Source: a virus. From it: DNA of 25,087 bases. Under the pieces are notes generated by a model. It was not told the DNA's origin, ran no database searches, and was given only the letters and a program-made list of their open reading frames with translations. This document shows, one piece after another, positions 1 through 25,087 of this stretch. The number at the start of each line of letters is the position of its first letter. Position 1 is the first letter of the stretch. The stretch is taken from positions 1-25,087 of IMG/VR virus record IMGVR_UViG_3300044712_001076; one strand, written 5' to 3'. Position numbers and translations under genes: made by a program.

Positions 1-183
1 CGTGCTGTGGACGAATATCGAGCACGTGGTTTTGCTGGACCTGTGTTTGTGATGCCAGTAGGTGGTGTTGTGCGTGTGTATGATGGCAACAGACTCAATG
101 TAGCTGACGAAGCACTGAAACGTGGATACTGGTACAGCCCACGACTACACGTTGACCTTTGGGGCAACGGATGGGGGAAATAA
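1..183 (+). CDS. queE: 7-carboxy-7-deazaguanine synthase (QueE-like), C-terminal fragment
   Basis: Only the last 60 codons are inside the window, open at the 5' end and closed by TAA at 181. The translation ends with YWYSPRLHVDLWGNGWGK, which matches the conserved C-terminal signature of QueE radical-SAM enzymes (typically 'SPRLHI-LWGN'). QueE converts 6-carboxytetrahydropterin to 7-carboxy-7-deazaguanine on the way to preQ0, the precursor of queuosine in tRNA and of 7-deazaguanine DNA modification in many phages. The radical-SAM CxxxCxxC motif would lie upstream of the window and cannot be checked. The next gene starts one base after the stop, so the two are probably co-transcribed. The family call rests on this short tail only. 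Confidence 0.72.
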   Translation, partial: RAVDEYRARGFAGPVFVMPVGGVVRVYDGNRLNVADEALKRGYWYSPRLHVDLWGNGWGK

Positions 184-606
184 ATGTTCGATCGACTCAA
201 AGGTTGGTTTGGCAAAGATGCCAAAGTAAACCCACCCCCGACCCAAGCAAGGCCAGAGCCGCCACCTGCTCCTCCCAAAAAGAAGGAACCAGTTAAAACT
301 GAAAAAGAACTGGCCACCGAAGCAGGCGAACCCTATGTGGCTGTGTTAGGCATGGACGTAGATCCCAACAACCTGCATCAAGGTGCGTTTGAACTAGACT
401 GGAATGAGATCTTTGTAGCACGACTAGTCAAGGCCGGGTACATGATGAAACCCACTGACACAGATGCTGACATTGTGGATCGTTGGTTTCAAAACGTGTG
501 TAGACATGTTGTAATGGAAACCTGGGAACAAGAGCAGGCTATCAAGCAGTCTGGCATTTATGTACAAAGCCGAAACATAGGCAACGGTCGCAGCGAAGTG
601 TCATGA
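184..606 (+). CDS. conserved phage hypothetical protein with proline-rich N-terminal linker
   Basis: 140 aa, ATG immediately after the queE-like stop. Residues 1-12 are a short amphipathic start; residues 16-36 form a Pro/Lys-rich linker (many P, then KKK) that is probably disordered. The globular part starts near residue 48 with EPYVAVLGMDVDPNN and continues to about residue 130. This block resembles hypothetical proteins of T4-like cyanophages that I recall from sequence style; no function is known to me. It overlaps the next gene by an ATGA junction, which suggests translational coupling. Function is not inferred. Confidence 0.8.
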   Translation: MFDRLKGWFGKDAKVNPPPTQARPEPPPAPPKKKEPVKTEKELATEAGEPYVAVLGMDVDPNNLHQGAFELDWNEIFVARLVKAGYMMKPTDTDADIVDRWFQNVCRHVVMETWEQEQAIKQSGIYVQSRNIGNGRSEVS

Positions 607-863
607 CACCAAATCCCTTTGATTTTAAAACCCGCGAACAAGCCCGTGCGTTTTTAAAACGTGCTGGCTTGCTCAATACCCGGCGTGTAATCGAAGGTGA
701 AGAGCGTGAAAAGACGCTGACCATGCTGCGTCTAATGGAGTCGGAAGTCAGTAACAATCAACACCTATGGTGCGAAACTTGGAAGATGGGAAACCTAACA
801 TACGAGTTGGTTTCAGGGTCGGGGGTTGATGAACTCATAGAGATCACAGAACATGATATTTAA
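603..863 (+). CDS. hypothetical protein, 86 aa
   Basis: The ATG at 603 overlaps the upstream TGA (604-606), a typical coupled phage junction. The protein is soluble, charged and helix-rich in its first half (TREQARAFLKRAG, then an EEREKTLTMLRLME helix) with a short beta-like C-terminus. I see no motif that assigns a function. It ends inside the next gene (start 853). A minus-strand ORF over the same DNA lacks the packed context and is treated as a shadow. Confidence 0.75.
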   Translation: MTPNPFDFKTREQARAFLKRAGLLNTRRVIEGEEREKTLTMLRLMESEVSNNQHLWCETWKMGNLTYELVSGSGVDELIEITEHDI

Positions 864-1335
864 CCACATCAAACAACTCAAAGCAGAAGGTAAAAAAGTT
901 GGCATCACATTTTCAACCTTTGACATGCTCCACGCGGGCCACATTGCTATGCTCTCGGAAGCCAAGAATCACTGTGACTACCTCATCGCCGGGCTGCAAA
1001 CCGACCCTACTATCGATAGACCTGAAACTAAAAATAAGCCTGTACAATCTATTGTTGAGCGACAAATACAGCTTGCCGCATGCCGTTATGTTGATGAAGT
1101 TGTTGTTTATCAAACCGAGCAAGATCTCGTTGACCTTCTCTTGATACTGCCAGTGGATGTGCGTATCCTGGGAGTGGAATATGAAGACAAAGAATTTACC
1201 GGCAAGTGGGAAGGCCAGCATCGAGGCATTAAGTGCATCTTCAACAGCAGAGATCACAGCTTCTCTAGTTCAAGCTTGCGCAAGCGTGTAGCAGCAGCAG
1301 AAACCTTTAAGGTGTTGAAAGATGCAACCCCTTAA
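853..1335 (+). CDS. cytidylyltransferase-like nucleotidyltransferase
   Basis: 160 aa protein of the HxGH nucleotidyltransferase family (TagD/RfaE-C type). Visible motifs: GITFSTFDMLHAGH at residues 17-30 with the HAGH nucleotide-binding signature, and SSSSLRKR at residues 138-145, equivalent to the C-terminal ISTTxxxxR phosphate-binding motif. The length matches single-domain glycerol-3-phosphate cytidylyltransferases. Such enzymes transfer CMP or AMP to a phosphorylated alcohol or sugar, releasing pyrophosphate. The substrate cannot be read from sequence. It overlaps both neighbours, so it belongs to the same early operon. Possible roles are synthesis of an activated sugar or polyol, or NAD-like cofactor metabolism; the first is closer to the motif pattern. 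Confidence 0.85.
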   Translation: MIFNHIKQLKAEGKKVGITFSTFDMLHAGHIAMLSEAKNHCDYLIAGLQTDPTIDRPETKNKPVQSIVERQIQLAACRYVDEVVVYQTEQDLVDLLLILPVDVRILGVEYEDKEFTGKWEGQHRGIKCIFNSRDHSFSSSSLRKRVAAAETFKVLKDATP

Positions 1336-1561
1336 ACCACAACCCACTTTCAAAGTCTATGCTTTGATCAAACAAACTGGACTTGCATTGAATTATGTGT
1401 ATGGTAGTGGCACTAACATTACATTTGGTCCAGGATTCTACGGCACACGTGAAGAAGCCGAACAATTAAGAACACTAGAGTTACTCAAAAGCACTGATAC
1501 AGCAAACTCAGAGTATCATGTGTTTGAACTTGAAATTCCCAATCCAGCATATAAAAAATGA
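1322..1561 (+). CDS. hypothetical protein, 79 aa
   Basis: Overlaps the end of the nucleotidyltransferase gene by 14 bases and meets the next gene at an ATGA junction (1558-1561). The sequence has alternating hydrophobic residues (FKVYALI, TNITFGPGFYG) and a helix GTREEAEQLRTLELL, suggesting a small alpha/beta domain that resembles the 'EEA' helix proteins common in T4-like phages. I do not recognise a function. Confidence 0.72.
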   Translation: MQPLKPQPTFKVYALIKQTGLALNYVYGSGTNITFGPGFYGTREEAEQLRTLELLKSTDTANSEYHVFELEIPNPAYKK

Positions 1562-2289
1562 TTTTGTACGTCAACGGCGACAGTCACACAGCCGCAGCCG
1601 AAGCTGTAAATCCTCACGCCTGGGCCATGGATGATGGCGAACTGTATCATCTTGGGCAAAGGCCGCACCCTGATAATTTACATGTAAGTTGGGGCAACCG
1701 GCTGGCCAATCGCATACATGCTGAACTGTATTGTGATGCACAAGCCGGTGGCAGCAACGCTCGAATCATGCGCACCACCAGACAGTGGATCATTGACAAC
1801 TATGATAGACTAGATCAAACACTGATGGTGATTCAGTGGTCAACATGGGAACGTGAAGAATGGCAGTACATGGGTGAATGGTGGCAGGTCAATGCTTCGG
1901 GCACCGATCATGTGCATCCTGATCTTGTGCAACGATACAAGCAGTACATATCCGACATAAATTGGACTCGCGTACAAGACACCGCACACAGACAAATTTG
2001 GTTGTTCCATCAAGAGCTAGAAGCCAAACGTATCCGCCACGTTTTCTTCAACGGCAACTCTGATTTCTCTACCCAGCCCAATCGCTTGGAGTGGAACAAT
2101 TGCTACATTGGTGCGTATAATCCTGAACAAACGTACAACAAAGTATTAAGAAACAACGGATTTAAAACTGTAAACCCCGATAGTTGGCATTTTGGAGCCA
2201 AAGCCCATAGCTTTTGGGCACGATATGTGCTACAATATCTGCGTGATCACAACTTCTTGAATTTACAAAATGCGTTATTTGCTGATTGA
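1558..2289 (+). CDS. SGNH/GDSL-hydrolase-like protein
   Basis: 243 aa. Residues 1-10 read MILYVNGDSH, the block I GDS(H) motif with the candidate nucleophile Ser9. Block II is AGGSNARIMR near residues 62-71, block III-like WSTWEREEW near residues 94-102, with FNGNSDF following, and the C-terminal DSWHFGAKAH supplies the Asp-x-x-His expected in block V. The layout matches SGNH hydrolases, a fold that includes esterases and acetyl-hydrolases acting on sugars or lipids. Related proteins are known to me from T4-like cyanophages without a defined substrate. It overlaps the exonuclease gene by 20 bases. The fold is fairly sure, the substrate unknown. Confidence 0.72.
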   Translation: MILYVNGDSHTAAAEAVNPHAWAMDDGELYHLGQRPHPDNLHVSWGNRLANRIHAELYCDAQAGGSNARIMRTTRQWIIDNYDRLDQTLMVIQWSTWEREEWQYMGEWWQVNASGTDHVHPDLVQRYKQYISDINWTRVQDTAHRQIWLFHQELEAKRIRHVFFNGNSDFSTQPNRLEWNNCYIGAYNPEQTYNKVLRNNGFKTVNPDSWHFGAKAHSFWARYVLQYLRDHNFLNLQNALFAD

Positions 2290-3283
2290 TACTGCCAACA
2301 TGTTTTTCCGTGCCCGGCACCAAGCACATCGGGCCAGCGACAGTTGGACCAAATTGGGCTTTGCATTGCACCTTACTTTGATGAGTGTGAACAAGGTAGC
2401 TCGCAGGTTCAAAGCCGACCACGTGGTTTTTGCACTGGAAGGTCGCAGCTGGCGCAAAGACTACTATGAGCCCTACAAGAAAAACCGTGCCGTGGCTCGC
2501 GGTAAAATGACCGAAGATGAAGCTGAAGAGGACAAGCTGTTCTGGGAAACCTACGATAGCCTGACTAAATACTTGAGCGAAAAGACAAACTGTAGTGTTA
2601 TCCGTTGCGCCACTGCTGAAGCAGATGACGTAATTGCTCGTTGGATTGCACTGCACCCCCAAGACGAACATGTTATCATCAGCTCAGACACTGACTACGT
2701 TCAGCTCGTTGCTGCCAACGTCAAACAGTACAATGGCATCACTGATGAACTGATCACTCTTGAGGGCGTTTTTGACGACAAAGACCGACCTGTGCTAGAC
2801 AAGCAAAAGAAACCCAAACTAGTTGAGGATCCACAGTATCAATTGTTCCTCAAGTGCATTCGCGGAGATGTGTCTGACAACGTGTTCTCAGCATTTCCTG
2901 GTGCTAGAGAAACAGGTACCAAGAACAAAATTGGCATTCGTGATGCCTACGAAGACCGCGGCAAGAAAGGATTCAATTGGAACAATTTCATGCTGCAACG
3001 TTGGACTGACCATAACGAAGTTGAGCACCGTGTACTCGACGACTATGAGCGCAATCGTACCCTAATCGATCTCACTGCACAACCTGATGATGTCAAACAG
3101 GCTGTAGACACTTGCATTCGCGAACAAGTGAGCCACAAAGACATCGGCCAGGTTGGCGCACACTTCTTAAAATTCTGCGGTAAGTTTGAACTTACCAAGC
3201 TCAGTGACCAAGCAGAGGCTGTGGGCCGTTGGCTCAATCAGCATTACACTGGGCACCTATCACCTGCAACGGAGACACAATGA
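2270..3283 (+). CDS. 5'-3' exonuclease / RNase H (T4 Rnh / FEN-type)
   Basis: 337 aa, close in length to T4 RNase H (305 aa). Motifs of the FEN/PIN-like nuclease family: LLIDTANMFFRARHQ (residues 4-18, metal-binding Asp7), FALEGRSWRKDYYEPYKKNR (54-73), TAEADDVIARW (115-125, acidic cluster), SSDTDYVQL (138-146) and RGDVSDNV (198-205, helix-hairpin-helix entry). It would remove RNA primers and 5' flaps on the lagging strand during phage DNA replication. The gene overlaps the SGNH-like gene upstream and the next gene by ATGA, so it is expressed in the same transcript. The family is secure; the name rnh is by analogy with T4. Confidence 0.92.
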   Translation: MRYLLIDTANMFFRARHQAHRASDSWTKLGFALHLTLMSVNKVARRFKADHVVFALEGRSWRKDYYEPYKKNRAVARGKMTEDEAEEDKLFWETYDSLTKYLSEKTNCSVIRCATAEADDVIARWIALHPQDEHVIISSDTDYVQLVAANVKQYNGITDELITLEGVFDDKDRPVLDKQKKPKLVEDPQYQLFLKCIRGDVSDNVFSAFPGARETGTKNKIGIRDAYEDRGKKGFNWNNFMLQRWTDHNEVEHRVLDDYERNRTLIDLTAQPDDVKQAVDTCIREQVSHKDIGQVGAHFLKFCGKFELTKLSDQAEAVGRWLNQHYTGHLSPATETQ

Positions 3284-3735
3284 CCCTGGTAGCAAAACCT
3301 ATCATCGACAAACAATACTGGATTATCAAACAAGACAATCAAAAAATTGGCAATGTACAACAGACACAAGATGGTTCGTTTCAAGTGACCATTGCTGGGC
3401 ATGTCGCCAGTTTCAAAACAATCAAGAACTTGCGCAAACAAGTTGAGATTGAGTTTGCAGATCCTGAACAAAAAAGCAAGCCTCCGCGTGATGTAGTACA
3501 CGGATATCACACAGGCTGCAAGGCTCACAACGCCATGTGGGATGTCAAACGTAAACTACCGTTGTTTACCAAAGATGCCAAAAGCAAATCATGGTATGCT
3601 GCTGGATGGTATCTAGTCAAGCAACATCGCACTTGGAAAGCAGTACAAAATCCCAAACTAATTGTGTTGGACCGTTACAAATACCAAGGACCTTTTCACA
3701 GTAAAGAAGAAGCAAATGACAAATCCGTTTCGTGA
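3280..3735 (+). CDS. conserved phage hypothetical protein, 151 aa
   Basis: Start chosen at ATG 3280, which overlaps the upstream TGA and has GGAG at 3271; a longer in-frame start at 3229 lies deep inside the exonuclease gene and is less likely. N-terminal beta-rich half (residues 12-60) ends in a helix KTIKNLRKQVEIEF; the second half has VVHGYHTGCKAHNAMWDVKRKLPLF (split: HGYHTGCKAH and DVKRKLPLF), typical of a hypothetical protein family in T4-like cyanophages. No enzymatic motif is assignable. It overlaps the MazG-like gene by 20 bases. Confidence 0.8.
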   Translation: MTLVAKPIIDKQYWIIKQDNQKIGNVQQTQDGSFQVTIAGHVASFKTIKNLRKQVEIEFADPEQKSKPPRDVVHGYHTGCKAHNAMWDVKRKLPLFTKDAKSKSWYAAGWYLVKQHRTWKAVQNPKLIVLDRYKYQGPFHSKEEANDKSVS

Positions 3736-4087
3736 TCAAGAAAAATTTATGCGGGCCTGCGACCAAACAGTTGAAGGCTACAACGAAAAACAATACAAAC
3801 TTTATATTAATCTAATTGAAGAAGAGTTCAGGGAACTCAAGGAAGCAATTGCCGCAGGGGATATTGTTGAACAGTTAGATGCACTAGAGGATATTCTTGT
3901 TGTTACTATTGGCGCTATTCATTCAATGGGTGCAGATGGCGAGGGCGGTTGGAAAGAAGTCATGGGCACAAACTTTGCCAAGATTGACAAAGAAACTGGC
4001 AAGGTTCGCAAGCGCGAGGACGGCAAGGTATTGAAGCCGTTGGGTTGGACTCCTCCAGACCTCAAACCATTTGTGAGTAAAAAATGA
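3716..4087 (+). CDS. MazG-like NTP pyrophosphohydrolase
   Basis: ATG 3716 gives a 123 aa protein starting MTNPFRDQEKFM; the longer reading from 3662 would run into the previous gene. The helical motif EEEFRELKEA (an EExxE-type metal site) followed about 15 residues later by DALEDILVV (ExxD-type) is the signature of all-alpha NTP pyrophosphohydrolases (MazG / PRA-PH fold). These hydrolyse (d)NTPs or alarmones to monophosphates and pyrophosphate; in cyanophages MazG-type enzymes are linked to nucleotide or ppGpp control. The C-terminal part (GKVRKREDGKVLKPLGWTPP) resembles the tail of phage versions. ATGA overlap with the next gene. Confidence 0.83.
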   Translation: MTNPFRDQEKFMRACDQTVEGYNEKQYKLYINLIEEEFRELKEAIAAGDIVEQLDALEDILVVTIGAIHSMGADGEGGWKEVMGTNFAKIDKETGKVRKREDGKVLKPLGWTPPDLKPFVSKK

Positions 4088-4302
4088 GCCTGCACATACA
4101 CAGATTTGTTGATGCTATCAAAGCAGCCGAGGCTCGGGGGCAGCGTGATCTGCAGATGACTCTGCGTGACGCCAAGGATCTACATGCCGACATTACCAAG
4201 TTGTTGGTAACCTTGGAACAAATGCGCAAGACTCCTGAAGCTACAGACAGCGATGTGATCAAGGTCGAACTCACTGGCGGTTCATTTAAAAGCCCTAGTT
4301 AA
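4084..4302 (+). CDS. hypothetical protein, 72 aa, helical
   Basis: Starts at the ATGA junction with the MazG-like gene. It is almost entirely predicted helix (HRFVDAIKAAEARGQRDL, then KDLHADITKLLVTLEQMRK), so it may be a small coiled-coil or oligomerising protein. The C-terminus VIKVELTGGSFKSPS is beta-like. Comparable short genes lie downstream of mazG-like genes in T4-like phages, but no function is known to me. Confidence 0.75.
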   Translation: MSLHIHRFVDAIKAAEARGQRDLQMTLRDAKDLHADITKLLVTLEQMRKTPEATDSDVIKVELTGGSFKSPS

Positions 4303-4305
4303 TGA

Positions 4306-4313
4306 CATAAATA
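4306..4313 (+). promoter_or_regulatory. candidate T4-type late promoter (CATAAATA)
   Basis: CATAAATA lies just after the stop of the previous gene and 17 bases before the ATG at 4330, with AGGAGA as ribosome binding site in between. It differs from the T4 late consensus TATAAATA by one base and has no -35 box, as expected for late promoters read by a sliding-clamp/gp55-type system. Similar motifs at 14889, 20084, 21165 and 24952 support it. Confidence 0.5.
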
Positions 4314-4329
4314 ATACTAGGAGATAACG

Positions 4330-4629
4330 ATGAGCAGACCCAAACCACAGGTGTTGATTGAGCACGTAAACAAACAGACATACAAAACCGAGCAAGTGTT
4401 GGCTAGCGAGGGTGTATGGGCAGTGTTTTACGACTCAAAGCCCATCAATCTTAAAACTGCCAACATGCTCACACAGTACCCTGGACCCAAGTACAAAAAG
4501 GTCAGTTTTTCAAATCCTGGGCATGCTCGCAATCTAGCTAAAAAACTCAACACACAGTTCAAAACAGACAAGTTCACTGTGGTGCTGTTGACACAAGGGG
4601 CTCAAGTGTACCCCGATGCAAAGGCCTGA
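4330..4629 (+). CDS. hypothetical protein, 99 aa
   Basis: First gene after the candidate late promoter, with a good AGGAGAT site. Basic protein (many K/R) with a pattern HVNKQTYKTEQVLASEG, then YDSKPINLKTANMLTQ and a helix HARNLAKKLNTQF, ending in a hydrophobic strand FTVVLLTQG. Resembles small conserved proteins of T4-like cyanophages. Overlaps the next gene by 14 bases. Function unknown. Confidence 0.78.
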   Translation: MSRPKPQVLIEHVNKQTYKTEQVLASEGVWAVFYDSKPINLKTANMLTQYPGPKYKKVSFSNPGHARNLAKKLNTQFKTDKFTVVLLTQGAQVYPDAKA

Positions 4630-4981
4630 TTACACTCGTGAAATGTGGCAGCAATTACCAGCTGCCATACGAGACACTGTATCCCTAGAAGCAACACAAG
4701 TTGAATGGTGGCATGATAGTCGTCCCGATGGCGGCTGGCGACTGAGTTGGAACGGCCTAGTAGATCTTACCGATGTATTGCATGTGGAATCTTGGGATTT
4801 TGATTTTGGATCTCGAGAAATTCAACCCTGGATGCTGCTGAAATTAAAAAAGCATGTCTTGGTACCATACTACATCGCAGACAATCGCAAACACACTCGA
4901 CTCACTGTGCTAGACAGCAAACTGGCTGTAATGATCAATCTCTACGGCGAAGTTGAAAAGTGGATCAAGTCTTTGCAGTGA
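4616..4981 (+). CDS. hypothetical protein, 121 aa
   Basis: ATG inside the end of the preceding gene. Tryptophan-rich N-terminal half (EMWQQLPAAI, EWWHDSRPDGGWRLSWNG) followed by beta-like segments and RLTVLDSKLAVMINLYG. It ends tail-to-tail with the minus-strand glycosyltransferase-like gene, overlapping it by 17 bases, so this is the end of the plus-strand operon. I do not recognise the family. Confidence 0.75.
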   Translation: MQRPDYTREMWQQLPAAIRDTVSLEATQVEWWHDSRPDGGWRLSWNGLVDLTDVLHVESWDFDFGSREIQPWMLLKLKKHVLVPYYIADNRKHTRLTVLDSKLAVMINLYGEVEKWIKSLQ

Positions 4982-5942
4982 ACAGCTCACGGGCACGTTG
5001 AACAAAGTTGGTTCTATAGTATTGTTCTGTGTAGTACAATGCTCGTTGACTTTGAGCTGCTAGTCTATCTTGTAAGTGGTCAAGGTTGATCCTACCTTGT
5101 ATGAGATCTTGGTTTCTCAATATGGCCTGTTCAACTCGTTGATCGTTGGGCAAAAAGTCGTAAGAAGTATCTACTACATCTTCAAACATATCAAAGCCCA
5201 TGTCCTGGCAGTCGGCAACAATGCCTGGATACCCAATCAGCACAGGCACTTGACCTGCTGCCATGGCAAACAGAGTTTTTTCGCAGATCACACCAGGTCT
5301 ATGGTCGTACTGTGTTTCTGTAACAATGTTCACCGCAGCAGAACCATATACTGGTAACAATCTCACAAAGTTTTCATCATTTTCTGTGCCGCGATAGGTA
5401 CTGTACTCCCACAGTGGCAGCGGTATTTCTGGACCATAGCTGAGCCAACCATTGTCCCAGGCTTGCAAGATGTCCACCGCACGTCGACGATGTGAGCACA
5501 TCCGACCATTTAAACATTGCCATGCACGAGTACGGGGCTGTTGTAGAGCAGGCTCGCATTGGTGCCATCTTGCTTGTAGTCGTTGCATTTCTCTACAGTT
5601 GTGATTGCTGTATTCAATCAACTTGATGGGACCATGATATACTTTTTCCAAGCCGTGATGCATGTGCGTGACTAAGATTTGATCAGCACGATCTCTGTAG
5701 GTTTGTTCCAGTATGTCTAACTCGACAATTCGGTTGTCTTGAAAAGTAACAAAGTCTTGAAAGTGCATGAGCAGCACAGTGTTTGGTTTGAAATCTATGT
5801 CCGGCAGTTTCAAAGGCCAACCAGTATCGGGTTGGTACGGTGGATCATATGCGTTCCACACGCCGTGTACATCCAGTCCTAGTTTGGCAAGTTCAGTAGA
5901 GAAAAATTCAGTGTATTCCACACCAATACTTATTAAATACAC
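4965..5942 (-). CDS. glycosyltransferase-like protein (paralogue of the 8606-9667 gene)
   Basis: 325 aa, read from a GTG start (MYLISIGVEYTEF). The C-terminal third carries VICEKTLFAMAAGQVPVLIG followed by GFDMFEDVVDTSYD, a layout seen in GT10/exostosin-like transferases, where the E-K-T segment contacts the nucleotide sugar. A short central block reads CLNGRMCSHRRRAVDIL. The same pattern occurs in the protein encoded at 8606-9667, so the two are probably paralogues. A role in modifying a phage or host glycan is inferred from fold similarity only. The gene is convergent with 4616-4981 and divergent from 5946-6647, with just three bases between the two starts. Confidence 0.6.
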   Translation of the reverse strand: MYLISIGVEYTEFFSTELAKLGLDVHGVWNAYDPPYQPDTGWPLKLPDIDFKPNTVLLMHFQDFVTFQDNRIVELDILEQTYRDRADQILVTHMHHGLEKVYHGPIKLIEYSNHNCREMQRLQARWHQCEPALQQPRTRAWQCLNGRMCSHRRRAVDILQAWDNGWLSYGPEIPLPLWEYSTYRGTENDENFVRLLPVYGSAAVNIVTETQYDHRPGVICEKTLFAMAAGQVPVLIGYPGIVADCQDMGFDMFEDVVDTSYDFLPNDQRVEQAILRNQDLIQGRINLDHLQDRLAAQSQRALYYTEQYYRTNFVQRARELFTAKT

Positions 5943-5945
5943 TCC

Positions 5946-6647
5946 ATGGAATATTGGAATAATCCCCTGATCACAGTGAAGCTAGACACTGACCGAGACC
6001 CCGTGATTGAAAGCTTTCACAACGGACGTCACTGTTTGTTTTGGAATCCTGCCAGCAGGTTTGATAACATATCAACCAATCAACGGCTGGATGATTTGAT
6101 TCGTTGGGCCAACGAATGGTTAGAACACGATGGCATAGATGCATTTGAAAGCGAACCACGCAACCGCTACGACATTGCAAATCTGACCAAACTCAACATG
6201 TGGATTGCAGACATACGACAACAGGGAATAGTAAAACCTTGGTTGATACAAGATCAAGGCGATGGTACATTTGTTGCTGGCACCGGAGACAGTAGGCTAC
6301 GCTGTTTAGAAGTCATGCCTGAGATAACTTCTGTGCCTGCGTTTGTCAGCACATCCGCAGATCGAGCACACTTGTATCAAGACCTAGAGGCTGTGACCAG
6401 TTTTGCTCAATTTGCCCAACTATGCCGTGCAGAGCCCGAAGTTGAATTTATATTCAGACTCACTGATCCCACTGCACCTTATGGCTTGTATTGGTACGAA
6501 TACAATACCAATCGCACTAGATCTGTGACGCCCGGTGAAGATCAAGCAGTGAAGATGTTTGTGAATTACGTCAAGGCCAATCCTGGATTCAGAGTCAGCA
6601 GAACTTGGTTTGCCAACGCTGTTGATTGGAACAATTACACTGAGTAA
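5946..6647 (+). CDS. ParB/sulfiredoxin-like domain protein
   Basis: 233 aa starting MEYWNNPLITVKL. Around residues 93-120 the sequence GIVKPWLIQDQ-GDGTFVAGTGDSRLRCLE fits the ParB/Srx N-terminal fold: a 'P..v...g.y.i..GD.RL.a' pattern with GTGDSRL (112-118) in place of the usual GxRR. Such domains bind or hydrolyse CTP/ATP or act on DNA. The remaining 110 residues are not recognisable. It stands alone on the plus strand within a minus-strand cassette. The call is tentative. Confidence 0.45.
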   Translation: MEYWNNPLITVKLDTDRDPVIESFHNGRHCLFWNPASRFDNISTNQRLDDLIRWANEWLEHDGIDAFESEPRNRYDIANLTKLNMWIADIRQQGIVKPWLIQDQGDGTFVAGTGDSRLRCLEVMPEITSVPAFVSTSADRAHLYQDLEAVTSFAQFAQLCRAEPEVEFIFRLTDPTAPYGLYWYEYNTNRTRSVTPGEDQAVKMFVNYVKANPGFRVSRTWFANAVDWNNYTE

Positions 6648-7216
6648 GTCCAGTAGTTTATTTGCATGGCCCTGCGCACCACGTCAAAATGTGTGTGCGG
6701 ATAGCTGTGCCAAGTATCGGGCGATGGAACAAAGAACATACAACGGTTATCTCGAGCTTCAACCTGATGCGACTGCCCTAGCATGGTTCCCGGCCACAGT
6801 TTTTCATAGTCTGTGTAAACCAGTGCAGTGAGTCTCTTTTCCAACAAGTCGTGGTGTGTTTCAAGATAGAAGTCACCAATATCGCTGATTACTTCTACTC
6901 TGGGTACTAGGCCAGTGTAGTCCAGGCCAGTAAAGGATTCAAAGTACTGTTTGACTTCGCCATGGTGCAGATCCTGCCACAGTGCATGCAAATGAGGGTA
7001 TTGATCTGCTGTGGATTCGTCCACAAAGAATCTACCATCGCCTACACGTTTGCCCGCAGTTGCCTGACTGCGTTGATGTGGCACTGATTTTAATTCAGCA
7101 AGACACTCAGCTGTTAAAAAGTTGTCAGCGATCCAGTGCTGCCATGGCACGTCATGCTGTTGTGTAATCACTGAATGTTTGTTGTGCAATTTGTTTCCAA
7201 TCTTGATATCTGTCAC
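6635..7216 (-). CDS. 2OG-Fe(II) oxygenase-like protein
   Basis: Up to 193 aa. The double-stranded beta-helix motif is visible: ETHHDLLEKRLTALVYTDY gives H121-x-D123, and PDTWHSYPHTHFDVVRR gives the distal H170 and the 2-oxoglutarate-binding Arg near 181-182. These enzymes hydroxylate proteins, small molecules or nucleobases using Fe(II), O2 and 2-oxoglutarate. The GTG start at 7216 overlaps the asparagine synthase by 65 bases without a strong ribosome binding site; a GTG at 7171 is an alternative. It is the last gene of the minus-strand operon 9667-6635. Target unknown. Confidence 0.78.
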   Translation of the reverse strand: MTDIKIGNKLHNKHSVITQQHDVPWQHWIADNFLTAECLAELKSVPHQRSQATAGKRVGDGRFFVDESTADQYPHLHALWQDLHHGEVKQYFESFTGLDYTGLVPRVEVISDIGDFYLETHHDLLEKRLTALVYTDYEKLWPGTMLGQSHQVEARDNRCMFFVPSPDTWHSYPHTHFDVVRRAMQINYWTYSV

Positions 7217-8606
7217 CGGACTCTGTGATATTTACACCAAGCCAAGGCAAGCTGTCATTGGCATGTCCTGCAAAGCCCTGTTTGGGCTGTATGACATTGT
7301 CCATTGTACGCTGATAAAATGTTCTAAGCAACTGTTTGGGATACTGCCCAACCCTCAAGTGCCACGGCAAGTTCAGTGCAAACTCTATAATCCGACGATG
7401 CATAAAAGGATTACGTGTTTCCCGACCCCAGTGGCCGCCCAGTCTGTCCAGTCCTGGTGCGTCAACACCTACCACTTGATACCAATAGTCCATGAGCAAT
7501 GTAGCAGGTCTGGGATCACCGTGGTAGCAATCCAAACACTGTTGCCATAGGCTATCGTGGTCATCTGTGCTGTAAGGGCTAGAGCATTGATCAGCAGAGT
7601 AGTCTATGGTTTGATAAACACCGTAACCACCAAACAGTTCATCAGCTGCCAGTCCTGTGAAAATAATTCGATTAGATGCATGCTGAGCCACCAACCATTT
7701 GCCCACATAACTCCAGGTCTGTGCAGGCATTTGAGTTTGTTCAATCAGTGATCTGTAGTGCTGTGCCCACTGTTGCGGATCCACAGAGATCTTTGTGCAG
7801 TTTAGCGAATCCACAATGGGGTCTTTGCCCACTATGTCTATGGCAATTTGTTCCATGCCTGCTGTGTGTTTGGCAATCAACTGACTGTCAATACCCCCAC
7901 TGTAACTCAAAGTAGCAGGCTGCTCAGGACGCATGCTGCCACACACATATTGCCACAGTTGTTCAAACTGAGTCACTGCTTGTTCAAGGTCAAGGTCCAG
8001 GGGCTCTGTGATCCAATCAAAGATGCTGTCGAGTTTTCTTACGGCTTGCCCATCTTTGTACATCATGCCCGGTTCGCAACGAGTGATACCACGCCAGGGC
8101 GTTTGACTGATCATAGTCCAACACTTGTTACGGTAGGGCACTGCCTGCGGCGCACAGTCAACATAGGCCAGTATTGCAGTGACTTCGCTGGCTACAATCA
8201 AGATGTCATCGTCCTGATAGTGATACAAACAACGTTCGCCCTGCGGATCTGCTGCATACAGCACAGTTTCAAAATCAGTCCATGCCCAAGCCCAGGGTCC
8301 TTCAAAGTACTGAAACTGTTTGGTATTTCTTGTCACAGCACGATGAACCAATTCAGTATCTGAACTGTAGTTTCCAAATCTACGATAGTTGTAGATCTCG
8401 CCGTTGTAACTTAGGAAATCATTGTGAGTTTGTTGGTAGTAGTCGTTGGTGCCTGTAATACGCAACACTGTTTGAGCAATGAACACTGTGTCACGATGTT
8501 GGTACCTAGTGAAATCAGGACCACGAGGTTCCAGGGTTTTCACTGCTGCCAAATGGCGCTCTAAAGCAATGGGCGCTGAGCTACGAACATACAATACACC
8601 GCACAT
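7152..8606 (-). CDS. asnB: asparagine synthase (glutamine-hydrolysing)
   Basis: 484 aa from ATG 8606. The start is set by MCGVLYV, which exposes Cys2 as the class II glutaminase nucleophile; a longer reading to 8639 is therefore rejected. Domain order: glutaminase with RGPDF, YNGEIYN (67-73) and SSDTE (81-85), then the synthetase domain with the PP-loop YSGGIDS (about 235-241) and TGLAADELFGGYG (317-329). The enzyme transfers ammonia from glutamine to an activated aspartate or related carboxylate. At 484 aa it is shorter than E. coli AsnB (554 aa). Its ATG overlaps the upstream TAA (TAATG), so it is coupled to the glycosyltransferase-like gene. Phage AsnB-like enzymes may amidate other substrates. 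Confidence 0.9.
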   Translation of the reverse strand: MCGVLYVRSSAPIALERHLAAVKTLEPRGPDFTRYQHRDTVFIAQTVLRITGTNDYYQQTHNDFLSYNGEIYNYRRFGNYSSDTELVHRAVTRNTKQFQYFEGPWAWAWTDFETVLYAADPQGERCLYHYQDDDILIVASEVTAILAYVDCAPQAVPYRNKCWTMISQTPWRGITRCEPGMMYKDGQAVRKLDSIFDWITEPLDLDLEQAVTQFEQLWQYVCGSMRPEQPATLSYSGGIDSQLIAKHTAGMEQIAIDIVGKDPIVDSLNCTKISVDPQQWAQHYRSLIEQTQMPAQTWSYVGKWLVAQHASNRIIFTGLAADELFGGYGVYQTIDYSADQCSSPYSTDDHDSLWQQCLDCYHGDPRPATLLMDYWYQVVGVDAPGLDRLGGHWGRETRNPFMHRRIIEFALNLPWHLRVGQYPKQLLRTFYQRTMDNVIQPKQGFAGHANDSLPWLGVNITESGDRYQDWKQIAQQTFSDYTTA

Positions 8607-9667
8607 TACTGTATGTGTTCCAGTACCTGCGGCCACCAACGTGCAAAATCTCTGGGCCAGTTGTAGCGCATGATGGCCAGCAGTTGTTGATTGTGTTCTG
8701 CTGCTTGTTCACAGCGTTGAGCCACTGAGTCAAAGTCTTGTGTTTCCAAAGACTGAACATTTTCTGTGGCTTCAAACAAGAAGTCTACCATCTTGTCGCC
8801 GTAGGCTGCTGTGCGATTTTCAATCATGGCATCGTAACGATGTGTCACTAGGTCTTGCAAGGTATCAAAGCCCAGGCTGTGCAAGCGAGCCACAGTGTTG
8901 CGTCCTGAATACAGTTGCCACGGCGCAGGCAAACACAAGGCTCTAAATGTTTTTTCGCTGAGTGCAATGGTGTTGTCTGCACTGTAGGTTTCCATCACAA
9001 TGTTTAGCCATGCCGAAGTGTGTGCCTGCTCTTGTGTGAGACTGTGATTCGCATAAGGCATGCGATCGCCAATCTTGCCGCGGATGTCGTTGTACACTGC
9101 GTGATATTGAGATTCTAATTCTTGATATTGATTGTCAAAGTTTTGTTTTAGACCTTGCGCAGTTTCATTATCTCCGCCCCAACGCCAACAGTTAAAGTTG
9201 ACATAATCTAAATCTGTGCCCAGATATTCACTGCGCATCATCAATTCCAAAAACATCAATAATCGTTTTGAATCTAGACGATTAATACCTAGAGTAAATC
9301 TACGCTGTGGCTTCCACGAATATTCAGGAACGTGAGCATATATTCCAAAAAACGAAGGCGGTAATTCACAAACTCGATATTGTGTGGGAGTTTGTACATG
9401 AGTATCTGTTATCACTGTGGTATTGCGATCGAATATGTAAGGTAATCCAACATCAAATCTTTCTGCACAGGTTGTGTAATCATCGACCAAACACACTACC
9501 ACAGTTTGATCTCCACGGCGCCATACTTTGTTTGAATCCGAAACACTGTGATAGCCCAGGCTTTTTAAACTGCTGCGAAAAAAATCCAACAGGGTATTTT
9601 CGTGCCAAATGCATTCACTTTGTTGGAAAATGTCTCCGGTGTAGATGTGATGATAGGGATCAGTCAT
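8606..9667 (-). CDS. glycosyltransferase-like conserved phage protein
   Basis: 353 aa, ATG 9667, first gene of the minus-strand operon. Residues about 230-290 contain LSEKTFRALCLPAPWQLYSG and LHSLGFDTLQDLVTHRYD, the same E-K-T ... G-F-D ... Y-D pattern as in the 4965-5942 protein. The central WRWGGDNETAQGL region is not recognised. The family is common in T4-like phages of aquatic bacteria and is often annotated as glycosyltransferase or hypothetical. Its stop overlaps the asnB start. Co-occurrence with asnB and a 2OG-oxygenase suggests a small modification pathway, but the substrate is unknown. Confidence 0.6.
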   Translation of the reverse strand: MTDPYHHIYTGDIFQQSECIWHENTLLDFFRSSLKSLGYHSVSDSNKVWRRGDQTVVVCLVDDYTTCAERFDVGLPYIFDRNTTVITDTHVQTPTQYRVCELPPSFFGIYAHVPEYSWKPQRRFTLGINRLDSKRLLMFLELMMRSEYLGTDLDYVNFNCWRWGGDNETAQGLKQNFDNQYQELESQYHAVYNDIRGKIGDRMPYANHSLTQEQAHTSAWLNIVMETYSADNTIALSEKTFRALCLPAPWQLYSGRNTVARLHSLGFDTLQDLVTHRYDAMIENRTAAYGDKMVDFLFEATENVQSLETQDFDSVAQRCEQAAEHNQQLLAIMRYNWPRDFARWWPQVLEHIQ

Positions 9668-9671
9668 GCAC

Positions 9672-9731
9672 GTACTTACCGTGGCGTTCTGCGGTTGACC
9701 GAAAATTCAAGTTTTGCTATACTGTAAGTAC
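9672..9731. repeat. 8-bp inverted repeat flanking a promoter
   Basis: GTACTTAC at 9672-9679 and GTAAGTAC at 9724-9731 are perfect inverted copies, placed on either side of the -35/-10 boxes at 9695-9723, the second copy lying across the expected transcription start. The spacing and position would suit a repressor that loops or covers the promoter, but no matching repressor is identified. Confidence 0.4.
9695..9723 (+). promoter_or_regulatory. sigma70-type promoter
   Basis: TTGACC (9695-9700), 17-base spacer, TATACT (9718-9723). It points at the gene starting at 9766 and lies in the divergent gap from the minus-strand cassette. The core is almost repeated at 10018-10046, indicating a phage early promoter type. 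Confidence 0.75.
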
Positions 9732-9765
9732 CGTTCCAGCTAACCCACCGAGAAAGGAGCTCAAA

Positions 9766-9969
9766 ATGCCCAGAATCGAAAAACCCCGTGGTTATCGTGT
9801 TTCATTAACTGAATATGAACGTGGTTGGGGACAAAAACCCTGGGACGATGTGTATTTCGATAATGAAGACGAAGCTCGGCAATATGCCCTAGATTATAAT
9901 CAAAAACACAATAACAAAGATTCGGTACCTGATTGGTACGTAGTTGCCCGTTACGAGGGCGCTGTTTAA
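9766..9969 (+). CDS. hypothetical protein, 67 aa
   Basis: Start chosen at ATG 9766 because AAAGGAG lies at 9753-9759 and the promoter at 9695-9723 reads into it; the frame is open upstream to 9307, but that part runs antisense to a real gene. The protein MPRIEKPRGYRVSLTEYERG is basic at the N-terminus and acidic in the middle (VYFDNEDEARQYALDYN), a small alpha/beta fold with a 'DEARQYALDYN' helix. It is closed by a strong terminator and so forms a single-gene early unit. Function unknown; such early phage genes often affect host takeover. Confidence 0.78.
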   Translation: MPRIEKPRGYRVSLTEYERGWGQKPWDDVYFDNEDEARQYALDYNQKHNNKDSVPDWYVVARYEGAV

Positions 9970-9972
9970 CTC

Positions 9973-10013
9973 AAAAGTAGTACTAGAGTTGTAATACTCT
10001 AGTACTACTTTTT
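9973..10013 (+). terminator. rho-independent terminator
   Basis: A perfect 17-bp stem (9973-9989 with 9996-10012), 6-base loop TGTAAT, and a run of five T at the 3' side. It separates the 67-aa gene from the next promoter. The stem has A and T tails on both sides, so it may work in both directions. Confidence 0.85.
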
Positions 10014-10017
10014 ACGG

Positions 10018-10046
10018 TTGCACCGAAATTCGTGTTTTGCTATAAT
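10018..10046 (+). promoter_or_regulatory. sigma70-type promoter, start codon at predicted transcription start
   Basis: TTGCAC (10018-10023), 17-base spacer, TATAAT (10041-10046). The sequence between CGGTTG and GCTATA is nearly the same as in the promoter at 9695-9723. The predicted start of transcription (about 10053) coincides with ATGATG, so the downstream mRNA may be leaderless. Confidence 0.78.
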
Positions 10047-10052
10047 AATAAC

Positions 10053-10391
10053 ATGATGAAGCAACAAGTGACCCGCAAGAAGCGCACCGATCGTACCCAC
10101 ATCATTTACATGATTGAGTCGGGTACAGACTTCTACGTCGGTGTCACCGCCAAGACTGAGAGCACTGTGAAGAAGTCAGTTATGACCCGTTGCCGCAAGC
10201 ATCTGTATCGTAGCCGTAGCGAAGACAAATCGTGGGCACTGTACGAAGCCCTGCGCGAGCGTGGTGTTGGTGCTTTCACTGTGCGTGTTGTAGATGTAAT
10301 CCGTGGCAAGAGCCAAGCTCACGCCGCTGAACGTGAGTTGATCCGTCAACTTCGCCCCAACCTCAACACTGATGTTCGTGGTGTTTTTTAA
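10053..10391 (+). CDS. GIY-YIG nuclease-domain protein
   Basis: 112 aa from ATG 10053 (ATGATG; 10056 is an alternative). The frame is open further upstream to 10032, but that would place the start inside the promoter. GIY-YIG features: IIYMI at 17-21 as the 'GIY' element, DFYVGVT at 26-32 as 'YIG', basic RCRKHLYR (46-53), and a catalytic-type Glu in HAAERELIRQLRPNLN. It is a single domain without an obvious DNA-binding extension, unlike homing endonucleases. It could nick DNA during host genome degradation or repair; this is inference. First gene of the long small-gene operon. Confidence 0.78.
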   Translation: MMKQQVTRKKRTDRTHIIYMIESGTDFYVGVTAKTESTVKKSVMTRCRKHLYRSRSEDKSWALYEALRERGVGAFTVRVVDVIRGKSQAHAAERELIRQLRPNLNTDVRGVF

Positions 10392-10406
10392 TCAAAGGAG
10401 ACTACC

Positions 10407-10550
10407 ATGCGTAGCTATCGAGTTCGTGTGTTCTTGAATGAAAGTCGTTGGAACGACATTGTGATCACTGCTGAAACTTCGTTTGACGCAGAGAGCCTTG
10501 GCCGCGGTCAAAGTCCTGTGGGCAAAGCAATTTACCTAGGCGAGGCCTAA
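10407..10550 (+). CDS. hypothetical protein, 47 aa
   Basis: Short gene with an excellent AAAGGAG site at 10395-10400 and ATG 10407. The product starts MRSYRVRVFLNESRWNDIVI and continues TAETSFDAESLGRGQSPVGK, a strand-strand-helix pattern of a small phage protein ('vrvFlnesrw...v.AeTsf.Ae'). It ends two bases before the next ATG arrangement (TAAATG at 10548-10553). No function is recognised. Confidence 0.75.
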   Translation: MRSYRVRVFLNESRWNDIVITAETSFDAESLGRGQSPVGKAIYLGEA

Positions 10551-10823
10551 ATGAGCTTGCCAAAAACTGTGACCATGACTCGTGGTGGCGGCCGCTTTTG
10601 GCGTGCCCAGATAGTCAGCTTGGTGCTGACTTACGGTGTGTTGTTTCTGCCTGTTGTAATTGCACTGATACTGGCAGTGATCAATCCGTTTTGGTTCCGC
10701 GATCGTTTTTTCAATTGGGTTGAGCGCACAGTTAATCGTGTGAGCATCTGGCGCAACCGAATCACTTATAGAATTTATCTGGGCACTGACCCTGAAATGT
10801 GGCATGCCCTTCGAGGTGACTGA
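10551..10823 (+). CDS. small membrane protein, 90 aa
   Basis: ATG directly after the upstream TAA. Residues about 20-45 (IVSLVLTYGVLFLPVVIALI and following) form one long or two short transmembrane segments; the flanks are basic (RFWRAQ before, RDRFFNWVERTVNRV after), suggesting an inner-membrane protein with the C-terminus in the cytoplasm. Small early phage membrane proteins can block superinfection or alter host membranes, but nothing here shows which. Overlaps the next gene by TGATG. Confidence 0.75.
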   Translation: MSLPKTVTMTRGGGRFWRAQIVSLVLTYGVLFLPVVIALILAVINPFWFRDRFFNWVERTVNRVSIWRNRITYRIYLGTDPEMWHALRGD

Positions 10824-11173
10824 TGAGCAAGCGTAAAATTGTAAATGTAAAAATTGGTACTGAGTCGTTTTACGACATGCTGGACCGAATGACCCCAGCT
10901 GAAGTCATTGAACGCATGAAGGAACTGCAAGCAGGATACCCCGATCGTCATGTTTACTTCAATCTTAGTCCTTACGGCTACGATGGCGGCCTGGATCTCG
11001 AACTGTGGGAATGCCGCGAAGAAACTGACAAAGAATACGAAAAGCGTATTGCCGAAGAAAAGAAAGAACGCGACCGTAAGCGAGCTGCCGCAAAGGCTAA
11101 GAAAGACAAGGAATATGCTGAGTATGAACGGCTGAAGAAGAAGTTCGGCGACATTAGCTACCTTGATAAGTGA
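10823..11173 (+). CDS. hypothetical protein with C-terminal coiled coil, 116 aa
   Basis: Starts in the TGATG overlap. Residues 1-66 form a mixed domain (KIVNVKIGTESFYDMLDRM, then VYFNLSPYGYDGG, a 'D-L-E-L-W' strand). Residues 68-108 are highly charged with K/R and E repeats (EKRIAEEKKERDRKRAAAKA) and should form a long coiled coil. The N-terminal part resembles small phage proteins with a 'yfn.spyGyDgg..LeL' pattern. Function unknown. Confidence 0.78.
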   Translation: MSKRKIVNVKIGTESFYDMLDRMTPAEVIERMKELQAGYPDRHVYFNLSPYGYDGGLDLELWECREETDKEYEKRIAEEKKERDRKRAAAKAKKDKEYAEYERLKKKFGDISYLDK

Positions 11174-11181
11174 GATTAAAA

Positions 11182-11910
11182 ATGAGTCAAATTATTTGCT
11201 GGAAGAGCGACGAGGATGGCAAGATCTTCGAGGACAAATCAAAGTATCAAGCCCACCTACGCAAGTTGGCTCGCCATCGTCTTGCTCAAAAGAAACTGAA
11301 GATCGCCGAAGCTGCGAAAGATGCTGCCTGGGCTGAACTGTATGAGCGTGAGCAAAGCATTGATGATTGGTGTCAAATGGTCATTGACAATCAGCACTTG
11401 TTCTGGGCCGAGGCCGCCGAAGGTGATCCATACGATTGGGAACAAGTTGGTAAGAAAGTTGGCCGCGGCAAAAATGCACAGGTCATGCCCATGCCACGAG
11501 TGCTGAAAATCACTCACAAACTGCGTTGGAGCGACATGGTCAGTAACAGTCACTCATGTCCTGTGGGTGGTGTGCAGTGCTGGTCAAGTCGCGAAGCCGA
11601 AGATGGGCGCCCGCGTGGGTATCCGGGCTGGACTGGTCAGATTGAATGGCTGGTTGAGTGGCCCCAAGAGTTTGACTATGTTTACCTTGGCAGCGACCTG
11701 TTCAGCCGGGGCACATTCCAAAGCGGGCGCCAACGTGCTCACACTGGCAGTGGCGGCGGCGGTGGCGGACACTTCAACAAAGAGTTCAACACTTGGTGTC
11801 AGCGTCCATACTATGACTTCCGCATCTATGCGTCAGACTGGCCAGGAATGGCTCGCTACTATGAGAAGCGCCGCATGTGGAAAACACTGGCTCAACAGGA
11901 GTTTGCATGA
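11182..11910 (+). CDS. conserved phage hypothetical protein, 242 aa
   Basis: ATG 11182 preferred; a GTG at 11170 would add four residues. The N-terminus IICWKSDEDGKIFEDKSKY followed by HLRKLARHRL looks like a degenerate C2H2-type finger that starts a phage hypothetical family. Residues 30-60 are helical and charged. A glycine run (SGGGGGG near residue 195) separates the last segment, which is rich in aromatic residues (RPYYDFRIYASDWPGMARYY). No enzyme motif was found. ATGA overlap with the next gene. Confidence 0.78.
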   Translation: MSQIICWKSDEDGKIFEDKSKYQAHLRKLARHRLAQKKLKIAEAAKDAAWAELYEREQSIDDWCQMVIDNQHLFWAEAAEGDPYDWEQVGKKVGRGKNAQVMPMPRVLKITHKLRWSDMVSNSHSCPVGGVQCWSSREAEDGRPRGYPGWTGQIEWLVEWPQEFDYVYLGSDLFSRGTFQSGRQRAHTGSGGGGGGHFNKEFNTWCQRPYYDFRIYASDWPGMARYYEKRRMWKTLAQQEFA

Positions 11911-12191
11911 AAAGCCACTGGGACTTTGTTGAGCCATTGCCCTGGAGCGAAGCCAGTACCAGTCAAGGCATTGTATTCATCCGAGATCTCAACGGTGCTC
12001 GCAGTGTGACCAACGATGCTGAAAACGTGCTGGCATTCATCAACCAACTCTGGCCCGGGCGGCGCCTGGTATATCAGGACAGCGAAGGAGAGTGGGCTGA
12101 GATTGTGTGGGATCCACTAGTCGAAGGCTTGGCAAGATTTCGCGCCTGGCACGGTGTAGTATGGGATCAACTTTCGAGGATAGAATCATGA
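11907..12191 (+). CDS. hypothetical protein, 94 aa
   Basis: Start at ATG 11907 in an ATGA overlap, with CAGGAG nine bases upstream; a longer open frame to 11877 is antecedent noise. The protein begins MKSHWDFVEPLPWSEASTSQ and shows GIVFIRDLNGARSVTNDAENVL, an alpha/beta pattern reminiscent of conserved small phage proteins. Acidic C-terminal half. Function unknown. Confidence 0.74.
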   Translation: MKSHWDFVEPLPWSEASTSQGIVFIRDLNGARSVTNDAENVLAFINQLWPGRRLVYQDSEGEWAEIVWDPLVEGLARFRAWHGVVWDQLSRIES

Positions 12192-12412
12192 ACCAACGAA
12201 TTCAAGAACTGATTAGGCAAAGTGCTGTTCCTGCCGATCAAGCTAAAGACTATGCTCTTTCCAATAGCCTGATCGAGCCCACAGAAAAACTGGATGTGGC
12301 CAAGTTCGCTGAGTTGATTGTCAAGGAATGTATGAATGTGTTGCATGACAATGAATTGTGGAATCGTCATATCAGTCATGTGTTGAAAGAACATTTCGGG
12401 GTTGAACAATGA
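12188..12412 (+). CDS. small helical phage protein, 74 aa (related to 12583-12774)
   Basis: ATG 12188 lies in an ATGA overlap with GAGGAT upstream. MNQRIQELIRQSAVP, then KFAELIVKECMNVLHDNELW and HVLKEHFGVEQ. This pattern (MN-RI-EL ... KFAELIV-EC ... I--HFG) is a widespread family of short phage proteins of unknown function. The 63-aa protein at 12583-12774 has the same plan (FGELILQECIAIAED ... RFAFGLD), so the two look like tandem paralogues. Confidence 0.78.
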   Translation: MNQRIQELIRQSAVPADQAKDYALSNSLIEPTEKLDVAKFAELIVKECMNVLHDNELWNRHISHVLKEHFGVEQ

Positions 12413-12579
12413 AAATTGTGTACGAAGTGATTATGATTGATGGTCATTGCCCGAGTGAAACCTGTAGTTTGGGAATCTATTCAACTCGGGAAGCCGCAGA
12501 GGTTACAATTGAAAAAGAAAGTGTTCAATATAGTGACCACATGATTTTTGAGATTGAAGAAAAGTATCTTCGGAGTTAA
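12409..12579 (+). CDS. hypothetical protein, 56 aa
   Basis: Short gene with ATG in an ATGA overlap at 12409 and TAA at 12577. The product MKIVYEVIMIDGHCPSETCS continues LGIYSTREAAEVTIEKES and ends FEIEEKYLRS, a strand-loop-strand-helix-strand pattern shared with the 79-aa protein at 1322-1561 (both have a 'yxTREEAe' helix). Such small domains recur in T4-like phages; no function is known. Confidence 0.7.
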   Translation: MKIVYEVIMIDGHCPSETCSLGIYSTREAAEVTIEKESVQYSDHMIFEIEEKYLRS

Positions 12580-12582
12580 AGA

Positions 12583-12774
12583 ATGAACGAAAAATTTAAA
12601 CAATTTAGTTTGGAAGCCGGTGGTAGTCATTACCCCACCATCAATCCCCAACTGCAACAACGGTTTGGGGAATTGATTCTGCAGGAGTGCATTGCCATTG
12701 CTGAAGACACACGCTATGACGGCAAAGTTGTTGCCGAACGTATTCGATTTGCATTTGGACTTGATCGTGAGTGA
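12583..12774 (+). CDS. small helical phage protein, 63 aa (related to 12188-12412)
   Basis: Starts MNEKFKQFSLEAGGSHYPTI and has QQRFGELILQECIAIAED followed by VVAERIRFAFGLD. It shares the F-ELI--EC core with the 12188-12412 product and appears to be a diverged tandem copy, separated by the 56-aa gene. Function unknown. Confidence 0.75.
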   Translation: MNEKFKQFSLEAGGSHYPTINPQLQQRFGELILQECIAIAEDTRYDGKVVAERIRFAFGLDRE

Positions 12775-12964
12775 CGAACAGCAGATTCTGGGCTACACCC
12801 TGGAGCCCATCTACCCAACACCTCCGGGATACATTACCACACATGCATTCATTTTGTGCTCCAGTTGCGGCAGTGCCGTTTCTAGCTCCGGCGGGCCCAA
12901 GTACAATGCTGTGTGTTTGAAGTGCGTGGAACGACTGGACTTGATCAACAAGTTGAAACGATGA
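12767..12964 (+). CDS. zinc-ribbon-like hypothetical protein, 65 aa
   Basis: GTG 12767 is preferred because it overlaps the upstream TGA in the same coupled style as its neighbours; ATGs at 12692 and 12716 would lie deep in the previous gene. The product has two CxxC knuckles, CSSCGSAV and VCLKCVERL, about 18 residues apart, a zinc-ribbon layout. Such small proteins may bind nucleic acid or protein partners. ATGA overlap with the next gene. Confidence 0.68.
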   Translation: MSDEQQILGYTLEPIYPTPPGYITTHAFILCSSCGSAVSSSGGPKYNAVCLKCVERLDLINKLKR

Positions 12965-13164
12965 CTTACATTTTAATGATTTGGACAGTGGTTGGTTTTG
13001 CGGGCATGAGCCATAGTACTGCTACTAAAATGGATTGGCGGCCGCTTGGTGAGTTTCATCAAGATAACTGGGAACGAAAATACGATGCCAAGCAAATGTG
13101 CGAACGAGCTGCTAGAGAACTTGCATTGAAATCTGACGCATATCGTTGCGTGAGATCACGATGA
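12961..13164 (+). CDS. hypothetical protein with hydrophobic N-terminus, 67 aa
   Basis: ATG 12961 overlaps the preceding TGA. The first 16 residues (MTYILMIWTVVGFAGM) are hydrophobic and could be a signal anchor, although they lack a positively charged n-region. The rest is soluble, with KYDAKQMCERAARELALKS helix and a single pair of cysteines. A secreted or membrane-anchored small protein is possible. It ends in another ATGA overlap. Confidence 0.68.
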   Translation: MTYILMIWTVVGFAGMSHSTATKMDWRPLGEFHQDNWERKYDAKQMCERAARELALKSDAYRCVRSR

Positions 13165-13355
13165 CTCCAGTGCCAATTCCAAGGAACTACGGCAGTCTTG
13201 AAGACCTGAGCATTTGGCTGCAAAAACACATGCCGCATGAATATCACATCGATGGCGGAGCACGTTGGGTGATTGTCAGCGGATATTCAGACTGGCATAT
13301 TACCTTTGCTCGCGACCATGACGCAACTCTTTTCAATTTAAAATGGCCACATTAA
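13161..13355 (+). CDS. hypothetical protein, 64 aa
   Basis: ATG 13161 in an ATGA overlap. MTPVPIPRNYGSLEDLSIWL is followed by two strands, ARWVIVSGYSDWHITFA, and an acidic tail. No recognisable motif. It overlaps the next gene by 13 bases, keeping the pattern of a single co-translated series of small genes. Confidence 0.68.
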   Translation: MTPVPIPRNYGSLEDLSIWLQKHMPHEYHIDGGARWVIVSGYSDWHITFARDHDATLFNLKWPH

Positions 13356-13615
13356 CCTACTACAAAATTCGTCGCAAGAGCAATCCCGAACTGTTTCGCA
13401 TGGCCAATGGCGCATGGAACAAATCGGGCAAAGTGTATGACACCTTGGGCAAACTTCGTGCTACAATTACATATAACATGAACAGTTCCAGCGAATACAC
13501 TCGCAAGGAAGTTCAGGATTGGGAATTTGTAGAATTTGAAGTCACTGTCAAAGAAGTCAAGCAACTGTTTGATGTTGTCGACAAGAAGAAAATTTTTGAA
13601 CTGTTGAAGCAATGA
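13343..13615 (+). CDS. hypothetical protein, 90 aa
   Basis: MATLTYYKIRRKSNPELFRM begins a family-like pattern (YKIR-K--PELFR-A-G-WN--GK-YDTLGKLR) that I associate with small phage proteins describing single-strand or peptide binding, but no function is established. The C-terminal part WEFVEFEVTVKEVKQLFDVV is strand then helix. ATGATG at its end starts the next gene. Confidence 0.73.
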   Translation: MATLTYYKIRRKSNPELFRMANGAWNKSGKVYDTLGKLRATITYNMNSSSEYTRKEVQDWEFVEFEVTVKEVKQLFDVVDKKKIFELLKQ

Positions 13616-13842
13616 TGGAATACGACTTTGAATTCAACACTGCGCCTATGCATCTGCCCTGTGGCGGTGTAGCGTATTTTGACGAGAGCTCGGGTATTGG
13701 TTATCGATGTGAACATTGCATGGCTGTGGTAGGTAGCATAGGCCAACCACAACGGTGCAAAGACGAAGAAAACAAATACAAAAACTGGGAAAAGCTCGGC
13801 GGCAAAGGTTGGGACTACAGAGAAGGAGTACCCATTGAATAA
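13612..13842 (+). CDS. zinc-finger-like hypothetical protein, 76 aa
   Basis: ATGATG at 13612-13617 gives two possible starts one codon apart; the first overlaps the TGA of the upstream gene. HLPCGGVAYFDESSGIGYRC and EHCMAVVG supply one C-G-G and one C-x-x-C knuckle, compatible with a small zinc-binding ribbon. The last 30 residues are charged and aromatic (NKYKNWEKLGGKGWDYREG). Function unknown. Confidence 0.72.
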   Translation: MMEYDFEFNTAPMHLPCGGVAYFDESSGIGYRCEHCMAVVGSIGQPQRCKDEENKYKNWEKLGGKGWDYREGVPIE

Positions 13843-14140
13843 GTTTAGACCACAAGATATCAGCAAGCGTTATATCATAAAAGAACGCCTGCGCACTGGA
13901 CGTTCAGACAACTACAACTGGCAGAGCCGTGTGAAGTGGTATCCTGCTGGTTACAGATTGAACAAGAAAACAATCTCCTACCAATTTAGCAAACTACACT
14001 ACCTTGCCTGCCATGCCCCCGAACCTGTTCAACAGCGTTGGCGTGTGCCTTATGCAAATTTTATGGCCCAACACTTTGGCAACGCCGGTTGTGCAAGTAT
14101 GCGTTATCTCAATACTTGGAGCTGTCATTCGTGGCTGTGA
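13835..14140 (+). CDS. hypothetical protein, 101 aa, TTG start
   Basis: The only sensible start is TTG 13835, with GAAGGAG eight bases upstream (13822-13828) and an 8-base overlap with the preceding gene. The protein is basic and aromatic: FRPQDISKRYIIKERLRTGR, then VKWYPAGYRLNKK. I see no conserved motif beyond a general nucleic-acid-binding look. It ends in a GTGA overlap. Confidence 0.65.
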   Translation: MNKFRPQDISKRYIIKERLRTGRSDNYNWQSRVKWYPAGYRLNKKTISYQFSKLHYLACHAPEPVQQRWRVPYANFMAQHFGNAGCASMRYLNTWSCHSWL

Positions 14141-14370
14141 ATCCTGAACATCGCGATCTTCTTGGGCAACCTTTAACTATAGGCGATGCAGTGGTGTTCC
14201 CATCCAGCAATACCATGTATGTTGGAACCGTGACCAAACTCAATCCCAAAATGGTCAAAGTTCGACGTGTTGGCCGTAGTCGGTGGGAACAAAACAAGTA
14301 CCCCCAAGATCTTGTGCGAGTCAGCGGCCCGGAGGTAACTATGTATTTGCTGACCCGGAGTCAAGGATAA
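14137..14370 (+). CDS. conserved small phage protein, 77 aa
   Basis: GTG 14137 is chosen because it overlaps the upstream TGA (GTGA) and gives MNPEHRDLLGQPLTIGDAVV, the usual start of this phage family; longer in-frame readings from 14038 are out of register with the neighbours. A compact beta-barrel-like pattern follows: AVVFPSSNTMYVGTVTKLNP, MVKVRRVG, then NKYPQDLVRVSGPEVT. This recalls small SH3-like or KOW-like domains, so RNA or protein binding is possible but unproven. Confidence 0.75.
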   Translation: MNPEHRDLLGQPLTIGDAVVFPSSNTMYVGTVTKLNPKMVKVRRVGRSRWEQNKYPQDLVRVSGPEVTMYLLTRSQG

Positions 14371-14373
14371 CCC

Positions 14374-14787
14374 ATGCAATTTTTACCCGAACTAGAACTG
14401 ATTGATCGCTTGTGCATTGCACGAGTAAAATTTGAGCGCACCAGCGGTGGCAACCAGGATGAACTGGACTGGTACGAAGCACGTTATCAAGAACTCATTG
14501 CTGATCTTTCACCGGATCAATTGGCACAACTACAAAACGACATTGCAGAAATCACCAAAATCCACAACCGGATTTGGGATCTCGAGTGGCAGCTCAAGTC
14601 CGGTGTAGAACATCTGTTGGAACTGGACGAAATTGGGCGCAGAGCCATTGCCATTCGCGACTGGAACAATCGTCGTATTACCTACAAGAATTCCATTGCT
14701 GAAGTGTTTGGTCTCAAACTGCGCGAGATCAAAACGGATCATTTAAGTGATCCCGAACAACTGTTCAAAACCATAGACACTAAATAA
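14374..14787 (+). CDS. hypothetical protein, 137 aa, helical
   Basis: Begins three bases after the upstream stop. Almost wholly helical: ELIDRLCIARVKFERTSGG, LDWYEARYQELIADLSPDQL, IAEITKIHNRIWDLEWQLKS. It looks like an elongated helical bundle. It closes the 9.7-14.8 kb operon; an ACTAAATA motif overlaps its stop. The family is not recognised. Confidence 0.75.
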   Translation: MQFLPELELIDRLCIARVKFERTSGGNQDELDWYEARYQELIADLSPDQLAQLQNDIAEITKIHNRIWDLEWQLKSGVEHLLELDEIGRRAIAIRDWNNRRITYKNSIAEVFGLKLREIKTDHLSDPEQLFKTIDTK

Positions 14788-14811
14788 CGTCTCTGTTACA
14801 ATACAGATATT

Positions 14812-14888
14812 GCGCTTGTAGCTCAATTGGTTAGAGCTTCCGACTCATAATCGGCGGGTTATCGGTTCAAGTCCGGTCGGGCGCACCA
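14812..14888 (+). tRNA. tRNA-Met (CAT), possibly tRNA-Ile2
   Basis: 77-nt cloverleaf with encoded CCA. Acceptor GCGCTTG/CGGGCGC (two G-U pairs), D-arm GCTC...GAGC, anticodon loop CTCATAA (CAT), T-arm ATCGG-TTCAAGT-CCGGT. G1-C72 argues against an initiator. A CAT anticodon could also be lysidine-modified isoleucine tRNA; sequence alone does not decide. Confidence 0.92.
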
Positions 14889-14896
14889 TATAAATA
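14889..14896 (+). promoter_or_regulatory. candidate T4-type late promoter (TATAAATA)
   Basis: A perfect TATAAATA directly after the CCA of tRNA-Met and four bases before the ATG of the GGQ protein at 14901. If used as a late promoter, transcription would start at or just after the ATG, so a leaderless or upstream-derived mRNA is likely instead. No ribosome binding site is visible here. Confidence 0.4.
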
Positions 14897-14900
14897 ACGC

Positions 14901-15275
14901 ATGCAAATCACAGAAGATCAGTTTCGATTTGAATGGTTCTCCGGCACAGGCAAGGGAGGACAGCATCGCAACAAGCACCAAAACTGTTGCCGTTGTATCC
15001 ACGAGCCCACTGGAATCTCTGCCAACGGAACCAACAGTCGCAGCCGTGAAGACAATCGTGCCGCGGCATACTCTGTGTGTCGTAGTCGCGTGATGGCACA
15101 CTACCATCAGGATACTCCGCGATTCCAAGCCGGAACAGAGCGTATCCGCACCTATCACGAACCAGACAACCGTGTCACAGATCATGCATCGGGCTTGACA
15201 GATTCATGGACCAATGTTATAATCAAAGGCGACATAGAACCTGTGCTCATGGCCAGGGCTAGAGCAGTTAGATAA
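14901..15275 (+). CDS. stand-alone GGQ-domain peptidyl-tRNA hydrolase (release factor domain 3-like)
   Basis: 124 aa. FSGTGKGGQHRNKHQNCCR carries the GGQ tripeptide at residues 19-21, the catalytic element of class I release factors. ERIRTYHEPDNRVTDH (81-96) matches the 'RIRTYN-PQ-RVTDHR' segment of RF1/RF2 domain 3. The stop-codon-reading domain 2 (PxT or SPF) and domain 1 are absent, so it cannot recognise stop codons in the usual way. By comparison with ArfB/ICT1 and PrfH it may release peptides from stalled ribosomes; ArfB's basic C-terminal tail is absent apart from a short ARARAVR end. Lies between tRNA-Met and tRNA-Arg. No clear ribosome binding site. Confidence 0.85.
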   Translation: MQITEDQFRFEWFSGTGKGGQHRNKHQNCCRCIHEPTGISANGTNSRSREDNRAAAYSVCRSRVMAHYHQDTPRFQAGTERIRTYHEPDNRVTDHASGLTDSWTNVIIKGDIEPVLMARARAVR

Positions 15276-15281
15276 CCATAC

Positions 15282-15356
15282 CTGGCGTTCGTTCAATGGA
15301 TAGGACATGGGTCTTCTAAACCCAGAATGTAGGTTCGATTCCTACACGCCGGACCA
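15282..15356 (+). tRNA. tRNA-Arg (TCT)
   Basis: 75-nt cloverleaf with encoded CCA. Acceptor CTGGCGT/ACGCCGG, D-arm GTTC...GGAC, anticodon stem TGGGT/ACCCA around CTTCTAA (anticodon TCT), T-arm GTAGG-TTCGATT-CCTAC. Reads AGA, a codon that is often rare in betaproteobacterial hosts. It starts seven bases after the GGQ gene stop, so the tRNA-GGQ-tRNA unit is likely co-transcribed. Confidence 0.94.
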
Positions 15357-15364
15357 AACAACAC

Positions 15365-15407
15365 GGCCCCCGTCGGTTGCCTTGTAGGGACTGCTCGGGG
15401 GTTTTTC
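15365..15407 (+). terminator. rho-independent terminator
   Basis: CCCCCG (15367-15372) pairs with CGGGGG (15396-15401), followed by TTTTTCTTT. The loop between the arms is long (23 bases) and can form a small inner stem. It closes the tRNA-GGQ-tRNA unit ahead of the ahpC promoter. Confidence 0.7.
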
Positions 15408-15470
15408 TTTGCTATAGGTTTTGCCTATTATCGACATTGAAACAATCATTGGCAAATCCTGGATTTTTCG

Positions 15471-15499
15471 TTGATTTCATAGATATATACTATTACAAT
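15471..15499 (+). promoter_or_regulatory. sigma70-type promoter of the ahpC operon
   Basis: TTGATT (15471-15476), 17-base spacer, TACAAT (15494-15499). It leaves a leader of about 50 bases before the ahpC ATG with TAGGAGA as ribosome binding site. The leader holds AGTGAAACACTCACT, a short imperfect palindrome (15507-15521) that could be an operator. Confidence 0.7.
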
Positions 15500-15554
15500 A
15501 CACATAAGTGAAACACTCACTGAACCAATTTCATTTAACACATAGGAGAAATCA

Positions 15555-16097
15555 ATGAAAACAGTTGGCGACAAACTGGCACCCTTTGCCATTACCGGCG
15601 TAAAACCTGGTCAACCCGAAGATGCTTTCTACACCATCAACGAGGAAAGCTTTCCAGGCAAGTGGAAAGTGATTGTATACTACCCCAAGGACTTTACCTT
15701 TGTTTGCCCTACTGAAATTGTGGCCTACGACAAGTTGGCACAAGACTTCGAAGACCGCGACGCTGTGTTGCTCACTGGTAGCACCGACAATGAGTTCTGC
15801 AAGGTAGCTTGGCAAAATGCTCACGCCGATCTCAAGAAGATTCGTCATCACCAGTTTGCTGACACACAGCGCGGTGAACTCAGCCTGATTGAGCAACTGG
15901 GTGTGTTCTACGCACCTGCTGGCGCTGCACTTCGTGCCACATTCATTGTTGATCCCAACAACGAAATCCAGCACGTTACTGTGAACAACTTGAACGTTGG
16001 CCGCAGCCCAGAAGAAACACTGCGTATTCTTGACGCTCTGCAAACTGGCGAACTGTGTGCTTGCAACCGCACCGTAGGCGGCGAAACACTGAAGTAA
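15555..16097 (+). CDS. ahpC: alkyl hydroperoxide reductase / peroxiredoxin AhpC
   Basis: 180 aa 2-Cys peroxiredoxin. PKDFTFVCPTEIVAYDK places the peroxidatic Cys at 51, and ELCACNRTVGG gives C-terminal Cys168 and Cys170 as resolving residues. The overall pattern, including IVDPNNEIQHVTVNNLNVGR and ILDALQTGELCACN, is the AhpD-dependent (mycobacterial-type) AhpC rather than the AhpF-dependent form. It reduces H2O2, alkyl hydroperoxides or peroxynitrite. It is first in an operon with a class II aldolase and ahpD, the expected reductant partner. On a phage it would count as an auxiliary metabolic gene protecting the infected cell. Confidence 0.95.
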   Translation: MKTVGDKLAPFAITGVKPGQPEDAFYTINEESFPGKWKVIVYYPKDFTFVCPTEIVAYDKLAQDFEDRDAVLLTGSTDNEFCKVAWQNAHADLKKIRHHQFADTQRGELSLIEQLGVFYAPAGAALRATFIVDPNNEIQHVTVNNLNVGRSPEETLRILDALQTGELCACNRTVGGETLK

Positions 16098-16099
16098 GC

Positions 16100-16720
16100 A
16101 TGCTTGAAACTATCTGTGAAACACTGGTAGAAGCGTACCGTCGCAATTGGATTACCAGTCGCGATGGTAACGTTAGCATACGCCACCACGACAGGGATCA
16201 CTTTTACATCACGCCAAGTGGTGTGCGCAAGCAGACACTGCAACCTGACCAGTTCAAGAAGATCAGCATTCACGGACTGCTGTGGCAAGAAGATTACTAC
16301 ACTGACATCAGTGCCAATCTAAAACCCAGTGGAGAACTGCCCTTGCACTTTGGTCTACAACGTGCCATGGGACAACACAGCAATGATGTGCGAGTGGTAG
16401 TTCACTTGCACCCTACTTACTGTGTTGCTGCCATGCATGCTGGCATTGAGCTAGGAGCAATCGCAAAAGAGTTCCCTGAACTCAGCCGTTATACCCGGGT
16501 GGCATACAATGTAGGAGATGTGCCACCTATCAGTCAAGAACTTGCAGACCAGTGCCACCATCATCTTGAACTAGATGACCGTGGTAACATTGCTTACGAT
16601 ATTGTAGGCATCAAAGGACATGGTGTTGTTGCTATTGATACCTCACCATGGCGTGCGTTTGAACACATAGAAAGACTGGAACATATTTGCAAAATTGTTC
16701 TAGCAAGCAAAGGAAAATAA
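16100..16720 (+). CDS. class II aldolase/adducin family protein
   Basis: 206 aa from ATG 16100, two bases after ahpC; an in-frame extension to 16055 falls inside ahpC. Family features: DGNVSIR (22-28), YITPSGVRK (36-44), the Glu in SGELPLH (E79), zinc ligands H102 and H104 in VHLHPTYCVAA, and the third ligand H174 in GIKGHGVVAI. This set matches fuculose-phosphate aldolase / ribulose-phosphate epimerase / MtnB enzymes. The substrate cannot be read out. Position between ahpC and ahpD suggests an unrelated metabolic gene in a stress operon, or a role with reactive aldehydes (inference). Confidence 0.88.
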   Translation: MLETICETLVEAYRRNWITSRDGNVSIRHHDRDHFYITPSGVRKQTLQPDQFKKISIHGLLWQEDYYTDISANLKPSGELPLHFGLQRAMGQHSNDVRVVVHLHPTYCVAAMHAGIELGAIAKEFPELSRYTRVAYNVGDVPPISQELADQCHHHLELDDRGNIAYDIVGIKGHGVVAIDTSPWRAFEHIERLEHICKIVLASKGK

Positions 16721-16721
16721 A

Positions 16722-17237
16722 ATGACACAATGGGTAGATCAACTCAAAGAAACCATCCCTGACTATGCCAAGGATGCACGGCTCAACATTGATGCTGTGA
16801 TCAAGCGTAGTACACTGCCAGTGGAGGAAGCCGAAGCCTGTGCGCTGGCTGCTGCTTTTGCATCTGGTAATACCAAACTGTGGACTTGGATTCACAGCGT
16901 AATTACTGATCGCAAAGAAGCAGATGCTGCTGTCACAGCTGGTTCGATCATGGCTCAAAACAACACTTGGTACCCATTTGTTGAAATGGCCGAGGACGAA
17001 CAGCTCAAAGGATTGCCTGCACAACTGCGCATGAATGCCATTGCCAGCCACGGTGGTACAACCAAGGCCCGTTTTGAAGCATACAGCCTGGCTGCATCAA
17101 TTGTAGGCAAGTGTCATTTCTGCGTCAAAGCTCACTATGACACACTCAAGCAAGAAGGCTACACAGTGGAACAACTGAGAGATATCGGACGCATTGCTGC
17201 GGTTATGAACAACGTGGCCAAGGTAATGACTGGCTAA
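16722..17237 (+). CDS. ahpD: alkyl hydroperoxidase AhpD
   Basis: 171 aa, same length class as mycobacterial AhpD (177 aa). The redox motif VGKCHFCVKAHYD has C131-x-x-C134 and H138, the E-C-C-H relay being completed by Glu in KARFEAYSLA (E119). The N-terminal half MTQWVDQLKETIPDYAKDAR aligns by eye with AhpD starts. AhpD carries electrons from lipoylated dihydrolipoamide acyltransferase to AhpC. The ahpC-aldolase-ahpD operon thus encodes a complete peroxidase pair that would draw reducing power from host lipoyl enzymes. Stop is followed by a terminator hairpin. Confidence 0.93.
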   Translation: MTQWVDQLKETIPDYAKDARLNIDAVIKRSTLPVEEAEACALAAAFASGNTKLWTWIHSVITDRKEADAAVTAGSIMAQNNTWYPFVEMAEDEQLKGLPAQLRMNAIASHGGTTKARFEAYSLAASIVGKCHFCVKAHYDTLKQEGYTVEQLRDIGRIAAVMNNVAKVMTG

Positions 17238-17239
17238 CC

Positions 17240-17260
17240 AAAACACCTTGATGTGTTTTT
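17240..17260 (+). terminator. rho-independent terminator after ahpD
   Basis: AAAACAC (17240-17246) pairs with GTGTTTT (17253-17259) around CTTGAT, followed by more T. The loop and right arm also contain the -35 box of the next promoter, so terminator and promoter overlap. Confidence 0.65.
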
Positions 17261-17276
17261 CAAAATCCTGTATAAT
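17248..17276 (+). promoter_or_regulatory. sigma70-type promoter within paired hairpins
   Basis: TTGATG (17248-17253), 17-base spacer, TATAAT (17271-17276). The -10 box is inside a second hairpin (AAATCCTGTATA with TATACAGGATTT, 17263-17294). Transcripts from this promoter start near 17283 and so contain only the right arm, while read-through transcripts contain the full hairpin, which would act as a second terminator. Confidence 0.65.
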
Positions 17277-17298
17277 AAGTACTATACAGGATTTTTTT

Positions 17299-17862
17299 AT
17301 GATCAGCTCAAGTCCAGAACGCAATACTTTTCAAATTGAATCTGCAATCAAGCAAGCAGAACAAGGCAAAACTTCTGCAGAGCATGCTGAGAGCATGATC
17401 GAGCTGTTCAAAAGCATGAACCAACACCGCAGGGATCAGGAACAAGATCCTGAGTGGCAAAAAAACAACATGGAATACGACCTGCGCAGTTCAGACTGGA
17501 TGGTGGCCAAGGTTCGTGCATCCGAAGCCTATGCACAAAATTTGTATGCAGCCATGTGCAATCGCGACTTTCAAAAGAACGAAGTTTGGCCGCAGTTAAA
17601 GAACCAAACCTGGAGTTGCAGTTGGCGTTACGCAGGCGGTATCATAGCAGACATGCGCGGTCAAGGCGACTACATTGATTGGTACTGTTCAGGCATTGTG
17701 GGCATGGATGACGATCAGTTTCAGGATCTGGATGCAGAAGCAAAAGAACGCTACCTATACATGAAAAACAACTTTGTAGGTGAAGGTGTAGTCACTGACC
17801 AAATTCGTGAAGACTTGTTTCGTTTGGGCTGGATAGTGCTAGACGACGAGGACTCAGCATGA
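17299..17862 (+). CDS. conserved phage hypothetical protein, 187 aa
   Basis: ATG 17299, with AGGA (17288-17291) as ribosome binding site inside the right arm of the upstream hairpin; the frame is open to 17248 but this would precede the promoter start. Helical, acidic N-terminal part (IESAIKQAEQGKTSAEHAES), then WSCSWRYAGGIIADMRGQGD followed by YIDWYCSGIVGMD, a strongly conserved-looking block that I associate with hypothetical proteins of T4-like cyanophages. C-terminus FVGEGVVTDQIREDLFRLGW. Function unknown. Confidence 0.8.
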   Translation: MISSSPERNTFQIESAIKQAEQGKTSAEHAESMIELFKSMNQHRRDQEQDPEWQKNNMEYDLRSSDWMVAKVRASEAYAQNLYAAMCNRDFQKNEVWPQLKNQTWSCSWRYAGGIIADMRGQGDYIDWYCSGIVGMDDDQFQDLDAEAKERYLYMKNNFVGEGVVTDQIREDLFRLGWIVLDDEDSA

Positions 17863-18116
17863 GTTTTTATTGCGGGCCAGTGGCAAAGTTAATTCAAACC
17901 ATCGAAGATTCCACTGTGTGGGAAGTGGTAGATGTTATCGATGTTGACACCAACCGGGACGAAAACATAAACATGAATTTTTCTCACAGCATTTATGCTC
18001 GTGCAGCATTTGTTCCTGCTGACGCAATTGCAAATTTTGACTTGCATTCTACAAAGACTGTTAAAAGGGTATTCGATCACAACAACGAAGTTGAGCAATG
18101 GAGTGCCCAGCTGTGA
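17859..18116 (+). CDS. hypothetical protein, 85 aa
   Basis: Starts at an ATGA overlap. MSFYCGPVAKLIQTIEDSTV, then a beta-rich middle and a C-terminal helix VFDHNNEVEQWSAQL. No motif is recognised. The gene overlaps the following PP-loop gene, so the three genes 17299-19147 probably form one operon. Confidence 0.7.
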   Translation: MSFYCGPVAKLIQTIEDSTVWEVVDVIDVDTNRDENINMNFSHSIYARAAFVPADAIANFDLHSTKTVKRVFDHNNEVEQWSAQL

Positions 18117-19147
18117 TTGTTAATTTTGATTTACAAAAAGTCTTACACTTATACAAAACTGATCAGCTTGACAAAGAGATTGTGAATCCCGACGGGGAAC
18201 GTTACGTCAACCAGTGGATAGCATTCATCATTGAACTAATGAGAATTCGCGGTGCTTCACCTACCAGAATTAATTTTGGTTATGTTGATCGCACTGCGAC
18301 TGTGCCCAGCATTGTCAAAACTCACATACCCACGGATCAGCTGATCCCCAGCGGTCAGCCTGCTAGCTTTGATTATTTAGATATCTGTTTACAAAGAGCA
18401 CAACAGCTACTTGACACCAACAAACACATAAATGTTTTATGGAGCGGTGGTCTTGACAGCACAGTTGCTTTGTTCTCGTTTTTGCGCCAGGCAAAACACT
18501 TAGATCAGCTCAGTATTATCTGTACGTTTGAAAGCATTCTTGAGTCGGGAAAATTGTTTGACTCTACCATTCGAAATTCAGGAGTTCGAATCAAATTTGA
18601 CCAGACCAGAAATGAATGTAACCTACCATACAGCTATGACAGCGAGGATCCTGATCAGTTGTACATAAATGGTCAGTGCGGAGATCAACTGTTTGGGCCA
18701 GCTAGATCCATACACCAGTCTGGTGTTGGCCCAGATGATCACTGGAGCAAAGGTTTTTCCCAAAGTTTTCTCGACATTATTGAGCCCAGCATCAAATTCA
18801 GTCCGCGTCCTATAGATACTGTGAGAGATATGCGATGGTGGTTGTTTTTCAATCACACATGGACCACAGTGTTGTATGATGATTGCATTGAGCGACCAGC
18901 ACATGTTGCTAGACGAATCAGGGCTTTTTATGCAACACCTGAATTTCAGCGTTGGAGCATGCATACCCCCAGCTACTACGAACGCACAGAGCAGTATAGA
19001 TGGCCAGCAAAACAAGCGTTGAGTCAGTTGATTGATTATCCTTATTACATACAGCACAAGAAAAAAAGCTTGAGCTACACTTGGAACAAAAATATCAACT
19101 GGTACATGCTGGATAAAGACTTTAAAACTTACTACATAGATAAATAA
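18098..19147 (+). CDS. PP-loop ATPase, asparagine-synthase-like domain without glutaminase
   Basis: 349 aa from ATG 18098; GTG 18113, overlapping the upstream TGA and preceded by GGAG, is a credible alternative start. INVLWSGGLDSTVALFSFL holds the PP-loop SGGLDST (116-122), and INGQCGDQLFG corresponds to the 'SGxGADELFGG' segment of asparagine synthases. There is no class II glutaminase domain and no N-terminal Cys, so ammonia would have to come free or from another protein. The reaction is likely ATP-dependent adenylation of a carboxylate or similar group. It may work alone or with the AsnB at 7152-8606. The substrate is unknown. Confidence 0.75.
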   Translation: MECPAVIVNFDLQKVLHLYKTDQLDKEIVNPDGERYVNQWIAFIIELMRIRGASPTRINFGYVDRTATVPSIVKTHIPTDQLIPSGQPASFDYLDICLQRAQQLLDTNKHINVLWSGGLDSTVALFSFLRQAKHLDQLSIICTFESILESGKLFDSTIRNSGVRIKFDQTRNECNLPYSYDSEDPDQLYINGQCGDQLFGPARSIHQSGVGPDDHWSKGFSQSFLDIIEPSIKFSPRPIDTVRDMRWWLFFNHTWTTVLYDDCIERPAHVARRIRAFYATPEFQRWSMHTPSYYERTEQYRWPAKQALSQLIDYPYYIQHKKKSLSYTWNKNINWYMLDKDFKTYYIDK

Positions 19148-19164
19148 TAGTCTACATCTTTTTA

Positions 19165-19175
19165 CCCCCCCCCCC
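19165..19175 (+). repeat. poly-C tract (11 C) before a ribosome binding site
   Basis: Eleven consecutive C directly followed by AGGAG and, nine bases later, the ATG of the Bug-like receptor gene. Long C or G tracts in such leaders can vary in length by slippage and change expression. It may also be a place where read assembly is unreliable. Confidence 0.6.
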
Positions 19176-19188
19176 AGGAGAAAATTCA

Positions 19189-20088
19189 ATGAAAAAACTA
19201 CTTGCAGTTCTTGCAACCGCATTGTCTTGCGTCACGGCACAAGCAAACCCTCAACCGGTACAGATTGTCTGGCCTTTTGCAGCAGGCTCAACACAGGCCA
19301 TAATGGTTCGAAATTTGATTGAATCAGCCAATCAACAGCAGTCTAAATATCAGTTTGTGTTTGTAAACCGACCTGGTGCCGGCGGTGCTATTGCAGCAAA
19401 TTACACAACCGCATCAAACACACTCACAGTGCTGGCATCGACCAGCAGCTTTTATACCAGACCGTTGATGTACAACGAAAGTCACGACCCTGAGCAGTTT
19501 CGTTTGGTCAGTGCAATTTGCTTGCAAAGCCCACTGGCAATGTTCAGTCGCAAGTATGCATCATTCAACGATTTGAAAAACAACAATGTTACCGTAGGAA
19601 TAAATCCAGGATCAGTAACACAACTGTTTACACGATTACTTGCACAAAACAATCCAGAATTGAAATTTACAGATGTGCCCTACAAAGGAACTCCAGAAGC
19701 TACCACAGACATGTTGGGCAAGCACATTGACACCAGCATTGACTTGCTGAGCGTGGGAAATTTGGCCAGACTGACCCCAGACACCGCAGTGATTGGGATT
19801 TCAGGAACTCGTAGCTTACCAAACATGCCATCATTCTCTAGTTTAAAAGTAAAAGGACTGGACAATTTGACCAACAGCTACTATGTCTTTGTGCCTCGTT
19901 CAACCGATGCTGCCACAGCGCAAGAGCTCAACAGAATTTTCAACGCTGCGATAAACGATGCAGTGCGCGAAAGTTGCAACAATGAGCGTGGTGTTGTGGA
20001 AATTGTACCGTTTGATCGCACAGAAAAACTACATCAAACCAACCAAGCTCAGTGGCGCCAAATCACCCAAGGTATTGCAAAACAATAA
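19189..20088 (+). CDS. Bug/TctC-family periplasmic solute receptor
   Basis: 299 aa. Signal peptide MKKLLAVLATALSCVTAQA, cleavage likely after TAQA. Family blocks: VQIVWPFAAGSTQ, FVNRPGAGGAIAANY (the hallmark 'NRPGAGG' of Bug proteins) and DVPYKGTPEATTDMLGKHID. These proteins bind carboxylates for tripartite tricarboxylate transporters and are very numerous in Burkholderiales. No TctA/TctB membrane genes are in the window, so the phage protein would either load a host transporter or only bind ligand. The length is slightly short for the family (about 320 aa). The leader has the poly-C tract and a strong AGGAG site. Confidence 0.88.
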   Translation: MKKLLAVLATALSCVTAQANPQPVQIVWPFAAGSTQAIMVRNLIESANQQQSKYQFVFVNRPGAGGAIAANYTTASNTLTVLASTSSFYTRPLMYNESHDPEQFRLVSAICLQSPLAMFSRKYASFNDLKNNNVTVGINPGSVTQLFTRLLAQNNPELKFTDVPYKGTPEATTDMLGKHIDTSIDLLSVGNLARLTPDTAVIGISGTRSLPNMPSFSSLKVKGLDNLTNSYYVFVPRSTDAATAQELNRIFNAAINDAVRESCNNERGVVEIVPFDRTEKLHQTNQAQWRQITQGIAKQ

Positions 20089-20091
20089 ATA
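20084..20091 (+). promoter_or_regulatory. candidate T4-type late promoter (AATAAATA)
   Basis: AATAAATA includes the TAA stop of the Bug-like gene and is followed by AAGGAGAT and the GTG at 20109. The position relative to the next start (17 bases) is the same as at 4306. It differs from TATAAATA in the first base. Confidence 0.4.
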
Positions 20092-20108
20092 TAAAAAAGG
20101 AGATACCC

Positions 20109-21062
20109 GTGAAAACCATCACACTCAAATGGATTATCGCTCACCAGCCTGTTTACTTGTTTCAGCGAGTAGCTGAAGATTTCAAACGCATTGTCAACGC
20201 CAAAAGCAAAGACGTAAACATTGATATCGAAATTCTTACTGCAGAAGAATTCAACAGCAAATACAAACCCGCTGTGGAAGCCAATCGTCATAACTTGTGG
20301 GAATTTTTACAAGACAACACAGTGCAGATTGCGCAGATGCAGACCACCAGCCTGGCTCGTCAAGCCAACAAACAGATGCATGTGTTAGACATGCCGTACT
20401 TGTTTGAGGATCATGATCATGCTGCTGCGGTACTGGAAGGCACAGTGGGTCAGCAACTGTTGAACAGCTTTGACGCCAACAGCAAACTAAAAGGCTTGGC
20501 CTACACATATTCAGGTGGTTTCCGCCTTATGCCTATGTCAGGCAGTGTGACCACCCTGGGAGAAATTGCTGGACAAAAAGTGCGTTCGGGCATGAGTCAC
20601 ATAGCACAAGATACCATGCGAGCTTTTGGATTTGATCCAGTGCCCACTGAAATCGACGGCGTGACTGACGTAGTCAAGTCTGGCCAAGTGGTTGGTGCCG
20701 AACATGTTGCACAGCGACTGCTGCCCGATCAATGCGACGGATGGATCAACAGCATTGTTGATACACAACACAGTTTGTTCTTGACCAGCATTGTGGTCAA
20801 CGTTGATTGGTGGAACAGTCTTGATGCTGGCGTGCAGCAGATTTTCAGCGAAGCTGCTGTGGAAGCTGCTCGCAATGAACGAGCACTTAGCTTGCAAGAC
20901 GGTGAAGCCAGCTTGAAGAAACTGCAAAACAACGGCGTAACTGTGGTCGAGTTGACTCAAGATCAAATGTCAGATCTACGTCAAAAGGCCGAAACAGTTT
21001 ACGAAAAATATGCTGACTTCTTTGAGCCAGGATTGGTTGACAGCATTAGAACATTGCATTAA
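20109..21062 (+). CDS. DctP-family solute-binding protein lacking a signal peptide
   Basis: 317 aa from GTG 20109, fixed by AAGGAGAT at 20097-20104. The sequence starts MKTITLKWIIAHQPVYLFQR, which lines up with the mature N-terminus of TRAP-transporter DctP proteins; there is no signal peptide, and the short upstream extension (to 20052) does not look like one. Family blocks: LDMPYLFEDHDHAAAVLEG, KGLAYTYSGGFRLMPM, AGQKVRSGMSHIAQDTMRAF and a C-terminal EKYADFFEPGLVDSIR helix. DctP normally binds organic acids in the periplasm for DctQM. Without export it would be cytoplasmic, so its role may be binding of a metabolite or a new function. No dctQ or dctM is visible. Confidence 0.83.
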   Translation: MKTITLKWIIAHQPVYLFQRVAEDFKRIVNAKSKDVNIDIEILTAEEFNSKYKPAVEANRHNLWEFLQDNTVQIAQMQTTSLARQANKQMHVLDMPYLFEDHDHAAAVLEGTVGQQLLNSFDANSKLKGLAYTYSGGFRLMPMSGSVTTLGEIAGQKVRSGMSHIAQDTMRAFGFDPVPTEIDGVTDVVKSGQVVGAEHVAQRLLPDQCDGWINSIVDTQHSLFLTSIVVNVDWWNSLDAGVQQIFSEAAVEAARNERALSLQDGEASLKKLQNNGVTVVELTQDQMSDLRQKAETVYEKYADFFEPGLVDSIRTLH

Positions 21063-21187
21063 ACTATAGGTTATTGCTGTAAGAAGCAAAGAGAAAAGTG
21101 TTCTGGACGCAAAGGGCATCTAACCGTTCAGAACCATTTAAGACGTAGGTTCGATACCGCCCTGTATAAATACTATACGGAGGCGGT
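21063..21187 (+). other. intergenic RNA-like region with tRNA T-arm fragment
   Basis: Contains TTGCT/AGCAA and GTTCTG/CAGAAC hairpins and the tRNA-like T segment GTAGGTTCGAT (21146-21156), the same sequence as in tRNA-Arg at 15282. The expected CCTAC is missing, and no complete cloverleaf fits. TACCGCC (21155-21161) pairs with GGCGGTA (21182-21188) across the start of the endonuclease gene, with a TATAAATA motif in the loop. It looks like the remains of a tRNA cut at the T-loop. Confidence 0.4.
21165..21172 (+). promoter_or_regulatory. candidate T4-type late promoter (TATAAATA)
   Basis: Perfect TATAAATA, 15 bases before the ATG of the homing endonuclease, with GGAGG in between as ribosome binding site. 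The same transcript could continue into the tmRNA. The motif sits in the loop of the GGCGGTA inverted repeat. Confidence 0.5.
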
Positions 21188-22000
21188 ATGTTCTTTTATG
21201 TATATCAAATAACCAATTTAGTTAACGGTAAGATTTATGTAGGCAAGCATAAATCAGACAGGCACCCTAACGAAAATGGCTACTACGGCTCAGGCAAACA
21301 AATATCAGCGGCTATTAAAAAATACGGTATAGAAAACTTCAAAAAAGAAGTCCTATGCTATTGTTCGTCTATGGAAGAGATGTCTATCAAAGAAGCAGAA
21401 ATAGTCACAGAAGATTTTGTAAAACGAAAAGACACATACAATATGCACAAAGGTGGGCTAGGTGGCTGGGAACATATTAACCTAGATCCTACTAAACGCA
21501 AGGAAGTAAGTGCCCAGGCATCGAAAAGAGTTAAAGAATTAAAGTTAGGCGGAACACAACACTGGTCGGAAGAATCCTGGCAAAGGGTTAGGGCAAGTAG
21601 TTGGAGTGAATTAGTTAAAAAAGGAATAGTTAATCCTGACACTTGGGCGCACCTAACCGAAGACGAAAAACAAGCAAGACGAGAAAACATCTCAACTAAA
21701 GTATCCGGAAAAGGTAACGGATCTTACGGAACCAAGATCTACATAGACGAAACACACACTGGAGATCTTCCTCCGTCTAGTGTTTTAAACAAACAAAGAT
21801 ACAAGCCTGGTGAACAACCAGTTGGTTGGATTCCTGTAACAGAGTGGAGAGATCGTAAAAAGAATAAAAAAGCAAACGCATACGGTAGGCACTGGTATAA
21901 TGATAACCAAAAGAACTATTATTTGTATCCTACCGATGCTAAAATAGTAGAACTAAAATTAACAAAGGGTAGATTAATAAATAAAAATATCATCGTATGA
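21188..22000 (+). CDS. GIY-YIG homing endonuclease (Seg-like)
   Basis: 270 aa. GIY-YIG domain in the first 90 residues: FYVYQITNLVNGKIYVGKH (3-21), basic R25, and Glu69 in IKEAEIV as catalytic type residues. A helical middle and a motif KGNGSYGTKIYID close to NUMOD3-like DNA-binding repeats follow. Such proteins cut at a specific site and spread themselves into phage genomes lacking them. Codon use is clearly more A+T-rich than in the neighbours, showing separate origin. The TGA at 21998-22000 directly abuts the tmRNA acceptor piece, so the likely target is this tmRNA or its flank. No group I intron core was recognised around it. Confidence 0.87.
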   Translation: MFFYVYQITNLVNGKIYVGKHKSDRHPNENGYYGSGKQISAAIKKYGIENFKKEVLCYCSSMEEMSIKEAEIVTEDFVKRKDTYNMHKGGLGGWEHINLDPTKRKEVSAQASKRVKELKLGGTQHWSEESWQRVRASSWSELVKKGIVNPDTWAHLTEDEKQARRENISTKVSGKGNGSYGTKIYIDETHTGDLPPSSVLNKQRYKPGEQPVGWIPVTEWRDRKKNKKANAYGRHWYNDNQKNYYLYPTDAKIVELKLTKGRLINKNIIV

Positions 22001-22004
22001 AGCG

Positions 22005-22278
22005 AAGCGAAACGAGGTTCGGACGGGGCTAGCATTATGCCCCCAGGTCCACCAAAAGCATACTTGGAAGATTGAGAACTGATAAGAGCGGTGAAAGACC
22101 GACTAAAGTATGTTTTTGATGGGCCTGAACAGATTCGACGGAACTACTAGTAAATTAGCAGACGGTGCGGTAGGCGATGACCGTAAATCAAGCAAAACTT
22201 ATAAATGCTAACGACAGCGTTTACGCACTGGCCGCTTGAGGCCCGCTGAGGCAGGAATGCCAAGAAACAGAAACTTCC
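22005..22278 (+). ncRNA. ssrA: circularly permuted (two-piece) tmRNA
   Basis: The 3' acceptor piece comes first: GGAC, T-stem GGGGC/GCCCC (22025-22029 with 22039-22043, 9-base loop), then CAGGTCC and ACCA (22044-22054). An intervening segment closed by CATACTT/AAGTATG (22059-22065 with 22106-22112) follows. The coding piece starts at 22121 with GGGCCTG, which pairs fully with CAGGTCC (one G-U), and continues with AGATTCGACGG, the universal tmRNA 5' signature. The tag reading frame GCT AAC GAC ... TGA (22207-22239) encodes ANDSVYALAA, a normal proteolysis tag. ACGGT/ACCGT (pseudoknot-like) lies between. tmRNA rescues stalled ribosomes by trans-translation. The outer boundaries are approximate. 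Confidence 0.9.
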
Positions 22279-22306
22279 AAAAAGGCTACTTCGGTAGCCT
22301 TTTTTC
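22279..22306 (+). terminator. rho-independent terminator of tmRNA
   Basis: AAAAAGGCTAC, UUCG-type tetraloop TTCG, GTAGCCTTTTT: an 11-bp perfect stem with a T tail. The -35 box of the porin promoter starts immediately after. Confidence 0.92.
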
Positions 22307-22336
22307 TTGACTGTTGCAGTGTACCCGCTATATACT
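22307..22336 (+). promoter_or_regulatory. sigma70-type promoter of the porin gene
   Basis: TTGACT (22307-22312), 18-base spacer, TATACT (22331-22336). A palindrome ATGGT-TAATTCG-ACCAT (22342-22358) lies at the start of the transcript and could be an operator or a short 5' hairpin. The ribosome binding site AAAGGA lies at 22367-22372. Confidence 0.75.
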
Positions 22337-22379
22337 TGTCTATGGTTAATTCGACCATATCTTTCGAAAGGAAAATTAC

Positions 22380-23261
22380 ATGAAAAAAATCGTTATTGCA
22401 GCCGCACTGGCTGTGGCCAGTATGGGTGCCATGGCACAGGCCACAGTTTATGGCCGTATGAATGCCACTGTTGACAGTACCAAGACTGGAGCCGTTCGCG
22501 CTGACAGCATTGTCAACGACATCAGCCACATTGGCTTCCGTGTTCAGGAAGACCTAGGTGGTGGCCTACGTGCTCGTGCTGTGATCGAAACCAGCATTGC
22601 CAGCCAAGATCCCAACAACGGCGGCAACACTCAATTAGGTGATCGTCAGAGCACCGTGGGTCTGGCCAGCAAGGTTGGCAGTGTTGATGTGGGTCGCAAT
22701 GTTCACGGCGTGTTTACCACCCTGGCATCTGGAGACAGCTTCAACGCACTGTATGGCAGCATTGCCGGTGACGTTCACAACCTGCGTGGACTACGTCTCA
22801 GCAATGGCGTTTTTGCACAAGTCACAGCACTGCCTGGTGTGACCCTGGGTGCTGATCGTACCTACACTGCCACAGGCCAAGAAGCCACTGTTTACAGTGC
22901 TGGTACCAAGGTTGGCATTGCCAATGTAGGTGTTGCTCAATTTGACCAAGGTGCAGAAAAGTCTGTTGTGGCCAGTGCCAACGCCAAGTTCGGCGACACC
23001 ACAGTGTTCTACAGCTACAGCAACAACAAAGGTGCTTCTGCTTTTCAGGGCAATATGATTGGTACAAGCCAGAAGATTGGTGCTTATACCATCAAGGCCG
23101 GCTATGGCAAGACCAACAACAATGTTGAAGCCTACAACGTCGGTGCTGAATACGCTCTCAGCCGTCGCACTGACCTACTGATCAGCTATCGTAATGTTGA
23201 CAAAGCAGGAACATCTGCTGATGTCAAGCAAGTTGGTGTTGGTGTTACCCACCGCTTCTAA
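22380..23261 (+). CDS. Gram-negative porin (Burkholderiales-type, outer membrane)
   Basis: 293 aa with signal peptide MKKIVIAAALAVASMGAMA and mature start QATVYGRMNATVD, the standard opening of betaproteobacterial trimeric porins. Alternating beta strands with turns run to the C-terminus, which ends VGVGVTHRF with the terminal Phe required for BAM-mediated insertion. SHIGFRVQEDLGGGLRARAVIE is the classic second-third strand block (given here as SHIGFRVQEDLGGG and RARAVIE). It is shorter than host porins (about 340-380 aa), mostly in the loops, so surface loops are trimmed. It has its own strong promoter and terminator. On a phage it may replace host porins, change nutrient entry or block superinfection. 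Confidence 0.92.
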   Translation: MKKIVIAAALAVASMGAMAQATVYGRMNATVDSTKTGAVRADSIVNDISHIGFRVQEDLGGGLRARAVIETSIASQDPNNGGNTQLGDRQSTVGLASKVGSVDVGRNVHGVFTTLASGDSFNALYGSIAGDVHNLRGLRLSNGVFAQVTALPGVTLGADRTYTATGQEATVYSAGTKVGIANVGVAQFDQGAEKSVVASANAKFGDTTVFYSYSNNKGASAFQGNMIGTSQKIGAYTIKAGYGKTNNNVEAYNVGAEYALSRRTDLLISYRNVDKAGTSADVKQVGVGVTHRF

Positions 23262-23280
23262 TCCTCAACGGATTTGACCA

Positions 23281-23305
23281 AAACCCGCCATTTCGGCGGG
23301 TTTTT
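23281..23305 (+). terminator. rho-independent terminator of the porin gene
   Basis: AAACCCGCC, loop ATTTC, GGCGGGTTT and further T. The -35 box of the next promoter follows at 23307. Confidence 0.92.
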
Positions 23306-23306
23306 C

Positions 23307-23336
23307 TTGACAAATTTTTCACCTGTCATATATAAT
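23307..23336 (+). promoter_or_regulatory. sigma70-type promoter before a leaderless small ORF
   Basis: TTGACA (23307-23312), 18-base spacer, TATAAT (23331-23336). The predicted start of transcription coincides with ATGATG at 23343, the same arrangement as at 10018-10058. Confidence 0.75.
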
Positions 23337-23342
23337 AACACT

Positions 23343-23438
23343 ATGATGCAAAACATCCTGTCACCGTTATCAAGCATACTGTCATTGGTCAATGACCTCT
23401 ATGCCTATGAGCGTGAAGATCAGGGAGGTCTTTGTTAA
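23343..23438 (+). CDS. 31-aa leader-peptide-like ORF
   Basis: ATGATG at the predicted transcription start, stop TAA at 23436. The product MMQNILSPLSSILSLVNDLY continues AYEREDQGGLC; it has six leucine codons (CTG, TTA, CTG, TTG, CTC, CTT) and no recognised homology. The stop codon lies at the end of the left arm of a long hairpin, so ribosome position on this ORF could choose between two RNA structures. It may be a leader peptide or a small hydrophobic protein; the first is favoured by context. Confidence 0.45.
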   Translation: MMQNILSPLSSILSLVNDLYAYEREDQGGLC

Positions 23439-23496
23439 AGTAGTACTCTAGTGTTACCTTAACAAAGACCCTCCAACTCGGAGGGTTTTGTTTTTT
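23423..23496 (+). promoter_or_regulatory. attenuator-like alternative hairpins
   Basis: Left arm GGGAGGTCTTTGTTAA (23423-23438) pairs with TTAACAAAGACCCTCC (23459-23474) with one bulge. The latter also pairs with GGAGGGTTTTGTT (23480-23492), followed by a T run, to form a normal terminator. The two structures exclude each other, the classic arrangement of transcription attenuation. It sits before the tRNA array. Confidence 0.55.
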
Positions 23497-23500
23497 GTAG

Positions 23501-23529
23501 TTGACGAAAAATTCATCGACTGCTACAAT
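23501..23529 (+). promoter_or_regulatory. rRNA-type promoter P1 of the tRNA array
   Basis: TTGACG (23501-23506), 17-base spacer, TACAAT (23524-23529) with an extended TGC before the -10 box. The context GTAGTTGACG...CTGCTACAATAGA is repeated at 23581 and resembles tandem rRNA promoters of betaproteobacteria. Confidence 0.78.
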
Positions 23530-23584
23530 AGAGGCTTAGTTAGGAAATGTTGATCGCAATGTTTCCGCAGAACTTAAAAAGTAG

Positions 23585-23613
23585 TTGACGCAAAATGTGT
23601 TCACTGCTACAAT
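23585..23613 (+). promoter_or_regulatory. rRNA-type promoter P2 of the tRNA array
   Basis: TTGACG (23585-23590), 17-base spacer, TACAAT (23608-23613), same flanks as P1, 84 bases downstream. Tandem promoters of this kind give high, growth-dependent expression of stable RNA. Confidence 0.78.
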
Positions 23614-23639
23614 AGATGTTCAGTCAAGCAATTGGCTGT

Positions 23640-23651
23640 TGTTCTTTAAAA
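23640..23651 (+). promoter_or_regulatory. boxA-like antitermination sequence
   Basis: TGTTCTTTAAAA closely resembles the boxA element (TGCTCTTTAA) of rRNA leaders, and occurs about 20 bases after P2 as in rRNA operons. It would bind NusB/NusE and let RNA polymerase read through the structured tRNA array. Confidence 0.6.
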
Positions 23652-23690
23652 TTTTGCTTTGTATAGTTTGTCCAGGTCACTGTGCCTGGC

Positions 23691-23790
23691 AACTATATGC
23701 AAACACACTACATGCCATGTAGCCGGCGGTGGTAGCCCAGCGAAGGATGCGACTCCTACCAAGTCGTTTATAGTGTGTTTACATATAGTT
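23691..23790 (+). ncRNA. structured leader RNA bounded by a 20-bp inverted repeat
   Basis: The segment 23691-23710 (AACTATATGC then AAACACACTA) is an inverted copy of 23771-23790 with one mismatch, giving a 20-bp basal stem around a 60-base interior. Inner hairpins: CTACAT/ATGTAG (alternative to the basal stem) and GGTAG/CTACC. A competing stem joins TATAGTT (about 23662) with AACTATA (23691). It may be an RNase III processing stem like those around rRNA, or a separate small RNA. Confidence 0.5.
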
Positions 23791-23799
23791 GAAAACTAT

Positions 23800-23884
23800 G
23801 CTCGAGTGGTGTAATCGGTAGCCACAGCAGACTTAAAATCTGCCGACGCAAGTCGTGCCGGTTCGATTCCGGCCTCGAGCACCA
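23800..23884 (+). tRNA. tRNA-Leu (TAA)
   Basis: 85-nt class II tRNA with encoded CCA. Acceptor GCTCGAG/CTCGAGC, anticodon arm GCAGA-CTTAAAA-TCTGC (TAA), long variable arm CGACGCAAGTCG, T-arm TGCCGG-TTCGATT-CCGGC. First tRNA after the rRNA-type promoters. Confidence 0.95.
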
Positions 23885-23889
23885 AACAT

Positions 23890-23973
23890 GCCTAGGTGGT
23901 GGAATGGTATACACTCTGGTCTTAGAAGCCAGCGCCGCGAGGATTGAGAGTTCGAGTCTCTCCCTAGGCACCA
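23890..23973 (+). tRNA. tRNA-Leu (TAG)
   Basis: 84-nt class II tRNA with encoded CCA. Acceptor GCCTAGG/CCTAGGC, anticodon arm CTGGT-CTTAGAA-GCCAG (TAG), variable arm CGCCGCGAGGATTG, T-arm AGAG-TTCGAGT-CTCT. Only five bases separate it from tRNA-Leu(TAA). Confidence 0.93.
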
Positions 23974-23978
23974 AATTT

Positions 23979-24059
23979 TTGTAAGCATGCCAACCAATCG
24001 GTTTAAGGGGTTGCCGAGACAGCGAAAGTTGTGTATAGCCCTGTTGAGTGTGTTTACAA
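23979..24059 (+). other. 81-nt element bounded by a 9-bp inverted repeat
   Basis: TTGTAAGCA (23979-23987) pairs with TGTTTACAA (24051-24059) with one G-U. A T run follows, so the element could also be a terminator-like processed RNA. The interior (AACC/GGTT and GGG/CCC possibilities) does not fold as a tRNA. No ORF of note. Confidence 0.4.
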
Positions 24060-24067
24060 TCTTTTTT

Positions 24068-24143
24068 GCTCGGTTCGTCTATCGGTTTAGGACACCAGCC
24101 TTTCACGTTGGTAAGACGGGTTCGATTCCCGTACCGAGTACCA
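24068..24143 (+). tRNA. tRNA-Glu (TTC)
   Basis: 76-nt cloverleaf with encoded CCA. Acceptor GCTCGGT/ACCGAGT (G1-U72), anticodon arm CCAGC-CTTTCAC-GTTGG (TTC), T-arm ACGGG-TTCGATT-CCCGT. The terminal wobble pair is unusual but tolerable. Confidence 0.92.
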
Positions 24144-24213
24144 TTTTTATAGGAGAGTCGCATCAGCGTATTCTTAAACGACCCGCTTGCGGGGCGTCCT
24201 GTAGCTAGTTTTT

Positions 24214-24299
24214 GGAGTCGTAGGAAAATTGGTAACCCCAGTGGACTGTAAATCCGCCGCCCCTGTGCATTGCTGGTTCAACTCCAGCCGGCTCCACCA
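24214..24299 (+). tRNA. tRNA-Tyr (GTA)
   Basis: 86-nt class II tRNA with encoded CCA. Acceptor GGAGTCG/CGGCTCC, anticodon arm GTGGA-CTGTAAA-TCCGC (GTA), variable arm CGCCCCTGTGCAT, T-arm GCTGG-TTCAACT-CCAGC. Confidence 0.92.
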
Positions 24300-24306
24300 A
24301 GAATAT

Positions 24307-24446
24307 GTGGTAAGTTAGGTTGACAAGTTATTTGACTGTATGCGTAGCAGGATTGCAAACCCGAGGGGCATATGGCGATGGGAGGTAACGTTACCCATTG
24401 AAGAAAACAGATAGCCAGGCAGGTTCGAATCCTGTTTACTACACCA
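24307..24446 (+). other. irregular tRNA-like sequence with intact 3' arm
   Basis: The 3' part is a proper tRNA end: T-arm GCAGG-TTCGAAT-CCTGT, acceptor TTACTAC, ACCA (24419-24446). A matching 5' acceptor strand GTGGTAA starts at 24307, giving 140 nt, far more than a normal tRNA. A Cys-like anticodon loop GATTGCAAAC (about 24350) and a hairpin ATGGG/CCCAT around GGTAACGTTA lie between. It is either a tRNA with an insertion or a decayed gene; which anticodon applies is not clear. Confidence 0.4.
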
Positions 24447-24452
24447 AGTTTG

Positions 24453-24610
24453 TTTTTATAGTCAAGCATCGATAAAGGTATCGTGTAAGGACGCTTACAC
24501 TATTCGGGTCCAACCGGCCGGGAACGGATCCTGAAATAACTGCCATCGGCTTTTGCACTCTTAGCGGAGGACGCATAAATTGGGCATCTCTCGGTGCTTG
24601 ACTATAAAAA
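24453..24610 (+). ncRNA. structured RNA element bounded by a 20-bp inverted repeat
   Basis: 24453-24472 (TTTTTATAGTC then AAGCATCGA) is an inverted copy of 24591-24610 with a single G-U, giving a 20-bp closing stem for a 158-nt element. Inside are GTGTAAG-GACG-CTTACAC (7 bp), CGAT/ATCG and GGGTCC/GGATCC-type pairings. It fills the whole space between the irregular tRNA and tRNA-Asp. I do not recognise the RNA family. Confidence 0.55.
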
Positions 24611-24612
24611 TA

Positions 24613-24687
24613 GGTCTTAAAGTGTTCATGGACGCACGACGGCTTGTCACGCTCGAAGAAGGGGATCGTTACCCCCTAAGACCGCCA
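24613..24687 (+). tRNA. probable tRNA-Asp (GTC), irregular
   Basis: 75 nt with encoded GCCA; G73 is the tRNA-Asp discriminator. Acceptor GGTCTTA/TAAGACC is perfect, the D-arm GTGT-TCATGGAC-GCAC fits, and the anticodon loop TTGTCAC gives GTC. The anticodon stem has only three good pairs, and the T-loop reads ATCGTTA, with positions 54 and 58 exchanged relative to the usual T54-A58. It may be functional with altered shape or decaying. Confidence 0.6.
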
Positions 24688-24690
24688 AGT

Positions 24691-24900
24691 TTTGAGAGTG
24701 TCAGCAAGTGAAGTCACGTTATGCAGTATTCTTCGAAGGTACTGAGTAATAGAAGGCAAGCGGGTTCGACTCCCGGCCGATCGGAAGATCGGTGTAGCAT
24801 GGTTACCACGCTGGATGAATCCCAAGTGACGTACCGAATCCCGTCCGGACTTGTTAAATCGGGTGAATGGTGCCTATAACAGGGTGGCACTACTCTCAAA
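24691..24900 (+). other. 210-nt structured element with permuted tRNA-like core
   Basis: TTTGAGAGT (24691-24699) pairs with ACTCTCAAA (24892-24900). Inside, a T-arm CGGG-TTCGACT-CCCG is followed by GCCGATC, a GGAA tetraloop, and GATCGGT, so the 'acceptor' stem is closed by a loop and the 5' half (GTAGCATGGTTACCACGC, D-arm-like) comes after the 3' half. Other hairpins: CAGTA...TACTG and GTGCC/GGCAC. No clear anticodon arm. It could be a permuted tRNA or a tRNA-like RNA. Confidence 0.45.
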
Positions 24901-24951
24901 TTCAACATGTCGCATTAGACTTCTGGTGAGGTCAATAAAAATCAAGGTCGT

Positions 24952-24959
24952 CATAAATA
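24952..24959 (+). promoter_or_regulatory. candidate T4-type late promoter (CATAAATA)
   Basis: CATAAATA, 17 bases before ATG 24977, with AAAGGAA between. Same motif and same spacing as at 4306, which makes chance less likely. Confidence 0.5.
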
Positions 24960-24976
24960 ATACAAAGGAACTTAAT

Positions 24977-25087
24977 ATGAACTCATGTATTGTTTGTGGT
25001 AAAGATGCTAAAAACAAATATTGCTCTAGAACTTGTGGCGGTAAAGCTTCAAAAGGAGGTTACCGTCCCGGTTCAGGCAGAGCACAA
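24977..25087 (+). CDS. homing-endonuclease-like protein with N-terminal zinc knuckles, 3' truncated by window
   Basis: Open at the window end after 37 codons. MNSCIVCGKDAKNKYCSRTC has two cysteine pairs, and KGGYRPGSGRAQ follows, the opening typical of phage HNH-type or related homing endonucleases ('GGYR-GSGRSKSGYYKG'). The nuclease domain lies outside. It begins behind a candidate late promoter right after the tRNA array, a common place for such elements. Confidence 0.65.
   Translation, partial: MNSCIVCGKDAKNKYCSRTCGGKASKGGYRPGSGRAQ

Follow-up and report, generated by a model that had tools for sequence, protein, structure and literature searches.

The 25,087-nucleotide stretch of viral DNA analysed here (IMGVR_UViG_3300044712_001076, positions 1 to 25,087; called the window below, all window coordinates referring to it) carries a permuted two-piece tmRNA gene behind a gene for a Seg-type GIY-YIG homing endonuclease (HE). 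We consider it likely that this intact tmRNA is the downstream half of a mobile HE-tmRNA cassette, for which a cut-and-rescue mode of action is proposed below. Such a cassette may be the cause of the odd shape of the window's tmRNA. Loci and contigs compared with the window are given as L-numbers, L005 being Xanthomonas phage X1 (OQ427096.1) and L159 phage Melnitz.

The permuted tmRNA gene and its elbow

The initial annotation, made from the letters alone, had described a circularly permuted tmRNA in which the acceptor piece precedes the coding piece, with seven acceptor pairs, an intervening hairpin, and a tag (ANDSVYALAA) that ends in TGA ahead of a UUCG terminator. All of these parts were found (Table 1), the acceptor arrangement at 22044-22127, and the covariance-model search that it had suggested gave two matches over the cut-off. 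The Rfam model RF04321 (tmRNA_permuted) was matched along its full length (positions 1-213 of 213) at 21991-22239 with 108.2 bits (gathering threshold 47, E 1.4e-20), while RF01850 (beta_tmRNA), the best of its clan, gave a significant beta-type match of 101.9 bits (threshold 84, E 2.9e-30) at 21940-22305. The whole stretch folds better than its shuffled versions (z -4.38, 0/100 shuffles), and the differences between close relatives are largely compensatory changes. The G3-U70 pair of the acceptor stem (22123-22048 in the window) is present in 39/39 distinct phage sequences, and the end helix of the intervening sequence is swapped for other pairing sequences in L002, L003 and L006. The span first proposed, 22005-22306, does hold the features named, but it starts too late at the 5' side, as the 3' strand of P2 begins at 21991 and the leader at about 21976. 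It is thus almost certain that the window holds an intact permuted two-piece tmRNA gene. ARAGORN reported six tRNAs in the window and missed this gene, most likely due to its T-loop. Short ORFs, some of them hydrophobic, lie inside the intervening sequences of the permuted tmRNAs of L278, L310, L331 and Melnitz.

Table 1. Features of the HE-tmRNA region of the window
Feature	Position	Strand	Evidence or remark
Relic of the 5' part of a resident tmRNA (P2 3' strand, GGAC, first T-arm bases)	21058..21116	+	Best match to leaders of HE-less phage tmRNAs, 0/100 shuffles
T-arm look-alike overlapping the HE late promoter, candidate operator	21142..21165	+	GACGTAGGTTCGATACCGCCCTGT against T-arm GACGGCGGTTCGATTCCGCCCAGT of an HE-less phage, 0/200 shuffles
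Hairpin burying the HE ribosome-binding site (GGAGG, 21179-21183) and start codon	21154..21189	+	Fold z -4.06, 0/200 shuffles
T4-type late promoter TATAAATA in the 5' half of the hairpin	21165-21172	+	Sequence
Seg-type GIY-YIG HE gene	21188..22000	+	PF19835, 36.6 bits (above cut-off); phrog_314, 133.5 bits
Conserved leader AATAAATAAAAATAT ahead of the tmRNA, late-promoter-like	21976..21990	+	Identical in L002, L003 and L004, all without HE
P2 3' strand of the intact tmRNA	21991..22020	+	Start of RF04321 match; CATCGTATG pairs with CAGACGGTG at 22159-22167 (read from sequence)
GGAC and T-arm	22021..22043	+	5-bp stem 22025-22029/22039-22043 with T-stem covariation, 9-nt loop; G55 = 22032, C56 = 22033
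Acceptor 3' strand CAGGTCC and encoded ACCA	22044..22054	+	Seven pairs with 22121-22127
Intervening sequence with hairpin, predicted to be removed on maturation	22055..22120	+	End helix GCATACTT/AAGTATGT lengthens the acceptor stem
Coding piece, starting GGGCCTG, 3' end approximate	22121..22280	+	Rfam alignments; includes P2 5' strand
Acceptor 5' strand	22121-22127	+	Within the coding piece
D-loop	22128-22139	+	A18 = 22131, G19 = 22132
Tag reading frame, GCT..TGA, ANDSVYALAA	22207-22239	+	Resume codon and stop present
Intrinsic terminator with UUCG loop	22279..22305	+	Fold; RF01850 match ends there

The T-loop of nine nucleotides, TAGCATTAT, had already been noticed as unusual. As the surrounding 5-bp T-stem covaries among relatives (GGGGC/GCCCC, CCGGC/GCCGG and GGGGA/TCCCC), the loop is real. 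The exact T-arm of the window occurs on three further viral contigs and a looser pattern on 14. Rfam recognises a permuted tmRNA in 13 of these 14, and the remaining one is truncated at the end of its contig. Neither exact nor loose pattern searches found a tmRNA with such a loop in 84,980 bacterial and archaeal genomes; a pattern match in Vibrio AND4 was due to chance, with no tmRNA at that place. The window loop thus departs from the seven-nucleotide UUCGANU form, which is not strict, as alphaproteobacterial members deviate from it too. One of the contigs bearing a 9-nt T-loop arm, the tRNA-rich phage contig L014, also carries a GOLLD RNA (2968-3431).

We compared the D-loop/T-loop elbows of 39 distinct phage tmRNA cores and of 34 distinct bacterial tmRNAs, only one of which is a likely beta member. 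They follow a simple rule: A18 and G19 go together with G55 and C56, or G18 and G19 with U55 and C56. The rule is kept by 38/39 phage sequences (19 of each kind and one exception) and by 34/34 bacterial ones, and no exception was seen among 75 intact phage genes with another leader, where the D-loop was readable. It spans T-loops of 6, 7, 8 and 9 nt (AAAGG going with TATCGTAT, for instance, and AAAAG with TAGCATTAT), and it is also valid in L048 and L053, one-piece phage tmRNAs with A18/G55 elbows and the T-loops TAGCATAA and TGCGAAT. The sole exception, found in L047, L050, L055 and L058, is a phage tmRNA of the permuted type that combines a T-loop of 5 nt (TCGAT) with the D-loop AAAAG. As the same rule holds across loop lengths, the loop of the window forms an odd but coherent elbow. 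Two other ideas about the elbow were rejected. A compensation by C19-G56 fails for L007 and L012, which have A at that D-loop place, while G19-C56 combined with A18/G55 suits nearly all elbows. Nor is the switch exclusive to phages, as alphaproteobacterial tmRNAs, with their GGCRGTA loops, share the A18/G55 type. Such paired variants of D-loop and T-loop offer ready material for testing how the tmRNA elbow is read by SmpB and the ribosome.

The homing endonuclease, its insertion point and the altered T-arm

The HE gene ends inside the tmRNA, its stop codon lying in the 3' strand of P2. Besides the profile matches given in Table 1, its product falls just under the cut-off for PF01541, and its N-terminus aligns weakly with I-TevI. 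A hairpin covers its ribosome-binding site and start codon and holds a late promoter in its 5' half; the same layout is known for I-TevI and segB (PMC2988022). The T-arm look-alike that overlaps this promoter recalls the operator of I-TevI, a mimic of the homing site of that enzyme, and might by analogy serve as an operator. Of the cassettes with that layout, only three, namely the window's and those of its two closest relatives, have a significant look-alike. We rejected a T-arm-like operator as a general feature, since it was significant in 5/25 distinct cassettes as compared to 3/35 controls.

A search for the HE family gave 80 loci, the 31 nearest of which are called here the near family. 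In every near-family locus not cut by a contig end (28/28), a permuted tmRNA recognised by Rfam follows directly behind the HE on the same strand, and two of the three cut loci still show the T-arm. The initial annotation had not noticed this association. No tmRNA lies behind the more distant HEs (0/29; Fisher 7e-17, a value that overstates independence because the sequences are related). In one distant locus, L222, a tmRNA lies only about 1.2 kb upstream of the HE.

The other side of the HE gene holds the remains of a second tmRNA. The relic in the window, which comprises the 5' part of a resident gene, also aligns with the relic of L012 (0/500 shuffles). Relics were found upstream of the HE in 24/32 loci (17 of them distinct), each beating 100 shuffles, and in 0/49 distant-HE controls. 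The relics of L195 (GGGTTCGA), L202 and L256 (both GGGTTCGAC) and that of L310 (GGGTTCGACT), a locus with no HE, end at the same T-loop place. A comparison of the empty locus L278, which has no HE, with the occupied locus L179 gives the same insertion point. Collinearity of the two extends over about 640 bp on the upstream side and resumes downstream. On the left, L179 still matches L278 across the leader, GGAC and the T-loop up to its final base (GCGAAT), and the HE starts at this point. After the HE, L179 has a new leader, then a T-arm whose loop differs (TATCGTAT), and a coding piece that is homologous to the one in L278. The picture is the same in L319, and L279 repeats its left side. It is thus very probable, judging from these sequence comparisons, that an HE-tmRNA cassette entered a resident tmRNA gene at the T-loop and that the window's tmRNA is the downstream part of this cassette. 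Two further arrangements need to be mentioned. In L019 (1-1100), a Seg-type HE separates a truncated permuted tmRNA from another one that is complete and has a different T-arm. In L044 and L054, as compared to L008, an insertion of about 1 kb with a related HE has taken the place of 33 bp that hold GGAC and the T-arm; this might reflect a tmRNA that is broken or an assembly that is chimeric, and both loci were kept out of the main evidence.

One might argue that the T-loop is a general hot spot of recombination or integration, at which varied cargo arrives with a restoring copy, the HE being one of several. tmRNA genes are known as integration sites (PMC11915505), and the loci L310 and L265 do have a relic ending in the T-loop, followed by a methionine-aminopeptidase-like ORF and no HE, with an intact permuted tmRNA after it in L310. 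Since the cargo differs there and an HE is absent, some T-loop insertions need another mechanism. As a general account, however, the hot spot is improbable, as the loci read show no integrase adjoining the tmRNA, the T-loop site is where every near-family HE is found, and an HE is by itself a sufficient agent.

The tmRNAs that follow an HE differ in their T-arms from those that do not. The common core G[GAT]T[TG]CGA is kept by 1/22 distinct HE-linked T-arms as compared to 13/16 distinct HE-less ones, the latter coming from a set picked by means of one leader pattern. Relic T-arms are canonical where they can be read (L195 GCGGGTTCGA, L202 AGGGGTTCGA), whereas the tmRNA behind the HE is not. 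These statistics fit with an HE that would cut the canonical arm and a recoded arm that would resist it. The HE-linked tmRNA of L200 has a canonical T-loop, and altered T-arms exist without an HE in L002-L004, L008, L014, L043 and L051; recoding is therefore not strictly tied to the HE. The HE-less phages with a recoded arm could have resistant alleles or the original state.

We thus propose the following scenario. The HE would cut the T-arm of a canonical phage tmRNA gene, including that of a competitor, and repair would then copy in the HE together with a complete tmRNA that brings a new P2 strand and T-arm. The carried tmRNA, being recoded in its T-arm, would no longer be cut. In this view the 9-nt T-loop of the window and the D-loop that partners it would together make up a recoded elbow of this kind, with function kept through the paired changes at 18 and 55. 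In infected cells the tmRNA would take part in trans-translation, using the host's SmpB. The cassette could then be a natural home-and-rescue element of aquatic T4-superfamily phages. We put this forward tentatively and with slightly more doubt than confidence, the cutting and the resistance being deduced from the pattern of insertions and T-arms. If it is true, cut-and-rescue would drive fast change in an RNA tertiary contact that is otherwise nearly invariant, and it would also account for the presence in phage tmRNAs of T-loops that escape ARAGORN.

A less eventful history would be that of an ordinary phage permuted tmRNA next to which an HE was inserted once, as a hitchhiker, and co-inherited, the differences in the T-arm being lineage drift with an alpha-type elbow. 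Alphaproteobacterial tmRNAs already have this elbow and the GGCRGTA loops, Melnitz and HTVC008M share the elbow type without a 9-nt loop, and recoded T-arms occur, as said, without an HE. A single adjacent insertion is hard to reconcile, however, with relics of several leader types and flanking genes that vary between cassettes, with canonical relic T-arms upstream of non-canonical tmRNAs, or with the L278/L179 pair, in which the insertion lies within the gene. We thus regard the hitchhiker as a serious but unlikely alternative and prefer repeated insertion of a cassette into the T-loop.

Phage context, lineage and possible function

The claim that a phage carries this tmRNA is well founded. 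Contigs of relatives bear T4-type genes for gp32, baseplate hub and wedge, and topoisomerase II, and the window itself has a 5'-3' exonuclease, a virion protein family and the Seg-type HE. Genes of bacterial type are also present at 15555-21062 and 22380-23261 (AhpC-like, class II aldolase, CMD family, TctC, DctP and porin), and AhpC-like and CMD relatives adjoin the tmRNA in L003 and L004 as well. The porin, TctC and DctP genes, which suggest a Burkholderiales-like host, might also raise the suspicion of a bacterial contaminant or a chimeric contig. Such an artefact is extremely unlikely, as the same tmRNA leader and T-arm occur on independent contigs with T4-type phage genes and the exact searches of the 84,980 genomes gave no bacterial copy.

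The lineage signals of the tmRNA are mixed. The initial annotation had suggested capture from a betaproteobacterial host, and this is not supported because the elbow (A18/G55) is alphaproteobacterial in type. The beta-type elbow (G18 G19 with UUCGAUU) is absent from the window's tmRNA, although the bacterial sample holds only one likely beta member. On one hand, the beta model scores best; on the other hand, the elbow is of the alpha type. Permuted tmRNAs were found on more than 100 phage contigs, so that a history of inheritance and exchange between phages would be simpler to assume than capture from a host. The exonuclease of the window shares 51% identity with that of the jumbo Pseudomonas phage PA5oct, and no tmRNA was found in the phages with the closest named exonucleases (PA5oct, XaC1, XbC2 and BF). 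Among named phages, the closest nucleotide relative of the tmRNA is a weak match only (E 0.1) to Xanthomonas phage X1, which has an unannotated permuted tmRNA with a canonical T-loop at about 121009-121337. Xanthomonas is a gammaproteobacterium, a group expected to have a one-piece tmRNA.

With an intact tag, the G3-U70 pair and a coevolving elbow, it is plausible that the window's tmRNA is active in ribosome rescue, as had been supposed from the start. We searched 28 phage records, most of them fragments, and found no SmpB gene, so that a phage-encoded SmpB partner was rejected and the host's SmpB would be needed. This, together with an unusual elbow at the expected SmpB contact, might also indicate a decoy or antagonist RNA, which would tie up host SmpB or ribosomes and complete no trans-translation. 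Such a role is reported for the tag-less tmRNA of phage DS6A, a precedent cited in PMC11915505. Intact and diverse tags with typical endings (ANDSVYALAA, ANDDYFYQDLKLAA, ANDSQFALAA), the conserved G3-U70 and the coevolving elbow make the decoy quite improbable, and rescue is the preferred function. Two neighbouring observations concern the same process. The window encodes, at 14901-15275 between tRNA-Met and tRNA-Arg, an RF-1-domain protein of 124 aa with a GGQ motif (GTGKGGQHRNK), possibly a second ribosome-rescue factor in the same phage. L045 has, at 7810-7910 behind a run of tRNA-like sequences, a tag-less mini tmRNA of about 100 nt (acceptor, D-loop and T-arm only), similar in kind to that of DS6A.

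Comparison with known systems

In gene order, G3-U70 acceptor stem, D-loop, P2 and tag frame, the window's tmRNA resembles the permuted two-piece families (RF04321, RF01849 for alpha and RF01850 for beta); unlike them, it has the 9-nt T-loop that exact searches of bacterial and archaeal genomes did not find. Permuted tmRNAs in phages were already reported with Melnitz (PMC9004378), where they make up 53/133 unique phage tmRNAs detected by ARAGORN. Methylophilales phage Melnitz and Pelagibacter phage HTVC008M are, like the source of the window, T4-type aquatic phages with a permuted tmRNA and an A18/G55 elbow, but their T-loops have 7 nt, and the passages of PMC9004378 consulted mention no HE adjacent to the tmRNA. 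Since ARAGORN misses T-loops such as that of the window, surveys based on it would overlook such genes, and phage tmRNAs are probably more numerous than published counts indicate.

The HE is similar to the free-standing Seg GIY-YIG endonucleases of T4 (PMC2988022), among which SegB lies in a tRNA cluster. It shares with them the Seg type, the hairpin over the ribosome-binding site and late promoter, a putative downstream promoter embedded at the end of the HE, and, as proposed, intronless homing. Unlike them, it lies within a gene, between a relic and a full copy, and this gene is a tmRNA, a word absent from that review. Group I introns, some with LAGLIDADG HEs, are known in the T-loop of tmRNA (tmRNA_intron, PMC11915505), and they too are mobile HE elements in the T-loop region; in contrast, the window has neither intron nor splicing, and a complete second copy restores the gene. 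A search of the open-access literature gave no description of a link between free-standing endonucleases and tmRNA genes. It appears to be new that tmRNA genes are the recurrent home of a dedicated endonuclease family, as does the insertion point in the T-loop, with the gene restored by a second copy that has an altered elbow.

The closest parallel to the proposed mechanism is found in engineered home-and-rescue gene drives (PMC7968924), in which the nuclease is directed at a gene and comes with a recoded rescue version of it. Here, too, the nuclease gene sits inside its presumed target gene, as indicated by the relics and the L278/L179 pair, the target being deduced from the insertion site. 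The differences are that the cassette of the window is natural, that it resides in phages, and that its rescue copy would be an RNA gene, with cutting and resistance predicted from the comparisons above. If the proposal is true, the HE-tmRNA cassette would be a natural counterpart of such engineered drives.
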